This document shows positions 1 through 64,000 of a DNA stretch of 64,000 nt, piece after piece (positions within the stretch are counted from its first letter, which is position 1; every line of letters starts with the position of its first letter). Both the position numbers and the translations under genes were made by a program. The DNA is from Aequorivita echinoideorum (GTDB lineage: Bacteria; Bacteroidota; Bacteroidia; Flavobacteriales; Flavobacteriaceae): contig NZ_JAHCTB010000002.1 of assembly GCF_018476645.1 (NCBI RefSeq), positions 124,001 through 188,000 of the forward strand. The letters are read 5' to 3'. Below the pieces are notes generated by a model. That model ran no database searches. It saw only the letters and a list, made by a program, of their open reading frames with translations, and was not told the DNA's origin.

Positions 1-1653
1 TAGCAATATTCAATTTATAGGTTACATCATTTAAAACATAACTGACTCCCGCTGAGCCCGTAATATTGGAAAAATGCAGACTTTTATCTACTGCGCGTTG
101 TAAAAAAACAGCGGATGAGGTACCATCTCCATTCGCAAATTGTGATGGAAACCAATCAAAATAAGGCTTCGTGTGAATGTATCCGTAATCGTAACGCACC
201 CTCCTTGAAAATTCCATTGATCTGAAAATTCAATACGATCAAAAGCAAATATGCCGGCAACCCATCTATTATATTCTGGAATTAGGAAGCCCCAACCGCC
301 AATGGAGTTATTTTGGTATTCCATATTAAAGCCAAAAGCAAGATGGTGCCCATTTATAGGATCAAATAAATCCTTTGCATTTATGGTTAACGTATTTTTT
401 CTGAATATTCGCTCACGACTATCAGGGGGAGTTGGCATATAGCCGTGCGGTACGGGTTCTGAATGCTCTTCCCTATGATTATTCTGAAAACCAACCTCCA
501 CCAGAATTTTTTGATTTTCGGTATAGAAGGTGGAATTGTTTACAATCTTGAAATGATTGACTCGATGGAACGGTAGGTCAATATCCCTGTTTCTACTATC
601 GTAATCTATGGTTGAAGTGCGCACTTCGAGACCGTGGGCATTTGCAAAAAAGCCATTCTTTGCATTTACATTGCTGAAAAATGTTTCCGTCTTAAAGTTA
701 TCCCCCAAAAACCCAACACTGAGTGCCGCATTGGCTTCCCTCCCAGCGGTATTACGAAGCCGCCGATTGTCAAGCTCAAAAATATAACTCTCATACCGTA
801 TTTGATCCGTAGGTACACGATAGTCGGCATAATTGCGATACGTAAATCTGCCCCGGTAAAACCATTTTTGTTTCCTAGCTTCCAACCCCATGGAAATTCC
901 CAAAAGATCATTATTGCTTTCGGCCAAAAAGTTTACCTCGCCGCCAAACGAATTCGCAATAGGAATTTTTGGCGGAAGAATATCCACTACCCCCGCAATT
1001 GCATCAGAGCCGTACATTACTGAAGCAGGGCCTTTTATAATTTGAATATTATCGATACCATATTGGTCTATTTCCAATCCATGATCATTGCCCCATTGCT
1101 GGGCCTCGTGCTTTATACCATTTTGAACCACACTTACTCTATTGAATCCTAGACCCCGTATAACGGGTTTGGATTGGCCGGAGCCGATATTAATAGTACT
1201 TACACCAGGAATGTTTTCAAGTGTTTGCATCAAGCTATTGTTGCGATTTAACTCCATAAATTCACGGGATACAAGTACGGTACTTTGGGGGTTTTCCCGA
1301 GAGCTTCGGTCATTTGTCTTGCCGTGCAACTGGACAGTTTCCAAATTTGTTTTCTCTTGGGTTAGGGCCAAAATCAAGTCTGTTTTAGTTGGCACAAAAA
1401 TTTCAAAAGTTTTTTTGGAATATCCCAGATGGGACACAGAAATAACAAATGTTCCGGATGGAACATCCTGGAATAAAAAATTCCCTTCTTCACTTGAAAC
1501 ATAGGTCTTTTGATTCAAAGAGATACTTGCCCCCTCAATGGGGAGTTTGGTATCATTATCCATAACAACACCTTTAATATTATAGGTATTCTGTGCGGAA
1601 AGCAGTGAGGTCATGGTCAAGCAAGACCATACCATTATTTTCATAAAATTCAT
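1..1653 (-). pseudogene. TonB-dependent receptor, ZnuD-like, frameshifted and cut by window edge
   Basis: Outer-membrane active-transport receptor. From the N-terminus: signal peptide (residues 1-21, ending LLSAQ), a carboxypeptidase-regulatory-like domain (about 25-100), then a plug with the segments NIPGVSTINIG, IRGLGFNRV and QQWGNDHG. The last one resembles metal-uptake (ZnuD-type) receptors. The reading frame breaks at 199-201: upstream the protein ends in FQGG, and one frame over it continues naturally (RYDYGYIHTKPYFDWFPSQ and onward) with no stop to position 1. One G missing from a G-run on the coding strand explains it. This is either a real pseudogene or a homopolymer sequencing error. 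A TTG lies one codon upstream, but ATG 1653 is preferred. The small His/Cys-rich gene upstream on the same strand suggests a metal-uptake unit; that role is inference. Confidence 0.75.
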
Positions 1654-1809
1654 CAATCTGAAATTTGGAGTTATTTCGAAGCGCAGAGGCCAAGAACTAA
1701 ATATCCATTACGGGCAAAGCCATTACAGTTGAATTTAAATCCTCTAGTAGGAAACTAAAAAGGATCATCTTTCTGTAAACAGCTTTACGACCGTTTGAAA
1801 TAAAGGAGA

Positions 1810-2121
1810 TTATGAAAATATAGGCGGGGGCCTTGAAAAAAGTTTGCCCCGGAAATTCCCTGAAGAAAAAGGACTGGAATAGTGTAGAAAATAGTGCTTT
1901 TCGAGAAATAGCAAAGGTATTTGCAGCTCGAAATCTGCAACCACAGTTGGTTGAAACGGATTTATCTTATCGTTTGAGATGGCATGGTCACACAAACTAC
2001 AATGTAAGAGATGGTCCGGATCATCAATATGCACAAGCGCGTGCAGACCGGCCAATTTCGTTGAAACGAAAAATGCCAATAAAATCAGCGCTACGATATT
2101 TTTTATCCGATTTTTAAACAC
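1810..2121 (-). CDS. Small His/Cys-rich exported or membrane protein next to TonB receptor
   Basis: A protein of about 103 residues with one hydrophobic N-terminal segment (IVALILLAFFVSTKLAGL), then a cluster of possible metal ligands: HALVHIDDPDHLLHCSLCDH, with five His and two Cys within twenty residues. The C-terminal half is not recognisable. It precedes the ZnuD-like receptor on the same strand (gap about 156 bp), so a periplasmic metal-handling role is plausible but inferred. The longest frame opens with TTG at 2139, but a good Bacteroidota -7 element (TACCTTTG, minus strand 2135-2128) overlaps that codon. The true start is therefore probably the in-frame GTG at 2121, which would make the mRNA leaderless or nearly so. 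I assign no named family. Confidence 0.55.
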   Translation of the reverse strand: MFKNRIKNIVALILLAFFVSTKLAGLHALVHIDDPDHLLHCSLCDHAISNDKINPFQPTVVADFELQIPLLFLEKHYFLHYSSPFSSGNFRGKLFSRPPPIFS

Positions 2122-2127
2122 AGGGCG

Positions 2128-2135
2128 CAAAGGTA
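2128..2135 (-). promoter_or_regulatory. Bacteroidota -7 promoter element for the His/Cys-rich gene and TonB receptor
   Basis: Minus-strand TACCTTTG fits the Bacteroidota consensus TAnnTTTG exactly. I see no clear -33 TTG, only a T-rich stretch. The expected transcription start falls at about 2121-2123, right at the candidate GTG start. Confidence 0.45.
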
Positions 2136-2139
2136 TCAA

Positions 2140-2459
2140 ATGATTTTAAAAAAAAGTCCTGTAAATGTCATTAAAACGCTCTTAACATATTCTATTCTTG
2201 AAAATTTATTGGGAATTATTTATAGTCATGTTTCAATGTAGAGAAATGTTTCAATTAGAAATTAGTAGCTGGTTGTTGAAATCGGAGTTAGTAACTCGCT
2301 TTTTATGCTTTACAACTTAAAATCCAGATACTTCTAAATTCATTATTCTTCTTTTGAAGAATAAGATCATTTCCTTTAAAATTTAAATGTCCTCGTAAAA
2401 TCATTGCTAAAAGTTGGATACCTTTATAAAGAAAATTAGTTGCATTAAATATAAAAGTT
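2140..2459. other. AT-rich intergenic region with no gene seen
   Basis: About 320 bp separate the divergent small His/Cys-rich gene and the esterase lipoprotein. I find no convincing reading frame, hairpin or RNA gene in it. A near-consensus -7 element (TACCTTTA, about 2418-2425, plus strand) could drive the esterase gene. Confidence 0.5.
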
Positions 2460-3266
2460 ATGTACAAAATTATTCTTTGCGCCCTTGTGGCATTCAGTTT
2501 TATTGGCTGCGGTAAAAAAGGGATTGTACCAACAGACCCTGTCCCGGCACATGAAGACTTTATTATCAACTCTAAAATTTTAGGGGAAGAAAGGGTAATA
2601 AACGTATGGCTGCCGACAAAATATAAGGAATCACAAAATGGGCTGCCGGTTCTTTATATGCCCGATGGCGGTATTAAGGAAGACTTTCCGCATATAGCCA
2701 ATACCCTTGAAAAACTGATTTCAGAAGAAAAAATACCACCATTTATTTTAGTGGGTATTGAAAACACCAATAGAAGGCGTGATCTAACAGGGCCAAGTGA
2801 GGTCGCCTACGATAAACAATATGTGCCAGAGCCGGGCGGCTCCAACAATTTCAGGGAATTTATTAAAGACGAACTTTTCCCAAAAATTGAAAACAGCTAT
2901 CGAACTAAGAATAAAAAGGCCCTTATTGGCGAATCCTTGGCCGGCTTATTTGTTGTAGAAACCCTTTTGCTGGATCAGGGTATGTTTGACGCTTACATGG
3001 CGATGGATCCCTCGCTGTGGTACAATGAGAATTATTTGGTTAAAAATTTTGAGTCCCTAACAAAAGATGGTGGGCTTGAAGGAAAGAAATTTTGGTTCGC
3101 CGGGTCGAGTGCGGAAGATATTTATACGCACACGAGGGAATTAGCGAGAAAACTTGAAAGGAACAGTGCGGGAATGGAATGGAAATATACCGATGCACCA
3201 AAGGAAAAGCACAATACTATTTTTAGAGCCACTAAAGAAGAGGCGATGATTTGGGCGTTAAATTGA
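2460..3266 (+). CDS. Esterase lipoprotein, alpha/beta-hydrolase (esterase D/Fes-like)
   Basis: Lipoprotein of 268 residues. The signal peptide ends in the lipobox FIGC (Cys17), so the mature protein is anchored to a membrane facing the periplasm or surface. The body looks like the putative esterase (Fes/EsiB, PF00756-type) family: a strand-rich N-terminus (INVWLPTKY, LPVLYMPDGG), the nucleophile elbow GESLAG (Ser about 159), MDPSLWY near the expected acid, and KEKHNT near the C-terminus supplying the catalytic His. The substrate cannot be read from sequence; relatives hydrolyse siderophore esters or acyl esters. It stands alone, with AT-rich spacers on both sides. Confidence 0.8.
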   Translation: MYKIILCALVAFSFIGCGKKGIVPTDPVPAHEDFIINSKILGEERVINVWLPTKYKESQNGLPVLYMPDGGIKEDFPHIANTLEKLISEEKIPPFILVGIENTNRRRDLTGPSEVAYDKQYVPEPGGSNNFREFIKDELFPKIENSYRTKNKKALIGESLAGLFVVETLLLDQGMFDAYMAMDPSLWYNENYLVKNFESLTKDGGLEGKKFWFAGSSAEDIYTHTRELARKLERNSAGMEWKYTDAPKEKHNTIFRATKEEAMIWALN

Positions 3267-3426
3267 ATGACTCCATATAAAAAGAACTGTAATCTTTAAC
3301 ATTGTCATTAAATACTAAAAATTTCTCGCAAATTTTATTTAGCTCAAATAAATCTTCTGAACGAATAACAAACACTCTTAATTACTAATTGATATAAAAT
3401 ATTTATTGATTATAAATTTATATTTA

Positions 3427-3455
3427 TTGTTTTTCAATAAATATTCTTAAATTTG
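3427..3455 (+). promoter_or_regulatory. Promoter of the DUF2975/HTH operon
   Basis: TTG (3427-3429), an 18-bp spacer, then TAAATTTG (3448-3455). This fits the Bacteroidota sigma-A consensus (TTG, about 17-20 bp, TAnnTTTG). The ATG at 3482 follows after a leader of about 20 nt. Confidence 0.6.
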
Positions 3456-3481
3456 ACATTCTAATTTAATTCCTAATTTAA

Positions 3482-4018
3482 ATGTCAAAAACCAATAATT
3501 TCGTGTTTTGGGCCCTCTATGTTGTAGCTTGGCTCATATTTGTAGGATTGTCTATTGAGGCTGGTGGATTACTAGTGAATTTCTTCTTCAGCCTGTACAA
3601 CCCAGAAATCATACCAAATCTTTATCAAAATTTGGATTTAAGTGAAATGTACCAAAAAGATAAGCGGGCATTTTTTGGCATCTATAGTTTTATCCTCGTC
3701 ATTTCGTTTTTGAAAGCTTTTTTATTTTATATCGTGATTACACTGATGCACAAAATGGATTTGTCAAAACCATTTAATAGCTTCGTTTCACACCAAATTT
3801 CACGATTGGGCTATTTCACATTATCCATTGGCCTTATCAGTTTTATTGCAAGGCAGTGGAGCAGAACTTTAATGCATCATGGCTATGATATTGAAAACCT
3901 CGCACAATTTTGGTCAGACAGCAGGGCGTTTATCCTGATGGGCGCCATTATCTATATAATTGCGATGATTTTCCAAAAAGGTGTTGATCTTCAAAACGAA
4001 AATGATTTAACAGTATAA
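3482..4018 (+). CDS. DUF2975 integral membrane protein
   Basis: Protein of 178 residues with four predicted membrane segments (about 8-32, 63-86, 105-122, 145-163). The hydrophobic pattern and size fit the DUF2975 family, whose function is unknown. It is followed after 3 nt by a Cro/C1-type regulator. This pairing of a DUF2975 membrane protein with a YozG-like regulator is common in Firmicutes and Bacteroidota, which supports the family call. A role as a membrane partner or target of the regulator is inference. Confidence 0.75.
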   Translation: MSKTNNFVFWALYVVAWLIFVGLSIEAGGLLVNFFFSLYNPEIIPNLYQNLDLSEMYQKDKRAFFGIYSFILVISFLKAFLFYIVITLMHKMDLSKPFNSFVSHQISRLGYFTLSIGLISFIARQWSRTLMHHGYDIENLAQFWSDSRAFILMGAIIYIIAMIFQKGVDLQNENDLTV

Positions 4019-4021
4019 GCA

Positions 4022-4243
4022 ATGCCCATAATTGTAAACCTAGATGTAATGATGGCAAAGCGTAAAATGTCATTGAACGAACTTTCCGAAAAAGTGGGCC
4101 TCACATTGTCAAACCTTTCCATTCTGAAGACTGGCAAGGCTAAGGCAATTCGGTTTAGCACCTTGGAAACCATCTGCAATGTGCTGGATTGCCAGCCCGG
4201 CGATATTTTGGAGTATGTGTCTGATGATGAAAAGACACACTAA
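4022..4243 (+). CDS. Cro/C1-type HTH regulator (YozG-like)
   Basis: Protein of 73 residues that is almost entirely a helix-turn-helix domain: LDVMMAKRKMSLNELSEKVG, then LTLSNLSILKTGKAKAIRFS as the turn and recognition helix, then LETICNVLDCQPGDILEYV. It lacks an effector domain, like YozG. The start ATG 4022 follows the DUF2975 stop by 3 nt, so the two genes are co-transcribed and probably translationally coupled. Probable autoregulation of the pair is inferred. Confidence 0.85.
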   Translation: MPIIVNLDVMMAKRKMSLNELSEKVGLTLSNLSILKTGKAKAIRFSTLETICNVLDCQPGDILEYVSDDEKTH

Positions 4244-4332
4244 ATATTAATTTATCTAAATTTTTTTTTACCATCAATAATTGTGTTGTAGCGCGTCCGT
4301 CATTTTCAAATGAATTCAACAAAAATGGGAAC

Positions 4333-5493
4333 TTATTTCAAAAAAGGCTTCCGAAGCTCAAATTCGCTCGGGTAGATGTTTTCCAAAACAGGTTTTAGTA
4401 ATATATTTTTCATTTTTGAAGTATGTCTGGCATATAACGTCATGGCTTCCGGAAGCGCGCCCAGTGCACTTTTTATCAGCTCGCTTGTGCGGCCCAAATG
4501 AAGTTGATCCACTTTCAGTGAAATTGCCAGTTCCACATAATCGTAAAGGATTCGTTCATACACTGCAAATTCAGAATTGTAACCGTAGTCAATCCCAACA
4601 TAATTGGCTTCCAAATTATCGCAGTTTTCAAAAGCGGTGCTGAATCCAACCAATTTTTCCCCGAAGAAAAATCCCCTACAATGAAAGCGGTTGCCCAAAT
4701 TTTTCTTCAAATTAAAAAAACACAATGGATAGTTTACGCCGTAGCTATAATGGGATTTTTGCAGCACATTATTGAATAATCGTACTAAATCCTGTTCGTA
4801 TTTTTGAATATCGTCCTCTGAAAGTTCGCGGATAGACAGCGCGGCTGACTTTTTATAGGCGCTGTTTGCCTTCGCACGGTATTTTGCCTTCATACTTCCC
4901 AGATAATCTTCAAGTCTCTGCCAGTGTGAATCCATCTGCAGCACCATATTCACATCAATCTGAAATGGACGGTATTTATACGCTTCCAAGCGTTTGGCGG
5001 CGCCAACAGATTTTTCCCAAAACTCCTTAAAGAGCATTATTGAGAATTCATTTTTCAATGAATCGTTATTTTTCAATTTTTGCGCCGCAGTAGCCATTAA
5101 CGTAATTGCTTCCTCTTTTGAAATTTCATTGGAAAATGCAAAACCATTTTCGCCTGTTGCAAAAATATTCCCGCAAACCAATCCTTTTATTGAAAAACTA
5201 TCGTCCGTATTCCTGCAGTCCTGAAATATTTTTAGAAAACTGCTTTGATTTGCTGTCTTTTTATAAATAAAAGTTGAAATCTGAAAAACTCCCGCTACCA
5301 AAGGTTTTTTTTCAGAATTATAGATAAGCACGGGTATCAATTTTAGGGAAGGACGCAATGAATTTTCCAATGCAAAAAGAAATTCCAGCGAAAGAAATAC
5401 ATTTTGTCTTGGAATTATCGCACTCCAGTCTACCGTGGGAATGGCAGTTATGGAATCAAAAAAGTGAAATTGTTCCGAAGAATTTATGGACAT
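4333..5493 (-). CDS. GNAT/FemAB-fold acyltransferase-like protein
   Basis: Protein of 386 residues if it starts at ATG 5493; a TTG seven codons upstream is possible. It has no signal peptide. The C-terminal half (about 190-340) looks like the acetyltransferase_6/FemAB-like fold: a basic segment LGSMKAKYRAKANSAYKKS, then HCRGFFFGEKLVGFSTAFEN (the strand pair of a GNAT core) and ANYVGIDYGYNS, followed by an alpha-helical LHLGRTSELIKSALGA. Substrate and cofactor binding residues cannot be assigned by eye. Proteins of this type often acylate lipids or peptidoglycan precursors, but no neighbour points to one role. It is monocistronic on the minus strand. Confidence 0.6.
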   Translation of the reverse strand: MSINSSEQFHFFDSITAIPTVDWSAIIPRQNVFLSLEFLFALENSLRPSLKLIPVLIYNSEKKPLVAGVFQISTFIYKKTANQSSFLKIFQDCRNTDDSFSIKGLVCGNIFATGENGFAFSNEISKEEAITLMATAAQKLKNNDSLKNEFSIMLFKEFWEKSVGAAKRLEAYKYRPFQIDVNMVLQMDSHWQRLEDYLGSMKAKYRAKANSAYKKSAALSIRELSEDDIQKYEQDLVRLFNNVLQKSHYSYGVNYPLCFFNLKKNLGNRFHCRGFFFGEKLVGFSTAFENCDNLEANYVGIDYGYNSEFAVYERILYDYVELAISLKVDQLHLGRTSELIKSALGALPEAMTLYARHTSKMKNILLKPVLENIYPSEFELRKPFLK

Positions 5494-5594
5494 ACGTATG
5501 GGGATGGGCAACAAATATAAGTATTCCTATCTGGTCTATGCTATTTAGAAATCACCTTCAAATCATTATCTTTAATTCTACAAAAAAAATAAAA

Positions 5595-5762
5595 ATGACT
5601 GCCAAAAACCTGCCCGAGCTTCCCTTTGAAGATTGGAACATTACCCGAATTACACCTCATATAACCCTTTGACATTTTTGGAAAATTGCTTACCATACAA
5701 GGGCCAAAAGAGCAGATTGGGATATTGCGGAACTTACGGTACCGGATTTGGATAAAATTTAG
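5595..5762 (+). pseudogene. Possible gene remnant: short frame interrupted by one in-frame TGA
   Basis: The ATG at 5595 opens a 25-codon frame (MTAKNLPELPFEDWN...) ending at TGA 5670-5672. The same frame continues at once with a protein-like segment (HFWKIAYHTRAKRADWDIAE, then LTVPDLDKI) to TAG 5760-5762. The first part resembles the N-terminus of small cytosolic proteins opening 'LPxLPFEDW'; the second looks like a C-terminal tail. This could be a short gene with a nonsense mutation, or the two ends of a larger gene after an internal deletion. No family is assigned firmly. Confidence 0.3.
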
Positions 5763-5779
5763 TTTACGAAGCGCAAAGA

Positions 5780-7054
5780 TTATCTTTTTCTTCTACTCCT
5801 ATTTCCCCTATTCTTTTTTGAAGGCGAATTTGCTTTTTCGCCGGTATTGCGACCACGGCTGTGGCGTTGTGCTTTTTGCCGCTTCTTTTCCTCTTCCGCG
5901 GCTTTTACGTCGGCCATTGTTTCGGTGGGTTCAAAATCTGGAAGGGTTTTGGCCTCCAGTTTTTCGCCAATTAATTTTTCAATATCCCGTAAATAGCCCA
6001 CTTCATCAAGACTCACCAATGAGAGTGCTTCACCGCTGGCTCCTGCCCTTCCGGTCCGGCCAATTCTATGCACGTAATCTTCGGGTACATTTGGCAATTC
6101 GTAATTAATAACGTGCGGTAAGAGTGGGATATCGAGTCCACGTGCCGCAATATCTGTTGCAACCAGAACACGTACTTTTCCTTCCTTAAACCCGGACAGT
6201 GCGCGGGTTCGTGCGCCCTGGCTTTTATTCCCGTGGATTGCCGCGGAAGTGATTCTAGCTTTTTCAAGTTTTTCGCTCAGACGGTTGGCGCCGTGCTTCG
6301 TTCGGGTAAATATGAGCACTTGTTTCCAGTTTCCTTCAGAAATAAGTTTGATGGTCAAATCTGTTTTTTGGGTTTTGTCTACCCTATAAACTGTTTGGTC
6401 AATCTTTTCAACCGTAGTATTTTCGGGGGTTGCCTCTACCAAGACGGGATGATGGAGAAAATCGTTTGCAAGGGCTTTTATTTCTTTTGAAAATGTAGCC
6501 GAAAAAAGCAGATTCTGCCTTTTTGAAGGAAGCAATGCCAGAATTTTTTTTATATCCCTTAAAAAACCCATATCCAGCATTCTATCGGCCTCATCCAAAA
6601 CCAGCACCTCAACTTTTGAAAGTGAAAGGGCACCTTGCTCATAAAGATCCAATAAACGTCCCGGCGTGGCTACCAAAATATCCACTCCATTTCGAAGCGC
6701 ACGAATTTGTGGGTTTGCGCCCACTCCGCCAAAAATTACGGTGGACTTTAGATTGGTAAATTCGCCATATTCCTTGAATTCTTCTTGCACCTGTGCCGCG
6801 AGTTCGCGGGTGGGCGTTAGGATCAAGGCCTTTACCGGACGTTGGCGCAACGGAGGTTCGTTGTTTAATATTTGTAAAATGGGAAGCGCAAAACCAGCTG
6901 TCTTGCCGCTACCGGTCTGTGCGGAGGCAAGCAAGTCCTTTCCTTCCAAAATTAAGGGAATTGCTTTTTTTTGAATTACCGAAGGCGTTTCGTAACCTTT
7001 TTTTTCAATTGCTTTCAGCAGGGCATTGGAAAGCCCAAGGGATTTAAATGACAT
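5780..7054 (-). CDS. rhlE: DEAD-box RNA helicase, RhlE type
   Basis: ATP-dependent RNA helicase of 424 residues, cytoplasmic, acting in ribosome assembly or RNA turnover. All core motifs are visible: Q motif [20 protein letters not shown]...PSVIQ, Walker A AQTGSGKT (about 45), [18 protein letters not shown] (about 153), SAT, then in the second RecA domain [16 protein letters not shown] and HRIGRTGR. The C-terminal tail of about 50 residues is very basic (ending [12 protein letters not shown]), as expected for RNA binding in RhlE proteins. The start ATG 7054 is the first Met before the Q motif. A near-consensus -7 element (TACCTTCG, minus 7240-7233) lies about 180 nt upstream, leaving a long 5' leader as is common for cold-inducible helicases (inference). 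Confidence 0.93.
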
Positions 7055-7326
7055 ATTTTATTCAGATTGTTTTTAGCGCTTCGCTTTTGGATTCTTCAAT
7101 TATTAAAATTCAAAAAAGGTTGCACTTTATATTTTGTTAGACCGCTGCGCTTGGAAATATTTTATCGCGGCGCTTTTAGAATTCGGTCTATTACAGAACC
7201 TTTATACCTAAGAAGACGGTTTTAATATGGCGCGAAGGTACGTTTAATTTTTTTGGGTAGCCTATTTCTGTTTAAAATGGGTGGTACTCCCAAAAAATTA
7301 GTATTATTGAAAATAAATTTAATGTT

Positions 7327-7953
7327 ATGGTTGGTGGTTTTGGCAGCATACAGAATATGATTATTACGCTTCGTAATAACAAAAATCTCCTGCCAAATAG
7401 GAAATCATTTTTCGAATCCAAAAATTTTAAAACTACAAAGCGGGAATATCACAAAGTTACCGGGAGGCAATTCAATATTAAAAAAGCCAGTCCTGAAGAA
7501 TTGCTTGCCATTCGAAAAAAAATTAAAAGCAACCGCAAAAGGGAAAGCAGAAAGTTTGCCATTCTACTTTGCATATCATTACCCTTGATTTTTGCGGGAC
7601 TATATTTTGGCATCTACAATTTTAGCCTTGGTTTTCCTGAGTTGGAAGTCACTTCGTTTCAAATTCAGAAAGATGAAATAGAAAAATATCATTTCTATGT
7701 AAACGATGGCGATGCTTGGCTGGCAAAAGGAAATTACCACAATGCTGTTTTTCAGTACAAAAAAGCACTACAGTTATTTCCCAATGACTTTGAAGCAAAC
7801 TATAGGTTGGCCTTGGGTTACAGTTATAAATGCCAATATGATTTCAAGGATTGCAGAAAAGGAAAAATATTAATTGATAAGTTGAGCGAACAATTTCCCC
7901 ATAACCAAAAAATTAAAGAAATTGAATATATTTTCCATCATTGGGGTGAGTAA
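7327..7953 (+). CDS. Single-pass membrane protein with TPR-like C-terminus
   Basis: Protein of 208 residues, or 198 if the second ATG at 7357 (MIITLRNNKNLL) is used, which looks more natural. The N-terminal 75 residues are basic and cytoplasmic, followed by one membrane segment (FAILLCISLPLIFAGLYFGI, about 79-98). A periplasmic part carries one clear tetratricopeptide motif (GDAWLAKGNYHNAVFQYKKA, followed by LQLFPNDFEANYRLALGYSY). No enzyme motif is seen. It is probably a scaffold; function unknown. The next gene, a TPR histidine kinase, starts about 60 bp downstream and may be co-transcribed. Confidence 0.7.
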   Translation: MVGGFGSIQNMIITLRNNKNLLPNRKSFFESKNFKTTKREYHKVTGRQFNIKKASPEELLAIRKKIKSNRKRESRKFAILLCISLPLIFAGLYFGIYNFSLGFPELEVTSFQIQKDEIEKYHFYVNDGDAWLAKGNYHNAVFQYKKALQLFPNDFEANYRLALGYSYKCQYDFKDCRKGKILIDKLSEQFPHNQKIKEIEYIFHHWGE

Positions 7954-8012
7954 CAGTAAGGTAGATATAATTAATCTCACTATATTTAACAACAACCAAT
8001 AATCAATTAAAA

Positions 8013-10022
8013 ATGAAACCACTACTACTGCGCGGGGTATTAGCTTGGGTTTCGCGGAGAGGTTTTCCCCACACTACTTCCCAAACACAAGAAATTTTTT
8101 TTCTCAAAATAAAAATTGCAGTCTTCGCATTTATCTGTTTCATGCTTACAGCAAAAGTTTTCTCGCAGGATTACGAAATAAAAAATCTGCTTGACTCGCT
8201 GGAAACTACTACCGTTGCAGAAAAAAAACTAGAGCTACTTAGCAATATTACAGATTATTATTCCCTGAAGGATTTGGATAAAGCTATAATCTACGCAAGA
8301 AAAGGAGTTTTTCTTTCCGATAAAAATAAAAATACCAAATGGCAACCCAGATTTTATGAAATGAAGGGAAGAATTCATGCGAATATGATTCAGCTGGATT
8401 CTGCCTCTTTCTATTTTTCAAAAGCTGAAAAAGGGTATCAGAAAATTGGAGATAAAAAAGGGCAAGCTACTACTTATTTTAAAATTGGATGGGTTCACAA
8501 AAAGAAAGGAGAGCTACAAAAAGCTTTGGAAGCAGATTTGAAAGCCCTTAAATTGATGGAAAGCATTGGTGATAAAATGGGCATCGCCGGTGCCAATAGC
8601 AGATTATCACAGGATGTTTTATTGCAAGGAAGAAAGCAGGAAGCGCTGGATTACGCAAAGAAGACCATCGCGATATGTGAGAAAAATAATTTTCAACGCG
8701 AATTGGTTTTTGCCTACACTGCAGCTGGTGACGCCAGTATTGCCTTAAGCAACTATCAACAAGCCCTGGAATATTTTGAGAAAGCGTTGAATGAAGCAAT
8801 AAACCAAGGATTTGACGCCATGTCCCTTTCTGATTTTTATAATAATCGCGGCAATGCGTTGAAGCGACTAGGTCGCTATCCTGAAGCCCTCCAAAACTAT
8901 AAAGAGTCTTTGCGGCTGGCACAGGAATCAAATTACCAAAACGCCCTTAATACCATAGGTGCAAATTTGGGGGAGATAAATCTGTTAGTGGGAAATTATG
9001 AAGAAGCGCTTCCGTATCAATTGGAAACAATAAGACTTACCGAAGAAAGTGGCGATCTGCCCAATTTGCCTGAAAATTACATGCACGCCAGCACTATTTA
9101 TGAAAAATTGGGCAATTATCCCGCAGCACTGGAATATCAAAAAAAGGCGCGGATTATGGGTGATAGCGTTGCTGCATTGGAAAGCGATAGGAATATGAGC
9201 GAACTGCTTACCCAATACGAAACGGAGAAGAAAGAGCAAACCATCACGACCCAAAATGCACAAATTGCACAACAAAAACGCACACAGACTTTATACGTTA
9301 TTTTAGCCGCACTGCTCGCCATCATTGTCTTCGGAATGTTTTTTATCCTTCAAAATATTCGTAAAAAAAGGAAAGCGCTGGCGATACTTAATACGGAACT
9401 GGATGCAAAGAACAAGCAGAACGAATTGCTGCTCAAAGAAATCCATCACCGGGTAAAGAACAATCTGGAAATGGTAAAAAGCCTTATCGCCCTGCAATCT
9501 GCGCAATTGACAGATACCGCAAGCAAGGAAGCTATGCTCGCCAGCCAAAACCGCGTGCAGAGCATGGGGATAATTCATCAAAAATTATATCAGGGCAATA
9601 ATTTAGGCGCTATTGAAATGAAGGATTATTTTTTAAATTTAGGCGAAGGCGTTCTAGATACCTTCAACGCAGAACAAAAAGTACGTATAGAATGTGCCAT
9701 GGATGAATTGAACCTGGATGTGGATACCGCGGTGCCAATTGGATTAATCGTTAATGAACTGCTTACCAATGCGCTGAAGTATGCATTTCCCGATGGAAAT
9801 TCTGGTAAGATTGACATCAGTTTAAAGCACGAAAAGGATGCTTTGCAACTAAGAGTTTCGGATAACGGCATAGGAAAAATGGAAGGTGCCGTCCCAAAAG
9901 GAACGGGTTTCGGCACGCAACTTATTCGATTGCTCACACAACAACTCAACGGTACTATGCATGAAGATCATTCCCACGGAACTACCCTTCTTTTTCATTT
10001 TAAAAATTATGTAACGGCTTGA
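8013..10022 (+). CDS. Membrane sensor histidine kinase with TPR sensor domain (HisKA_2 type)
   Basis: Sensor kinase of up to 669 residues. Order: signal peptide (about 32-51), periplasmic TPR array (about 90-390, units ending in patterns such as GNYPAALEYQKKA), short coiled coil, membrane segment (427-447), HisKA_2 dimerisation domain with the phospho-acceptor in EIHHRVKNNLEMV (His479), then HATPase_c with N-box NELLTNALKYAF and the G-box motif DNGIGK. The first 30 residues (MKPLLLRGVLAWVSRRG...) are atypical for a secreted protein; a later rare start just before FFLKIKIAVF is possible. The stop overlaps the start of the downstream LytTR regulator (TGATG), so they form a coupled two-component pair. 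Confidence 0.88.
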   Translation: MKPLLLRGVLAWVSRRGFPHTTSQTQEIFFLKIKIAVFAFICFMLTAKVFSQDYEIKNLLDSLETTTVAEKKLELLSNITDYYSLKDLDKAIIYARKGVFLSDKNKNTKWQPRFYEMKGRIHANMIQLDSASFYFSKAEKGYQKIGDKKGQATTYFKIGWVHKKKGELQKALEADLKALKLMESIGDKMGIAGANSRLSQDVLLQGRKQEALDYAKKTIAICEKNNFQRELVFAYTAAGDASIALSNYQQALEYFEKALNEAINQGFDAMSLSDFYNNRGNALKRLGRYPEALQNYKESLRLAQESNYQNALNTIGANLGEINLLVGNYEEALPYQLETIRLTEESGDLPNLPENYMHASTIYEKLGNYPAALEYQKKARIMGDSVAALESDRNMSELLTQYETEKKEQTITTQNAQIAQQKRTQTLYVILAALLAIIVFGMFFILQNIRKKRKALAILNTELDAKNKQNELLLKEIHHRVKNNLEMVKSLIALQSAQLTDTASKEAMLASQNRVQSMGIIHQKLYQGNNLGAIEMKDYFLNLGEGVLDTFNAEQKVRIECAMDELNLDVDTAVPIGLIVNELLTNALKYAFPDGNSGKIDISLKHEKDALQLRVSDNGIGKMEGAVPKGTGFGTQLIRLLTQQLNGTMHEDHSHGTTLLFHFKNYVTA

Positions 10023-10786
10023 TGGATGGCGTAACCAAAATATTGATTGTGGAAGACGAAATGGTTATTGCAGCCAATATTTCGTTGCAACTTATTGAAT
10101 TGGGATACGATGTCACCGGAATTATACCGCGCGGGGAGGAAGCCTTAGAAAATATAGCTATTGACAGGCCCGATATTATTTTAATGGACATTCAATTGAA
10201 AGGGAATTTGGACGGAATTGCCACTGCACAGCAAATACACAAGCGCTTCGCCATTCCTATAATCTATCTCACCGCAAACACGGATGAGGCGCATTTTAAT
10301 CGCGCCAAGGAAACCCATCCCTATGCATTCATCTCTAAACCTTTTAAGAAATTGGATCTGCAGCGTGCCATTGAATTGACGGTGGATAGAATCTCAATTG
10401 AAAGAAATGCCGAGTCCAAGGAAAATGGTAGTATTGAAGCACATACTTCCGAAAACACCCTTCCCTATATCTTGAACGATCGCATTTTTGTTCGCCATAA
10501 CGAAAAGATGCTGAAAATAGATATTAAGGATATTTATTACATTGAAGCAGACCGTAATTACAGCCGCATTTTTACCGCAACGCGGGAGTATTTACTTGTT
10601 ATGACGCTCAAGGATATTGACGAAAAACTTCCGTATAATCATTTTTTAAGAATACACCGCAGCTACATTATCAATCTTTCCCAGATCAATGAAGTGGCCG
10701 GCACGCACGTGGTAATTTCAAAAAAGGCAATCCCCATGAGCAAGTCCATGCGTAATGAACTTCTAAGTAGGCTGCAGACCTTGTAA
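10022..10786 (+). CDS. Response regulator, REC + LytTR DNA-binding
   Basis: Protein of 254 residues, partner of the upstream kinase. The REC domain (about 5-120) shows the acidic pair in VEDE, the phospho-acceptor Asp in IILMDIQLKG, the conserved Thr in IYLTANTD and the Lys in FISKPFKK. A linker leads to a C-terminal LytTR domain (about 150-250) with IKDIYYIEADRNYSRI and FLRIHRSYIINLSQI, which bind DNA in this family. ATG 10022 overlaps the kinase stop codon (TGATG); the TTG at 10019 is less likely. Targets cannot be predicted from this window. Confidence 0.92.
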   Translation: MDGVTKILIVEDEMVIAANISLQLIELGYDVTGIIPRGEEALENIAIDRPDIILMDIQLKGNLDGIATAQQIHKRFAIPIIYLTANTDEAHFNRAKETHPYAFISKPFKKLDLQRAIELTVDRISIERNAESKENGSIEAHTSENTLPYILNDRIFVRHNEKMLKIDIKDIYYIEADRNYSRIFTATREYLLVMTLKDIDEKLPYNHFLRIHRSYIINLSQINEVAGTHVVISKKAIPMSKSMRNELLSRLQTL

Positions 10787-10907
10787 TACATCATTTAAAA
10801 ATTCTTAGGTAAATAACTAACACCTCTCGGACAGGAAAACATGTTCTTCGTCCCATATCCTTTTCGTTTTAGTCTGGTCTTTAATTATTTAGAATACTGA
10901 TTTTTAA

Positions 10908-10988
10908 ATGAAATTATTGGTAATGAAAATTTTTACTCTAATAACGTATGCTATTATTGTCAGTGCGCTTCTACTTTTTATGAATTGA
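10908..10988 (+). CDS. Possible 26-residue single-pass membrane peptide
   Basis: Frame MKLLVMKIFTLITYAIIVSA followed by LLLFMN and TGA. It is almost wholly hydrophobic after two Lys, like a small membrane peptide or an orphan signal peptide. It lies between the LytTR regulator and the DUF6090 gene. Only its composition supports coding; it could be chance in AT-rich DNA. Confidence 0.25.
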   Translation: MKLLVMKIFTLITYAIIVSALLLFMN

Positions 10989-11017
10989 GACATCAATAAA
11001 TTTAAAAACAAATTCTT

Positions 11018-11824
11018 GTGGCAAAAATATTTCGAAATATACGATATAGTTTATTGAAAGAAAGCCGGTTAACACGTTATGTCGTGTATGCGCTGGGTGA
11101 AATTATACTTGTGGTGATCGGTATTCTAATTGCGCTTCAATTAAATAAATGGAATGAATACCGAAAAAATACTCGGTTGGAAACCCGATATGTCAACAGA
11201 CTTTTGGACGATTTAAAGGAAGAAAAATCATACGTAAAAACCTATATTTTTTACAATGCCCAAGTAAACGAGCACGCCAAAAAATCTATAGCATACTTTA
11301 ATGATTCACTCAAGGCCTTTAAAAAATCGGGCTCAAGCCTTGTTGATTTGTACCAAGCTAGCCAAATAAACAGCGCACGGATGCAGAATTCAACCTACAA
11401 GGAATTGGTTTTTTCTGGCCAGATCAATCTAATTAGAAGTGATAGTCTTAAGCAATCCATTATATCTTATAACGAATTAAACTGGAATACCGTACCTATT
11501 ATGCTTGTGCCCAACAAATATAGGGAAAGCCTACGAAGCTTGATGCCACAGGAAATTCAAGATCAGATTCGCACGCATTGCGGCGATATTTATATTGGTT
11601 CGCGAAAAGGCATTTCGGTACGTTTGCCGGAGGATTGCCAAATTAACATTACAGATAAAGAAGCGGAAGATGCCTTGAAAATTCTTTTGGAAGATACGCA
11701 ATTGAAAAAAGATCTACTGTTCTTGATTGGAAATCTGGATTCCAAATTGGCTTATATGAATTATGTTTTAAAACAGCTAGATGCAGTGGATACGCAGTTG
11801 AGTCTATATGCTAGCAGAAAATAG
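11018..11824 (+). CDS. DUF6090-type single-pass membrane protein
   Basis: Protein of 268 residues. The N-terminus has the hallmark pattern of a flavobacterial family that I recognise as DUF6090: a basic start (MAKIFRNIRYSLLKESRLTR), then YVVYALGEIILVVIGILIAL as the single membrane helix (about 21-42), then QLNKWNEYRKN and a periplasmic alpha-helical domain of about 220 residues. There are two Cys (CGDIY, EDCQI) in the periplasmic part. Function unknown. Translation begins with GTG at 11018 directly before the conserved AKIFRNIRY; no in-frame ATG exists nearby. It stands alone. Confidence 0.75.
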   Translation: MAKIFRNIRYSLLKESRLTRYVVYALGEIILVVIGILIALQLNKWNEYRKNTRLETRYVNRLLDDLKEEKSYVKTYIFYNAQVNEHAKKSIAYFNDSLKAFKKSGSSLVDLYQASQINSARMQNSTYKELVFSGQINLIRSDSLKQSIISYNELNWNTVPIMLVPNKYRESLRSLMPQEIQDQIRTHCGDIYIGSRKGISVRLPEDCQINITDKEAEDALKILLEDTQLKKDLLFLIGNLDSKLAYMNYVLKQLDAVDTQLSLYASRK

Positions 11825-11933
11825 TTCACTTCAGTCATATATTTTTTGGACATTTGGTTCTTCCAAAAGTCTCCCAACTTTCTATATCTTTAAATTCTGA
11901 AGAAAATCTTTTCATTTGAATTTGAATGTTACT

Positions 11934-13409
11934 ATGAAAAATCTCGCCTTATTGTTTTTCCTATTAATCACTTTGCAATTAATTTCCCAAACAGAAAAGG
12001 AAAAAGTTGAAGCCACCGTCAAAAAAAGTACTATTGAGAGTCACATATATTTTCTGGCAGACGATTCGTTGAAAGGCCGGGAGACGGGTACGGCAGAAAA
12101 TAAAATCGCCGCGGCTTATTTGGCCAATACTCTAAAAAAGTTCGGAGTAAAGCCCATTCCCGGTACAGATTCCTACTACCAGCGCGTGCCGCTTACCAAA
12201 ACTCCTTCCGTTAAAAATGCAAATTTAAATATAGATGGAAAAAATTATCCGCAATTGGCAGTTTTGCAGGCTAACGATATCGATTTTACAGGAGATGCTA
12301 TCTTTTTGGGCTACGGTTTGGAAAATGATTACGAGGGGAAAAATACAGAGGGAAAAATAATTATCATTAAAGCCGGCGATGCAAATACCAATACCGCGCA
12401 GGCCGCTTTTGGGTTGCGAGAGCAAAAGCAACAATTTGCCGCAAGAAATGGCGTAAAGGCAATCATTGAATTGGTTGATACCAACGAAAACGTATGGGCG
12501 TTTATTGACCATAATTTTAATGCGGATAAATTGGAAATCGCCTCAAAAAATATTGCTTCCGAAAATAAAAACCCTGCCTACCTCTGGGTTTTTGATCCAA
12601 AGGGTTTAAATGCTAAAAATCTGGAATCAAAAAATAACCACAATATTCAGTTGCAATTGGAAAAACCGGCAATTACTGAAATAATTTCCCAAAATGTAAT
12701 CGGGATTGTGGAAGGTACCGATGCCAAATTAAAAGATGAATACATTATCTACGCTGCACATTACGACCACGTGGGCATTGGCGCCCCAGACCAAACGGGA
12801 GATACTATTTACAATGGCGCGAGGGATAATGCTGTGGGAACGACAACGGTACTGAGCATGGCTGAAAACTTGGCGAAATACCCTACCAAACGCTCGGCGC
12901 TTTTCATTTTATTTACGGGAGAGGAAAAAGGTCTTTTGGGAAGTAAATACTACATTGAAAATCCTGTTTTGCCGTTAAATAAAATGGTTTTTTGTTTCAA
13001 TAGTGATAATGGTGGGTATAATGACACATCTATTACGACCATCATTGGTTTGGAACGAACCACGGCGAGCAAAAATATTAAGGATGCAGCTACGGCATTT
13101 AGCCTGCGCGCAACTGATGATCCCGCGCCGGAGCAGGGGCTCTTTGACAGAAGTGACAACGTACATTTCGCCAAAGCTGGAATTCCTGCCCCCACCTATT
13201 CTTTGGGCTTTACCAGTTTTGATGCGGAAATTACAAAATATTATCACCAAGCCAGTGATGAAGCGGACACTCTGGATTTTGATTATTTATTGAAATTCTT
13301 CAAAAGCTATGTGCTCTCTGGAAGGCTGATAGGCAACGATTCCGAAAAACCCATCTGGACAAAGGGCGACAAATACGAAGCCGCGGGAAAATCGTTATAT
13401 GAAAATTAA
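11934..13409 (+). CDS. Secreted M28-family zinc metallopeptidase
   Basis: Exported aminopeptidase-like protein of 491 residues. A signal peptide (MKNLALLFFLLITLQLISQ) is followed by a helical N-terminal region, a PA-like insert (about 130-245), and the M28 catalytic domain. Zinc and catalytic residues are visible in order: HYDHVGIG (His, Asp), GARDNAVGT (bridging Asp), GEEKGLLGS (general base Glu plus ligand Glu), NSDNGGY (Asp), and YYHQASDEADTL near the C-terminus (last His). It probably trims peptides in the periplasm or outside the cell. The start is ATG 11934; a TTG six codons upstream is not needed. A strong bidirectional hairpin terminator follows directly. Confidence 0.92.
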   Translation: MKNLALLFFLLITLQLISQTEKEKVEATVKKSTIESHIYFLADDSLKGRETGTAENKIAAAYLANTLKKFGVKPIPGTDSYYQRVPLTKTPSVKNANLNIDGKNYPQLAVLQANDIDFTGDAIFLGYGLENDYEGKNTEGKIIIIKAGDANTNTAQAAFGLREQKQQFAARNGVKAIIELVDTNENVWAFIDHNFNADKLEIASKNIASENKNPAYLWVFDPKGLNAKNLESKNNHNIQLQLEKPAITEIISQNVIGIVEGTDAKLKDEYIIYAAHYDHVGIGAPDQTGDTIYNGARDNAVGTTTVLSMAENLAKYPTKRSALFILFTGEEKGLLGSKYYIENPVLPLNKMVFCFNSDNGGYNDTSITTIIGLERTTASKNIKDAATAFSLRATDDPAPEQGLFDRSDNVHFAKAGIPAPTYSLGFTSFDAEITKYYHQASDEADTLDFDYLLKFFKSYVLSGRLIGNDSEKPIWTKGDKYEAAGKSLYEN

Positions 13410-13414
13410 GAAAA

Positions 13415-13447
13415 GAAAAAAGCCACGAAACTTTCGTGGCTTTTTTT
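13415..13447. terminator. Bidirectional intrinsic terminator between peptidase and A/B-repeat lipoprotein
   Basis: GCCACGAAA (13422-13430) and TTTCGTGGC (13432-13440) form a perfect stem, flanked by an A-run on the left and a seven-T run on the right. It works for the plus-strand peptidase and the minus-strand lipoprotein that converge here. Confidence 0.9.
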
Positions 13448-13465
13448 ATAATTCAAACTTGTGTT

Positions 13466-14965
13466 TTAAATTTTTTCGAAGGTAAGGAAATCGGTGCCGC
13501 CGTTGCCGCCGCTTACATCGGTGAGTTCAATTTTAATATCTGAATAATTTACAACATCCCAATCATCATTGAATTCATCAAAAGGAATAGTATTTCCAAA
13601 GTCTAAAATTAAATCAAGACCACTGCTGCTATTTATAACACTCCAAGTTCCATTAATGGTATTTCCACCATTTTGTGCTATCACGCTTCCATTTGAGTTA
13701 AATGTAACGCTGTAACCATTATAATCATTAGTTTCGTTGTCACCATCATCTATGTAGCTTTGTACATACCATTGCCCATCTATCAGTATGGTTGATAGCT
13801 CTTCGGGGTTTCCTCCGCCACTGCAATCCTCATATGGATTTCTTCCAAAATTTAAATAGTCAGTACCTCCGTTTCCGCCACTTATGTCCAGAAGCATAAT
13901 GTTTTGTGCATCGAAATTTACAACGTCCCAGTCATCATTTAAATCATCAAAAGGATCATCACTTCCCGAAATTTCAAAATTGAGTATAAGGTCGAGACCG
14001 CTACCACTGTTTGCAGTAGTCCAAGTACCATTTACAGTATTGCTGGTACTTGTGGCAGTTACAGTTTGATTTGCGTTGAATTGAAATTCATAGTTTACAT
14101 AATCACAGGTTTCATTGTCGCCATCATCGTTTAACAAATTCACATACCATACATCATTTGTTAAAATATTTGTAAAATCTGAAGAATTTCCTCCTCCACC
14201 GTTGGGATTACGTTCAAAAGTCAAGAAATCTACACCGCCATTACCGCCACTTATATGTTTCAGTTTTATGATATCTGGGGTAGCTTCAATTATGTCCCAA
14301 TCTTCGTCCAGTTCATCAAAGGGGGAATTATTACCGAAAAATAATATAAGGTCCGGAATACTGCTTCCAGTTAAATTCCAGGTACCATTAACATTGATAG
14401 AAGTTCCAGCAGCTATTGCTGTATTATTCGTATTAAAGGTAAATTCATAACCAGCGAAGTCATTTGTTTCGTCTTGATCATCAAAAAAATAGGTCACAAA
14501 CCACGATCCTGATGTGAGAATTGTTTCAAAGTCTGTAGTATAGCCGCCACCGTTTGAGCCACAGGAAGAAATTAATGTTGCAAGCTCAGCGTTACTGTTT
14601 ACCTGAACAATAGTTCCATCTTGTTGGATTACGTTTACCGGAAATTGCAAGGCTATAAAAGTTCCAGGCTCAAGGGAAAGCAATAAAGACAAAAGCTCTC
14701 CATCATTTGCTATGGTCTGGGTTCCTGTTTGCTGTTGGTTAGAATTATAGATAAAAAATGTGATGGGATATGCAAGATCAATACAATCTATCGATGCGCT
14801 ATTATTGTCATCTGATGTACGCAGTAAAAGATTGCCCAGTTCAGAATCTACAGACACCAAATCGGTATTAGAGTCATCAAAAGGTGTGGAATCGTCTTCA
14901 CTGCAAGAACTTACCAAAAACAATAAAAGGTAAGCAACTAAGGCAAATTTGGCTAATTTATTCAT
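13466..14965 (-). CDS. Repeat lipoprotein of the sigma/FecR locus (one A domain, three B domains)
   Basis: Lipoprotein of 499 residues with lipobox LVSSC (Cys21). After an acidic linker comes one 'A' domain bounded by two Cys (61-135: CIDLAYPITF ... LISSC). Then come three 'B' repeats of about 110 residues (145-253, 262-377, 388-499). Each B opens with a Trp-aromatic strand and an acidic turn (for example WFVTYFFDDQDETND), then a GTW motif, then DDWD and SGGNGGTDFLTF. The strand-rich pattern suggests small lipocalin-like beta-barrels; Asp-rich turns could bind cations (both inferred). It has its own copy of the shared two-part promoter upstream and a terminator on each side. I know no named family for these repeats. 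Confidence 0.85.
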   Translation of the reverse strand: MNKLAKFALVAYLLLFLVSSCSEDDSTPFDDSNTDLVSVDSELGNLLLRTSDDNNSASIDCIDLAYPITFFIYNSNQQQTGTQTIANDGELLSLLLSLEPGTFIALQFPVNVIQQDGTIVQVNSNAELATLISSCGSNGGGYTTDFETILTSGSWFVTYFFDDQDETNDFAGYEFTFNTNNTAIAAGTSINVNGTWNLTGSSIPDLILFFGNNSPFDELDEDWDIIEATPDIIKLKHISGGNGGVDFLTFERNPNGGGGNSSDFTNILTNDVWYVNLLNDDGDNETCDYVNYEFQFNANQTVTATSTSNTVNGTWTTANSGSGLDLILNFEISGSDDPFDDLNDDWDVVNFDAQNIMLLDISGGNGGTDYLNFGRNPYEDCSGGGNPEELSTILIDGQWYVQSYIDDGDNETNDYNGYSVTFNSNGSVIAQNGGNTINGTWSVINSSSGLDLILDFGNTIPFDEFNDDWDVVNYSDIKIELTDVSGGNGGTDFLTFEKI

Positions 14966-14993
14966 AATAGTTAAATATTTATGGTTTACATTA

Positions 14994-15025
14994 CTAGAAC
15001 CGTTCTCAAACTAAAAACCCTACCT
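14994..15025 (-). promoter_or_regulatory. Putative ECF-sigma promoter, copy B (A/B-repeat lipoprotein)
   Basis: Minus strand: AGGTAGGGT (15025-15017), exactly 16 bp, then GTTCTAG (15000-14994). The same elements with the same spacing stand upstream of the 585-residue lipoprotein and of fecR. The start codon lies about 30 nt downstream. Confidence 0.7.
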
Positions 15026-15040
15026 CTATCAATTTATTTT

Positions 15041-15073
15041 TGAAAAAAAACCATTCCGTTGAGGAATGGTTTT
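15041..15073 (-). terminator. Intrinsic terminator after the single-B lipoprotein
   Basis: Inverted repeat AAAACCATTCC (15047-15057) / GGAATGGTTTT (15063-15073) with a 5-nt loop. On the minus strand the stem is followed by eight T. It ends the unit 17356-15095 just before the next unit's own promoter. Confidence 0.85.
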
Positions 15074-15094
15074 AGAAACGGATTGATAAATCAA

Positions 15095-15565
15095 TTAAAT
15101 TTTTTCAAAGGTCAAAAAATCTGTACCGCCATTGCCACCACTCACATCTGTAAGTTCAATTTTTGAATTACTTATCGAAATAATATCCCAATCATCTGAA
15201 AGTTCCTCAAAATCTGCGGGAGAGGAAAAGAAAATATTGAAATCGGTATCATTGGAACTTCCACCATCATCATCGCTTGAGCTGCCATTGGTAATGGACC
15301 AAGTTCCCGTGACTGAATTATCTCCCTTAACTGCAACCAAACTATTATTTGAATTAAAGGTGAAGATATATCCTGTAAAATGGTTTGTTTCCTCTTGATC
15401 GGTATCAAAATAATAGGTTATTCTCCAATTTCCGTTTTGGACTATTTCTATGTTTTGCTGAAGGGGAGCATCCTGTTGTGAATTGCTATCATCATCCCCT
15501 TGACAGGAAATGGTCAATGTTTGAATACTAAAAATAATAAGTGCTGTTTTTAATAGAGTTTTCAT
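15095..15565 (-). CDS. Single-B-domain lipoprotein paralogue
   Basis: Lipoprotein of 156 residues. Signal and lipobox TISC (Cys21), a short acidic/Gln linker, then exactly one B domain (about 40-156): NGNWRITYYFDTDQEET, GTWSITNG, DDWDIISISNSKIELTD, and the same final residues (SGGNGGTDFLTFEKI) as the 499-residue neighbour. The shared C-terminus and similar DNA imply recent duplication. It lies 33 bp after the 585-residue gene with no promoter of its own, so the two are probably co-transcribed from the promoter at 17379-17410. This is the minimal member and the easiest for defining the domain. Confidence 0.8.
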   Translation of the reverse strand: MKTLLKTALIIFSIQTLTISCQGDDDSNSQQDAPLQQNIEIVQNGNWRITYYFDTDQEETNHFTGYIFTFNSNNSLVAVKGDNSVTGTWSITNGSSSDDDGGSSNDTDFNIFFSSPADFEELSDDWDIISISNSKIELTDVSGGNGGTDFLTFEKI

Positions 15566-15598
15566 AGTTTATATAGTTATTTACTGTTTATGTATTAA

Positions 15599-17356
15599 TT
15601 AATTTTTTTTAAAAATTAAGGTGTCCTCAATTTCACCTGTACTATTTCTGGTGATTGAAATTACGGTATTGCTTGTAAATTGAATCACCTTATATTCATC
15701 GTCATCAGCTCCGTTCAGTGGGCTATCCATATTGAAATCGAAATTTAGCTCTTCATCAATAATAGTTATTATATAATTTCCATCGATATTTTGAGATCCA
15801 TTTGTAGCCAATATGCTCTGGTTATTAAAAAATGTAAAGTTGAATCCTAAAAAATCTGAGGTTTCATCTTCCCCATCATCTAAATAGCTGTCAATATACC
15901 AAGTACCTGATTGCAATATACTGGTGAGTTCCTGCGGATCTGGCCCACCACCTCCTGTATTTGGCTCTCTACCAAAGGTAAGGAGATCGGTTTCACTGGT
16001 ATTTCCATTTTCATCGCTAAGACGAATAATATTTTGGTTAGCTTCTAAAACGTCCCAATCATCGTTGAGCAAAGAGAAATCACTATTGGTTGCTGTATCG
16101 AAATTGACTATCAAATTCAACTCATTAGCTTCGCTAATTACAGTCCAAAAACCGTTTATAGTATTATTTCCACTAATGGCAGTTGCAGCGCCATTTATAA
16201 AAAAGGAGAATTGGTATTCATTAAAATTCGATGTGTTATCTGTCCCACCTTCCCGCAACAAATTTATATACCAGTTGCCGGTTATGAGATTTTCGATAAA
16301 AACATTCAATTGTGTGTTAATACCCGTATTTGGATCTCGGCCAAATGTTAAATAATTAGTGCTGTCACTACCAGCGTTAGTGTGCTTCAATCTTATCATT
16401 TCAGAATTTGCCTCTATAATTTCCCAGTCATCATCAAATTCATCCAGCGGATCATTTTCACCGAAGAATAATTCCAAGGAATAATCTGAATCTAAGCTCC
16501 AGTTTCCGGGAAGCGTATTTCCGTCTTTCACTGCCTGTGCCATTCCATCTTCAGTAAATGCAAATCCGTATCCTTCATATATATCGGTTTCATCATAATC
16601 GTCGAAAAAGTAAGTTACGTACCAAATACCAGTTGTTAAGTCTTCTTCAAATTGAGCCACATCAAAAGGCGCTTCACTATTATTTGTTGCACATTCCAGT
16701 ATCATATTTTGTAACTCTACATTATTTGAGACATTTGCAACCGTTCCCCCTGAAGTAAAAACCGTAACGGGAAAATCCAAACTCACATACGTATTAGCAT
16801 CCAGATTCTGAAGAAACCCAAATAGTTCAATATCCTCGTTTATTGTTACAATTCCAGTTCTTTGTTGTTCAGCATTATAGGTTAAAAAATTAATGGGATA
16901 CGCAAAATCCAGACACGTTATTTCTTGTGAGCTAGTGTCGCAAGCTAGCGCGAGTGCATCCAGCTGATTCTGGCTACTTAAGGTTATTTCTGAAAAATCG
17001 AAAGTTTGTACCGTTATTGGGAAGTCAATTTCCAAAACATCACTATCATTTGGAAACTGCCCAAAAATCTGTATTATGAGTATAATATCCTCGTGGCTTA
17101 CTAGTGTAACTTGTTGGCCATTTGCAGTTACCGTGACAGGAAAATTTACTGAGGTGCAACTGTTGCCATCCACTATATCATCATAAGCACCTGGGTTTTG
17201 AGCAGTTCTTAATAAAAGATTGGTCAAAACAGAGGAAGATGTGATGGTTTCTGGCGGTGTTTCATCTATAAATTCCTGCTCTTCCTTTTGGCAGGAAATT
17301 AATAGTAGGGTTATTAAAGCCAAGAAAAAATTAAATGATGCGTGTTTTCTTTGCAC
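15599..17356 (-). CDS. Repeat lipoprotein of the sigma/FecR locus (two A domains, three B domains)
   Basis: Lipoprotein of 585 residues, lipobox LLISC (Cys22). It has two A domains, each bracketed by Cys (67-139 and 148-222) with FPVTV/YPINF and DFP[IV]TV strands, then three B repeats (about 231-342, 347-465, 474-585). B3 is the most diverged: it has lost the DDWD and GGNGG motifs. Repeats are separated by Gly/Pro-rich linkers. It is translated from GTG 17356; no closer ATG exists, and the codon lies about 23 nt after the -10-like element of the shared promoter. Divergent from the sigma factor gene. Surface exposure and ligand are unknown. Confidence 0.82.
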   Translation of the reverse strand: MQRKHASFNFFLALITLLLISCQKEEQEFIDETPPETITSSSVLTNLLLRTAQNPGAYDDIVDGNSCTSVNFPVTVTANGQQVTLVSHEDIILIIQIFGQFPNDSDVLEIDFPITVQTFDFSEITLSSQNQLDALALACDTSSQEITCLDFAYPINFLTYNAEQQRTGIVTINEDIELFGFLQNLDANTYVSLDFPVTVFTSGGTVANVSNNVELQNMILECATNNSEAPFDVAQFEEDLTTGIWYVTYFFDDYDETDIYEGYGFAFTEDGMAQAVKDGNTLPGNWSLDSDYSLELFFGENDPLDEFDDDWEIIEANSEMIRLKHTNAGSDSTNYLTFGRDPNTGINTQLNVFIENLITGNWYINLLREGGTDNTSNFNEYQFSFFINGAATAISGNNTINGFWTVISEANELNLIVNFDTATNSDFSLLNDDWDVLEANQNIIRLSDENGNTSETDLLTFGREPNTGGGGPDPQELTSILQSGTWYIDSYLDDGEDETSDFLGFNFTFFNNQSILATNGSQNIDGNYIITIIDEELNFDFNMDSPLNGADDDEYKVIQFTSNTVISITRNSTGEIEDTLIFKKN

Positions 17357-17378
17357 TTATAAAATATTGAAATTACAG

Positions 17379-17410
17379 TTAGAACAATTAAATTAAAATA
17401 AACCCTACCT
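17379..17410 (-). promoter_or_regulatory. Putative ECF-sigma promoter, copy C (585-residue lipoprotein)
   Basis: Minus strand: AGGTAGGGT (17410-17402), exactly 16 bp, then GTTCTAA (17385-17379). Identical architecture to the copies before fecR and before the 499-residue lipoprotein. Confidence 0.7.
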
Positions 17411-17432
17411 CAAAAGTTGAAAAGTTTTTAAA

Positions 17433-17440
17433 TATATTTG
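17433..17440 (+). promoter_or_regulatory. Housekeeping -7 element of the ECF sigma gene
   Basis: TATATTTG matches TAnnTTTG. It overlaps the TTG codon at 17438, so that codon is unlikely to be the start, and ATG 17459 is preferred. A well-spaced -33 element is not evident. The sigma gene lacks the AGGTAGGGT-type promoter, so it appears not to be under its own control. Confidence 0.4.
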
Positions 17441-17458
17441 AAATCCATCAACCTAGTT

Positions 17459-17968
17459 ATGAAAAATACGGAAAATGTATGTGACGAGAGCACATTCAAC
17501 CTTTTGTATAAAATATATGGAAAGCCCATCTGGAGGTTTATATATATTAAATGTGGAAATTCCTCTCAGGCAGATGATTTGGTCCAAGAAGCCTATATAA
17601 AATTATGGCAAAATTGTGCCAAAGTTTCAAAAGAAAAGGCAAAATCCTTCTTATATACGGTATGCAACAATGCTTTTTTAAATCAAGTTGCACATAAAAA
17701 GGTTGTGCTTAAACATGCCAAAAGCCAACCAGAAAAAATAAATAACCATTCTCCCGAATTTTTAATGGAAGAATCACAATTTAGCGAAAAACTTAAAAAA
17801 TCCATTGAAAATCTCACTGAAGCCCAACGCACTGCTTTTTTGCTAAATAGAATTGAAGGTAAAAAATATTCTGAAATAGCAGAAATGCTTGATATTTCAA
17901 TAAAAGCAGTGGAAAAAAGAATGAGCCAAGCATTGGCAACACTCCGCAAGGAAATTGGAAATATTTAA
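17459..17968 (+). CDS. ECF-type RNA polymerase sigma factor (FecI-like)
   Basis: Sigma-70 family factor of 169 residues with the two-domain ECF layout. Region 2 (about 15-80) contains the core-binding motif SQADDLVQEAYIKLWQN. Region 4 (about 110-165) has the helix-turn-helix LTEAQRTAFLLNRIEGKKYS then EIAEMLDISIKAVEKRMSQA. Regions 1 and 3 are absent. It is followed by fecR and a TonB receptor with an STN domain, the classic cell-surface signalling order. Three flanking units share a matching promoter motif, so this protein is the natural candidate to read it (inference). Confidence 0.93.
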   Translation: MKNTENVCDESTFNLLYKIYGKPIWRFIYIKCGNSSQADDLVQEAYIKLWQNCAKVSKEKAKSFLYTVCNNAFLNQVAHKKVVLKHAKSQPEKINNHSPEFLMEESQFSEKLKKSIENLTEAQRTAFLLNRIEGKKYSEIAEMLDISIKAVEKRMSQALATLRKEIGNI

Positions 17969-17973
17969 TTTCA

Positions 17974-18005
17974 AGGTAGGGTATTTTGGCTCTACTTTGT
18001 TTTAG
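17974..18005 (+). promoter_or_regulatory. Putative ECF-sigma promoter, copy A (fecR-TonB receptor operon)
   Basis: AGGTAGGGT (17974-17982), exactly 16 bp, then GTTTTAG (17999-18005), with fecR starting at 18023. It lies in the sigma/fecR spacer, so fecR and the receptor can be induced separately from the sigma gene. Confidence 0.7.
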
Positions 18006-18022
18006 CTACGAATAAGATTATT

Positions 18023-18934
18023 ATGGAGAAAAATTACTTATTGCACAAATGGCTAAATAATGAGGCTTCACCTGAAGAACGTAAGCAGTTGGAAGAGGAT
18101 CCAGAATATGCTTCACATATTAAAATTGCCAACCTAAGTTCTCGATTTGAATTGCCGGATATGGATGTAGATTCAAATCTTAAAGCAATTTTAGAAAAAA
18201 GGAAACATGTTCGGCATATAAACAATAACACCATTTTTTCATATGCCTGGAAGGTCGCAGCTTTTTTGGCCGTTGTTTTCGCTACCTATTATTACACCAC
18301 CACACTTGACACTATGGTAGAATCAAAAATAGCTCAAACGGAAACTTTTCTATTGCCCGATAATTCTGAAGTTGTTTTGAATTCGGGATCAAAAATTACC
18401 TACAACAAAAAGAGATGGAACACTTCCCGTGAACTTTCATTGGAAGGTGAAGCGCACTTTAATGTGGCAAAAGGAAATAAATTCAGTGTTGCAACCGTTG
18501 AAGGAATTGTAAGTGTTCTGGGAACAAAATTTAATGTTCGCGCAAGGGAAGGCGCACTTTCAGTTTCTTGTTATGAAGGATTGGTAAGCGTAGCTTTTGC
18601 GGATACTGTTCTACAGGTTTCTGCTGGGAATGAAGTTTATATAAAGGATGGAAAATTAGCCCTTAACCGAGAGGTCCAACAAACCAGTCCAACTTGGTTT
18701 CTGAGTGAAAGTTCTTTCAGAAATGAGAGTTTGACTACGGTTATAAAAGAACTTGAGAGACAATACCCGATAAAAGTGACCTTAGAAAATGTGAATTTTG
18801 AAAAAAAATTCACTGGCAGCTTCACACATTCCAATCTCGATTTAGCATTACAAGCCATTTGCGAGCCACTTAATCTACAATATAAATTAGGAAAAAAAGG
18901 AATAGTATATATTAATGCCAAAAATAGCAACTAG
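18023..18934 (+). CDS. FecR-family anti-sigma factor/transducer
   Basis: Inner-membrane regulator of 303 residues. A cytoplasmic N-terminal anti-sigma region (LLHKWLNNEASPEERKQLEE) is followed by one membrane segment (about 72-92, YAWKVAAFLAVVFATYYYT). The periplasmic FecR domain (about 105-215) contains TFLLPDNSEVVLNSGSKI, LSLEGEAHFNVAK and VSVLGTKFNVRA. The C-terminal DUF4974 domain (about 225-300: LTTVIKELERQYPIKVTLEN) normally contacts the receptor's N-terminal domain. It overlaps the receptor gene by 20 nt, so they are co-translated. In this family it relays receptor occupancy to the cognate sigma factor. Confidence 0.93.
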   Translation: MEKNYLLHKWLNNEASPEERKQLEEDPEYASHIKIANLSSRFELPDMDVDSNLKAILEKRKHVRHINNNTIFSYAWKVAAFLAVVFATYYYTTTLDTMVESKIAQTETFLLPDNSEVVLNSGSKITYNKKRWNTSRELSLEGEAHFNVAKGNKFSVATVEGIVSVLGTKFNVRAREGALSVSCYEGLVSVAFADTVLQVSAGNEVYIKDGKLALNREVQQTSPTWFLSESSFRNESLTTVIKELERQYPIKVTLENVNFEKKFTGSFTHSNLDLALQAICEPLNLQYKLGKKGIVYINAKNSN

Positions 18935-21476
18935 CTATAAAAAACTTATTTTCATTTCAATATTTATTGTCTTGGGAATAAAATCCTTTGGACAGAAAAT
19001 TGAAGAGACCACCCTATTGTCCTACATTACTTACGTGGAAAAAAAGTTTTCGGTTCGTTTCTCTTACGTTACGGAAGAGGTTGAAAAAATTAGGATAAAA
19101 CCGTTATCAGAAGAAAAAGAAACGGTAGAAAACATTCTATCCCATCTGCAGAGCAATACACCATTACGCTATCACCGCATAAATGAGCGATACATATCTA
19201 TAGCTCTTCCCAATGATGAAAATCATCTTTGTGTCCAACTTAAGGATTTTGAGACCCAATTACCTCTGGAGGGCGCCACTATTCTTTTAGGAGATGGGCC
19301 GTATAGAACCACTTCAAATGCTGAAGGATTTTTTTTCATTCCAGCCCAGCATATTAATTCATTATACTCAATATCATTTGTAGGATATAGGACCATTGAA
19401 GGGAATACTTCAGATTTATCAAGAGAATGTACCATTATATTACTCAGAACTAGCGTGTTTGAACTGGATGCTGTGGTGGTAAAGAATATTTTTACCAATG
19501 GTATCAATAAAAACCTAGATGGATCCATAAGGATTGTTACAGAAAACTTTGGACTTTTACCTGGACAAGTAGAAGATGATATTCTACAGATAACACAAGC
19601 GCTTCCGGGGATTACAAGTGTTGACGAAACAATTTCAAACATCAACATTCGAGGTGGTACTCATGATGAAACCCTAATGCTCTGGGACGATATAAAAATG
19701 TATCAAACCGGACATTTTTTCGGGCTTATATCTGCCGTAAATCCAGATATTACAAAAAATGTTACCGTTCACAAAAACGGTACGAACATAAGGTATGGCG
19801 AAGGGGTTTCAGGAGTAATATCCATGAAACCAAATAACAAAATCCCGAACGAAACGCAAGCTGGAATCGGTGCCAATTTGATGAATATTAATGCATTTTT
19901 GGAAATGCCCATTTCCAAAAAACTTGGGTTACAAATTGCAGCCAGAAAATCGATAAATGAATTTTTTGAGTCTCCCATCTATAGAAATTATACCAGCCGG
20001 ATTTTTCAGGATAGTGAAATTTCAGATATTGAAGACTCGGAAAGCAATATTCAAATAACTACTGATGAAGATTTTGGGTTTTATGACATAAGCACAAAAA
20101 TGTTGTGGAAAATATCGGAAAAGGATCTTATTGAATTTAGCGCATTGACTATAGATAATTCACTTGATTTTACCGAAACTGTTTCTGTCAATTCACAGTC
20201 AAAAACCAGTAAACTTGACCAAAGAAGTATTTTGGGGGGGCTTAGCTGGCAACATACTTTAAATGATAATGCCGAGTTAACAGCATCCACATACAGCACA
20301 TACTATCTTTTAGACGCTATAAAAAAGGATATATTTACGGCACAAGAACAAATTCAAAAAAATGAAGTCTTGGAAACCGGTATTAAATTGGAGTCAAATG
20401 TAGGCTTTTCAGAATCCTGGATTCTTCAGGGTGGTTATCATTTCTCGGAAATTGGAATTGCAAATACCCAAGACGTGAATCTGCCCAGGTTTAGGGACTA
20501 TGAAAAAAAAGTTTTACGCACCCATGCATTATTTGCAGGCTTGGATTACGTAGCGCCAAATAAAAAAACATTCTTGTTCAGTGGAGCACGAATCAATTAT
20601 TTTTCAAAATTTGAAAAATATAGAGTTGAACCCCGTTTGACTATAAATCAAAAAGTTGGGTATGGGTTTGCTGTCGAGATAATGGGTGAGTTTAAAAGCC
20701 AGGCCACTACCCAGCGAATTGATTTTGATAGTGATTTTTTGGGCATCGAGAAACGGAGATGGGTTTTGGCAGATGGGGAAGAAATTCCAATACTAACTAG
20801 TAAGCAAATCTCCCTGGGGCTTATTTATAACAAAAGAGATCTATTTTTAAACTTGGAAGGATTTTACAAAAGGGTTGATAATATTAATAGCGCAAACCAA
20901 GGTCTTCAAAATCAATATCAATTTACAAAAGCAATAGGTAATTATTCGGTTCGAGGCATAGAGTGTACACTAAACAAAAAAACTGGCGCATTAAGTACTT
21001 GGATTAGTTACACTTATAGTAATAACCAGTATAACTTTGAAACTTTGGAACCGAAAATTTTTCCCAACAATTTAGACGTGCAACATGCTGCTACTTTAGC
21101 TGGGACCTATGTGTATAAATCCTTAAAAATAGCATTGGGGGTAAACTGGCACAGCGGAAAACCGTATACAATTCCCCTAGAAAATACTGAAACAGAAATT
21201 GTGGGGGGAATACCAATCATAAAATATGATAGTCCACATCAACAAAGATTACCGCATTATTTTAGAACCGATTTATCTGCCGAGTATAACTGGAAATTTT
21301 CATCTAGAACAAGTGGAAAGCTAAATTTGGCACTTCTAAATATTCTTAATAGGGAGAACATTTTGAATATTCGTTACTCAGTTGCGAGAAACGAAAATAA
21401 TGTAACAACCGTAAATAAGATAGAAGAAATTTCTTTGGGCATTACACCAAATGTCTCTTTCCAAGTTTTTTTTTAA
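18915..21476 (+). CDS. Signal-transducing TonB-dependent receptor with STN domain
   Basis: Outer-membrane receptor of 853 residues. Order: signal peptide (about 1-27), STN domain (about 30-98; FSVRFSYVTEEVEKIRIKPL) that signals to FecR in FecA-like systems, a carboxypeptidase-regulatory-like domain (about 105-178), a plug (about 190-320; QALPGITSVDETISNINIRG, LMLWDDIKMYQ) and a beta-barrel ending in Phe. There is no SusD partner, so a glycan utilisation locus is unlikely. Together with the sigma factor and FecR it forms a surface-sensing trio; the A/B-repeat lipoproteins across the divergent promoter region are its probable output or partners. The ligand is unknown. Confidence 0.93.
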   Translation: MPKIATSYKKLIFISIFIVLGIKSFGQKIEETTLLSYITYVEKKFSVRFSYVTEEVEKIRIKPLSEEKETVENILSHLQSNTPLRYHRINERYISIALPNDENHLCVQLKDFETQLPLEGATILLGDGPYRTTSNAEGFFFIPAQHINSLYSISFVGYRTIEGNTSDLSRECTIILLRTSVFELDAVVVKNIFTNGINKNLDGSIRIVTENFGLLPGQVEDDILQITQALPGITSVDETISNINIRGGTHDETLMLWDDIKMYQTGHFFGLISAVNPDITKNVTVHKNGTNIRYGEGVSGVISMKPNNKIPNETQAGIGANLMNINAFLEMPISKKLGLQIAARKSINEFFESPIYRNYTSRIFQDSEISDIEDSESNIQITTDEDFGFYDISTKMLWKISEKDLIEFSALTIDNSLDFTETVSVNSQSKTSKLDQRSILGGLSWQHTLNDNAELTASTYSTYYLLDAIKKDIFTAQEQIQKNEVLETGIKLESNVGFSESWILQGGYHFSEIGIANTQDVNLPRFRDYEKKVLRTHALFAGLDYVAPNKKTFLFSGARINYFSKFEKYRVEPRLTINQKVGYGFAVEIMGEFKSQATTQRIDFDSDFLGIEKRRWVLADGEEIPILTSKQISLGLIYNKRDLFLNLEGFYKRVDNINSANQGLQNQYQFTKAIGNYSVRGIECTLNKKTGALSTWISYTYSNNQYNFETLEPKIFPNNLDVQHAATLAGTYVYKSLKIALGVNWHSGKPYTIPLENTETEIVGGIPIIKYDSPHQQRLPHYFRTDLSAEYNWKFSSRTSGKLNLALLNILNRENILNIRYSVARNENNVTTVNKIEEISLGITPNVSFQVFF

Positions 21477-21481
21477 AAATT

Positions 21482-23257
21482 CTACATCCGCTCCGGAACG
21501 TCTATTCCCAAAAGACTGAATGCGCTTTTTATTACCTCGGCAACCGCCGCGGAAAGTTTTATTCGGAATAATTTTTCCTGTTCATTGTCCGTGGCCAAAA
21601 TAGGTACATTTTGGTAAAAACTATTGAATTCCTTCACAAGATCGTATGTGTAGTTTGCAATGAGAGCCGGACTGTAATTTTCTGCCGCCAATTGAATGGT
21701 ATCCGGATATTGCTGAATTATTTTTATGAGTTCCTTTTCTTTGGCATGTATTTTTATGGATGTTAGGTCGAGGGCAGTAGAAACTTTTCCAGCCTTTCGG
21801 AGAATGGACTGGATCCGCGCATAGGTATATTGAATAAAGGGCCCCGTGTTCCCTTGAAAATCGACACTTTCTTCCGGGTTGAAAAGAATCCGCTTTTTTG
21901 GATCTACTTTCAAAATATAATATTTAAGTGCACCAAGACCAATCATTTTGTAAAGTGCCTCTTTTTCTTCTATTGAAAAATCATCAATCTTTCCAAGTTC
22001 CTCTGAAATTTTTCGGGCTGTCTCTGTCATTTGTTCAATTAAATCATCTGCATCCACTACAGTTCCCTCGCGGCTTTTCATTTTTCCCGAAGGCAAATCA
22101 ACCATTCCGTAACTTAAATGGAACAGATTTTCTGCCCAGCTATACCCCAATTTTTTCAGAATAAGAAATAACACCTTGAAATGGTAATCCTGCTCATTAC
22201 CAACGGTATATATCATCCCGCCAACGTCCGGATGGTCCTTTACGCGCTGTACTGCGGTGCCTATGTCCTGCGTCATATAAACAGCGGTTCCATCACTCCG
22301 CAATACCAGTTTTTCATCAAGGCCTTCTTCGGTAAGATCGCACCAAATGGAGCCATCATCCTTCATAAAAAATACACCTTTTTTAATGCCTTCTTCAATA
22401 ATATCCTTGCCCAGCAAATAAGTATCGCTTTCATAATAATAGAAATCGAAATCAACGCCTATATTTTTATAAGTTTCCTCAAAACCAGCATATACCCAAC
22501 CGTTCATTTTATTCCAAAGCGCAACGGTTTCCTCATCGCCAGCTTCCCATTTACGCAGCATTTCCTGCGCTTCCTTTATAAGTGGTGCTTGGGCTTTCGC
22601 TTCCTCTTCCGTTTTTCCAATTTCCTTTAAGGCCTGAATTTCCTTTTTATATTCCTGATCAAATTTCACATAATAATTACCCACCAACTTGTCGCCTTTT
22701 AAATTAGTGGTAGCTGGAGTCTCTTCATTTCCAAACTTTTCCCAGGCAAGCATACTTTTACAGATATGAATTCCACGGTCGTTGATAATCTGGGTTTTGT
22801 ACACTTTTTTCCCAGCCGCTTTTTCAATTTCGGCTACTGAATATCCCAAAAGAACATTGCGAACGTGGCCCAAATGCAACGGCTTATTGGTGTTTGGCGA
22901 AGAATATTCAACCATTATGGCTGTGTCTCCCTGCGGAACTTTTCCGAATGTGGAAAAATCCTGAACCGAATTGAAAAATTCCAGATAATACGCATCGCTT
23001 AAAACAAGATTCAAAAACCCCTGAACCACATTGAATTTTGAAATCTCCGCTACGTTCTCAACCAAAAACGCTCCAATTGCCTCGCCTATTTGTACGGGAT
23101 TTCCCTTAACAACACGCAACATCGGGAAAACCACTGCGGTAATATCACCTTCAAAATCCTTCCGGGTTGTCTGTAATTCAACAGACTCTAGCGTTGCGCC
23201 ATAGATTTTTTCAACGGCATTTTTAATTTCAGATTCTATTTTTTGCTGAAGTTTCAT
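21482..23257 (-). CDS. argS: Arginyl-tRNA synthetase
   Basis: Class I synthetase of 591 residues that charges tRNA-Arg. The N-terminal Add1 domain (about 1-90) is followed by the catalytic Rossmann fold with the HIGH-type signature SPNTNKPLHLGHVRN (about 118-132) and the KMSKS-equivalent GKMKSREG (about 390). The C-terminal DALR anticodon-binding domain ends LLGIDVPERM, typical of ArgS. A -7 element TATCTTTG (minus 23286-23279) lies about 25 nt before ATG 23257. It converges with the TonB receptor, 5 bp apart. Confidence 0.97.
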   Translation of the reverse strand: MKLQQKIESEIKNAVEKIYGATLESVELQTTRKDFEGDITAVVFPMLRVVKGNPVQIGEAIGAFLVENVAEISKFNVVQGFLNLVLSDAYYLEFFNSVQDFSTFGKVPQGDTAIMVEYSSPNTNKPLHLGHVRNVLLGYSVAEIEKAAGKKVYKTQIINDRGIHICKSMLAWEKFGNEETPATTNLKGDKLVGNYYVKFDQEYKKEIQALKEIGKTEEEAKAQAPLIKEAQEMLRKWEAGDEETVALWNKMNGWVYAGFEETYKNIGVDFDFYYYESDTYLLGKDIIEEGIKKGVFFMKDDGSIWCDLTEEGLDEKLVLRSDGTAVYMTQDIGTAVQRVKDHPDVGGMIYTVGNEQDYHFKVLFLILKKLGYSWAENLFHLSYGMVDLPSGKMKSREGTVVDADDLIEQMTETARKISEELGKIDDFSIEEKEALYKMIGLGALKYYILKVDPKKRILFNPEESVDFQGNTGPFIQYTYARIQSILRKAGKVSTALDLTSIKIHAKEKELIKIIQQYPDTIQLAAENYSPALIANYTYDLVKEFNSFYQNVPILATDNEQEKLFRIKLSAAVAEVIKSAFSLLGIDVPERM

Positions 23258-23304
23258 GTAGCTGGAAATTTAAAAGCGCAAAGATACCCATTTTTAAATT
23301 TGAA

Positions 23305-23778
23305 ATGTTTGGCAATAAAGTATCTTTAAAGGAAAAAATGCTGCTGAACCTATCCTACAACGATAAAGAAATTAAACGCCAAATTGAAGCGGAATTGGGA
23401 AAACCCTTTGGGTTGCGCGAGCGAATTAAAATGCGCGGAAACGGTTCCCCAAAATTGATACTGAAAGAAGCCAGTGAGGAAATTACACAGCTGATGGCGC
23501 GCGATAAAAACAGAAACGTGTGCAATATTGAAATGAGGCCGAATGGGATTATAATCGGTTTCAGAAGCAAACTTGAGAATTATGGGTTGATTGTTCCGTA
23601 CAGAAAATTGGTGATTTTTAAAGGAAATTCAGATGAATATACCCTTTATAAGGACAACCATTTTTTTAGGATAATTGCCGGAAAAAAAGATGTGGCGGTG
23701 CATAATTTCATGAAAAAACTTTTGGAAGCCAAGGCCGCAGCAACGCCACAAAATCCAGATTTTGGCGACATTGCTTAA
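23305..23778 (+). CDS. Conserved hypothetical cytoplasmic protein
   Basis: Protein of 157 residues with no signal peptide or membrane segment. The N-terminus is basic and helical (KEKMLLNLSYNDKEIKRQIE), the middle strand-rich (NVCNIEMRPNGIIIGFRSKL, YGLIVPYRKLVIFKGNSDEY), resembling a PH-like or cystatin-like small domain. I do not recognise a named family. It is divergent from argS. A TAAATTTG element (23295-23302) sits only 3 nt before ATG 23305, so if that promoter is used translation begins at a later ATG (23338, MLLNLSYND) or elsewhere. Confidence 0.65.
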   Translation: MFGNKVSLKEKMLLNLSYNDKEIKRQIEAELGKPFGLRERIKMRGNGSPKLILKEASEEITQLMARDKNRNVCNIEMRPNGIIIGFRSKLENYGLIVPYRKLVIFKGNSDEYTLYKDNHFFRIIAGKKDVAVHNFMKKLLEAKAAATPQNPDFGDIA

Positions 23779-23844
23779 TAACCGTTTGGTAATCTAGCGG
23801 TAAACTTGGGAGAGAAAAAGCATATTTTCTTTGCCGAAAAAACA

Positions 23845-24477
23845 ATGGACATTTTTTTATATGTTTTTGCCGCTCTTTTTTCGGTAATCAATCCCTTGGG
23901 CACGGTACCCGTTTTCGTTGGGCTTACGAGTGATGAAAGTGCGGAGGAGCGCAATAAAACATCTTTACTTACTACAGTAAATGTGGTTGTAATCTTGATA
24001 ATTTCATTTTTTGCGGGTACTTATTTATTGGCTTTCTTCGGAATAAGCCTGAACGCTTTGCGAATTGCCGGCGGAATGATAATAGTAACTTCCGGTTTTG
24101 CCCTGCTTACGGGAACATTTTCAAAACATAAAGGGATGAAAAACAAACGGGTGATGAAAGATCTGGACAAGCGCGAGAAATTTTCATTAACGCCGCTCGC
24201 AATCCCTATGCTTGCTGGTCCGGGGTCTATTTCTTTATTAATTACATTCAATCAAAAATACCAGACAACCACTTCAATAATCTATGTATTGCTCGCAGTT
24301 TTGGCCGTGGGCGTTGCAACATTCATAATTTTAAGAAGTGCGCATTACATCACCAAGTTTTTGGGAGCCTCTGGCATCAATGCCATTTCAAGGATTGTAG
24401 GGTTTATTGTCATTTCCATTGGCGTGGAATATATTGCGGCAGCGGTAATGGCTATTTTAAAAACGCTGAATTCCTAA
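23845..24477 (+). CDS. MarC/NAAT-family integral membrane protein
   Basis: Protein of 211 residues with six predicted membrane segments and the MarC-family signatures SVINPLGTVPVFVGLT at the first helix and FSLTPLAIPMLAGPGSIS in the middle re-entrant region. Family members are multipass inner-membrane proteins, often called UPF0056, with unproven transport function. The longer frame from 23806 adds a polar stretch before the first helix and is unlikely; ATG 23845 begins directly at the membrane segment. Its end overlaps the convergent small membrane gene by 4 nt. Confidence 0.88.
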   Translation: MDIFLYVFAALFSVINPLGTVPVFVGLTSDESAEERNKTSLLTTVNVVVILIISFFAGTYLLAFFGISLNALRIAGGMIIVTSGFALLTGTFSKHKGMKNKRVMKDLDKREKFSLTPLAIPMLAGPGSISLLITFNQKYQTTTSIIYVLLAVLAVGVATFIILRSAHYITKFLGASGINAISRIVGFIVISIGVEYIAAAVMAILKTLNS

Positions 24478-24680
24478 CGCCTGTTTTTTACCAAAATCCC
24501 AGCCAATAAAGCTAGGACGCCAATGCCTATCATCCCCAAGGTCTGGTTGGTAATACCTTCCCGCGCATTTACTTCAATGGGGCCCACATCTATTACGGCT
24601 TGCGGAACAAAGGCATTGTAAAGGCCAAAAATTATAAGCGCCACACCTGCAATAAGCAACACAATTTTGAGGATTTTCAT
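24474..24680 (-). CDS. Small two-helix membrane protein
   Basis: Protein of 68 residues: helix 1 (ILKIVLLIAGVALIIFGLYN), a short polar loop containing VDVGPIEVNAREG, helix 2 (TLGMIGIGVLALLAGILV), and a basic tail KNRR. The loop pattern is seen in small DUF3185-like or DUF-type bacterial membrane proteins, but I do not assign one. It is convergent with marC and monocistronic. Confidence 0.65.
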   Translation of the reverse strand: MKILKIVLLIAGVALIIFGLYNAFVPQAVIDVGPIEVNAREGITNQTLGMIGIGVLALLAGILVKNRR

Positions 24681-24804
24681 TGAAATTATCGGTTTTAGCT
24701 GAAGTTTTAAAGATAGTATTTTGCGCTTCAGAAATGCTTATAACTTAACGGGTTTTTAACTTCTGTTGTATATTTTAGATATATCTTTAAACAAAACTTC
24801 TATT

Positions 24805-26244
24805 TTGAAAATTCTACTCACAGGTGCAAACGGTTATATTGGGATGCGTCTTTTACCCGAACTTTTAAAGGCAGGACACGACATTATTTGCTGCGTACGC
24901 GATAAAAATAGGTTGCCTTTGGAACCGGAAACTTCAAAAAAAGTAACGGTTTATGAAATTGATTTCGCAAAAGAGCCAGACCGAACCGATTTTCCAAAAA
25001 ACATAGATATTGCATATTACCTCATCCATTCCATGAGTGGAGGCGATAAGGATTTTACTGAAATTGAAAAGAAATCGGCAGAAAACTTCAATAAGTATAT
25101 GGCCGAAACCACCGTAAACCAAGTAATTTATTTGAGCGGTATGGTAAATGAGGACGAATTATCCAAACATCTGTCTTCCCGAAAAAAAGTGGAAGAGATT
25201 CTTTACACGGGCAATTTCAACCTCACCGTTCTTCGAGCGGGAATCGTGGTGGGCAGTGGAAGTTCTTCGTTTGAAATTATTAGGGATTTGTGTGAAAAAC
25301 TGCCTGTGATGATTGCCCCAAAATGGCTAAAAACCCGAATCCAGCCTATTGCCATTCGTGATGTAATTTCATTTTTAACGGGGGTACTAAACAGGGAGGA
25401 ATGTTATAATAAATCCTTTGATATTGGCGGGCCAGATGTGCTTACTTACAAGCAAATGCTTTTAAAATATTCTGAGATAAGGGATCTGCACCTCACCATT
25501 ATTTCCGTTCCGTTTATGTCGCCACGGCTTTCTTCGTATTGGCTATATTTTGTGACCTCAACATCCTATAAACTTGCGGTAAATCTGGTAAACAGCATGA
25601 AAACCGAAGTTGTTGCCCGGGATAACAAATTGCAAAAAATACTGAAAATCAATCCTATTACGTATGAAGAAGCTATAAAAAAGGCGTTCACAAAAATTGA
25701 ACAAAATTTGGTGATTTCCAGTTGGAAGGATTCTATGGTGGCGGGCAGATTGAGTGGTTTGAAAGATTACATCCAAGTACCAAAATACGGTTGTTTGAAA
25801 GATAAAAAAGTTATAAAGGTTGAAAACCCAGATAAAGTTTTGGATAACATTTGGGCAATCGGCGGGACGCGCGGTTGGTATTATGGAAATTTTCTTTGGA
25901 AAACCCGTGGATTTTTGGATAAAATTGTAGGTGGGGTAGGTTTGCGAAGGGGCCGCACGCATTCACAGAAAATTTTTACGGGAGATGTTATCGATTTTTG
26001 GCGCGTTCTCTACGCAGACCGCGAATCTAGACGGCTACTTTTGTTCGCTGAAATGAAATTGCCCGGCGAGGCGTGGCTGGAATTCTGTATTAATGATAAA
26101 AATGAATTGATACAAACGGCGACCTTCCGGCCAAAAGGACTTTGGGGCAGACTGTACTGGTATTTGATGCTTCCCTTTCATTATTTTATATTTGGTGGAA
26201 TGATTAAAAACATAACCTCATTCCAACCGAAAGAACTAATTTGA
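24805..26244 (+). CDS. SDR-type NAD(P)-binding protein fused to DUF2867
   Basis: Protein of 479 residues. The N-terminal extended SDR/NmrA-like domain (about 1-290) opens with the nucleotide motif LTGANGYIG, followed by CVRD, YLIHSM and YLSGMVNE. The C-terminal DUF2867 domain (about 320-475) shows IGGTRGWYYGNFLWKTRGFL and WRVLYADRESRRLLLFAEMK, and ends in a hydrophobic stretch. This fusion is widespread but its substrate is unknown. Start: TTG 24805 places the Rossmann strand at the N-terminus; TTG 24766 would add 13 residues. The end overlaps the BCCT transporter start by 4 nt, so they are co-transcribed. Confidence 0.85.
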   Translation: MKILLTGANGYIGMRLLPELLKAGHDIICCVRDKNRLPLEPETSKKVTVYEIDFAKEPDRTDFPKNIDIAYYLIHSMSGGDKDFTEIEKKSAENFNKYMAETTVNQVIYLSGMVNEDELSKHLSSRKKVEEILYTGNFNLTVLRAGIVVGSGSSSFEIIRDLCEKLPVMIAPKWLKTRIQPIAIRDVISFLTGVLNREECYNKSFDIGGPDVLTYKQMLLKYSEIRDLHLTIISVPFMSPRLSSYWLYFVTSTSYKLAVNLVNSMKTEVVARDNKLQKILKINPITYEEAIKKAFTKIEQNLVISSWKDSMVAGRLSGLKDYIQVPKYGCLKDKKVIKVENPDKVLDNIWAIGGTRGWYYGNFLWKTRGFLDKIVGGVGLRRGRTHSQKIFTGDVIDFWRVLYADRESRRLLLFAEMKLPGEAWLEFCINDKNELIQTATFRPKGLWGRLYWYLMLPFHYFIFGGMIKNITSFQPKELI

Positions 26245-27761
26245 AATTCCCTAAATTTTCTGAAAGAAATTCCTTGCTCACCATCACAATGGGCATTTTA
26301 CTGATTTTCTCAGTTTTTCTTTATTTAAAAACGCTTAAGACCTATAATTTCATTGAAAGTATTTCGCTCTGGGTGCGCAATTATTTTGGGGCTTTTTATC
26401 TATATCTTGGGCTTGGGTGTGTACTACTCCTGCTTGGAATTGCCATTTCTCGCTGGGGAAAAATTAAATTGGGATTGCCTGAAGACAAACCGGATTTTAC
26501 AAGGCTTGAATGGATTGCCATGCTTTACAGCGCGGGAATGGGTGCCGGTATTTTGCTTCGTGCGGTTCAGGAACCTGTTTTTATGCAACAAAATCCGCCA
26601 TTACAAACAGGCATTTCCGAAAATATCATGGCTTTGGAATTTACATTTTATCAATGGGGTTTTACGGCGTGGGCATTTTACACCATATTTGCTTTGGTGG
26701 TAGGTTTAGCACTTTTCCATAAAAGGCTTCCCATAGCTACCAGCAATACTTTTAATTCATTAATAAACGCCGGTACCAAAAATTTTTGGAGTAAAAATTT
26801 ACTACGAATTGTTGATGTACTTGTGATTTTGACCACGGTGTTCGGGCTTGTGGCGGCTGTGGGGCTGGGCGCTTCGCAAATAAAAGGGGGATTGAATCAT
26901 TTATTTGAAGCATCCCTGGATTACAGAATCATTATAGGTTTGGTTATTCTCATCGGAAGTTTTTCTCTGATTTCCGCTTTGAGTGGCGTTGAAAAGGGCA
27001 TTAAAAGAATTTCGACACTCAATATTTATTTTACGGTGGGTCTTCTGTTTTTCGTATTTGTACAAAGCAATATTGGATTGATTCTGAAGCATTTTTTCTT
27101 GGCGCTGTACCAATATATTGTTGAATTTGTACCGATGAGTCTTGCTATTGGAAACTACAATCCGGGTGACGAGTTTTTAACCGATTGGACCTACTATTAT
27201 TGGGCATTTTGGCTTGCTTGGGCACCGTTCACCGGAATTTTCATTGCACGAATTTCCAAAGGGAGAACGCTTCGCGAAATAATAATTGGCGTGCTATTGA
27301 TCCCATCCTTGGGAAGTTTTTTCTGGTTTACCGTTTTTGGTCAATCGGCCTTTGAAATGATTGCACATTGGGGAGCGTACAATGGCGAATTTGATAATGT
27401 TTTTACTTCAATATTTGTTTTTCTTCAAAATTATCCCGCTCAAACATTTATAAATGGTTTGGTTATTCTGCTACTAATTAGCTTCTTAGTTACTTCGGTA
27501 GATTCCGCAATCTTTGTTTTGGGTATGTTCACAGATAATGGCAATCCCAACCCGAGTAAAAAACATCGCTGGCTTTGGGGAATAATATTGACTATTTTTT
27601 CAGTGGGAATTGTACTCTTGGGCCACGCAAAGGAGGAAACCAATGTATTGACAGCAGTTCAAAAATTATTGATAATTACTTCCCTTCCGCTCAGTTTATT
27701 ATTGGTGGCAATTATTGGTATTTGGCTTTTTGACCTGAATACAATTTACAGTAAAAAATAA
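26241..27761 (+). CDS. BCCT-family transporter (betaine/choline/carnitine type)
   Basis: Secondary transporter of 506 residues with twelve predicted membrane helices. Family marks: the Gly-rich first signature MLYSAGMGAGILLRAVQEP, and the Trp-rich signature DWTYYYWAFWLAWAPFTGIF followed by IARISKGRTLREI. It likely imports a quaternary ammonium osmolyte such as glycine betaine; the exact substrate cannot be read by eye. The usual aromatic box near the first signature is partly replaced (LRAVQEP instead of FWGVAEP), so substrate or ion coupling may differ. It begins at TTG 26241, overlapping the SDR gene stop. Confidence 0.87.
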   Translation: MKFPKFSERNSLLTITMGILLIFSVFLYLKTLKTYNFIESISLWVRNYFGAFYLYLGLGCVLLLLGIAISRWGKIKLGLPEDKPDFTRLEWIAMLYSAGMGAGILLRAVQEPVFMQQNPPLQTGISENIMALEFTFYQWGFTAWAFYTIFALVVGLALFHKRLPIATSNTFNSLINAGTKNFWSKNLLRIVDVLVILTTVFGLVAAVGLGASQIKGGLNHLFEASLDYRIIIGLVILIGSFSLISALSGVEKGIKRISTLNIYFTVGLLFFVFVQSNIGLILKHFFLALYQYIVEFVPMSLAIGNYNPGDEFLTDWTYYYWAFWLAWAPFTGIFIARISKGRTLREIIIGVLLIPSLGSFFWFTVFGQSAFEMIAHWGAYNGEFDNVFTSIFVFLQNYPAQTFINGLVILLLISFLVTSVDSAIFVLGMFTDNGNPNPSKKHRWLWGIILTIFSVGIVLLGHAKEETNVLTAVQKLLIITSLPLSLLLVAIIGIWLFDLNTIYSKK

Positions 27762-27771
27762 TTCCTGCACT

Positions 27772-28704
27772 TTATTCTTTCGGAAGGAAGACTTCTGCCA
27801 TCATACAGCGCGCGCTTCCGCCACCGCAGGTTTCGATGGTATGGAGATTGCTACTCAGAATTTTGCAATGTTTTTCAATTGCAGCAACTTGTTGCGTGTT
27901 AAGGCTTTTGTGTGCGGCGGAACTCATAATCAAAAACTTATCATCCGTTCCCTGTAATTGTAGCATATTTCCCGCAAAATGGTGCATTTGCCCTTCGGTT
28001 ATGGTAATTATTTCCTTTCCATCTGCTTTTAGATGGTGCAACACATTTTTCTTTTCCTTCGCATCATCGATGGTATCTAAACAGATAACACAGAAATTTT
28101 CTGCCAGACACATCATTACGTTGGTGTGGTAAATGGGCATCCGCTTGCCGTCCACTGTTTGGTTAGCAATAAAAATTACCGGAGTATATTCAAAATCTTC
28201 ACAGAATTCAATAAAAAGTTCTTCATCAGCCCGGGGAGAAAGTGCACAATAAGCCTTCCGATTTACCCGGTCCATCAAAATGCTTCCTGTACCTTCCAAG
28301 AAAAATCCTTCGTCCTCGGCAGGAGTATAGTCGTAAATGTTATTAATTACAAATCCTTCATTTTCCAAACGGATCAAAATTTCCTCACGCCTTTCACGAC
28401 GGCGATTTTCAGCAAACATTGGGTACAGACCCACATCGCCATTCTCGTGAAAACTTATCCAGTTATTCGGAAAAATGGAATCTGGCGTGTCCAATCTTGA
28501 GTCATCATTTTCAACAATAACATTCACGCCAACCGCGCGAAGTTTTTCAACAAAAGCATCAAACTCTTGTTGCGCTTTTTGATTGATTTCAGCATTTTTT
28601 AAGGATAGGTCTTCTTGAAAATAATTATTGACGGCGGTCTGCTCGTTCATCCGGAAAGCAACCGGCCGAATCATAATAATGGTATTTGTGATCTGTTTTG
28701 CCAA
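27772..28704 (-). CDS. ctlX: Citrulline hydrolase-like amidinotransferase (CtlX type)
   Basis: Guanidino-modifying enzyme of 310 residues. Family motifs: SIFPNNWISF near residue 80, FLEGTGS (about 135), YHTNVMMC (about 195, His of the catalytic set) and ETCGGGSARCMMAEVF at the C-terminus, with the nucleophile Cys in ARCM. This matches the arginine deiminase-related group that includes CtlX, which removes the carbamoyl group from citrulline. It starts at TTG 28704; a -7 element TAAATTTG (minus 28731-28724) gives a leader of about 15 nt. Monocistronic. Confidence 0.85.
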   Translation of the reverse strand: MAKQITNTIIMIRPVAFRMNEQTAVNNYFQEDLSLKNAEINQKAQQEFDAFVEKLRAVGVNVIVENDDSRLDTPDSIFPNNWISFHENGDVGLYPMFAENRRRERREEILIRLENEGFVINNIYDYTPAEDEGFFLEGTGSILMDRVNRKAYCALSPRADEELFIEFCEDFEYTPVIFIANQTVDGKRMPIYHTNVMMCLAENFCVICLDTIDDAKEKKNVLHHLKADGKEIITITEGQMHHFAGNMLQLQGTDDKFLIMSSAAHKSLNTQQVAAIEKHCKILSSNLHTIETCGGGSARCMMAEVFLPKE

Positions 28705-28723
28705 TTCTGAAATATTTGAGCGG

Positions 28724-28731
28724 CAAATTTA
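28724..28731 (-). promoter_or_regulatory. -7 promoter element of ctlX
   Basis: Minus-strand TAAATTTG is an exact TAnnTTTG match, about 20 nt before the TTG start. It supports the TTG start rather than a later Met. Confidence 0.45.
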
Positions 28732-28886
28732 ATAGAAATTCCGTTGGAAATAATACGATTTCAGCGAAGTTATGAGATACGCATCATTGAGATTTTCGAT
28801 TTTATTTAGACTTAATGCAAATTGAATTAATTGGTACCAATTTTGTCTAATGTTCGTTAGAATAACATTAAATTTCGATTAGAATT

Positions 28887-29327
28887 ATGAAAGCAACATT
28901 TTTTCTTATTTTATCACTTTTCCTTTTCAAAAACGCAGCCATTTCACAAAACTGGGAAACAGATTTCGAGATCGCCAAAAAAACCGCTACAGAACAGAAC
29001 AAACCCATAATACTTGTGTTTCAAGGAAGTGATTGGTGTGCACCGTGCATAAAACTGGACAGAGAAATCTGGAGTACTGCCGAATTTGATACGTATTCAA
29101 AAGAGCATTATGTGATGCTTCAGGCAGATTTTCCGAGAAAATCGAAAAACAAATTCTCTGAGGCACAGCAACAACAGAATAACGCACTGGCAGAAAAATA
29201 TAATACGCAAGGTTATTTTCCTTTCGTAGTGATACTGGATAAAAACGGAAACGTCCTTGGCGAGACTGGTTATGAAAAAACTACGGTTTCCAACTATATT
29301 GAAAAACTTAATTCGTTTATAAAATAA
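28887..29327 (+). CDS. Periplasmic thioredoxin-like protein of the ApbE cluster
   Basis: Exported thioredoxin-fold protein of 146 residues. The signal peptide ends NAAISQ (about 20), then GSDWCAPCIKLDREIW carries a CxxC redox pair (about 50-53) with a Pro between the Cys side chains, and YFPFVVILDKNGNV supplies the cis-Pro strand. It resembles the DUF255/thioredoxin_7 group rather than TlpA. It is the first gene of a tight four-gene unit (thioredoxin, ApbE, DUF4266, DUF3570) with spacings of 1, -4 and 3 nt, so it likely keeps a Cys-containing partner reduced, for example the CGC tail of the DUF4266 protein (inference). Confidence 0.88.
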   Translation: MKATFFLILSLFLFKNAAISQNWETDFEIAKKTATEQNKPIILVFQGSDWCAPCIKLDREIWSTAEFDTYSKEHYVMLQADFPRKSKNKFSEAQQQQNNALAEKYNTQGYFPFVVILDKNGNVLGETGYEKTTVSNYIEKLNSFIK

Positions 29328-29328
29328 A

Positions 29329-30312
29329 TTGAAAAGAGCCATTTTTATATGGATTGCCCTGCTGTGCGCTAACCAAATTTTTTCTCAGGAAATTTACAAG
29401 CGTACCCTAAAATTAATGGGCAGTCGTTTTGAAATTACCGTGGTTGCACAAGATTCAACAGCAGCGGAAAGACATATTGACCTTGCCGTTTCGGAAATTA
29501 CCAGAATAGAAAAACTCATTTCTTCTTGGGACAGTGCTTCGGAAACTTCAGAAATAAATAGAAATTCTGGTAAAAAACCCGTAAAAGTAGCTGATGAATT
29601 ATTTCAGCTGATTAAAAGATGTATCGGAATTTCAGAATTGACAGATGGCGCATTTGATATCAGCTTTGCATCTATGGACAAAATCTGGAAGTTTGATGGC
29701 ACAATGACCGAGATGCCTTCGAACGAAGCCATAAAGAAGTCCGTAGAAAAAGTAGGATATAAAAATATAGTGCTGAATGAGGAAGAAAAAACGGTTTTTT
29801 TGAAACTCGAGGGTATGAAAATAGGTTTTGGGGCTATTGGCAAGGGTTACGCTGCAGATATGGCTAAAGAACTTTTGATTAAAAAAGGGGTAATGGGTGG
29901 AATTATCAATGCCTCGGGAGATATGAATACCTGGGGCGAGCAACCCAATGGTAGCAAATGGAAGGTGGCCATTACAAACCCGATGGATAAAAATAAGGCT
30001 TTTGCCCTTTTGCCCATAGATAACAGTGCAGTTGTCACTAGCGGTAATTATGAAAAATATGTAAAATTTGACGGTGTGCGTTACACACATATTATTGACC
30101 CACGAACAGGATTTCCCGCTACCGGAATCATAAGTGCTACTGTATTTGCGCCAAAGGCTGAAATTGCTGATGCTCTGGCCACTTCTGTATTTGTAATGGG
30201 AGTAGAAACAGGACTCAATTTCATAAACCAGTTGCCAAAAATTGAATGCATTTTAATTGCCGAGGATGGCAAGTTATATTCTTCAGATAATATTCAATTA
30301 GATACCAAATGA
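29329..30312 (+). CDS. apbE: FAD:protein FMN transferase
   Basis: Periplasmic ApbE of 327 residues. It attaches FMN from FAD covalently to a Thr/Ser in target proteins. The signal peptide ends IFSQ (about 20). Family motifs: LMGSRFEITV, SSWDSASETSEINRNSG, IGFGAIGKGYAADMAKELL, INASGDMNTWG, TSGNYEKY and HIIDPRTGFPA, followed by SATVFAPKAEIADALATSVF, which together form the Mg2+ and FAD site. The start is TTG 29329, one base after the thioredoxin stop. No separate FMN_bind target gene lies beside it; the likely target is discussed under the DUF3570 gene. Confidence 0.95.
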   Translation: MKRAIFIWIALLCANQIFSQEIYKRTLKLMGSRFEITVVAQDSTAAERHIDLAVSEITRIEKLISSWDSASETSEINRNSGKKPVKVADELFQLIKRCIGISELTDGAFDISFASMDKIWKFDGTMTEMPSNEAIKKSVEKVGYKNIVLNEEEKTVFLKLEGMKIGFGAIGKGYAADMAKELLIKKGVMGGIINASGDMNTWGEQPNGSKWKVAITNPMDKNKAFALLPIDNSAVVTSGNYEKYVKFDGVRYTHIIDPRTGFPATGIISATVFAPKAEIADALATSVFVMGVETGLNFINQLPKIECILIAEDGKLYSSDNIQLDTK

Positions 30313-30524
30313 TGAGAAAGCTGTCAACAATTACATCACTTTTTTTATTCTTTTTCACCTCTTGCACGGCTGTAAAGGAATATGAAAAAGTAAATATTAA
30401 TGACCCAGATATGGTCTTGGCCGAGAAGCCATTGAAACGATTTGAAACAAATGCGCAAGCCTATAGGGAGTCTGCATCTGGTGCTAATGGAGGAAAAACT
30501 GGCGGCGGTTGCGGCTGCAATTAA
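30309..30524 (+). CDS. DUF4266 lipoprotein with Gly/Cys tail
   Basis: Lipoprotein of 71 residues. Lipobox TSC (Cys19), a short polar middle containing VNINDPDMVLAEKPLKRFET, then a Gly-rich end TGGGCGCN. This layout is diagnostic of DUF4266 proteins, which accompany DUF3570 and ApbE. The two C-terminal Cys separated by Gly could form a redox or metal site. The segment SASGAN before the tail resembles an ApbE target motif but has Asn where the flavinylated Thr/Ser should be. ATG 30309 overlaps the ApbE stop by 4 nt. Confidence 0.88.
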   Translation: MMRKLSTITSLFLFFFTSCTAVKEYEKVNINDPDMVLAEKPLKRFETNAQAYRESASGANGGKTGGGCGCN

Positions 30525-30527
30525 TCT

Positions 30528-31763
30528 ATGAGAACGATACTATTTGTATTGGTGGGATTATATACTTGGGCCGGACTAGCTCAAGATTCCACTGCGACCT
30601 ACAAAAAAAGGGTTTTGGAAGCTGCCGAAATTGACATACTGGCAAGCTATTATTCCCAGGATGGTGACAACGCTGCCGTTACGGGTGGATTAGGAACAGA
30701 AAAACTTACTGAATTTTCACCCACAATTGTTGTCTCCGTACCATTAAATGCTGATGATGTGTTGACGGTTGATGCCGGCGTTTCAGCATATACATCGGCC
30801 TCATCAAGCAATATAGATCCTTTTGATGGTGGCGAAAATGCAGATCCCTTTGTGGCTTCTTCGGGAGCCTCTTCCAGTGACCTTTGGGCGGGCGGAAGTA
30901 TAAATTATGCACACAGCAGTGATGACCGAAATGAAATATGGGGCGCCAAAGCTTCCATCTCTTCTGAATATGATTATTTTTCTGTAGGTTTTGGCGGAAG
31001 TTACACCAGACTTTTCAATGAGAAAAACACCGAAGTAAGCGTAAATGTCAATGTATATCTGGATACTTGGAAATTGATTTATCCCATTGAATTCCGGGAT
31101 GTTCCTACCTTTGAAGAGTTAGACCAAAAGAATAGAAATTCATATTCTTTGGGTTTTGGATTTTCACAAATACTTTCTAAAAGACTTCAAGGCTCCATGT
31201 CTGTTGACCTTGTCCAGCAACAAGGATTGCTTTCAACACCGTTTCAACGCGTTTACTTCAGCGATTTACCAAATAGATTTAGGGAGAATTTTCAATTGGG
31301 TGATGATATAGAGAGACTTCCGGATAACAGATTTAAGACGGCAATTGGAGGTAGATTAAATTATTTTATAAATGAAACCTTTATAGTCCGCACTTTTTAT
31401 CGTTATTATTTTGATGACTGGGGAATATCATCCCACACAGCTAGTATTGAAATACCTATAAAAATTTCGGATAGATTTACCGTTTATCCCAATTATCGAT
31501 TTTACAATCAAACGGCTTCAGATTATTTTGCGCCATTTGAGACGCATCTTTCTTCGGAAGAATTTTACACTTCAGATTTTGATTTAAGTGAATTCTCAGC
31601 AAACCAATATGGTCTTGGAATATCCTATACAGATATTTTTACGAAATTCCATCTCGGCAAATATGGTCTAAAAAGTGTTGATGTAACTTTGAATAGATAT
31701 CAGAGAAATACGGGACTTAATTACATGCTCTTTTCAGCAGGATTAAAATTCGTACAATATTGA
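30528..31763 (+). CDS. DUF3570 outer-membrane beta-barrel protein, possible flavinylation target
   Basis: Protein of 411 residues: signal peptide ending GLAQ, then strand-rich repeats of a predicted outer-membrane barrel with alternating polar/hydrophobic residues, ending in LKFVQY. DUF3570 family by its start (ILASYYSQDGDNAAVTGGLG) and its position after DUF4266. A loop at residues 106-118 (DPFVASSGASSSD) holds SGAS (112-115; bases 30861-30872), which fits the ApbE acceptor pattern [ST]GA[ST] preceded by an Asp. Covalent FMN on this protein would explain the apbE gene two places upstream; this is inference. Confidence 0.85.
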   Translation: MRTILFVLVGLYTWAGLAQDSTATYKKRVLEAAEIDILASYYSQDGDNAAVTGGLGTEKLTEFSPTIVVSVPLNADDVLTVDAGVSAYTSASSSNIDPFDGGENADPFVASSGASSSDLWAGGSINYAHSSDDRNEIWGAKASISSEYDYFSVGFGGSYTRLFNEKNTEVSVNVNVYLDTWKLIYPIEFRDVPTFEELDQKNRNSYSLGFGFSQILSKRLQGSMSVDLVQQQGLLSTPFQRVYFSDLPNRFRENFQLGDDIERLPDNRFKTAIGGRLNYFINETFIVRTFYRYYFDDWGISSHTASIEIPIKISDRFTVYPNYRFYNQTASDYFAPFETHLSSEEFYTSDFDLSEFSANQYGLGISYTDIFTKFHLGKYGLKSVDVTLNRYQRNTGLNYMLFSAGLKFVQY

Positions 31764-31764
31764 T

Positions 31765-32142
31765 TTAAGCACTCATTGCATCTTCAAAATCGTCCGTTTT
31801 AGTACTGAATTGGAACAACATTTTTTTGTAAAATTTATGTTGAAGGTTTCCATTTTCCAAACAGCCTTTCAAAGTTTCCTCTAGATTATTATAGGAAACT
31901 TCTTCCGATATCGCTTCGTTTAAATCGTACAAACGTATGGGATCTGCGGTTATAGGTTTTGAATTCGAAAGAAGTATCGTAGAATTGGAGTAATCAATAT
32001 TGACATCAATTACATTGAAGTAAAATTTTAAAAATTGTTTGTGAAAATCCCTGTATTTCTGCGAAGGCTCTGTATTGAATTCGCAACTGCGCGAGATAAG
32101 CCCACGCATTTTTTCCTGAATTATTTTCTCTTCATTATCCAT
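31765..32142 (-). CDS. Hypothetical cytoplasmic protein
   Basis: Protein of 125 residues from ATG 32142; a GTG two codons upstream is possible. No signal peptide or membrane helix. Mixed helix and strand (FHKQFLKFYFNVIDVNIDYS, DPIRLYDLNEAISEEVSYNN). No motif recognised. It converges with the DUF3570 gene (1 bp apart) and lies on the strand of the rhodanese cluster, about 120 bp downstream of it. Confidence 0.6.
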   Translation of the reverse strand: MDNEEKIIQEKMRGLISRSCEFNTEPSQKYRDFHKQFLKFYFNVIDVNIDYSNSTILLSNSKPITADPIRLYDLNEAISEEVSYNNLEETLKGCLENGNLQHKFYKKMLFQFSTKTDDFEDAMSA

Positions 32143-32264
32143 AACCACATTTTAAGCACATGGAATTTACAAAGAGATTTTTATTTCCGAAATGGATTAA
32201 AGCACTTTAGCTTTGATTTAACCACATATAAATCAATTCGTTAAAAATATTATGACTGAAAATC

Positions 32265-32666
32265 TTAATTTTCTGTTTCCAGTCCTTGGCTCTTCCAATT
32301 TGTATAGCCGCCATCAATATCATAGATTTCAGTGAAGCCCATTTCCTTTAGGATAATTGCCGCTTTCGCACTTCTACCTCCGCTTTTGCAGTATACGTAT
32401 ACTGGTTTATTTTTATCCAGAAGCGCAGCCTTCTCCCTAAAATCCGAATCGGTTACACATACATTTTGTGCCTTTCCCAAATGGCCGTCTTTGTATTCAT
32501 CTACCGTCCTTACATCAATTAACTGTATATCGTCAGTATTGTAAACGGCATTATAAACTTCCTGAGGCGAAATTTTTCTGATTTCAGCATTTTGGGATTT
32601 ATCCTTACAGCCGATCAAAATGAAAAATAGAAAAAGAATTATGTAGATGGGATTTTTCAAAATCAT
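32265..32666 (-). CDS. Rhodanese-like lipoprotein
   Basis: Lipoprotein of 133 residues: lipobox ILIGC (Cys20), then one rhodanese domain (about 33-130) with VRTVDEYKDGHLGKAQNV and the active-site loop YVYCKSGGRSAKA, whose Cys carries the persulfide. The C-terminus keeps DIDGGYTNWKSQG. It is therefore a periplasm- or surface-facing sulfurtransferase. It overlaps the preceding rhodanese gene by 4 nt, so the two are translated from one message. Confidence 0.92.
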   Translation of the reverse strand: MILKNPIYIILFLFFILIGCKDKSQNAEIRKISPQEVYNAVYNTDDIQLIDVRTVDEYKDGHLGKAQNVCVTDSDFREKAALLDKNKPVYVYCKSGGRSAKAAIILKEMGFTEIYDIDGGYTNWKSQGLETEN

Positions 32667-32974
32667 TTTGTTTTTTCACCATCCCATTCCATAAAACCAC
32701 CTTCTAAATTATAGGTGTTTTTTATTCCCAAAGAATTAAATATAGCGCACGCCTGTGAGCTTCTTGCCCCTGAACGGCAGTATACGTAATAGTTTTTTGA
32801 AGTGTCCAACTGGTGTGCGGTTTCCATAAATTCATTTGGGTTCCGTATGTCCATTTGTTTGGCTCCAGGAATAAAACCCTCCTCCAGTTCTTCATCACTG
32901 CGCACATCTATAATCATAGCGTTGGCATCTTCCGCCAGTTTTTCGCGCCACTCTTTTTGAGATAAATCTTCCAT
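32663..32974 (-). CDS. Cytoplasmic single-domain rhodanese
   Basis: Protein of 103 residues starting MEDLSQKEWREKLAED, a typical opening for flavobacterial rhodaneses. Active-site loop YVYCRSGARSSQA and end NLEGGFMEWDG. No signal peptide, so it is the cytoplasmic counterpart of the lipoprotein rhodanese that follows. Longer starts (33013 or 33034) are in frame, but 33034 lies inside the terminator stem of the upstream gene and ATG 32974 fits the family better. Confidence 0.88.
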   Translation of the reverse strand: MEDLSQKEWREKLAEDANAMIIDVRSDEELEEGFIPGAKQMDIRNPNEFMETAHQLDTSKNYYVYCRSGARSSQACAIFNSLGIKNTYNLEGGFMEWDGEKTK

Positions 32975-33013
32975 TGTAAAATTTTCTGTAAAAGTAACTA
33001 ATTGATAATTCAT

Positions 33014-33058
33014 AAAATAAAAAACCGAAACCAACTTTACATCGTCGATTTCGGTTTA
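33014..33058 (-). terminator. Intrinsic terminator after the redoxin gene
   Basis: Inverted repeat AAACCGAAA (33022-33030) / TTTCGGTTT (33049-33057) with an 18-nt loop. On the minus strand it is followed by TTTTTATTTT. It separates the two thioredoxin-like genes from the rhodanese pair. Confidence 0.75.
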
Positions 33059-33077
33059 ATATATTTCCAAAAGTTAG

Positions 33078-33773
33078 CTATTGCTTCACAGAGCAACCAA
33101 TAGCTTTTGTTTCTTTAACCGATACTTCTTTTCCTGCCAATAACTCATTTACGGCATTCGCCAAAAAACGATCCTTTACTTCGGCACCGTTTCGAACATT
33201 ATCATCAATGGCACCAATGTATTTTACAATATTTTTACCATTATCTTTTTGAAGTAAATAAACGTGCGGAGTTTTGGTAGCGCCATATTTTGCGTACACA
33301 GTCTGGTTTTCATCGTATAAATATGGAAATGTAAACCCGGCCTCTTTAGCTTTTGCCTGCATCAACTCGTACGTATCATCCGGCTGGACTTCGGGATTAT
33401 TGGGGTTTATAGCGATCACGGGATACCCTTTGGGTTTAAATTCCTTATCCAAATCCACAATCCGCTGCTCGCTTGCAACGGCAAACGGGCAAGTGTTGCA
33501 GGTAAAAATTACAATATATCCTTTCGCGTCTCCGTAATCTGATAGCGACACCATCTTCCCATTCACATCTTTCAATTTGAAATCTGTGGCCTCATCGCCT
33601 ATGGAATAGCCCGTTGCTGCCGTCTCGGTCGGCATTTCAACAAATTCAGGTTGCACGGTTTCGTTAATTGCAAATTCCTCACTTTTGTCAGTTGGTTCAT
33701 TTTTGCAGCTGTTCAGCGTCAAAATTCCAATAGCGGCAAATGCCAACGTGCCTATAATTTTTCTCATTTTCAT
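33078..33773 (-). CDS. Thioredoxin/AhpC-TSA-fold lipoprotein
   Basis: Lipoprotein of 231 residues: lipobox LNSC (Cys23), a flexible linker to about 55, then a redoxin domain with GDEATDFKLKDVNGKMVSLS, the active site FTCNTCPFA (CxxC, about 95-98) and KTPHVYLLQ (cis-Pro). Such TSA-like proteins act as thiol reductants or peroxidases in the periplasm. It follows the TlpA-like gene by only 3 nt. The final Cys in AIGCSVKQ is unusual for the family and could act as a resolving thiol (speculative). Confidence 0.88.
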   Translation of the reverse strand: MKMRKIIGTLAFAAIGILTLNSCKNEPTDKSEEFAINETVQPEFVEMPTETAATGYSIGDEATDFKLKDVNGKMVSLSDYGDAKGYIVIFTCNTCPFAVASEQRIVDLDKEFKPKGYPVIAINPNNPEVQPDDTYELMQAKAKEAGFTFPYLYDENQTVYAKYGATKTPHVYLLQKDNGKNIVKYIGAIDDNVRNGAEVKDRFLANAVNELLAGKEVSVKETKAIGCSVKQ

Positions 33774-33776
33774 AAT

Positions 33777-34340
33777 TTATTTCTTTATAAATGTTTTCAG
33801 TTCTGTTTCAAGTTCTTCAAATGTAAACGATTGTTCGTAGAATTTTCGTGCGTCATTTTTATAAATAATTGTCGCGGGAATTGCACCGCTCCATTGCGTC
33901 GAAACTTTTGGAATCCAACTGTTCGCATCTGCATCGTCCAGTAAAACTACTTCAGATTTAATATTGTTTTTATTGATAAAAGGAATTACTTGGCTGTCGA
34001 TTTTATCTGGAAAATCGAGGCTGACCAAAAGAATTTTCACTCTTTTATCCGCATATTCCGAAGCAATTTTTTCAAAGGCTGGAAGTTCCTTAATACAAGG
34101 CTTGCACCACGTGGCCCAAAAATTTATAACGTAAATGGAATCGTTGTTTTTCTGAAAATATTTCTTCTGAAGTTGTTCAAAATTCAAGGAAACCACTTTT
34201 TTTGAAATGAAACTTTCGTCATTATTTTGAAGATTTTTCATCGCAACTTCAGAAGTTTCAAGATTCATTTTTGCTTCAGATTTATTATCTGCGCAGCTTT
34301 GAAATAGCAAAATAAAAAGAATAATCGGGAGTAATTTCAT
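33777..34340 (-). CDS. TlpA-like thioredoxin lipoprotein
   Basis: Lipoprotein of 187 residues: lipobox FQSC (Cys16), linker, then a TlpA/ResA-type thioredoxin domain with FWATWCKPCIKELPAFEKIA (CxxC about 75-78) and SGAIPATIIYKND containing the cis-Pro. This type reduces disulfides in cytochrome maturation or supports other exported thiol proteins. It is the first gene of a minus-strand redox pair; its promoter lies in the divergent region shared with the trp operon. Confidence 0.9.
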   Translation of the reverse strand: MKLLPIILFILLFQSCADNKSEAKMNLETSEVAMKNLQNNDESFISKKVVSLNFEQLQKKYFQKNNDSIYVINFWATWCKPCIKELPAFEKIASEYADKRVKILLVSLDFPDKIDSQVIPFINKNNIKSEVVLLDDADANSWIPKVSTQWSGAIPATIIYKNDARKFYEQSFTFEELETELKTFIKK

Positions 34341-34438
34341 CCGCCAAAAATATTGAAAACCAATTCATTTAAAATGAAATTAACTTTTGATTAATACGTC
34401 TAACACATTCCAAATCCTTAAATTTTTCAGTACAAAAC

Positions 34439-34467
34439 TTTGTTTATTCAAAATTATCCTATCTTTG
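34439..34467 (+). promoter_or_regulatory. trp operon promoter
   Basis: TTTG (34439-34442), 17-bp spacer, TATCTTTG (34460-34467), an excellent Bacteroidota sigma-A match. The expected transcript starts at about 34473, a few bases before the leader peptide ATG at 34479. Confidence 0.75.
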
Positions 34468-34478
34468 AACCCGATTAA

Positions 34479-34535
34479 ATGAACAGATTTACACAAAATA
34501 CTTGGTGGTGGAAAACCTTACGGAAGAACTCGTGA
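34479..34535 (+). CDS. trpL: trp leader peptide with three consecutive Trp codons
   Basis: An 18-codon frame MNRFTQNTWWWKTLRKNS followed by TGA. The three tandem TGG codons, its place between the trp promoter and trpE, and the intrinsic terminator 34 nt downstream identify it as the leader peptide of a ribosome-mediated attenuator that senses charged tRNA-Trp. Confidence 0.9.
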   Translation: MNRFTQNTWWWKTLRKNS

Positions 34536-34565
34536 GCGAAACACCTATGGTATAAAAAATATACG

Positions 34566-34598
34566 AAAAGGCTTGTCAATCACGACAAGCCTTTTTTT
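34566..34598 (+). terminator. trp attenuator terminator
   Basis: Perfect stem AGGCTTGTC (34569-34577) / GACAAGCCT (34584-34592), 6-nt loop, then seven T. It lies between the Trp-rich leader peptide and trpE. I could not find a convincing competing antiterminator by eye. Confidence 0.88.
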
Positions 34599-34617
34599 AT
34601 TCAACATTTTTAAATTG

Positions 34618-36021
34618 ATGAAATACAAACTAAAAACACACTCAAAAAAATTACTTGCAGATACCCTTACGCCAGTTTCGGTTTATTTGCGGTTGCGCGA
34701 TAAGTTCCCGAATAGCCTTTTGCTTGAAAGTAGCGACTATCACGCCAATGACAACAGTTTCAGCTACATTTGCTTCAATCCAATTGCTTCCATAAAAGTT
34801 CAAAACGAAAAAATTATGCAGCATTTTCCGGATGGAAAAACCTCTGAGTTGGATAATTCTGAAGAAACTAATATTCCAAAGATTTTAGATGAATTTGCCG
34901 CCTCCTTTTCTTCAGAAGCAAATGAGTTCAAATTCATAAACAACGGTCTTTTCGGTTTTATGGCTTTTGATGTGGTGCGTTATTTTGAGGATATTCCGCT
35001 TGCAAAAAAAGAGGAAAATCTTGAAATGCCCGATTTGTTTTACGCAGTTTACCAAAATATAATTGCGATAAATCATTTCAATAATGAAGCATATATTTTT
35101 GCCCACACTTTTGAAGCTGAAAATAATATCCCACAAATTGAGCAGCTTTTAAAATCGAAAAATTTTGCGGAATACCCCTTTAAAAGAAATGGGGAGCGCA
35201 CTTCAAATTTGAATGATAGGGATTTTAAAGCGTTAGTGCTAAAATGCAAAGAGCACTGCCAGCGCGGCGATGTGTTTCAAATTGTGCCCAGCAAACGGTT
35301 TTCGCAAAAATTTACGGGTGATGATTTCAATGTTTACCGGGCTTTGCGCAGCGTAAACCCTTCACCCTACCTTTTCTATTTTGACTATGAAAATTTTAAA
35401 ATTTTTGGAAGTTCGCCCGAAGCGCAATTGATTGTAAAAGGAAATACAGCCGAAATCCATCCAATCGCCGGAACGTTTAAACGCACCGGAAATGACGAAC
35501 AGGATGCCGAGCTCGCCAAAAAACTTTCCGAAGACAAAAAAGAAAACAGCGAACACGTAATGCTGGTTGATTTGGCGCGAAATGATTTAAGCCGCCACGG
35601 AACCAACGTGAAAGTTGAAACATATCGTGAAGTTCAGTTTTTTTCGCACGTGATACATTTGGTGAGTAAAGTTACGGCAACAAAAAATCCAAAAACTTCA
35701 ACAATGCAGCTTGTGGCGGACACATTTCCCGCGGGAACATTGAGCGGTGCACCCAAGCACAAAGCGCTGCAATTGCTGGAAAAATACGAAAATAAAAGTC
35801 GCGAATTTTACGGCGGCGCCATTGGTTTTATGGATTTCAGCGGTAATTTTAATCATTCAATTATCATACGTTCCTTTATGAGCAAAAACCACACACTGCA
35901 TTACCAAGCGGGCGCTGGTGTGGTTTCTGGAAGTAATGAAGAAAACGAATTACAGGAAGTTTATAACAAACTCGGCGCACTTACAAAAGCGCTGGAATTA
36001 GCGGAAAAAATAGCCCCCTAA
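34618..36021 (+). CDS. trpE: Anthranilate synthase component I
   Basis: Chorismate-binding enzyme of 467 residues that makes anthranilate with TrpG. N-terminal anthranilate synthase I domain (about 1-150) with the Trp-binding LLESSD motif near residue 35 and a chorismate-binding domain with VFQIVPSKRFSQKF, GSSPEAQLIVKG, HPIAGTFKRTG, DLARNDLSRHG and TFPAGTLSGAPKHKA. ATG 34618 is chosen because an upstream in-frame TTG lies inside the attenuator stem. The last residues IAP and the stop codon come from the left end of a REP-like repeat. First gene of the operon. Confidence 0.96.
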   Translation: MKYKLKTHSKKLLADTLTPVSVYLRLRDKFPNSLLLESSDYHANDNSFSYICFNPIASIKVQNEKIMQHFPDGKTSELDNSEETNIPKILDEFAASFSSEANEFKFINNGLFGFMAFDVVRYFEDIPLAKKEENLEMPDLFYAVYQNIIAINHFNNEAYIFAHTFEAENNIPQIEQLLKSKNFAEYPFKRNGERTSNLNDRDFKALVLKCKEHCQRGDVFQIVPSKRFSQKFTGDDFNVYRALRSVNPSPYLFYFDYENFKIFGSSPEAQLIVKGNTAEIHPIAGTFKRTGNDEQDAELAKKLSEDKKENSEHVMLVDLARNDLSRHGTNVKVETYREVQFFSHVIHLVSKVTATKNPKTSTMQLVADTFPAGTLSGAPKHKALQLLEKYENKSREFYGGAIGFMDFSGNFNHSIIIRSFMSKNHTLHYQAGAGVVSGSNEENELQEVYNKLGALTKALELAEKIAP

Positions 36022-36130
36022 CCCCCAAAGGGGGAACAAACAAACTCAATTTAAAAATGACAAAACAAAATTCAAATAACAATTCAAACCAAACTCCCTT
36101 CCCTTCGGGGGAAGGGCTGGGGATGGGGCT
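36011..36130 (+). repeat. REP-like palindromic element at the trpE-trpG junction
   Basis: Left part TAGCCCCCTAACCCCCAAAG then GGGGGAA (from 36011), right part CTCCCTTCCC TTC GGGGGAAGGG followed by CTGGGGATGGGGCT (36095-36130). The ends are inverted (AGCCCC ... GGGGCT) and each half folds on itself. GC-rich islands of this kind are scattered in Bacteroidota genomes. It supplies the stop of trpE and one possible start of trpG. Confidence 0.65.
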
Positions 36131-36695
36131 GAAAATATTAGTAATAGACAACTACGACAGTTTTGTGTACAACCTGGTCCACTATTTAGAGGAATTGGAT
36201 TGCGAAGTAACCGTAAAACGGAACGATAAATTCTATTTGGAAGAAGCAGAAAATTATGATAAAATTCTGCTTTCGCCCGGCCCTGGAATCCCAGACGAAG
36301 CAGGTTTGCTGAAAGAGGTTATTCAAAAATACGCAACCTCAAAACCTATTTTTGGAGTGTGTCTGGGGCAGCAAGCCATTGGGGAAGTTTTCGGCGGAAC
36401 GTTGGAAAACTTAAGCAAAGTTTTTCATGGCGTTGCAACGAAAGCTACAATTATAAAGGAAGATGAACCTCTCTTCAAAGGAATTGAAAATGAATTTGAA
36501 ATTGGCCGTTACCACAGTTGGGTGATTTCAAAAGAAAGTTTTCCGGAGGTTTTGGAAATTACTTCAATTGATGAAAATGGGCAGATCATGTCTGTGCGAC
36601 ATAAATTTTACGATATCTGCGGCGTACAATTTCATCCCGAAAGTGTATTGACACCTATGGGAAAGCAAATTATTAAAAATTGGATTGAAAGTTAA
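36057..36695 (+). CDS. trpG: Anthranilate synthase component II (glutamine amidotransferase)
   Basis: Class I glutamine amidotransferase supplying ammonia to TrpE. Core begins LKILVIDNYDSFVYNLVHYL. Catalytic triad: Cys in FGVCLGQQAIGE, His and Glu in GVQFHPESVLTP; oxyanion motif LSPGPGIPDEAG. Two starts are possible: ATG 36057, which adds a low-complexity NSNNNSNQ tail and repeat-encoded residues, or ATG 36123 inside the repeat (MGLKILV), which gives a normal-length protein of 190 residues. I favour 36123 functionally but list the full frame. Confidence 0.93.
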   Translation: MTKQNSNNNSNQTPFPSGEGLGMGLKILVIDNYDSFVYNLVHYLEELDCEVTVKRNDKFYLEEAENYDKILLSPGPGIPDEAGLLKEVIQKYATSKPIFGVCLGQQAIGEVFGGTLENLSKVFHGVATKATIIKEDEPLFKGIENEFEIGRYHSWVISKESFPEVLEITSIDENGQIMSVRHKFYDICGVQFHPESVLTPMGKQIIKNWIES

Positions 36696-36762
36696 ATAAG
36701 TAAGCAATATTCAGTAACAGTAGGTATTAACCCTGTAAACTTTTAAACTCCTCAATTTAATA

Positions 36763-37755
36763 ATGAAACAGATTTTAAACAGATTAATAAATCACGAACA
36801 ACTTTTAAAAGAAGAAGCGCGAAGTGTTTTGCTGAATATTTCCGAAGGTAAATACAACCAAAGCCAGACTGCTGCATTTTTGACCGTTTTTATGATGCGA
36901 AGCGTAAGTCTGGAAGAACTTGAAGGCTTTCGCGATGCATTGTTGGACTTGTGTTTGGCGGTAGATTTTAATGAATATAGCACCATTGATTTATGCGGAA
37001 CGGGCGGCGACGGAAAAAACACGTTTAACATTTCAACGTTGGCATCATTTGTAACGGCAGGCGCCGGTATAAAAGTCACAAAACATGGAAATTACGGGGT
37101 TTCATCCGTTAGCGGAAGCAGCAACGTAATGGAAGCTTTGGGCATTAAATTCAGTAATGAAAAAGATTTTTTGAAGCGAAGTTTGGACGAAGCCGGAATC
37201 TGTGTTTTGCATGCGCCACTCTTCCACCCCGCTATGAAAAATGTTGCGCCAATTCGGAGGGAATTGGGTGTAAAAACCTTTTTCAATATGCTTGGACCAA
37301 TGGTAAATCCAGCATTCCCAAATAATCAGTTAGTTGGGGTTTTCGATTTGGAATTGGCGCGCCTGTACGGTTATCTCTATCAAAAAAGTGAAAAAAACTA
37401 CGCCATTTTGCACGCAATGGATGGATATGACGAGATTTCACTGACGGGCCCCGTAAAAGTGATTTCGAAAAATGCTGAAACTATTTTGAAAGCAGAAGAT
37501 TTTGGAGTAAAACAGATTAAGGAATCTGAAATCTTTGGTGGCGAAACAGTTAAAGATTCTGCCGAAATTTTTCTGAATATTTTGAATGGAAAAGGTACCG
37601 AAGCGCAAAATAATGTGGTCTGTGCCAATGCTGGAATGGCAATTTCTGTGGTTGAAAATTGCACGATAAAAGATGGTTTTGAAAAAGCGAAAGAATCGTT
37701 GAAATCGGGAAAAGCGTTGAATTCATTGAAGAAATTACAGGAAATATCAATTTGA
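36763..37755 (+). CDS. trpD: Anthranilate phosphoribosyltransferase
   Basis: Enzyme of 330 residues transferring the phosphoribosyl group from PRPP to anthranilate. Motifs: DLCGTGGDGKNTFNIST (PRPP loop, about 77), KHGNYGVSSVSGSSNVMEAL (about 107), and GPMVNPAFPNNQLVGVF. Anthranilate-contact Arg lies in PIRRELGVKTFFN. Typical family length. Third trp gene, 67 bp after trpG, start ATG. Confidence 0.96.
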   Translation: MKQILNRLINHEQLLKEEARSVLLNISEGKYNQSQTAAFLTVFMMRSVSLEELEGFRDALLDLCLAVDFNEYSTIDLCGTGGDGKNTFNISTLASFVTAGAGIKVTKHGNYGVSSVSGSSNVMEALGIKFSNEKDFLKRSLDEAGICVLHAPLFHPAMKNVAPIRRELGVKTFFNMLGPMVNPAFPNNQLVGVFDLELARLYGYLYQKSEKNYAILHAMDGYDEISLTGPVKVISKNAETILKAEDFGVKQIKESEIFGGETVKDSAEIFLNILNGKGTEAQNNVVCANAGMAISVVENCTIKDGFEKAKESLKSGKALNSLKKLQEISI

Positions 37756-37758
37756 CAA

Positions 37759-37849
37759 AAGAATCAAGAACCAAGAATCGAGAGCCAAGAACCGAGAGCC
37801 AACAAACAAGAAACAATACTCACTACTCACTACTCATTACTCATTACAA
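37759..37849 (+). repeat. Degenerate 7-bp tandem repeat array in trpD-trpC spacer
   Basis: Thirteen consecutive heptamers fill the spacer: AAGAATC, AAGAACC, AAGAATC, GAGAGCC, AAGAACC, GAGAGCC, AACAAAC, AAGAAAC, AATACTC, ACTACTC (twice), ATTACTC, ATTACAA. The phase never slips. The related array at 39269 shares units such as AAGAATC and AAGAACC. Confidence 0.8.
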
Positions 37850-37852
37850 AAA

Positions 37853-38635
37853 ATGACAATTTTAGATACCATAACCACATACAAGCAAAAAGAAGTCGCA
37901 GCAAAGAAAGAGGCGATACCAACGCGTTTTTTGGAGAAATTTCCGCTTTTCGCAAAAGAAACTAAATCGTTGGCGGAAGCCTTGCGCATTTCAACAACAG
38001 GAATCATTGCCGAGCACAAACGCCGTTCGCCCAGCAAATCTGTGATAAACGATAAAGTATTGTTACCCGAAGTTGTTTCGGGATATGAGCTTGCGGGCGC
38101 TAAAGGAATTTCGGTCTTAACGGATTCCAATTTTTTTGGCGGTTCGCTCGATGATCTTTTAGTTGCTGAAAAAACAGTTTCCATTCCCATTCTTCGGAAG
38201 GAATTTATCATCGATCCGTATCAAATTTACGAATCCAAAGCGTATGGTGCGGATGCCATTTTATTGATCGCCGCGTGTCTTTCAGTAGAAGAATTGAAAC
38301 AATTTTCCCATTTAGCAAAAAGCTTGAAACTCGATGTTTTATTGGAAGTCCACAATCTCGAAGAACTTCAAAAATCATTGTTGCCCAATGTGGATATGAT
38401 AGGCGTGAACAATAGGAATCTGAAAAATTTCAAAGTAAATATTGAAATCAGTAAAAAACTTTCTGGACACATTCCGAACGATTTTGTAAAAATTTCCGAA
38501 AGCGGCATCAGCGATACAGAAACCATAAAAGAGCTGCGAACCTATGGTTTTGAAGGATTTTTGATAGGTGAGCATTTTATGAAAACTGAAAATCCAGGTG
38601 AAACTGCGAAACAATTTATTCAAAATTTAAGATGA
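37853..38635 (+). CDS. trpC: Indole-3-glycerol phosphate synthase
   Basis: TIM-barrel enzyme of 260 residues that closes the indole ring. Motifs: IIAEHKRRSPSKS (catalytic Lys region, about 50), VLTDSNFFGGSLDDL, RKEFIIDPYQIYESKAYGAD, DVLLEVHNLEEL, IGVNNRNLKNFKV and KISESGISDTE, then GFEGFLIGEHFM (phosphate site). Not fused to TrpF, whose gene overlaps its end by 4 nt. Confidence 0.96.
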   Translation: MTILDTITTYKQKEVAAKKEAIPTRFLEKFPLFAKETKSLAEALRISTTGIIAEHKRRSPSKSVINDKVLLPEVVSGYELAGAKGISVLTDSNFFGGSLDDLLVAEKTVSIPILRKEFIIDPYQIYESKAYGADAILLIAACLSVEELKQFSHLAKSLKLDVLLEVHNLEELQKSLLPNVDMIGVNNRNLKNFKVNIEISKKLSGHIPNDFVKISESGISDTETIKELRTYGFEGFLIGEHFMKTENPGETAKQFIQNLR

Positions 38636-39267
38636 AACCACTTTTAAAGATTTGCGGAATGAAACACAACATCGCCGAAGTTGCAGAACTTCAGCCGGAT
38701 TATCTGGGTTTTATTTTTTATGAAAAAAGTTCGAGGTTTTTTAATGGTAACATTCCTTCGCTACCTAACGGAATTAAAAAAGTTGGTGTTTTTGTGGATG
38801 AAAAGATTTCAGAAATAATTGAATTGGTGAAAAAATATTCTTTGGACGTCATCCAGCTTCACGGAAATGAAACTAAGGAATATGTACTCGATTTGCAGGG
38901 ATATTTGACACTATTTGATCCCGACGTGTTGGTTTGGAAGGTTTTCAACATTGATGATAATTTCGATTTTGTTCAACTAAAGCCGTATGAAAACAAAGTT
39001 GATGCATTTCTTTTCGACACAAAGGGAAATAAAAAAGGTGGAAACGGATTTGCTTTTAATTGGGAAATTCTGAGAAAATATCCTTCAAAAAAACCCTTTG
39101 TTTTAAGCGGTGGCATTGGTTTGGAAGAAATTGAAGCCCTAAAAAATCTATTGAAAACGAATCTTCCCATTCACGCGATTGATGTAAATAGCAAATTTGA
39201 AATTGAGCCGGGAATGAAAGATATTGCAAAATTGAAAAAGCTACTTGAAAATTTGAAACACGACTAA
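38632..39267 (+). CDS. trpF: Phosphoribosylanthranilate isomerase
   Basis: TIM-barrel isomerase of 211 residues (Amadori rearrangement). Motifs: KICGMKHNIAEVAELQPDYL with the catalytic Cys, GFIFYEKSSRF, VIQLHGNETKEYV, AFLFDTKGNKKGGNGFAFNW with the catalytic Asp, and VLSGGIGLEEIEAL, IDVNSKFEIEPGMKD (phosphate site). Overlaps trpC by 4 nt, so it is translationally coupled. Confidence 0.95.
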   Translation: MKPLLKICGMKHNIAEVAELQPDYLGFIFYEKSSRFFNGNIPSLPNGIKKVGVFVDEKISEIIELVKKYSLDVIQLHGNETKEYVLDLQGYLTLFDPDVLVWKVFNIDDNFDFVQLKPYENKVDAFLFDTKGNKKGGNGFAFNWEILRKYPSKKPFVLSGGIGLEEIEALKNLLKTNLPIHAIDVNSKFEIEPGMKDIAKLKKLLENLKHD

Positions 39268-39268
39268 A

Positions 39269-39317
39269 AAGAATCACGAACCAAGACGCAAGAACCAAGA
39301 CTGAATACTGAATACTG
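39269..39317 (+). repeat. Degenerate 7-bp tandem repeat array in trpF-trpB spacer
   Basis: Seven in-phase heptamers: AAGAATC, ACGAACC, AAGACGC, AAGAACC, AAGACTG, AATACTG, AATACTG, ending 5 bp before the trpB start. Same family as the array at 37759-37849. Confidence 0.75.
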
Positions 39318-39322
39318 AAAAC

Positions 39323-40504
39323 ATGAATTATAACGTAAATGAAAAAGGCTATTACGGTGAATTTGGCGGCGCATATATTCCCGAAATGCTGTATCCAAAT
39401 GTGGAGGAACTTCGACAGAACTATTTAAAAATTATGGGCGAGGACTCTTTTCAAAAAGAATTCCGCCAATTGCTGAAAGATTATGTGGGACGTCCAACGC
39501 CACTTTATTTCGCAAAGCGATTTTCAGAAAAATACAATACCAAAGTCTATTTAAAGCGTGAAGATCTTTGCCACACAGGCGCACACAAAGTAAATAACAC
39601 GATAGGCCAAATTTTAATGGCAAAACGGCTGGGCAAAACCCGAATAATTGCCGAAAGCGGCGCAGGGCAACACGGAGTTGCAACCGCAACGGTTTGTGCT
39701 TTAATGGGTTTGGAATGCATCGTTTTTATGGGCGAAATTGACATAAAACGTCAAGCGCCAAATGTTGCCCGAATGAAAATGCTGGGGGCAAAAGTGGTTC
39801 CCGCCACAAGCGGAAGTAAAACTTTGAAAGATGCTACCAATGAGGCAATTCGTGATTGGATCAATAACCCTGTTGACACACATTATATTATTGGTAGCGT
39901 GGTAGGCCCGCATCCCTACCCAGATATGGTTGCACGCTTTCAAAGTGTAATTTCGGAAGAAATAAAAACACAACTAAAAGAAAAAGAAGGACGCGAAAAT
40001 CCAGATTTTGTGGTGGCTTGTGTTGGCGGTGGAAGTAATGCAGCCGGTGCTTTTTATCATTATTTAAACAATCCCGAAGTTGGGATAATTGCTGTTGAAG
40101 CCGCTGGAAAAGGAATTAATAGTGGCGAAAGTGCGGCAACTTCAGCGTTGGGAAAAGTGGGGATAATCCATGGTAGTAAGACACTTTTGATGCAAACGGC
40201 AGACGGTCAAATTACGGAACCGTACTCTATTTCGGCTGGTTTGGACTATCCGGGAGTTGGCCCGATGCACGCGCATCTTTTTGCGAGTGGAAGGGGCGAA
40301 TTTATTTCGATAACCGACAACGAAGCGATGGAAGCGGGATTGCAACTCTGCAAACTGGAAGGTATTATCCCTGCAATAGAAAGCAGCCATGCGCTTGCAA
40401 TATTTGAAAACAGAAAGTTCAAAAAAGAGGATGTAGTTGTCGTGAATTTGAGCGGCCGTGGCGATAAGGATTTGGATGCGTATATAAAACATTTCGATTT
40501 ATAA
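39323..40504 (+). CDS. trpB: Tryptophan synthase beta subunit
   Basis: PLP enzyme of 393 residues condensing indole and serine. Motifs: [50 protein letters not shown] with the PLP Lys, [35 protein letters not shown] (phosphate loop) and [13 protein letters not shown]. TrpB1 type. Shares one base with trpA at its stop, so the alpha/beta pair is coupled. Confidence 0.97.
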
Positions 40505-41271
40505 TGAACAGAATTCAAAACAAACTTTTAGGAAATAAAAAACTCCTTTCAATATATTTCACTGCTGGTTTCCCAAAAGTGGATGACACGGTCGAAATTC
40601 TTCAGCAATTGGAAAAAAACGGCGTTGACATGGTTGAAATCGGTTTGCCTTTCAGCGACCCTTTGGCTGACGGCCCTACCATTCAAGCAAGCTCGCAAAC
40701 GGCTCTGAAAAATGGAATGACTACACAATTGCTTTTTCAGCAATTAAAAGACATCCGAAAAACGGTTTCCATTCCACTGATTTTAATGGGATATTTTAAT
40801 CCAGTCCTTCAATTCGGTGTCGAAAATTTCTGCCAAAAGTGTGCTGAAGTTGGCCTTGATGGCGTTATTCTTCCAGATTTGCCTTTGGCGGAATATGAAG
40901 AACATTATGCTGAAATTTTCAAAAAATATGGTTTGCTGAATATTTTTTTGATAACGCCGCAAACTTCCGAAGAAAGAATTAAAAGAATTGACACTGCTTC
41001 TGATGGTTTTATCTATTTAGTGAGTAGTGCGAGTGTTACAGGTAGTTCAAAAAAATTTGGCGAAGAACAAACGCGTTATTTTCAAAAGGTTGCATCGCTT
41101 TCGCTCGCAAATAAATTAATTGTTGGCTTCGGAATAAATAATGCCAAAACTTTCCGCCAAGCAACAAAAGACACTTCGGGCGCTATCATTGGGAGCGCAT
41201 TTATTAAAGAGCTTTCAGAAAATGGAATTGGTGGAATTGCAGCTTTTATAAAATCTATTCGGGAGGTTTAA
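40504..41271 (+). CDS. trpA: Tryptophan synthase alpha subunit
   Basis: TIM-barrel subunit of 255 residues that releases indole for TrpB. Motifs: YFTAGFPKVDDT, MVEIGLPFSDPLADGPTIQA with the catalytic Glu and Asp, LMGYFNPVLQFG, GVILPDLPLAEYEE (second catalytic Asp), FIYLVSSASVTGS and VGFGINNAKT, GAIIGSAFIKEL. Last gene of the operon; ATG overlaps the trpB TAA. Confidence 0.96.
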   Translation: MNRIQNKLLGNKKLLSIYFTAGFPKVDDTVEILQQLEKNGVDMVEIGLPFSDPLADGPTIQASSQTALKNGMTTQLLFQQLKDIRKTVSIPLILMGYFNPVLQFGVENFCQKCAEVGLDGVILPDLPLAEYEEHYAEIFKKYGLLNIFLITPQTSEERIKRIDTASDGFIYLVSSASVTGSSKKFGEEQTRYFQKVASLSLANKLIVGFGINNAKTFRQATKDTSGAIIGSAFIKELSENGIGGIAAFIKSIREV

Positions 41272-41360
41272 CCTATCTTTAATAGGCTCTTGGCATAAAT
41301 TAAGACTTGGTATTTGTACTTTAGAATTTCAAAATAAGACGAATTCTTAAAAATTATATT

Positions 41361-41489
41361 ATGGAAAGGAAATTTGAAAGAAAAACTGAACAGAAAAACC
41401 CAACGAACCCGACAGGCAATCGAAATATTGAAACCAATAAAGTAGATATAGACAAAAAAACCATTAAAAAACAACAAAACAAAAAATAA
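41361..41489 (+). CDS. Short basic protein upstream of bTHX
   Basis: A 42-residue frame (MERKFERKTEQKNPTNPTGN ... KKQQNKK), very polar with many Lys, Asn and Gln and no structure motif. Its TAA overlaps the ATG of the ribosomal protein bTHX gene (TAATG), which argues for translation coupling. Possibly an RNA-binding or disordered peptide; function unknown. Confidence 0.45.
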   Translation: MERKFERKTEQKNPTNPTGNRNIETNKVDIDKKTIKKQQNKK

Positions 41490-41620
41490 TGGGAAAGGGT
41501 GATAAAAAATCGAAACGTGGCAAAATCAGCATTGGAAGTTTTGGGAAATTGAGACCCAAACGCAAAAAATTCAATGTGCGGCCTAAGCCAACTAAAGACG
41601 CCCAAAAGAAAGAAGCTTAA
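41489..41620 (+). CDS. thx: Small ribosomal subunit protein bTHX
   Basis: A 43-residue, strongly basic protein opening MGKGDKKSKRGKISIGSFGK, the recognised signature of 30S protein THX (GDKKSKRGKI...G). The C-terminus RPKRKKFNVRPKPTKDAQKK is longer than the Thermus protein. In Thermus, THX sits in the head of the 30S subunit. Start ATG 41489 overlaps the preceding TAA. Followed by an intrinsic terminator. Confidence 0.85.
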   Translation: MGKGDKKSKRGKISIGSFGKLRPKRKKFNVRPKPTKDAQKKEA

Positions 41621-41644
41621 AGGATTTTATTTTTAAGCAATTGC

Positions 41645-41692
41645 AAAAGGTGTTTGAAATGCTCGAGAAGCTTTCAAATACCTTTTCTTTTT
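41645..41692 (+). terminator. Intrinsic terminator after the bTHX gene
   Basis: AAAAGGTGTTTGAAA (41645-41659) pairs with TTTCAAATACCTTTT (41672-41686) with one G-U pair, followed by CTTTTT. It isolates the bTHX unit from mvaA. Confidence 0.75.
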
Positions 41693-41724
41693 AATGTGAA
41701 ATTCCATGAAATGGTCGCAAATAG

Positions 41725-41732
41725 TATCTTTG
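41725..41732 (+). promoter_or_regulatory. -7 promoter element of mvaA operon
   Basis: TATCTTTG, exact TAnnTTTG match, 23 nt before ATG 41755. The -33 element is weak. Confidence 0.5.
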
Positions 41733-41754
41733 CAATTCAACATTATTTATTTTG

Positions 41755-43068
41755 ATGAACCAACCTGTTACAGGATTTTCAAAAAAATCCAAAGCCGAAA
41801 AAATAGAATGGCTTGCCAAGAACTACCTACAAAACAATCCGGAATCAATTCAAATTTTAAGGGATTATTGGAACGAAAACGATTCCATCCAGCAACTCCA
41901 CGACGATTTTATAGAAAACACCCTTTCCAATTATTACCTGCCTTTTGCCGTAGCACCCAATTTTCTCATCAACGAAAAAATGTACGCCATCCCTATGGTT
42001 ACCGAAGAAAGTTCAGTTGTTGCGGCCGCGAGCAACGCAGCAAAGTTCTGGATGGAGCGCGGCGGTTTTAAGGCTGAAGTAATTTCAACCGAAAAAAATG
42101 GCCAAATTCATTTCAATTACTTCGGAAGTGAAAAAAGCATCAATTCTTTTTTTGAAACCGTAAAATCGAAACTACGCGCAAGCATTGAAAGCATTGAAAA
42201 AAACATGAAAAAACGGGGCGGTGGCCTTTTGGATATTTCACTGGTTGATAAATCGCACATCCTCGACGGTTTCTTTTACATTCACGCAACTTTTGAAACA
42301 CTCGACGCGATGGGAGCCAATTTCATCAATAGTTGTTTGGAACAAATGGCCCACACTTTTGAGGAAGAAGCTGCAACTTTTGAAGCATTCAGCAAAGAAA
42401 ATGAGTTTCCCGAAGTGATCATGAGCATACTTTCCAATTATGTTCCCGAGTGTTTGGTACGTGCTGAGGTAAGCTGCAATGTAAGTGAACTCGCCACCTC
42501 AGGCTTTACCGGAAACCAATTTGCCGAAAAATTTGTACGCGCCATTGAAATTGCAAAAACAGAAACACGGCGTGCTGTAACGCATAACAAGGGGATAATG
42601 AATGGAGTGGACGCCGTTGTGCTTGCTACGGGCAATGATTTTCGCGCCGTAGAGGCTGGCGTCCATGCCTATGCTGCCAGAAATAGCTACTATAGTAGCC
42701 TTACGCACGCTAAAATTGAAGATGGAATTTTCACATTCTGGATCGAAATTCCTTTGGCAGTGGGCACTATTGGAGGTTTAACATCACTTCATCCATTGAC
42801 GAAATTGGCTTTTGAAATTCTTCAAAAACCAAATGCGAAAGAATTGATGAAAATACTTGCGGTTGCTGGACTGGCGCAAAATTTTGCTGCTGTACGATCG
42901 CTTATTACCACAGGAATCCAAAAAGGCCATATGAAAATGCATTTGATGAATATTTTGAACCAAATGCACGCTTCAAAAGAAGAAAAACAGAACGCATTGA
43001 GCCATTTTGAAACGCGCGCGGTTTCCCATAACGCGGTTGTGCAATTTTTGGAAAAATTGAGGAATTAA
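41755..43068 (+). CDS. mvaA: Hydroxymethylglutaryl-CoA reductase, class II
   Basis: Protein of 437 residues that interconverts HMG-CoA and mevalonate, feeding isoprenoid synthesis. Class II pattern: FIENTLSNYYLPFAVAPNFL, MVTEESSVVAAASNAAKFW with the catalytic Glu, DAMGANFINSCLEQM, THNKGIMNGVDAVVLATGND with the catalytic Lys, and AVGTIGGLTSLHP. It shares one base with the following GHMP kinase gene, which supports a mevalonate-pathway unit. Confidence 0.93.
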   Translation: MNQPVTGFSKKSKAEKIEWLAKNYLQNNPESIQILRDYWNENDSIQQLHDDFIENTLSNYYLPFAVAPNFLINEKMYAIPMVTEESSVVAAASNAAKFWMERGGFKAEVISTEKNGQIHFNYFGSEKSINSFFETVKSKLRASIESIEKNMKKRGGGLLDISLVDKSHILDGFFYIHATFETLDAMGANFINSCLEQMAHTFEEEAATFEAFSKENEFPEVIMSILSNYVPECLVRAEVSCNVSELATSGFTGNQFAEKFVRAIEIAKTETRRAVTHNKGIMNGVDAVVLATGNDFRAVEAGVHAYAARNSYYSSLTHAKIEDGIFTFWIEIPLAVGTIGGLTSLHPLTKLAFEILQKPNAKELMKILAVAGLAQNFAAVRSLITTGIQKGHMKMHLMNILNQMHASKEEKQNALSHFETRAVSHNAVVQFLEKLRN

Positions 43069-43991
43069 TGCAGAAATTCAGCAGCAACGGAAAATTACTT
43101 TTAACGGGCGAGTATGTTGTACTCGATGGTGCCACAGCATTGGCAATCCCCACAAAGTATGGCCAAAGCTTGAAAATTAACCCTTCCACGGAGGATGGGA
43201 TTTTATGGGAAAGTTTAGATAACGATGGAACTGTTTGGTTTTCGGATAAATTTAAAATTGAAAATGGAATTTTCTTTTCTGAAAATAATTTGAATGAAAT
43301 TTCGATCCAACTTTTAAAAATTCTTCAAGAAGCAAAGGATTTGAATCCAGAATTTCTTTCAGAAAGTACAGCAATAAAAATTAAAACCAAGCTCGATTTT
43401 CCAAGAAATTGGGGACTTGGCACCTCGTCTACTCTAATAAATAATATTGCGCAGTGGGCAGAAGTTGATGCTTTTAAACTGCTATGGAAAAGTTTTGGCG
43501 GAAGCGGCTTTGATGTTGCTGCGGCACAACATGACTCCCCTATTTTCTTTGAAAAATCTGGATATGATTGTTCTGTGCAAAAAATACATTTGCCTTGGGA
43601 TTTTTTTACGGACAGATTGTTTTTCATTTATTTAAATGAGAAACAGAATAGTAAAGAGGGCATTAAAAAGTACCGAACTCATTCGGTAAGCAAATCGAAA
43701 ATCTTAAAAATTTCTGACATATCGCGCAAACTTTTGCTGTGTTATACGCTTCAGGATTTTGAGAATTTAATGGTTGCCCACGAACGGATTATTTCAGAAA
43801 TTTTAAAAATTCAGCCCATACAGGAACGTCTTTTTTCAGATTTCAACGGAATTGTAAAAAGTCTTGGCGCCTGGGGAGGCGATTTTGTTTTGGCCACAGG
43901 TGATGTTGCGAATATGGAATATTTCAAAAGAAAAGGTTTTGATACCATCATTCCTTTTGATGAAATGATGAAACAACAAACCGAAAATTAG
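43068..43991 (+). CDS. GHMP-family kinase, probable mevalonate-pathway kinase
   Basis: Protein of 307 residues. GHMP motif 1 KLLLTGEYVVLDGATALAIP (about 8-27), ATP loop PRNWGLGTSSTLI (about 113-125) and motif 3 GAWGGDFVLATG (about 266-277). Its overlap with mvaA points to mevalonate or phosphomevalonate kinase activity; the exact substrate is not determined. The motif 2 Ser-rich loop is GLGTSSTL rather than the usual GLGSSAA. Confidence 0.8.
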   Translation: MQKFSSNGKLLLTGEYVVLDGATALAIPTKYGQSLKINPSTEDGILWESLDNDGTVWFSDKFKIENGIFFSENNLNEISIQLLKILQEAKDLNPEFLSESTAIKIKTKLDFPRNWGLGTSSTLINNIAQWAEVDAFKLLWKSFGGSGFDVAAAQHDSPIFFEKSGYDCSVQKIHLPWDFFTDRLFFIYLNEKQNSKEGIKKYRTHSVSKSKILKISDISRKLLLCYTLQDFENLMVAHERIISEILKIQPIQERLFSDFNGIVKSLGAWGGDFVLATGDVANMEYFKRKGFDTIIPFDEMMKQQTEN

Positions 43992-44076
43992 ATTTTAAAA
44001 AAAACCAATTCCAACACCTTTAAAACAAAAAATTTGATGTGTTTTTTTTGATAATAGATTAGAAATAAGCACTTTG

Positions 44077-44125
44077 AAAACAAAAAACCCGAAACAAAAG
44101 TTTCGGGTTCTTGTGGTGCCTCCAA
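44077..44125 (-). repeat. Duplicated tRNA-Phe 3' end plus terminator, copy 1
   Basis: 49-bp direct repeat matching 44443-44491 at 44 of 49 positions. It contains a terminator hairpin (AACCCGAAAC AAAAG TTTCGGGTT) and the last bases of tRNA-Phe (GGTGCCTCCAA on the plus strand). It is followed by the palindrome CCCCGAAATTTCGGGG and then GAACTAGGGA, which matches the next part of the tRNA. Confidence 0.85.
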
Positions 44126-44144
44126 CCCCGAAATTTCGGGGGAA

Positions 44145-44432
44145 CTAGGGAAGCTTTTTCTTTAAGATATCTGTAAGGATTTCCGGATTGGAAATTACTT
44201 TTTCTAAAAATACCCTACTCTTCATTTTTTTCAGGAATTTTTCAAGAAGTAGAGCCCCATTTCTGTCCGTACATTCATAGCGCAACAAAACCTGCCAATC
44301 TTTTGCCGCTTTCGTGAAATTTTTTTTGAAGTAATGGTTATTGCGTTGCTCCAGCCTCATAGACACATCAGGACTTTCGCCAATATAATATCTGTCTATG
44401 GCTTTTGAATAAATAATATACAGAAAATGCAT
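44145..44432 (-). CDS. GIY-YIG nuclease-domain protein inserted beside tRNA-Phe
   Basis: Protein of 95 residues, the usual length of stand-alone UvrC-N-like GIY-YIG proteins. Motifs: FLYIIYSKAIDRYYIGESPD (YII ... YIG), the Arg in VSMRLEQRNNH and the metal-binding Glu in ALLLEKFLKKMKS. The gene sits exactly between two 49-bp copies of the tRNA-Phe 3' end plus terminator. Such proteins are presumed DNA endonucleases; whether this one drives its own insertion is unproven. No promoter is evident; read-through from tRNA-Phe is possible. Confidence 0.85.
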   Translation of the reverse strand: MHFLYIIYSKAIDRYYIGESPDVSMRLEQRNNHYFKKNFTKAAKDWQVLLRYECTDRNGALLLEKFLKKMKSRVFLEKVISNPEILTDILKKKLP

Positions 44433-44442
44433 CTTCTAAATC

Positions 44443-44479
44443 AAAACAAAAAACCCGAAACTTTTGTTTCGGGTTTTTG

Positions 44480-44491
<12 letters not shown>
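44443..44491 (-). repeat. tRNA-Phe 3' end plus terminator, copy 2 (native)
   Basis: Native partner of the repeat at 44077-44125: terminator hairpin (AACCCGAAAC TTTTG TTTCGGGTT), followed on the plus strand by the 3' end of the intact tRNA-Phe. The hairpin is the reverse complement of that in copy 1. Confidence 0.85.
44447..44477 (-). terminator. tRNA-Phe terminator
   Basis: Stem AACCCGAAAC/GTTTCGGGTT with T-runs on both sides, starting directly after the tRNA 3' end in minus orientation. Confidence 0.8.
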
Positions 44492-44552
<61 letters not shown>

Positions 44553-44565
44553 ATTATTGAGACGG

Positions 44566-44595
44566 CAAATATAAAGCTATTTTCGTTTTCGCAAA
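44566..44595 (-). promoter_or_regulatory. Promoter of tRNA-Phe
   Basis: Minus strand TTTG (44595-44592), 18-bp spacer, TATATTTG (44573-44566). Full Bacteroidota consensus, about 13 nt before the tRNA 5' end. Confidence 0.75.
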
Positions 44596-44672
44596 ACAAT
44601 AGTCGAAAAAAAATAAAATTTATGAATTTTCAATTTAATACGGCATTAACAAATTCTTAATACTTCCCCTTG

Positions 44673-44680
44673 TAATTTTG
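44673..44680 (+). promoter_or_regulatory. -7 promoter element of coaX
   Basis: TAATTTTG, exact TAnnTTTG match, 18 nt before ATG 44698. No clear -33 element. Confidence 0.45.
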
Positions 44681-44697
44681 CTAACTTATTTTCTATG

Positions 44698-45426
44698 ATG
44701 AATCTGGTAATTGATGTAGGCAACACACTCGTAAAACTTGCAGTTTTTGACGGCAAAATTTTACAGCAATCCCGTAAATGCATAAAAAAGGATTTTATGC
44801 ACACGCTGTCTGAAATTGCCGACTCCTTTCCAAATATTGAATATACTTTAGTTTCATCAGTCGGGAAACTGACGGATTTCCAAATGGGCAAACTCAAACA
44901 GCGTTTCAATGCACTTTCACTGAACCACGAAACGAAAGTACCATTCATAAATAAATATGCTACGCCTCAAACGTTGGGTGTAGATAGAATTGCGCTCATA
45001 AGTGCAGCCGCAGATACTTATCCCCGTAAAAATGTATTGGTAATAGATGCCGGCACGTGCATTACCTATGATTTTTTAAACGCCGAAAATGAATATTTGG
45101 GTGGAGCAATTTCCCCTGGTATAAATATTCGGTATAAATCCCTGCATACGTTTACCGAAAAATTACCGTTACTTGATGCAAGCAGTCCTAAAACTATTAT
45201 TGGGAATTCTACCACTGCATCCATACATTCAGGAATTATCAATAGTGTCGTTTACGAGATGGATGGTTTCATTTCTACATATAGGGCCGCTTATGATGAT
45301 TTAACAGTTATTTTAACAGGGGGCGATGCACATTTTTTGCGAGATAGCTTAAAAAATGACATCTTTGCCAACTCAAATTTTTTGTTGGAAGGACTAAACC
45401 ACATTTTAGAACATAACAAGCATTGA
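44698..45426 (+). CDS. coaX: Type III pantothenate kinase
   Basis: ASKHA-fold kinase of 242 residues, first step of coenzyme A synthesis. Motifs: NLVIDVGNTLVKLAVF (phosphate loop), PQTLGVDRIALISAA, VLVIDAGTCITYDFL (second Asp), LGGAISPGINIRYKSLHTFT and VILTGGDAHFL. Two adjacent ATGs exist; 44698 matches the family. It is the first gene of a long run of overlapping genes that continues to the LptC region. Confidence 0.94.
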   Translation: MNLVIDVGNTLVKLAVFDGKILQQSRKCIKKDFMHTLSEIADSFPNIEYTLVSSVGKLTDFQMGKLKQRFNALSLNHETKVPFINKYATPQTLGVDRIALISAAADTYPRKNVLVIDAGTCITYDFLNAENEYLGGAISPGINIRYKSLHTFTEKLPLLDASSPKTIIGNSTTASIHSGIINSVVYEMDGFISTYRAAYDDLTVILTGGDAHFLRDSLKNDIFANSNFLLEGLNHILEHNKH

Positions 45427-46664
45427 TGTTTAGACAGATAATAGCAGGAGTTTTCATACTTTTTTCGGCACTAAGTTTTGCGCAAGAGGGCACCACCTCA
45501 CCTTATTCATACTACGGAATTGGAATCTTAAAATTTCACGGAACTGCTGAAAATAGAGCGATGGGTGGAATTGGTGTTTTTTCGGATAGTATTCACCTTA
45601 ATCTTCAAAACCCTGCTGCTTACGCAGATTTGCGATTAATAAATTTTTCGGTAGGGGCCAGTCACAAAGCTACTACGCAAAAGAATGAAGCAGCCAGCCA
45701 GAATACTTCTGCCACATCTTTGGATTATCTCGCAATCGGAATACCGATGGGAAAATTTGGGTTGGGTTTTGGGTTGATTCCTTACACTTCGGTTGGTTAT
45801 GATTTTCTATCGGAAACTGAATCCGGATCAACCTATTACACTGGAAATGGAGGGTTAAACAAAGCTTTTCTTTCTTTGGCATATCAAGTTACTCCAGAAT
45901 TGAACGTGGGGGTTGATGCCAATTACAATTTCGGGAAAATAGAAAATACTGCCACAACGCAAAGGGAATTTCAAAAGGCTACCCAAGTTTTTAATCGGTC
46001 TGACCTTTTAGGGTTTACCTATAACTTTGGCGCTATGTATAAGCGGATGTTGAATGAAAATCTCCAACTTTCAACATCATTGGTATATACTGTAGGTACC
46101 AATATTACTTCGGAAAATTCCCGAACTATTTCTGTATTGGATCTTTCAACTCCCAATAATACCAATCTTACCGACATTCGTAATATTGCAGTTGGCGATA
46201 CCAATTTTAAATTTCCTTCAGAATTTACAGTTGGTGCCGGAATTGGAAAACCAAAACATTGGGCAATTGCGGCAGAATATTCAAATGAAAAAACGAGCAG
46301 TTTTACCAATCGTTCCCTGACCGATGAAAACGTTTCGTACACCAACGCAAACAAAGCAAGGCTTGGAGGATATTTTATTCCGAATTATAATTCCTTCGGA
46401 AATTACTTCCAGCGAGTGGTTTACAGAGCAGGAATAAGGTTTGAAGAAACCGGATTGAACGTGGGCGGAAAGGATATTGATGAGTTTGGCATATCTTTTG
46501 GAGTTGGGTTACCCGTTGGCCGATTATTCTCAAATGTGAACATAGGAGTTGAAGTTGGCAGACGTGGAACTACGGATTTGGGTCTCATTCAAGAAAATTT
46601 TGTAAATACATTTTTAAGTTTCTCACTAAACGACCGTTGGTTCGAAAAAAGATTATATGATTAA
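45426..46664 (+). CDS. FadL-like outer-membrane protein
   Basis: Protein of 412 residues: signal peptide ending LSFAQ, then SPYSYYGIGILKFHGTAENR and a series of beta-strands typical of outer-membrane barrels related to FadL/OMPP1. Contains AMGGIGVFSD, LNLQNPAAYAD and repeated YxxGxxF strands; ends with a short polar tail. Its position between coaX and the TPR/LptC genes is common in flavobacteria. Function unknown, perhaps transport or envelope integrity. ATG 45426 overlaps the coaX stop (TGATG). Confidence 0.75.
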   Translation: MFRQIIAGVFILFSALSFAQEGTTSPYSYYGIGILKFHGTAENRAMGGIGVFSDSIHLNLQNPAAYADLRLINFSVGASHKATTQKNEAASQNTSATSLDYLAIGIPMGKFGLGFGLIPYTSVGYDFLSETESGSTYYTGNGGLNKAFLSLAYQVTPELNVGVDANYNFGKIENTATTQREFQKATQVFNRSDLLGFTYNFGAMYKRMLNENLQLSTSLVYTVGTNITSENSRTISVLDLSTPNNTNLTDIRNIAVGDTNFKFPSEFTVGAGIGKPKHWAIAAEYSNEKTSSFTNRSLTDENVSYTNANKARLGGYFIPNYNSFGNYFQRVVYRAGIRFEETGLNVGGKDIDEFGISFGVGLPVGRLFSNVNIGVEVGRRGTTDLGLIQENFVNTFLSFSLNDRWFEKRLYD

Positions 46665-46683
46665 TACCAATTATTTAAATACC

Positions 46684-48051
46684 ATGAAAACAAAAGCGAT
46701 TTTATTATTTTCAATTTTAGCACTCACTTTGGGTAGCACAACCTTTGCCCAAGCGCCAGACGACTGTGCTGTTACCCTTTCCTATTTCACGGAGCCCGCA
46801 AAAATTAAAAATTACGAAGCTGCACTTCCCCATTACGAAAAATTGATTACGGAATGTCCAAATTACAATCTTGCTATCTACCAATATGGAGTAAGAATGT
46901 TTGAATATTTTGTAGAGGAAAAAGGCGATAAAAGCAAAGTAAATGATCTCATCAAGGCTTGGGAGTTACGATTGAAAAATTTTCCAGAGCAAACAAAAGA
47001 AGGTGACGTACTTTCTACCATTGCCCAAATAAGGTATGATAATAATGTGGGTACAAAAGCGGAGCAATTCAAAGCTTTTGACGACGCTTTCAAAAAAGAT
47101 CCTGAAAATTTTACCAGCGGTAAGAGCCTTTACGCCTATTTTTCATTGGCAGTAGATCTTCACAGTACTGGCGAAAAAGAGCTTCAGGAAATATTTGATC
47201 TTTACGATGTTATCATCGAAAAATTGGATAAAGAGAAAAATGATCTTGCTGAAAGACTTACTCCTATAATGGAAAAAGAGGAAGCGGGAACAGCATTAAC
47301 CGAGAAGGAAAAAGATGCCAAGGATGTTTATGAAAACAATATTGGTGTTTATGGAACTGTGGAAAGCAGTGTAAATGGTAAGTTAGGCCAACTTGCAGAT
47401 TGCGATAATTTGGTTCCTTTATATTCAAAAGATTTTGAAGAAAAGAAAACAGACGTTAGCTGGGTTAAAAATGCAGCGGGACGCTTGAGCGCCAAAGATT
47501 GTGACGATCCACTTTTCTTTAAATTGGTTCAGCAATTGCACACCCTTGAGCCTTCAGCAAAATCTGCTTACTATTTAGGTAAATTGGCTGAAAAAGATGG
47601 TAAAGGAAGCCAAGCGCTTGAATATTTCAATCAGGCTGCAGACCTTGAAACCAACAATGCAGATAAAGCAAAAATATATTACAGTATAGCTGAAAACTTC
47701 CGCAAAAAAGGAAGCTACGGTCAAGCTAGAACTTACTACAACAAAATGATTGGCGTAAAACCGTCAGCAGGTATTGCTTACTTGAAAATGGCACAGATGA
47801 TTGGTGAAAGCTCTAATAATTGCGGTGGAACCGTTTTTGAAAAGAGAGCCGTGAACTGGTTGGCTGCAGATATGGCAGACAAAGCTGCACGTGTTGATCC
47901 TTCATTATCTTCAACTGCAAGTGCTACTGCAAGCAGCTATAGACAAAGAGCTCCTTCAAAAAGTGACATTTTCAGCGCAGGTATGGGCGGCAAAACTATT
48001 AGCTTTAGCGGATGCTGGGTTGGTGGTAGCGTGAAGGTTCCTAACTTATAA
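46684..48051 (+). CDS. Periplasmic tetratricopeptide-repeat protein
   Basis: Exported protein of 455 residues, signal peptide ending TTFAQ. Helical throughout, with TPR units such as LPHYEKLITECPNYNLAIYQ near the start and AYYLGKLAEKDGKGSQALEY and ARTYYNKMIGVKPSAGIAYL near the end. A charged coiled-coil segment occurs at about 175-215 (DKEKNDLAERLTPIMEKEE). The last 30 residues hold a Gly/Ser-rich strand. A longer start at 46657 would overlap the outer-membrane gene; ATG 46684 fits the signal peptide. Likely an envelope scaffold. Confidence 0.8.
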   Translation: MKTKAILLFSILALTLGSTTFAQAPDDCAVTLSYFTEPAKIKNYEAALPHYEKLITECPNYNLAIYQYGVRMFEYFVEEKGDKSKVNDLIKAWELRLKNFPEQTKEGDVLSTIAQIRYDNNVGTKAEQFKAFDDAFKKDPENFTSGKSLYAYFSLAVDLHSTGEKELQEIFDLYDVIIEKLDKEKNDLAERLTPIMEKEEAGTALTEKEKDAKDVYENNIGVYGTVESSVNGKLGQLADCDNLVPLYSKDFEEKKTDVSWVKNAAGRLSAKDCDDPLFFKLVQQLHTLEPSAKSAYYLGKLAEKDGKGSQALEYFNQAADLETNNADKAKIYYSIAENFRKKGSYGQARTYYNKMIGVKPSAGIAYLKMAQMIGESSNNCGGTVFEKRAVNWLAADMADKAARVDPSLSSTASATASSYRQRAPSKSDIFSAGMGGKTISFSGCWVGGSVKVPNL

Positions 48052-48053
48052 GA

Positions 48054-48629
48054 ATGATCGCACCTATAAATATGCTTAAAAGCGTGATGGCTCTGGTATT
48101 TGCCATCACGCTTTTTGCATGTGAGGGAAATTATGAAAATGTAAAAAGACTAAATCTTTCTGATGGTGCACCCATTGCCGAGGGAAAGGAAATAAACTTC
48201 AAATACACAGATTCCGGAAAACTTATCACCAATCTTATGGCAGATAAACTTTTGGATTACTCTAACCTTACATTTCCCTACAAGGAATTCCCATTAGGAA
48301 TTGAAGTTCTTTTTTGGGATGAAGAAGGCAAAAAAAGTACGGTAACTTCAGATTATGCAATACAGTTTGATGGAACCGGCTTGGTAGACCTTCGCAAAAA
48401 TGTGGTGCTCGTCACAGCGGATAGCGTTGTTTTGCGAGCGAATCAATTGTACTGGGATCAGCAAAATCAATGGGTTTTCACAGACCAGCCGTACCAGATA
48501 AAATTTAAGGATGGATCTTATAACGACGGGGCAATGTTTGACAGCAGTCAAGATTTTACTACCTTTCTGTCGCGAAAAAACCAAGGAGTGCAACTTATAG
48601 ATAAAAAAGCAACCGAAGATGGCCAATAA
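48054..48629 (+). CDS. lptC: LPS transport protein LptC-like lipoprotein
   Basis: Protein of 191 residues; lipobox LFAC (about Cys23), so Cys-anchored unlike the E. coli membrane-spanning LptC. The LptC-like body has repeating strands with KYTDSGKLITNLMADKLLDY and LRKNVVLVTADSVVLRANQL, characteristic of the OstA/LptC beta-jellyroll that carries LPS from the inner membrane. It begins 3 nt after the TPR gene; ATG 48072 is an alternative start. Overlaps the next small gene by 11 nt. Confidence 0.85.
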   Translation: MIAPINMLKSVMALVFAITLFACEGNYENVKRLNLSDGAPIAEGKEINFKYTDSGKLITNLMADKLLDYSNLTFPYKEFPLGIEVLFWDEEGKKSTVTSDYAIQFDGTGLVDLRKNVVLVTADSVVLRANQLYWDQQNQWVFTDQPYQIKFKDGSYNDGAMFDSSQDFTTFLSRKNQGVQLIDKKATEDGQ

Positions 48630-48816
48630 ATTATACCGCCTTTTTGAATACGCATATATTATTATCGCGATATTTTTCGCGTATCAGGCAGTTGTAAATT
48701 GGACCACAGAGCCCAATCGAGCCTATTTGTTTCTGTTTTTTGTAATTGTCGCAATCTTTATGTTTTTCTTCAAAAGAAATTTCAGAAAGAAAATGGAAGA
48801 GCGCAATAAAAAATAA
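48619..48816 (+). CDS. Small two-helix membrane protein downstream of lptC
   Basis: Protein of 65 residues: helix 1 (YAYIIIAIFFAYQAVVNW), a short loop, helix 2 (AYLFLFFVIVAIFMFFF), and a strongly basic tail KRNFRKKMEERNKK. Overlaps lptC by 11 nt in a different frame, so it is co-translated. No named family. Confidence 0.75.
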   Translation: MANKLYRLFEYAYIIIAIFFAYQAVVNWTTEPNRAYLFLFFVIVAIFMFFFKRNFRKKMEERNKK

Positions 48817-48851
48817 AAGGTTTCAAGCTCAAAATCTAAGGCCGCTACCCT

Positions 48852-48859
48852 TAATTTTG
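48852..48859 (+). promoter_or_regulatory. -7 promoter element of the CorC-like gene
   Basis: TAATTTTG matches TAnnTTTG, 31 nt before ATG 48891. It suggests the CorC-like gene can be expressed separately from the lptC run. Confidence 0.45.
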
Positions 48860-48890
48860 CACTTCAAACTTTTATACTTTGAAACTATAA

Positions 48891-50144
48891 ATGGATTACA
48901 GCATTATCATTATTGTTACCATGCTCATTCTCTCGGCTTTCTTCTCCGGGATGGAGATTGCGTACGTTTCTTCAAACAAAATCCATATTGAAATTGAAAA
49001 GAAGCAAAACAGTTTTCTTGCTGAAATTTTAAAAAAAATAACCAAACGTCCTTCAAAATTTATTGCTACCATGCTTGTGGGCAATAATATCGCGCTCGTA
49101 ATCTATGGTTTTTTCATGGGCGATCTTTTGATGGAATATATACCGCTTGCAGGTTTTTCGGGTTTGTTGGTACAGACCATAATCTCAACCTTGGTAATAC
49201 TTCTTACTGCTGAATTTCTTCCGAAGGTTTTCTTTCAGATTTATGCGAATAGCCTCGTCAAAGTGTTCGCGCTCCCCGCCTATTTCTTTTACATCATATT
49301 TTCATTGATTTCAGAATTTATTATTTGGATATCAGATTTGGTTTTGAAGCTCATTTTCAAATCTGAAGGAGATACAGTGCAGTTAAGCTTTAGCAAACTG
49401 GAACTGGGCAATTACATTTCGGAACAAATGGAGATTGCCGAAACGCAGGACGAAATTGATAGTGAAATTCAAATATTTCAAAATGCGCTGGATTTTTCTG
49501 AAGTGAAATCCCGGGAAGCAATGATTCCCCGAACCGAGGTGGTGGCCGTTGATATTGAAACTTCGCCGAAGGAATTGGCAAAAATCTTCACTGAGACCGG
49601 ACTTTCAAAAATTTTGGTTTTCAAAGAAAATATCGATGATATATTGGGGTATGTCCATTCCTTTGAACTCTTCAAAAAACCTTCAACCCTAAAAAAAATC
49701 TTGATGCCCGTTGTTTTTGTGCCCGAAACGATGCTGGTAAAAGATGTCTTGGGAATCTTGAGCAAAAAACGAAAAAGTCTGGCCGTAGTAATTGATGAAT
49801 ACGGCGGCACCAGCGGTATTATTACGGTGGAGGATATTATTGAGGAACTTTTTGGGGACATTGAGGATGAGCACGATAGCATTGCGCTTATTGAAGAAGA
49901 TTTGGGCGAGGGCGTATATCGTTTTTCGGCACGGCTGGAAGTTGATTATATTAACGAGACTTTTAAACTGGACCTTGAGGAGAGTGAAAACTACGAGACC
50001 CTTGGCGGACTTATTGTAAACCATACCGAAGAAATCCCCGAAAAGGGCGAAACCGTTGAAATGGAAGATTATATATTTACCATTCTTGAAGTTTCAAGTA
50101 CCAAGATTGAGTTGGTAGAAGTGAAAAAAATCACTGAAGACTAG
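48891..50144 (+). CDS. CNNM/CBS-pair transporter (CorC/HlyC family)
   Basis: Protein of 417 residues. N-terminal CNNM (DUF21) membrane domain with about four helices (1-185), starting SIIIIVTMLILSAFFSGMEI; CBS pair (about 205-315) with AMIPRTEVVAVDIET and VIDEYGGTSGIITVEDIIEE; C-terminal CorC_HlyC domain (about 330-415) with FSARLEVDYINETF and TLGGLIVNHTEEIPEKGETV. Family members export or sense Mg2+/Co2+; related GldE proteins act in gliding, but I cannot separate these roles by eye. Confidence 0.9.
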   Translation: MDYSIIIIVTMLILSAFFSGMEIAYVSSNKIHIEIEKKQNSFLAEILKKITKRPSKFIATMLVGNNIALVIYGFFMGDLLMEYIPLAGFSGLLVQTIISTLVILLTAEFLPKVFFQIYANSLVKVFALPAYFFYIIFSLISEFIIWISDLVLKLIFKSEGDTVQLSFSKLELGNYISEQMEIAETQDEIDSEIQIFQNALDFSEVKSREAMIPRTEVVAVDIETSPKELAKIFTETGLSKILVFKENIDDILGYVHSFELFKKPSTLKKILMPVVFVPETMLVKDVLGILSKKRKSLAVVIDEYGGTSGIITVEDIIEELFGDIEDEHDSIALIEEDLGEGVYRFSARLEVDYINETFKLDLEESENYETLGGLIVNHTEEIPEKGETVEMEDYIFTILEVSSTKIELVEVKKITED

Positions 50145-50233
50145 ATTTTCAATGAATCCTTATTTTTTCTTGTTAACCTTTTCATAAATGGTGGGAAAAT
50201 GGTATTTTCGCCCCCTATAAATTTGAACATCAA

Positions 50234-52351
50234 ATGGCAATATTAAACAGTATTAGAAAACGGGGGATATTCCTTATCCTTATTATCGCTTTGGCTTTAT
50301 TCGCATTTATTTTAAGTGACATTTTAACAAAGGGCAGCACCGGACCAAAAGGTGGGGACAACATCGCTACCGTAAATGGCACCGATATCTCACGCCAATC
50401 CTTTATGGAAAATGTGGAGATGGCACAACAGCAAATGGGGCCTAACAGCAATTCCACCCAAGCTATGAATATGGTATGGGAGCGTGAACTTCGCCGTGTG
50501 ATTATGGAGGAGCAGATAGAAAAAGCTGGAATTACAGTGGAGAAAGCGCAAATTGATAACGCTTTGAAAACTTCACTTGCAAACAATCCCACGTTCCTTA
50601 ACGACGCTGGTGAGGTTGATGATGCCAAAGTACAGGAATATATTGCAAGTATTAAAAATTCAAACAAGCAAGCGTACGACCAGTGGCTGGCCTATGAAGA
50701 AAATACTGCAAAAAGTATTTTGCAAAACACCTATATGAATATGGTTAAAGGTGGTATGCGCGCTACGGTTGCTGAAGGTGAAGAGGACTACCGTTTCCAA
50801 AATGACAATGTAAGTTTTGAATATGTGTACATTCCGTATTCAAAAATCCCGGATGCTGAAATTACCGTTTCGGACGATGAAATAAAAAAATATATTTCTG
50901 AACATCCAAAGGAATATCAAGTTGACCCACAGGCTGATATTCAATATGTTTTCTTTAGCGAAGAACCTTCACAAGCAGATATCGCCGATGCTGAAACCGC
51001 TACCGCTGCCATGCTAAACAACAAAGTGGAATTCAACAGTGGCACAAAGATGAACGATACCATCGCTGGTTTCAGAAATGCAAAAAATTACGAGGAATAT
51101 GTAAATGCAAATTCAGATGTTCCATATTACGACCGCTGGATGTTCAAAAAAGATTTGCCAGCGAGCGTTGCAGATACTTTGATCAATCTTAACCAAGGTA
51201 ACGTTTACGGGCCTTACAGAGTTGACAATACGTATAATCTTTCCAAAGTTTTGGAGACAAAGCAAATGCCAGATAGCACTACCTCAAAACATATTTTGAT
51301 TAGATACGTTGGAACGATGCGCGCTCCCGAAACCATCACAAGAACTAAAGAAGAAGCGAAGACGCTTGCTGATAGCCTTTTGACTGTTGTGAAAAAGGAC
51401 AAAACGAAATTTGCCGAACTTGCAACACAATTTTCTGATGATACTTCAAAAAGCAATGGAGGCGATTTAGGCCCTGCCGCTCCCGGTATGATGGTTCCTG
51501 CTTTCAACGATTTTATATTTGGAAATGCTCCGGGCAGCATCGGGTTGGTTGAAACAGATTTTGGCTACCACGTTGTGGAAGTAACCAAACAAACGGAGCC
51601 AAAGAAAGCCGTGAAATTGGCTACCGTAGTTAAAAATATTGAAGCTTCGGAAAAAACGAATAACGATGTATTTACAAATGCATCAAAGTTTGAGGTTGCC
51701 GTACAAAAAGGTGATTTCGCCGAAGTAGCAAAAACCCAGAACAAAGAAGTAAAACCCGTGAACAAAATTGGTTTTATGGATGCTAATATTCCCGGTATTG
51801 GAAACAACAGATCGATTGTAACCTGGGCTTTCAATGAAGAAACTGAGGTAGGCGATACCAAAAGATTTAGTACGCCAGAGGGCTATGTAATTGCCCAACT
51901 TACGCGCAGAAACGAAAAAGGATTAATGTCAGTAAGCGAAGCCTCAGCTACAGTAACGCCTATTCTTCGGAATAAGAAAAAAGCCGAGAAAATCCGTGAA
52001 TCCATCAAAGGAAATACCCTTGAAGAAATAGCCAAAGAACAACAAGTTGCCGTACAAAACGCAAGTGCAGTGAGTATGTCTAGCCCATTGGTTCCCGGTG
52101 CCGGCAACGAGCCAAAGGTTGTTGGCGCCGCATTTGGCAAAAAAGCCGGAGAAACCACATCGTTGATTGATGGCAAAACGGGTGTTTTCAAGCTAAAGGT
52201 TACCGCTATTAACGCTGCCCCGAAATTGCAGTCCTATTCAAATTATGCGAATCAATTAACTGCTAAATCTGCTCCAGCGGCAAACTCTGGAGTTTACAAT
52301 GCATTGAAGAAAAATGCTGATATTGAGGACAATCGCGCATCTTTCTATTAA
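50234..52351 (+). CDS. Membrane-anchored peptidyl-prolyl isomerase, PpiD-like
   Basis: Protein of 705 residues: one N-terminal membrane helix (GIFLILIIALALFAFILSDI, about 11-30) with a periplasmic bulk. SurA/PpiD N-terminal chaperone region (about 40-220; IATVNGTDISRQSFMENVEM), one clear parvulin domain (about 350-460; TSKHILIRYVG, FAELATQFSDDTSKSNGGDL then GP, FGYHVVEVTK) and a C-terminal extension similar to PpiD. It assists folding of exported proteins. Monocistronic; followed by a hairpin. Confidence 0.9.
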   Translation: MAILNSIRKRGIFLILIIALALFAFILSDILTKGSTGPKGGDNIATVNGTDISRQSFMENVEMAQQQMGPNSNSTQAMNMVWERELRRVIMEEQIEKAGITVEKAQIDNALKTSLANNPTFLNDAGEVDDAKVQEYIASIKNSNKQAYDQWLAYEENTAKSILQNTYMNMVKGGMRATVAEGEEDYRFQNDNVSFEYVYIPYSKIPDAEITVSDDEIKKYISEHPKEYQVDPQADIQYVFFSEEPSQADIADAETATAAMLNNKVEFNSGTKMNDTIAGFRNAKNYEEYVNANSDVPYYDRWMFKKDLPASVADTLINLNQGNVYGPYRVDNTYNLSKVLETKQMPDSTTSKHILIRYVGTMRAPETITRTKEEAKTLADSLLTVVKKDKTKFAELATQFSDDTSKSNGGDLGPAAPGMMVPAFNDFIFGNAPGSIGLVETDFGYHVVEVTKQTEPKKAVKLATVVKNIEASEKTNNDVFTNASKFEVAVQKGDFAEVAKTQNKEVKPVNKIGFMDANIPGIGNNRSIVTWAFNEETEVGDTKRFSTPEGYVIAQLTRRNEKGLMSVSEASATVTPILRNKKKAEKIRESIKGNTLEEIAKEQQVAVQNASAVSMSSPLVPGAGNEPKVVGAAFGKKAGETTSLIDGKTGVFKLKVTAINAAPKLQSYSNYANQLTAKSAPAANSGVYNALKKNADIEDNRASFY

Positions 52352-52370
52352 TAAAATTTTAAACTTAATG

Positions 52371-52409
52371 ACAAAGCCTTGTTTCACGAAAATTGGAACG
52401 AGGCTTTGT
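52371..52409 (+). terminator. Hairpin after the PpiD-like gene
   Basis: ACAAAGCCT (52371-52379) pairs with AGGCTTTGT (52401-52409). The T-run afterwards is short, so termination is probable but not certain. Confidence 0.5.
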
Positions 52410-52488
52410 ACTTTAAACAGCTATCAAAAACTTTATAGGCACACAAAATTACTGTATTTTTAAGGTGCAAATTTTCAGAAAAACCGCT

Positions 52489-53394
52489 ATGGCAAACGAT
52501 GGAATAATTACGGAATTAGAGAAAAAATATCTTAATCTCGGAGAAAATCCAGACAATTATCTAAAGGGATTACTTCAAGCAAAACCTATAAATTATTGGG
52601 ATTATATACAAGTGGACACCCTACTTACGCTTCAAAAGACAAGAACAGATTTTGAGGACGAGAAGATTTTTGTAATGTACCACCAAATCACGGAATTGGT
52701 ATTGAAAATGATGATTTTGGAAATCAGCCAACTTTCCGAAGGTGAAAATTTATCTGAAAAAATCTGGATAGACAAACTCGACCGATTGAAACGATACACC
52801 CGGATGCTCATTACCTCATTTGATATTATGAAAGATGGGATGAGCCACGAGGATTACAATATTTTCCGAGCCACGCTTACGCCCGCAAGCGGTTTTCAAA
52901 GTGCGCAATTCAGAATACTTGAGATTTATTGCACAAAACTGGAAAATCTTGTGAATTCCTATGGGCAGAAACGTCTGCCAGAAAATCCTACGATGGATGA
53001 TTATTTTGAACAATTATATTGGAAGGACGCCGGCTACAATCGTAAAACCGGAAAAATTTCATTGACGCTTAAACAATTTATGGATAAATACGAAGAGGAT
53101 TTTAAGCAACTCGCCAGAAAATTAAATGGAAAAACCTTGGAGGAACGTGTGATGCAGATGGAAAATCCATCTGACGAGTTAAAAGAAAAACTAAAACAAT
53201 TTGATCATTTTTACAATGTTGCCTGGCCCATGGTGCATTTGGATACCGCCAACCATTATCTAAATAGTAAAGGCGAAAACAAAGCCGCCACCGGCGGATC
53301 TGAATGGCAAAAATATCTACACCCTAAATTTCAACAGCGCAAATTTTTCCCAGAATTGTGGACCGCTTCCGAAAAGGAAAATTGGGGAGAATAA
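52489..53394 (+). CDS. kynA: Tryptophan 2,3-dioxygenase
   Basis: Heme dioxygenase of 301 residues converting tryptophan to N-formylkynurenine. Motifs: FVMYHQITELVLKMMILEIS (helix with a substrate-contacting His), TPASGFQSAQFRILEIY with the conserved Arg, and near the C-terminus HLDTANHYLNSKGENKAATG then GSEWQKYL, which gives a TGGS loop. Heme ligand His lies in AWPMVHLDTANHY. ATG 52489 is preferred over an upstream GTG. Its presence with a full trp operon shows both synthesis and breakdown of tryptophan. Confidence 0.88.
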   Translation: MANDGIITELEKKYLNLGENPDNYLKGLLQAKPINYWDYIQVDTLLTLQKTRTDFEDEKIFVMYHQITELVLKMMILEISQLSEGENLSEKIWIDKLDRLKRYTRMLITSFDIMKDGMSHEDYNIFRATLTPASGFQSAQFRILEIYCTKLENLVNSYGQKRLPENPTMDDYFEQLYWKDAGYNRKTGKISLTLKQFMDKYEEDFKQLARKLNGKTLEERVMQMENPSDELKEKLKQFDHFYNVAWPMVHLDTANHYLNSKGENKAATGGSEWQKYLHPKFQQRKFFPELWTASEKENWGE

Positions 53395-53418
53395 TCTTTA
53401 AATCAGTACCGTTTTAAA

Positions 53419-54174
53419 ATGAAGTATCTTTTTACTTTATTTCTATTTTTTAGTTTTTTATCATCAAGCCATTCGCAAATATTGAACGCCGAATCGCTGC
53501 GCAAGGTTACGGATACTTCAGGATTTTCGGGTTCGGCAAGCTTTAATTTTTCGGTGAAACGAAATGCAAATGATTACTTGGGCCTAAGCAATGGCATTCA
53601 TTTACAGTACAAAATGGATAGGCATCTGGTAATTCTGAAAAATGACATCGAGTTTCAAAAAGTGGAAGGCAATAACTTTGAGAACAGCGGTATTCAGCAT
53701 CTTCGCTATAATTATAAATTCCATCCCAGAATTGCCTGGGAAGCATTTGCGCAGGCTCAATACAATAAGGTTTCAAAGATTAATTTTCGAGGATTATTGG
53801 GCACTGGGCCCCGATTCAAGCTTACTACTTTAGATAGATATCGTTTTTATTTAGGCACACTTATAATGTATGAGCAGGAAGAACTGGATGATGATGTGAG
53901 GGCTGTAACACGAGGTTTTCGGGGAAGTGCTTATTTTTCATTCAGCATCTATCCCACAGAAACTATAAGTGTTGTAAGTACCACCTATTACCAACCCAGA
54001 TTAAGGGATTTTGAGGATTACCGTATAAGTAGCCAGACATCCTTGCTTATTGAAATGTTCAAAAATTTTGCGTTTAAGACTTCATATACGTTTACATATA
54101 ATCAATTTCCGGCCGTGGGAATTCCCAATTCACAATATGATTTAACGAGCGGAGTGGTCTATTCCTTTGATTAG
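53419..54174 (+). CDS. DUF481 outer-membrane protein
   Basis: Protein of 251 residues with a signal peptide ending SSHSQ, followed by strands that alternate polar and hydrophobic residues: FSGSASFNFSVKRNANDYLG, LRYNYKFHPRIAWEAFAQAQ, GLLGTGPRFKL. This fits DUF481 (YdiY-like) barrels of salt-induced outer-membrane proteins. It begins 24 bp after kynA. Function unknown. Confidence 0.8.
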   Translation: MKYLFTLFLFFSFLSSSHSQILNAESLRKVTDTSGFSGSASFNFSVKRNANDYLGLSNGIHLQYKMDRHLVILKNDIEFQKVEGNNFENSGIQHLRYNYKFHPRIAWEAFAQAQYNKVSKINFRGLLGTGPRFKLTTLDRYRFYLGTLIMYEQEELDDDVRAVTRGFRGSAYFSFSIYPTETISVVSTTYYQPRLRDFEDYRISSQTSLLIEMFKNFAFKTSYTFTYNQFPAVGIPNSQYDLTSGVVYSFD

Positions 54175-54349
54175 CAACTTGTAAACATTTGCGATCTTTT
54201 CTATTTTAGAAGCAGTACTTTTTTATATTTACATAATTCAAAACCGTGCGCGTATTTTTTTCGTTTATTTAAGCAAACCTTCGAAAAAAACTTGTTCCAA
54301 CGTTTTTGGAAAACCCAATTTTAAAGAATATAAATTTCTTTAGCCATCT

Positions 54350-55030
54350 ATGACAAAACAGGCAACCGCTATACTAATTTTTGCAAATTCTGCACAAGCG
54401 GAAGCGTCATACAAACCTTTCAGTAAAAATTCAAAACTTTTCAGCGAACTCAATAAAGACACGCTTGAGAAAGTAAAAAAGAGCGGGCTGCCGTATTTTC
54501 ATTTTTCAGAAAAAGAACAAATAGGGGATACTTTTGGAGAACGTTATATAAATGCTATAAAAGCGGTTTACAATAGCGGTTTTGAAAATGTAATAACCAT
54601 AGGCAATGATACGCCCTTATTACAAACTTCCCATATAGCTGAAGCTGCGGAAAATTTACGTAAAAATCCGCTTGTGCTGGGACCCTCCCGTGATGGCGGA
54701 TATTATTTGATGGGACTGAACATAGCCTATTTTGAACCCGAGTCTTTTCTGAAACTTCCCTGGCAAACCGGAAATTTGCGCAGCGCTCTTTGCCAATTGC
54801 TTCTGAAAAAGAATGCACAGATAATTTTTCTAGAAACGCTTGTAGATATTGATTCAATCGCTGATGTTGAACTATTAAAGAACAGTTTCAGAAAAATACG
54901 TCAGCGCATTTTCAAAATTCTGGTTCAGCTTCTTACTTTCAACAAGCGAAAAATATATTTCAAAAATTTTCTAGTTGAAAAAATTATTTCCAAAACCTAT
55001 TTTAATAAAGGTTCCCCTTCCCTAGCCTAA
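54350..55030 (+). CDS. DUF2064 GT-A-fold transferase-like protein
   Basis: Protein of 226 residues. DUF2064 core (about 5-165) with the nucleotide-sugar-type motifs GDTFGERYINAIKAVYNSGF, VITIGNDTPLL and LGPSRDGGYYLMGLN. This family includes transferases annotated in arsenosugar pathways. After VDIDSIADVELL comes a basic C-terminal tail of about 60 residues (RKIRQRIFKILVQLLTFNKR) that is not part of the core. It is 42 bp upstream of the Oar-like receptor and may open the cluster. Confidence 0.8.
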   Translation: MTKQATAILIFANSAQAEASYKPFSKNSKLFSELNKDTLEKVKKSGLPYFHFSEKEQIGDTFGERYINAIKAVYNSGFENVITIGNDTPLLQTSHIAEAAENLRKNPLVLGPSRDGGYYLMGLNIAYFEPESFLKLPWQTGNLRSALCQLLLKKNAQIIFLETLVDIDSIADVELLKNSFRKIRQRIFKILVQLLTFNKRKIYFKNFLVEKIISKTYFNKGSPSLA

Positions 55031-55072
55031 TTCGCTTTTTTTCTAAAACTAATTTAAACCAACAATTTTAAG

Positions 55073-58066
55073 ATGATAAAAAATTTACTCATTTGGGTAA
55101 CCTTATGCATTGGATTAAGTGCATTTGCCCAACAAGATATTACTGTTTCCACTACAAATGAAGCGGGAGAACCCGTGCCCAACCTTACACTCATTCTTAC
55201 AAACGGTTCCAGAGGCCTAACCCTACAAGAAACTACCAATGCCCAAGGGAAAGTTATTTTTAAATCTGTACCCGTCATCAATGGCTATCAAGTAATTTTT
55301 GAAGGAAATGAAACCTACGGCCCCACATTTACGCAGGAAATTGATGTGCGTTCCAATCAAAATCCGAGCATTGTGCTGGCTGTTTCGCAGACTATAAGCG
55401 GCGAGCAGCAATTGCAGGAAGTAACGCTATCAAATACTACTTCAGCAAAAATAAACAGAAGGGATGCCGAAGTTTCTTTTGAATTAACTGAACAAGAAAT
55501 TGAGGAAATACCCGTAGAGGGCCGCGATATTACTAGGGTTTTGTACAGATTGCCAAACGTAACCCAAGCAACAGGATTTTTTCCCGAAGCAGCCAATGTA
55601 AGCGTTAACGGTGGAAATTCTCTTTTCACTAATTATTTAATTGACGGTCTTGACAATAATGAAAACTTTTTGGGAGGTCAAAGATTCCCAATTCCAGCTG
55701 GTTTTGTTAAAGATATTACCGTTTTTGCCAGTAATTATTCCGCGGAATATGGATTAACTAGCAATGGTATTATCGACGTTACCACAAAATCTGGAACCAA
55801 TGAACTTACCGGTGAAGTATTTTTTGTAACAAGACCCGGCCCATCCATTGATGGAAACAGCCCCTTTGCACAGCGCGATCTTTCCGGAAACCAAGTGAAG
55901 GATGGATTTGCACGATATCAAGCCGGAGGTGGTGTTGGCGGCGCTTTGGTAAAAGATAAAACGTTTTACTATTTTAATTTTGAGCATACTACAGATGTGA
56001 AGGACAATTTGCTCAACTCCCCAGATTTGGGCGTTGCGGAAACCGTTCGCGGAACCAACTATTTTGAATTGTTTTCAGCAAAAATAGATCAACTGTGGTC
56101 TTCAAATTTCAGAAGCAGTCTGCGGGCCAATGTGGGTCTCGTGGGCATTGAGCGCCAAGGCGGTGGACTGGAAGGTGGTTTAACCTTTCAATCTGCGGGA
56201 AATACCCAAGAGCGCAATAGTTTAAATCTGGCCTTAAAAAATTCATACAACCTAGGCAATATAAGCGGTGAAACCAATATTATGTACAGTCGCTTTAAAT
56301 GGGATTATGCGAAAGCGAACAATCCCAATAATCCACAGGTTTCCGTATTGAATCCAGACCAAGAGCTTATTGCCATTTTAGGAAATCCGGGTTACGTTTT
56401 TGATGAAATAGAAAATACGGTTCAGTTTCAGCAAAAATTCAAGTATTATTTGGAAAACCATACACTTAAGGCCGGGGTTAATTTCATCAGTAGCGACCAC
56501 CAATTATTTGGCGGGGGCAATCCGTTTGGAAACTACACCGTACAACTTACGCAAGCCCAACTCGATAATCTTCGTAATAGCGGTGTAACCCAGGATTTGG
56601 GAATAAACGATTTGCCTAGCGATGTGGCGGTGCTCAACTACAATGTGGAACTACGCCCATCTTCCTTTGGCAAAACACATAACATTTCCAGTATTTATTT
56701 TGAAGATCTTTGGTCAGTAACCGACAGATTAAACCTTACACTAGGACTTCGTTATGATTATGACAATCTTTCTAAAGGCGGTAGCGATGAGGGCGACTGG
56801 AACAACATTGCGCCAAGATTCAATTTTAATTATGAAATTGACGAAAAAAGCGTAGTTCGTGGCGGTTACGGAATTGCCTACGATAAAATAAATTACGCTA
56901 TTTACAGTGATGCGCTTCAGCAGAACACAAACTCTGATGACTATAAAGCACAAATTCAAGCGTTTATAGATATGGGAATACTTCCCGCAGATACCGATAT
57001 TGACAAAGTGACTTTTGATGGCAATGTTTCTGCAAATCTTACAGACGTTACTTATTTGAACGGCCCAACCGGCGCATCATTGCAAGACCAAAGGGAAGGG
57101 GTTTTCAGTAATGAAAGAAGAATTTTAAACCCAAATGGATATGACAATCCATATTCACATCAATTTTCCGTGGGCTATCAAGCGCAGATTGAAGAGGATA
57201 AATTATTTTTCGTGGATCTTTTCCATAATCGTGGGGAAAATCTATTGAGGCTTCGTAACCTCAACGCCGCAGAGGAATTCCCCATAGGTCCGGATTTTGA
57301 TCCAGAGGATATCCGCACACAGGAAGAAGCAGATGCTACTCGACCCGTCCCCATTATCAATGGCATTGGTATCATCAATGGTCAAGAAGTTTCCGGTGTT
57401 GCCAGAAATGTAGTTGTTTCTGAAACCGAAGGAAAATCGCGTTACTACGCTGCCAGTTTCAATTTTCAAAAAGTAAGGGGAACCAGCAATTATTCATATA
57501 GATTGAATTATACCCTTTCTTCACTAAAAAACGATACGGAAGACATCAACTTTCGCCCAAATGATGCCAATAATTATGATGATGAATACGGGCCATCCAT
57601 TAACGATAGACGCCATTTAATCAACGGAATTTTTAATTTTTATCCTTTGGATGGCTCCACAATCACGCTGGCATCGCTACTTCAAAGCGGACAACCCATA
57701 AACAGGATTCCCGATGCATCTATTTACGGCACTACAGATTTAAATAGTGACGGTTCTGCGTTTGGAGATGCCTACCAGGGAAACAGTGACCGCTCACCCG
57801 GTGAGGCCAGGAATAGCGACCGTTTGCCGTGGTCCTTCAATTTTGACGTAGGTTTACAGCATCAATTTAAACTTACCACAGGTACCCGTCTGGAATTGCG
57901 TGCAGATGTTTTCAACGTATTTAACGTTGAAAATTTGAGCGGATACAGCAATAACGCAACCCAAAGCAATCAGATTCAACCCGGTCCGGCATCTTCGGGG
58001 GTTTTTATTCAAAGAAACGCTGGTCCGCCAAGACAATTTCAATTTGGTGCGCGCTATTTATTTTAA
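55073..58066 (+). CDS. Oar-like TonB-dependent receptor
   Basis: Outer-membrane receptor of 997 residues: signal peptide ending SAFAQ, carboxypeptidase-regulatory-like domain (about 20-105; VPNLTLILTNGSRGLTLQET), plug (about 130-240; YRLPNVTQATGFFPEAANVS, NGGNSLFTNYLIDGLDNNEN) and a long barrel ending GARYLF with terminal Phe. No STN domain and no SusD partner, so no direct sigma signalling. It sits between the DUF2064 gene and the ABC importer, which suggests that all handle the same ligand (inference). A terminator follows. Confidence 0.92.
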   Translation: MIKNLLIWVTLCIGLSAFAQQDITVSTTNEAGEPVPNLTLILTNGSRGLTLQETTNAQGKVIFKSVPVINGYQVIFEGNETYGPTFTQEIDVRSNQNPSIVLAVSQTISGEQQLQEVTLSNTTSAKINRRDAEVSFELTEQEIEEIPVEGRDITRVLYRLPNVTQATGFFPEAANVSVNGGNSLFTNYLIDGLDNNENFLGGQRFPIPAGFVKDITVFASNYSAEYGLTSNGIIDVTTKSGTNELTGEVFFVTRPGPSIDGNSPFAQRDLSGNQVKDGFARYQAGGGVGGALVKDKTFYYFNFEHTTDVKDNLLNSPDLGVAETVRGTNYFELFSAKIDQLWSSNFRSSLRANVGLVGIERQGGGLEGGLTFQSAGNTQERNSLNLALKNSYNLGNISGETNIMYSRFKWDYAKANNPNNPQVSVLNPDQELIAILGNPGYVFDEIENTVQFQQKFKYYLENHTLKAGVNFISSDHQLFGGGNPFGNYTVQLTQAQLDNLRNSGVTQDLGINDLPSDVAVLNYNVELRPSSFGKTHNISSIYFEDLWSVTDRLNLTLGLRYDYDNLSKGGSDEGDWNNIAPRFNFNYEIDEKSVVRGGYGIAYDKINYAIYSDALQQNTNSDDYKAQIQAFIDMGILPADTDIDKVTFDGNVSANLTDVTYLNGPTGASLQDQREGVFSNERRILNPNGYDNPYSHQFSVGYQAQIEEDKLFFVDLFHNRGENLLRLRNLNAAEEFPIGPDFDPEDIRTQEEADATRPVPIINGIGIINGQEVSGVARNVVVSETEGKSRYYAASFNFQKVRGTSNYSYRLNYTLSSLKNDTEDINFRPNDANNYDDEYGPSINDRRHLINGIFNFYPLDGSTITLASLLQSGQPINRIPDASIYGTTDLNSDGSAFGDAYQGNSDRSPGEARNSDRLPWSFNFDVGLQHQFKLTTGTRLELRADVFNVFNVENLSGYSNNATQSNQIQPGPASSGVFIQRNAGPPRQFQFGARYLF

Positions 58067-58073
58067 AAAAAAT

Positions 58074-58109
58074 GTAAATCTGGCGGAAGTTATTTCTGCC
58101 AGATTTTTC
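58074..58109 (+). terminator. Intrinsic terminator between TonB receptor and ABC importer
   Basis: AAATCTGGC (58076-58084) pairs with GCCAGATTT (58098-58106), followed by a T-run to 58108. The importer genes start 15 nt later, so read-through or regulated termination is possible. Confidence 0.8.
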
Positions 58110-58122
58110 AAAAATTATATAT

Positions 58123-59337
58123 ATGAAAAAAATAGTATCATTATTCATCCTTTGCTTGGCTATGCTTGCCTGCGGCGAAAAAGAGAAAAAAGAGGTGCGG
58201 GATACTTCGAAGCTTTCTTGGGAAGAAATTGAACAGGAAGCCCACGGTAAAACTGTTACAATGATAATGTGGACGGGCGATTCAAAAATAAATTCATACA
58301 TGAAAAATTATATCGTTCCAAAAGTGAAAAAGGAACTCGATATAAATCTCGAAATTACCAATGGACAAGGTTCGGCAATCGTTCAATTGTTGATGACTGA
58401 AATGCAGGCAAACAAGGAGAAAAGTGATGTGGATATGCTTTGGATTAACGGTGAAACTTTCTACCAATTAAGACAGATTGATGGCCTTTTTGGCCCTTGG
58501 ACTTCTACCGTGCCCAATTCCAAATATATAGATTTTGAAAATCCATTCATCGGCACGGATTTCCAGCAGCCCATCGCTGGATATGAAATGCCTTGGGGAA
58601 ATGTACAAATGGCGCTTATCTACGATTCTGCAAAGGTTGAAAATCCGCCAAAAACCCGAGCGGAGCTTTTGGAATTCGTAAAAAGCAAACCTGGGACTTT
58701 TACTTTTGATAATAGTTTTACCGGGCTTACATTTTTAAAGGCCCTGTTGATTGATATTGCCGGAAATAAAGAAGAATTAATGGGCGATTTTAACGAAGAA
58801 AAATATGAAAAATACAGCGCACAACTGTGGGATTACATTCGAGAATTGAAGCCCTATTTATGGCGAAAAGGCGAAGTTTTTCCTGAGAGCGTTGCGCAAA
58901 TGCACCAGCTTTTTGCCAGTGGCGAATTACTTTTTACGATGAGCAATAACGATGCGGAAGTAGACAGCAAAACGGCTGAAGGTCTTTTTCCTCCCACTGC
59001 AAAGGCGTACGTGCCAGATTTTGGAACCATTCAGAATTCTCATTATTTGGGAATTACAAAGCTATCTGGCGTAAAGGCAGCAGCCATGGTCGTTGCCAAT
59101 ACTATGGTTTCATTTGAGGCACAATTGGAAAAGATGAAACCTTCCGTTTGGGGAGATGGAACCGTGCTAAATATGGAAAAACTTTCTGAAAATGAAAGAA
59201 ATCAATTTGAGAATATCCCCTCCCGCAAACAAGCACCCAATAGAAATGAAATTCAGGACAAAGCCTTGATGGAACTGGCTCCCGAATATATGATTAGGCT
59301 TTCTGAAGATTTCAGAAAAGAAATAATTTTAAAATAA
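58123..59337 (+). CDS. ABC importer solute-binding lipoprotein, YnjB-like
   Basis: Lipoprotein of 404 residues: lipobox MLAC (Cys17), then a bacterial solute-binding fold (extracellular binding protein type 1-like): TVTMIMWTGDSKINSYMKNY, VKKELDINLEITNGQGSAIV, DVDMLWINGETFYQLRQIDG, GYEMPWGNVQMALIYDSAKV, and GTFTFDNSFTGLTFLKALLI. Similar to E. coli YnjB in size and order. The ligand is unknown; the companion genes suggest a modified small molecule rather than a simple sugar. Confidence 0.85.
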   Translation: MKKIVSLFILCLAMLACGEKEKKEVRDTSKLSWEEIEQEAHGKTVTMIMWTGDSKINSYMKNYIVPKVKKELDINLEITNGQGSAIVQLLMTEMQANKEKSDVDMLWINGETFYQLRQIDGLFGPWTSTVPNSKYIDFENPFIGTDFQQPIAGYEMPWGNVQMALIYDSAKVENPPKTRAELLEFVKSKPGTFTFDNSFTGLTFLKALLIDIAGNKEELMGDFNEEKYEKYSAQLWDYIRELKPYLWRKGEVFPESVAQMHQLFASGELLFTMSNNDAEVDSKTAEGLFPPTAKAYVPDFGTIQNSHYLGITKLSGVKAAAMVVANTMVSFEAQLEKMKPSVWGDGTVLNMEKLSENERNQFENIPSRKQAPNRNEIQDKALMELAPEYMIRLSEDFRKEIILK

Positions 59338-59340
59338 TAG

Positions 59341-60204
59341 ATGCCCACACCCAAGCTTAAAAATGTGAGCCGATTTTTATTTGTGGCCATTGTAACCGTT
59401 CCCGTGGTCTCGGGAATGGTTTATGCGGCACTTTACAGTTTGGGTATTATTGGAATTCTGAATACCGAAATCTCATCAAAAGCCTGGCAAACGGTATTTT
59501 TTGGCAAACCGTTTTGGAGCGCAATCGGTTTCAGTCTTTATATTTCCGTGGTGAGTATGGCGATAAGCCTTGCCGTTGCTTTGCTTATTTCAATTAAATG
59601 GCAAAAAAATTTACGGGACGGGCTCTTGGGAACCGCCATTTATTTTCCGCTCTGTTTTCCGGGAACGGTAATGGCATTCTTTAGTTTTCAAATGTTGTCC
59701 AAATCTGGATTTGTATCACGGTTGGGTTTTAATATGGGTTGGATTGAGGATTTACGGGTTTTTCCCAGTTGGATCCACGATGCGTATGGAATAGGTATTA
59801 TTTTTACTTCGGTTTTATTGATTACGCCATTTTTCATCATTCTTTTTTCAAATTTATTTAAAACTGAAAATATTGCTTCCTTTCAGCATTTGGCCAAGAC
59901 TTTTGGCGCTAGCAATCGCCAAATTCTTTGGAAAGTTACCCTCCCCATTTTGCTGAAACGCGCTTCCGTTACCATATATCTATTTACAATTTTCATAATG
60001 GGCAGCTACGAAGTCCCGCTGTTGTTGGGACGGCAGGATCCACAAATGATTTCAGTTGCTATTATTCAAAAAATACAACGCTTCAATTTGAATGACATTC
60101 CGCAGGGTTATGCTATGAGCATTCTGTATGTGCTTTTGATACTATCCGTGGTAATACTGCTTTTTTTCAGAAATAAAAATTTCTTTAAAACGTCAGCAGT
60201 ATGA
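59341..60204 (+). CDS. ABC importer permease 1
   Basis: Integral membrane protein of 287 residues with about six helices and the EAA loop HLAKTFGASNRQILWKVTLP (about 183-202) that contacts the ATPase. It starts 4 nt after the binding-protein gene. Corresponds to one half of YnjC. It overlaps permease 2 by 4 nt. Confidence 0.9.
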   Translation: MPTPKLKNVSRFLFVAIVTVPVVSGMVYAALYSLGIIGILNTEISSKAWQTVFFGKPFWSAIGFSLYISVVSMAISLAVALLISIKWQKNLRDGLLGTAIYFPLCFPGTVMAFFSFQMLSKSGFVSRLGFNMGWIEDLRVFPSWIHDAYGIGIIFTSVLLITPFFIILFSNLFKTENIASFQHLAKTFGASNRQILWKVTLPILLKRASVTIYLFTIFIMGSYEVPLLLGRQDPQMISVAIIQKIQRFNLNDIPQGYAMSILYVLLILSVVILLFFRNKNFFKTSAV

Positions 60205-60968
60205 TGGCCCGAAAAATTCTTCAATCCATATTTATCGCTTCCATTGGGCTTCCCCTAGCTTTTTTACTCTTACTTTCATTTGGCAGGCGCTGGCCGTATC
60301 CGGAAATTTTTCCGAAAGAATTATCCCTCGCTGCTTGGGGATTTCTGGATAACAGCAATATGATTTCAACCTTTTTTCTTTCGCTGGGCATTTCATTTTC
60401 CGTGGCTTTGTTTGTTACTCTTTCGGCTTTTTTCATTTCAAAACATATAGCTTATAGCAAAAAGAGGAATACGTTTATGGTCTTGGCTTATATTCCTTAC
60501 CTTCTTTCGCCGGTAGTAATGGCGGTTATATTCCAATATTATTTTATACTCGTTCAACTTACGGGAACCACGCTGGGCGTAATTATTGCGCAATTTCTAA
60601 TTGCGTTTCCCTTTGGCGTGATTATTTATCTGAATTTTTGGAATGAAAATTTAAAATCGATTGAGGAGCTGAGCAAAACCTTGGGAGGAAATGCATTTCA
60701 AACATTCGTGAAAGTGTTGTATCCCCTTTCAAAAAATGCCATTCTATTATGCTTTTTTCAAGTTTTTCTTATTTCTTGGTTTGAATATGGGCTGACCAAT
60801 TTAATTGGTTCGGGAAAAATTAAGACATTGACGGTGCAGGTTTTTAATTTTGTGAACGAAGCAAATATTTTTTATGCGTCCTTTGCGTGCTGCCTTTTGG
60901 TGATTCCGCCAATGCTTTTGATGTATTTGAATAAAAGATTTATTTTTTTCGCTGAAAAATCGGAATGA
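60201..60968 (+). CDS. ABC importer permease 2
   Basis: Integral membrane protein of 255 residues, six helices, EAA-like loop ELSKTLGGNAFQTFVKVLYP (about 154-173). Two adjacent ATGs (60201, 60204) overlap the upstream stop codon. In E. coli YnjC both halves are fused; here they are separate genes. Confidence 0.9.
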   Translation: MMARKILQSIFIASIGLPLAFLLLLSFGRRWPYPEIFPKELSLAAWGFLDNSNMISTFFLSLGISFSVALFVTLSAFFISKHIAYSKKRNTFMVLAYIPYLLSPVVMAVIFQYYFILVQLTGTTLGVIIAQFLIAFPFGVIIYLNFWNENLKSIEELSKTLGGNAFQTFVKVLYPLSKNAILLCFFQVFLISWFEYGLTNLIGSGKIKTLTVQVFNFVNEANIFYASFACCLLVIPPMLLMYLNKRFIFFAEKSE

Positions 60969-61696
60969 TGGAAAACATACTCGAAATAAAAAATCTGGAT
61001 AAAACCTTTGGAAAGGAGACGGTTTTAAAGAACATAAATCTTTCGCTGAAAAAAAATGCCGTGGTAAGTCTATTGGGCGCTAGCGGAAGCGGAAAGACTA
61101 CCCTCCTAAAAATTATTGCGGGCCTTGAACATCAGAACAATGGCGAAATTTTTCTTAACGGAAAAGAAATTTCAAATATAAAACCACAGCGCAGAAACAT
61201 CGTATATCTATATCAAGAGGCACTTTTGTTTCCGCATTTAAACGCCTTTGAAAACGTAGCTTTCGGTCTTCGGTTACGAAAAACACCGGAGAAGGACGTG
61301 AAACAAAAAGTAATGCAAATGCTGGAATACTTGGGGATGCCAAACCACGCAACTAAAATGGCAAACCAACTTTCCGGCGGCCAGCGACAAAGAATTTCAT
61401 TTGGCCGGGCGATGATAATTGAACCCTCGTTGCTTTTGCTGGACGAACCATTTGGCGCTTTGGATAGTACAACGCGACAAAAAATGCAGGAACTTTTTAA
61501 GGAACTTGCCAAAACGATGCAGCTTTCAGCGCTTTTTGTAACGCACGATTTAAAAGAGGCTATTGTGATGGGAGACAGCATAGGAAAAATTATGAAGGGC
61601 CATTTGAAGCAACATTCAGATTTAAGGGAATTTTATGAGGATGAAGAATCCGGCGTTAAAAAGGAAGTGGAATTTTGGAAACAGTTCATTAATTAA
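60965..61696 (+). CDS. ABC importer ATPase
   Basis: ATP-binding protein of 243 residues: Walker A GASGSGKTT (about 38), Q-loop VYLYQEALLFPHL, signature QLSGGQRQRISFGRA, Walker B LLLLDEPFGALD, H-loop VTHDLKEA. CUT1-like importer type, but it lacks the long C-terminal regulatory domain. Start overlaps the permease 2 stop by 4 nt. Confidence 0.96.
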   Translation: MMENILEIKNLDKTFGKETVLKNINLSLKKNAVVSLLGASGSGKTTLLKIIAGLEHQNNGEIFLNGKEISNIKPQRRNIVYLYQEALLFPHLNAFENVAFGLRLRKTPEKDVKQKVMQMLEYLGMPNHATKMANQLSGGQRQRISFGRAMIIEPSLLLLDEPFGALDSTTRQKMQELFKELAKTMQLSALFVTHDLKEAIVMGDSIGKIMKGHLKQHSDLREFYEDEESGVKKEVEFWKQFIN

Positions 61697-61710
61697 TTAC
61701 ATTTAAAATC

Positions 61711-62355
61711 ATGATAAAAGCGGCAGTAGTTTCAAATGGTTTGCACGGAATACATAAATACTTTGTTTCAAATAAAAATGTGGAATACACCATTTTGGAA
61801 GTCACAAAAAACTTTGATCCAGATTTAAAACCGTATGATTTGTTAGTTGTGCCAAATGGCAGCGACCACATTGCCATGGGCAGGCTGAAGGCGAAAGTGG
61901 CAGATTTTCTAAAGGAAGGAAATACGCTCTTCTGTTTTGATGGGTGGTTCACCAATTGGATTCCCGGCAACCAGTGGATTATGAGCAACGAGAAAAAAAC
62001 AATTGACATTCGCTATAAAGTGAAGACCGATCGTCACAATTTGATGGAAGGGGTTGATATCAATCTACTCATTTACAACCACAACATCAGCGGTTGGTGG
62101 GCATGTGGCTACATTGAAGCCGCTCCGGAAGCAGATGTAATTATTGAAGACACCTGGCAACGGCCCATAATTGTTTTAGATGAAAAAACTACCAATGGCA
62201 CAATGATACTTACCGCTAGTGGACCTTTGGGCGACAGCGGTGCCATACCCACGGATGATGAAAATTCTTATGCTGCGCTGGGAAAATTATACCAAAATAT
62301 GATACGTTTAATCCTTCAAAAAAAAGAAAATGAAAAAAATAGGGTTACTGTTTAA
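61711..62355 (+). CDS. Amidotransferase-fold (ThuA-like) protein, paralogue 1
   Basis: Protein of 214 residues. A Rossmann-like class I glutamine amidotransferase/ThuA fold is suggested by YDLLVVPNGSDHI, a helix VADFLKEGNTLFCFDGWFTN, and GTMILTASGPLGDSGA near the C-terminus. A glutaminase Cys-His-Glu triad is not evident. WW-rich GWWACG and a Trp-rich stretch are shared in position with the next gene, which is a diverged duplicate. It overlaps that gene by 26 nt. Confidence 0.7.
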   Translation: MIKAAVVSNGLHGIHKYFVSNKNVEYTILEVTKNFDPDLKPYDLLVVPNGSDHIAMGRLKAKVADFLKEGNTLFCFDGWFTNWIPGNQWIMSNEKKTIDIRYKVKTDRHNLMEGVDINLLIYNHNISGWWACGYIEAAPEADVIIEDTWQRPIIVLDEKTTNGTMILTASGPLGDSGAIPTDDENSYAALGKLYQNMIRLILQKKENEKNRVTV

Positions 62356-62974
62356 CGGCGTTTGGAGCCATTACGTTTTTGCGACGGCTCCAAAATATAA
62401 AGATGTGATGAAACTAGTTTACATTCACGATTTAAGCGATGATGAACTGGAAGGACTTGAAGGGCTGATGATTCCATTCCAATCCAATCAAGATATTATT
62501 ACTGAAAAAAAAGAGGTTATCTATAGTTTTCTGAAAAAAGGAAAAAAAGTTTTTGTTGAAGGAGATACAACTTCAGAATGGCTGGATGCAGAATGGGTAG
62601 ACAGGCCAACCAACAATTATTGGTGGGTAGAAAACCCGAATAATCCGCCTATAAGTGATACAGATTTTTCGCACCCCATTTATGAAGGTCTTTCTCCGCG
62701 CCATTCCTGCTGGCACACGCATGGCTCATATCTTTCTGCGCCCAAAGGAGCAAAAATAATTCAGACCAAACCAGATGGAGAAATTATCACTTGGGAAACA
62801 CACGAATATGGGGGCACATTGATGGCAACTACGCTTGACCCTATTGTGGAAATTGGCGTACAGCAAATTACCCATTTGGATAATTACGTTGAAAAATTAG
62901 TGAAATGGATGTGCGGCGAAGAAGTCACCGGAAACTTTGAAGTGCCGAAGGAAAACTATGGAATTGCTGTTTAA
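62330..62974 (+). CDS. Amidotransferase-fold (ThuA-like) protein, paralogue 2
   Basis: Protein of 214 residues, the same length as the previous one: LEGLMIPFQSNQDI aligns with LLVVPNGSDHI, then FLKKGKKVFVEGDTTSEWLD in place of the FCFDGWFTN segment, GLSPRHSCWHTHGSYLSAPK, and GGTLMATTLDPIVEIG near the end. A His-rich loop (HSCWHTHG) could bind metal. Function unknown; paired, coupled genes suggest a heterodimer. Confidence 0.7.
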   Translation: MKKIGLLFNGVWSHYVFATAPKYKDVMKLVYIHDLSDDELEGLEGLMIPFQSNQDIITEKKEVIYSFLKKGKKVFVEGDTTSEWLDAEWVDRPTNNYWWVENPNNPPISDTDFSHPIYEGLSPRHSCWHTHGSYLSAPKGAKIIQTKPDGEIITWETHEYGGTLMATTLDPIVEIGVQQITHLDNYVEKLVKWMCGEEVTGNFEVPKENYGIAV

Positions 62975-62980
62975 ACAGTT

Positions 62981-63739
62981 TTGAAATTGGATTTAAAAAA
63001 ACAAATCGATTCAGAATATTCTGAAATAGTTATTTTGAATAATGAAAAAGGACGCGCGATCCAGACAAGCTATGTCTGCAGTCCCATTTTTAATCCTATT
63101 AAAGATAAGTATCCAACTTTTGAAGGCTATGAAGAAGCATCAGATTTAGGTTTGGGTTGCGGTTTTCCATTTGTACATGCTAATATAAAAGCTGGAAATA
63201 CAGTTGTGGATTTGGGCTGTGCAGCTGGCATAGATTCATTTATAATTCGAAAAATCGTTGGTGAAACTGGAAAAGTTATAGGTTTCGATTTGACAAAATC
63301 ATTGATTGACAGAGCTTCAAAAATTGCTTTAGAAAAGGATTTCAAGAACATAGAATTTCACCAAGGTGATATTGAGAATCTTCCATTAAAAAACAATAGT
63401 GTAGATTCGGTAACCTCGAATGGGGTGTTCAGCCTACTTCCAAATTTAGACAAAGCTTTCGACGAAGTTTACAGAATTCTGAAAAAGGACGGCACTTTTT
63501 CAATGTCAGACATAAATAAAAAATCAAATTTCAGCGAATCTTCGTATATAAAAGTGAAACAGTTTACCGGCTGCATCAACGGAATTCGTTATCAGGATTT
63601 TTATTTGGACAAGATGAGAAAAGCTGGTTTTTCAACAATAGAAATTGCGGAAGAACGAGTTTTGACTCTTCCAAAAAACATAGCAAATGAGGATGAACAG
63701 CAAAGTTTGTTCATTACCAATTTTGTAATAAAAAAATAA
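62981..63739 (+). CDS. ArsM-like class I SAM methyltransferase lacking one conserved Cys
   Basis: Protein of 252 residues. SAM motifs: VVDLGCAAGIDSF (motif I, about 75-87), VIGFDLTKSLIDRA, FHQGDIENLPL. The sequence follows arsenite methyltransferases: LGLGCGFPF (Cys60) and KQFTGCINGI (Cys198) match their As-binding Cys regions, but the usual SNCVINL is SNGVFSL (Gly148). So three-Cys arsenic binding is broken and another acceptor is likely. Start TTG 62981; no ATG is available. It follows the amidotransferase-like gene by 6 nt. Confidence 0.85.
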   Translation: MKLDLKKQIDSEYSEIVILNNEKGRAIQTSYVCSPIFNPIKDKYPTFEGYEEASDLGLGCGFPFVHANIKAGNTVVDLGCAAGIDSFIIRKIVGETGKVIGFDLTKSLIDRASKIALEKDFKNIEFHQGDIENLPLKNNSVDSVTSNGVFSLLPNLDKAFDEVYRILKKDGTFSMSDINKKSNFSESSYIKVKQFTGCINGIRYQDFYLDKMRKAGFSTIEIAEERVLTLPKNIANEDEQQSLFITNFVIKK

Positions 63740-63741
63740 GT

Positions 63742-64000
63742 ATGAATCAAGATTTCAACCATATACAGTCTGTTTATTGGGTGTTCACGCAACTTTGCAA
63801 TGATGATTGCGACCACTGTTATAATGATTCCAGTCCCTTTGGAAAGCGCATAAGCCACGACGATTGCATGGCCATAATAGACAATTTGCCCAATAAAATG
63901 GACCGATTGATCTTGAGCGGTGGTGAGCCGCTGGCCGATAAAAAATTATTATACGCTATTCTGGACAAACTGCAATCGCGTTACGGAAACGAAATACAGA
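63742..64000 (+). CDS. Radical SAM enzyme, cut by right edge
   Basis: The visible 86 residues show the radical SAM cluster motif CNDDCDHC (Cys19, Cys23, Cys26; CxxxCxxC) near the N-terminus, directly followed by YNDSSPFGKR, and LILSGGEPLADKKLLYAILD with the SAM-binding GGEP loop. ATG 63742 comes 2 nt after the methyltransferase stop. Only the start is in the window, so SPASM or other C-terminal domains cannot be judged. Confidence 0.9.
   Translation, partial: MNQDFNHIQSVYWVFTQLCNDDCDHCYNDSSPFGKRISHDDCMAIIDNLPNKMDRLILSGGEPLADKKLLYAILDKLQSRYGNEIQ

What the first reader, a model, noticed from the sequence alone, without database searches (positions are those of the whole stretch)
14994..18005. 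Three transcription units share an exact two-part promoter: a candidate ECF-sigma regulon
Seen: AGGTAGGGT-N16-GTTYTAR occurs upstream of fecR (17974-18005, plus), the 585-residue lipoprotein (17410-17379, minus) and the 499-residue lipoprotein (15025-14994, minus), each with exactly 16 bp between elements and 12-30 nt to the start. Established: ECF sigma factors read short bipartite promoters next to their own FecR and receptor genes. Inference: the sigma factor at 17459 drives these three units, linking the receptor to the lipoproteins.
Basis: partly seen in the sequence, partly recalled or inferred. Interest (0 to 1): 0.85.

Follow-up and report, generated by a model that had tools for sequence, protein, structure and literature searches.

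The report
Sigma factor's matched promoters for lipoproteins
A bacterium of the Bacteroidota carries a small surface-signalling switch whose dedicated sigma factor very probably reads three near-identical promoters, for its own brake and receptor and for neighbouring surface lipoproteins; related bacteria keep the layout but have changed sigma factor and promoter together.

Summary
The three sites are exactly where stated and are the only matches in the 2.93 Mb genome even with two mismatches. Named relatives point to Aequorivita (Flavobacteriaceae). In 19 same-genus relatives the core RGTAGGGT-N15-TGTY precedes fecR and the 585-aa lipoprotein gene in 19 of 19, and the 499-aa gene in 14 of 14 loci that have it, one contig fragment included. 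Twenty genomes with the sigma gene hold 98 core hits, 80 of them at six recurrent gene positions; seven near-complete genomes without it hold 3.

Across the family, 72 of 76 sigma-fecR loci have a divergent lipoprotein gene. Both promoters of a locus share one -35 type (GTAGGGT, TCAGGAG or NTGGGAC) in 68 of 70 assignable loci, and the type follows the sigma clade and recognition-helix residues. That covariation rests on few independent changes. Best reading: dedicated ECF promoters of a FecI/FecR/transducer-type switch whose sigma gene is not itself under this promoter. The ligand is unknown and nothing was tested at the bench.

The parts
17974..18005 (+). Predicted sigma-dependent promoter of fecR-receptor; -35 AGGTAGGGT 17974-17982, -10 GTTTTAG 17999-18005; predicted transcript start about 18010-18013
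   Evidence: exact match; core kept in 19 of 19 same-genus loci
17379..17410 (-). Predicted sigma-dependent promoter of the 585-aa lipoprotein gene (and probably the 156-aa gene behind it); -35 17410-17402, -10 17385-17379
   Evidence: exact match; core kept in 19 of 19 same-genus loci
14994..15025 (-). Predicted sigma-dependent promoter of the 499-aa lipoprotein gene; -35 15025-15017, -10 15000-14994
   Evidence: exact match; core kept in 14 of 14 relatives' loci with this gene, one contig fragment included
17459..17968 (+). ECF sigma factor, 169 aa; recognition helix SIKAVEKRMSQA with K153 and S156
   Evidence: Pfam Sigma70_r2 and r4_2; NCBIfam sigma70-ECF 92.8 bits over cut-off 42.9
18023..18934 (+). 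FecR-type anti-sigma factor, 303 aa
   Evidence: Pfam FecR 3.3e-17 and FecR_C 1.8e-12
18915..21476 (+). TonB-dependent receptor, 853 aa, with N-terminal FecR_C/STN-like segment (30-95), CarbopepD_reg_2-like segment, plug and barrel; overlaps fecR by 20 nt
   Evidence: Pfam; the FecR_C and CarbopepD_reg_2 matches are below their gathering scores
15599..17356 (-). 585-aa lipoprotein with lipocalin-like repeats, divergent from the sigma gene; GTG start
   Evidence: translation with SC lipobox; divergent partner in 72 of 76 family loci
15095..15565 (-). 156-aa lipoprotein, one lipocalin-like repeat; 33 nt behind the 585-aa gene, no site of its own
   Evidence: translation; AlphaFold2 model pLDDT 78.0; weak lipocalin-like Foldseek hits
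13466..14965 (-). 499-aa lipoprotein with lipocalin-like repeats
   Evidence: translation; Pfam DUF4923 20.1 bits, below cut-off 22.8
17433..17440 (+). TATATTTG, match to the Bacteroidota primary-sigma -7 box TAnnTTTG, 18 nt before the sigma ATG: probable promoter of the sigma gene
   Evidence: sequence; TAnnTTTG before sigma in 45 of 72 family loci, shuffles 11.65
15047..15073 (-). Hairpin with T-run between the 156-aa and 499-aa genes, probable terminator
   Evidence: seen in sequence by eye; not among the sites listed

Best explanation
The three sites are dedicated promoters of the ECF sigma factor encoded at 17459. The switch is of the FecI/FecR/transducer kind. Sigma is made from an ordinary primary-sigma promoter and held by the FecR-type anti-sigma factor. 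When the TonB-dependent receptor binds its unknown ligand, the signal passes through FecR and sigma is freed. Sigma then directs RNA polymerase to RGTAGGGT-N15-TGTYNTA before (a) fecR-receptor, (b) the 585-aa + 156-aa lipoprotein genes and (c) the 499-aa lipoprotein gene. So the brake, the sensor and the surface lipoproteins rise together while the sigma gene itself is not in the loop. In sister lineages sigma and promoters were re-specified together, at the -35 element. Shown by sequence: sites, confinement to the locus, conservation, co-occurrence with sigma, co-divergence. Inferred: promoter activity, the signalling direction, lipoprotein function.
For: Only 3 matches in the genome with up to 2 mismatches. 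Same-genus footprint: 19/19 fecR, 19/19 lipo585, 14/14 lipo499. Sigma orthologue (79% identity or more, own included) in 20 of 28 genus genomes: 98 core hits in those 20 (reversed control 16), 3 hits in the 7 near-complete genomes lacking it (control 13). Those 3 overlap long open frames of the other strand. In sigma-less G006 the kept propeller gene has a changed site (GATAGGGT...TGTTGTT). Family: strict -35/N15/TGTY pair before both fecR and lipoprotein in 65 of 72 loci, all 65 of one class; 0 in 40 rounds of shuffles. -35 class on the sigma tree: 3 changes against shuffled mean 24.8. Residue 153 = K and -35 position 1 = G agree in 79 of 79 usable rows; 153 = H and position 3 = G in 82 of 82. 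Residues 153 and 156 align with SigW T171 and H174, which touch the -35 element in the solved complex (passages of PMC6713349). Second test: the class B motif stands at both promoters of the paralogous sigma locus in 2 genomes and at one in a third, the only 3 genomes of 28 in which that sigma was found. A TGTT word at about -10 of mapped starts is reported for two promoters assigned to an ECF sigma in Bacteroides thetaiotaomicron (passages of PMC12596196; their motif search itself was not significant).
Against: No transcript start, binding or mutant data exist here. The covariation has one independent pair per trait on the tree, so it cannot be given a p-value, and region-2 columns score as high as S156 for -35 position 6. 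K153 against position 2 = T has 4 exceptions in 72 rows. The three class words were formed from these same loci, and the family scan took the best candidate per region, which favours agreement, though shuffles give none. In 4 of 12 genus genomes with the nearby DUF5777 gene no strict site stands before that operon. L203 has weak, differently spaced sites; L236 and L239 differ between their two promoters; L142 has none found, L138 and L140 fit on one side only. The receptor's signalling domain is below Pfam's cut-off.
Confidence: 0.9

Rival explanations
1. The sites are operators of another DNA-binding regulator (activator or repressor) of the locus, and promoters lie elsewhere.
For: The sequence of a site alone cannot tell operator from promoter; a conserved 8+7 motif could bind a dimer with unlike half-sites. 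The window has a LytTR response regulator nearby (10019-10786).
Against: Spacing is 15 nt in nearly all 72 loci, the TGTYNTA part stays while the other part changes with the sigma clade and its recognition helix; the elements lie 17-28 nt before starts in the window; presence follows the sigma gene across the genus.
Confidence: 0.05
2. The sites are read by a different ECF sigma factor of the cell (cross-talk or shared regulon), not by the neighbour.
For: Genomes of the genus give 18-33 first-look sigma candidates each, and overlapping ECF regulons are known in general (recalled; also said in a passage of PMC9723704).
Against: The motif is confined to this locus in the own genome, nearly disappears with this sigma gene, and a paralogous sigma in G004, G011 and G019 has its own -35 type at its own locus.
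Confidence: 0.04
3. The conservation is a by-product of gene duplication or of an RNA/terminator element (the fecR site overlaps a terminator-like stem at 17972-17999).
For: The lipoprotein genes are related to each other, so their upstream regions could share ancestry; one search lists the stem.
Against: fecR is unrelated to the lipoproteins; spacers are unlike between sites; the stem is not kept in relatives by eye; further unrelated genes (propeller, cytochrome-type operon) carry the site.
Confidence: 0.01

Closest known systems
FecI/FecR/FecA cell-surface signalling (ferric citrate system of Escherichia coli and relatives; recalled)
   Same: ECF sigma, FecR-type regulator and TonB-dependent receptor side by side; receptor gene under the sigma, sigma gene not under itself (E. 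coli detail recalled)
   Different: fecR stands with the receptor behind the sigma-read promoter here; the output includes several lipocalin-like lipoproteins; ligand and iron link unknown; promoter words were not compared by a call
Bacteroidota ECF/anti-sigma pairs of polysaccharide utilisation loci (SusC/SusD)
   Same: phylum, sigma/FecR/TonB receptor arrangement
   Different: no SusD-like or sugar enzyme family among the 10 proteins scanned; receptor matches no NCBIfam family
Bacteroides thetaiotaomicron promoter motif 2 and its proposed ECF sigmas (PMC7366714, PMC12596196; passages read)
   Same: TGTT at about -10 of mapped starts, second element at about -30
   Different: the -30 words are shown in figures that are not held, so they could not be compared; other sigma groups and genes. 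The same holds for EcfO of B. fragilis, whose motif is said to be known
Flavobacterium psychrophilum motif SM6 (PMC9723704; passages read)
   Same: family Flavobacteriaceae, promoter set assigned to ECF-type sigma
   Different: CGT box at -10, T9SS genes in its regulon

Membership tests
ECF sigma factor (sigma70 group IV) | regions 2 and 4 present, about 170 aa | tested here: met
   Sigma70_r2 and Sigma70_r4_2 above cut-off; NCBIfam sigma70-ECF 92.8 over 42.9 bits
NCBIfam TIGR02985 (Sig70_bacteroi1) | whole-protein score above the curated cut-off | tested here: not met
   116.7 bits against 126.4; best match but not filed as a member
FecI/FecR/transducer surface signalling | FecR-type anti-sigma gene next to the sigma gene | tested here: met
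   FecR and FecR_C domains above cut-off, 54 nt behind sigma
FecI/FecR/transducer surface signalling | TonB-dependent receptor with N-terminal signalling (STN-type) domain | tested here: inconclusive
   plug and barrel above cut-off; segment 30-95 matches FecR_C with 22.8 bits against 24.4
FecI/FecR/transducer surface signalling | receptor gene transcribed by the sigma | tested here: inconclusive
   conserved candidate promoter before fecR-receptor; no expression data
FecI/FecR/transducer surface signalling | response to a receptor ligand such as an iron carrier | not testable with these tools
   needs bench work
Lipocalin / calycin fold (lipoproteins) | sequence family above cut-off | tested here: not met
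   only DUF4923 20.1 bits against 22.8 for the 499-aa protein; none for 156 and 585 aa
Lipocalin / calycin fold (lipoproteins) | eight-stranded lipocalin-like barrel | tested here: inconclusive
   156-aa model pLDDT 78.0; the leading Foldseek hits are largely lipocalin-like proteins, but 1 of 565 hits has E under 0.001 and TM-scores to the query are 0.26-0.48 among the 50 listed
SusC/SusD polysaccharide utilisation locus | SusD-like lipoprotein beside a SusC-type receptor | tested here: not met
   no SusD family among 10 proteins scanned

The most novel reading that the evidence does not exclude
One surface-signalling module of Flavobacteriaceae (sigma, FecR, receptor, lipocalin-like lipoproteins) has kept its wiring, its -10 word TGTYNTA and its 15-nt spacing, while sigma and its promoters switched together among at least three -35 words (GTAGGGT, T[CA]AGGAG, NTGGGA[CT], with GTAGGA[AG] in between). 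The switches follow two recognition-helix residues (153 K/Y/H; 156 S/H or Y). That makes it a natural series of mutually orthogonal sigma-promoter pairs, two of which coexist in one cell in three Aequorivita genomes. (Odds lowered from a first 0.6 after the recount of the extra loci: 8 of 11 fit on both sides, not 10.)
Probability: 0.55. Interest if true: 0.72.

Novelty: new variant of a known kind. Interest (0 to 1): 0.62.

Why it matters
Bacteroidota can carry dozens of ECF sigma factors, but few have a known promoter: the passages read say that none was known for B. thetaiotaomicron in 2020 and that further ECF-controlled starts remained to be found in Flavobacterium psychrophilum. Here a promoter word, a regulon and a sigma are tied together by sequence alone in some 70 loci, giving a direct prediction of transcript starts and of residues that may set -35 choice. 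It also names a group of lipocalin-like surface lipoproteins, with cytochrome-type, YceI and cupredoxin genes in some relatives, as outputs of one receptor, which gives a handle on what the receptor senses. The -35 types could serve as orthogonal promoters in non-pathogenic Flavobacteria.

Tried and rejected
Terminator reading of the fecR site: one search lists a stem at 17972-17999, but relatives do not keep it (by eye). Motif as a general genome word: rejected. Recurrent hit GGTAGGGTCGCC...: 9 of the 18 left-over hits in sigma-bearing genomes, and the hit in sigma-less G015, have these letters; I checked five (L086, L093, L106, L129 and, of G015, L107) and each lies in a long open frame on the other strand. 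Other lipoprotein homologues of the own genome outside the window (L127, L128) show no site by eye, and one search finds none. Model of the 585-aa protein as a whole: pTM 0.34, not used for fold claims. Literature search for GTAGGGT with sigma factor gave 18 listings, seen as titles and abstract starts only, none on this subject by title; lipocalin+ECF+Flavobacteriaceae gave 0 papers and Aequorivita+sigma factor 1 unrelated. My first regular expression for class B had the wrong spacing and found none; corrected. The covariation cannot be tested statistically: one independent pair per trait. A structure comparison by VIA-align was not available.
Full report
CHECK OF THE OBSERVATION. The pattern AGGTAGGGT-N16-GTTYTAR is present without mismatch at the three places named, with 28, 22 and 17 nt from site end to start codon. 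In the whole genome (27 contigs, 2,929,928 bases) up to two mismatches give only these three; the reversed control pattern gives 25. A looser-spacing version gives the same three, control 0.

THE GENES. 17459-17968 (+) is an ECF sigma factor. 18023-18934 (+) is a FecR-type anti-sigma factor. 18915-21476 (+) is a TonB-dependent receptor with plug and barrel and an N-terminal FecR_C/STN-like segment that stays below Pfam's cut-off. On the other strand lie three lipoproteins of 585, 156 and 499 aa made of related repeats. The 156-aa protein models as a small, mostly beta protein (pLDDT 78.0) whose leading Foldseek hits are largely lipocalin-like, weakly so (best E 3.7e-4). No site lies between the 585- and 156-aa genes (33 nt apart), so they are probably one unit. 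A hairpin with a T-run stands between the 156- and 499-aa genes (seen by eye).

SAME-GENUS FOOTPRINT. Named relatives put the genome in or near Aequorivita. Stretches from 20 same-genus genomes were fetched; 19 hold the sigma gene with divergent lipo585, fecR and receptor, the twentieth (G007) is a contig fragment. The core RGTAGGGT-N15-TGTYHHW stands before fecR in 19 of 19, before lipo585 in 19 of 19, and before lipo499 in 14 of 14 that have it (13 of the 19 and the fragment). Spacer letters differ between the three positions.

PRESENCE AND ABSENCE. Over all 28 genus genomes (own included), the sigma orthologue (79% identity or more) is in 20. The core gives 98 hits in those 20 (reversed control 16). 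By position, 80 of the 98 fall at six recurrent places: fecR 20, lipo585 20, lipo499 13 (the own 499 site has a variant -10 and is missed by this pattern), a cytochrome-type operon 8, a DGYYD-repeat lipoprotein 10, a propeller protein 9. Eighteen are left over. Nine of these share the letters of one recurrent sequence; of that type I checked five, four of the nine and the one in sigma-less G015, and each lies in a long open frame of the other strand. Of 8 genomes without a sigma match, 7 are near complete (99% or more) and hold 3 hits together (control 13), which all overlap long open frames of the other strand. The eighth, G007, is 69% complete, its locus is cut by a contig end, and it holds 2 hits, one of them before lipo499.

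FURTHER UNITS IN RELATIVES. (a) A full-length DGYYD-repeat lipoprotein carrying one lipocalin-like repeat: 10 of 28 genomes, site before all 10 (eight of the ten were also read as sequence). (b) A secreted propeller protein with T9SS tail: 11 genes in 10 genomes, strict site before 9 genes (15-17 nt before the start in 8, 132 nt in the second copy of G022); in G012 the -10 differs in its last letter; in G006, which lacks the sigma gene, the site reads GATAGGGT-N15-TGTTGTT. (c) An operon of a CxxCH lipoprotein (Cytochrome_CBB3 match below cut-off), YceI, a tRNA_anti-like protein, DUF5777 and a cupredoxin with T9SS tail (gene content read in 3 genomes; families of one). DUF5777 lies next to the locus in 12 genomes, with a strict site before the operon in 8 of the 12. 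In the own genome no match was found to (b) or to DUF5777 at the thresholds used, and none to the full length of (a), so its regulon is, as far as seen, the three units of the finding.

FAMILY-WIDE: PAIRED PROMOTERS THAT CHANGE TOGETHER. One scan with the receptor gave the best 80 of 150 relatives as named loci. In 76 both sigma and fecR were found beside the receptor; 72 of these have a lipo585-like gene divergent from sigma, 71 within 900 nt; in the other four the contig ends at or near the sigma gene. In both upstream regions I looked for a heptamer, a spacer and TGTY, with three class words formed from these same loci. With a lenient rule 70 of 72 could be assigned in both regions (not L203, L237), 68 to the same class (not L236, L239). 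With a strict rule (6 of 7 letters, spacer exactly 15) 65 of 72 pass in both regions and all 65 agree; 40 rounds of dinucleotide shuffles give none. The classes are A GTAGGGT, B TCAGGAG (or TAAGGAG), C NTGGGAC. The -10 word stays close to TGTYNTA throughout. On a quick sigma tree of 73 rows class A is one side of a branch with 100% SH-aLRT, and all classes need 3 changes against a shuffled mean of 24.8.

RECOGNITION HELIX. Grouped by the residue at helix position 7 (own K153): K in 42 loci, 83 sites close to GTAGGGT; Y in 27 loci, 51 sites T[CAG][AG]G[GT]A; H in 6 loci, 12 sites, all with G at the third place; one locus (L246) had a short frame and was not assigned. For the counts on the tree a row was used only if its sites agree at the position, out of 84 rows with sites. 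K at 153 and G at position 1 agree in 79 of 79; H and G at position 3 in 82 of 82; S/H/M against Y at 156 with G against A at position 6 in 82 of 83 (exception L203); 156 against T at position 7 in 68 of 69 (exception L237); K against T at position 2 in 68 of 72 (four H rows also have T). Rows dropped for disagreement include L138 at position 6 and L140 at positions 1 and 7. Clades move as a whole, so the tree gives a single independent pair for each trait and no p-value. By mutual information K153 is first or tied for first at positions 1 and 3 and second at position 2, but S156 is only fourth at position 6, behind three region-2 columns, and columns 148 and 157 lead at position 7. Position 153 aligns with T171 and 156 with H174 of B. 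subtilis SigW. The SigW complex paper states that S172 of sigma E (T171 in SigW) bonds to position -34 and that F175 (H174 in SigW) lies against the -33 base of the other strand (passages only, PMC6713349).

EXTRA LOCI. Eleven loci outside the 76 were looked at afterwards. Eight fit on both sides: L135, L136 and L141 with GTAGGGT; L133 and L134, which have K153 with Y156, with GTAGGA[AG]; L139, L125 and L126 of class B. L138 and L140 fit on one side only (L138 shows both GTAGGGT and GTAGGAG on the lipoprotein side). L142 showed no site. This was not blind: sites of L125 and L126 and of L135, L136, L138 and L141 had been seen before.

A SECOND NATURAL TEST. Three genus genomes (G004, G011, G019) carry a second, 48%-identical sigma; a class B helix piece finds just these three. 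The class B motif gives 8 hits in 28 genomes (control 3): five at that sigma's locus in these three genomes, and three elsewhere (G004, G001, G015). So two types stand in one cell, each at its own locus.

HOW IT WORKS. Known for the kind (recalled): a FecR-type protein holds or guides the sigma until the loaded receptor signals. Here the sigma gene is preceded by TATATTTG, a match to the primary-sigma -7 box named in PMC9723704 and PMC7366714 (passages); TAnnTTTG precedes 45 of 72 sigma genes against 11.65 in shuffles, and 0 of 72 have an exact class word with N15-TGTY pointing to sigma. Hence sigma is probably made at a basal rate, and the regulated units are brake-plus-receptor and lipoproteins. 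Inference: activation raises receptor, anti-sigma and surface lipoproteins together, which amplifies sensing and resets the switch; the lipoproteins may present or store the ligand. The YceI, cytochrome-type and cupredoxin genes in relatives hint at a redox-active or lipophilic ligand; this is a guess.

KNOWN OR NEW. The kind is known. The promoter, regulon and -35 series were not met in the papers I could search (seen as listings, with passages of five papers). The closest printed motifs are SM6 in F. psychrophilum (CGT box) and the TGTT-containing promoters of B. thetaiotaomicron (passages); their logos are figures that are not held, so a likeness in the upstream word is not excluded. The best NCBIfam match, TIGR02985, stays below its cut-off, so the sigma is filed only as ECF.

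VERDICT.

Noticed in passing
L113:1299-1934 (-) and 9 other genomes of the genus: A lipoprotein with a long run of DGYYD repeats after an RR-containing signal and one lipocalin-like repeat at its end; core site upstream in all 10 genomes with it.
   Followed up: partly
L064:5474-8333 (-); L125:5623-8387 (+): An operon of CxxCH lipoprotein, YceI, tRNA_anti-like, DUF5777 barrel and cupredoxin lies beside this sigma system in relatives (DUF5777 in 12 genomes); look-alike genes lie beside the paralogous class B sigma system in L125 and L126.
   Followed up: partly
L127:2363-3959 (own genome, outside the window): Another lipoprotein related to the 585-aa protein stands next to a different sigma-like gene and a primary-sigma-like gene, without the site.
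   Followed up: no
8013-10786: A TPR histidine kinase and a LytTR response regulator whose frames overlap by 4 nt.
   Followed up: no
17972-17999: The fecR promoter site happens to form a terminator-like stem on the plus strand; not kept in relatives.
   Followed up: yes
L066 (G010), L078 (G023), L246: The lipo585 match of G010 falls in two pieces, the lipo499 match of G023 has a stop inside, and the sigma frame of L246 ends early.
   Followed up: no
13466-14965, 15599-17356: The lipocalin-like repeats carry an acidic stretch such as DDGDNETNDYNGY that looks like a metal-binding loop; not tested.
   Followed up: no
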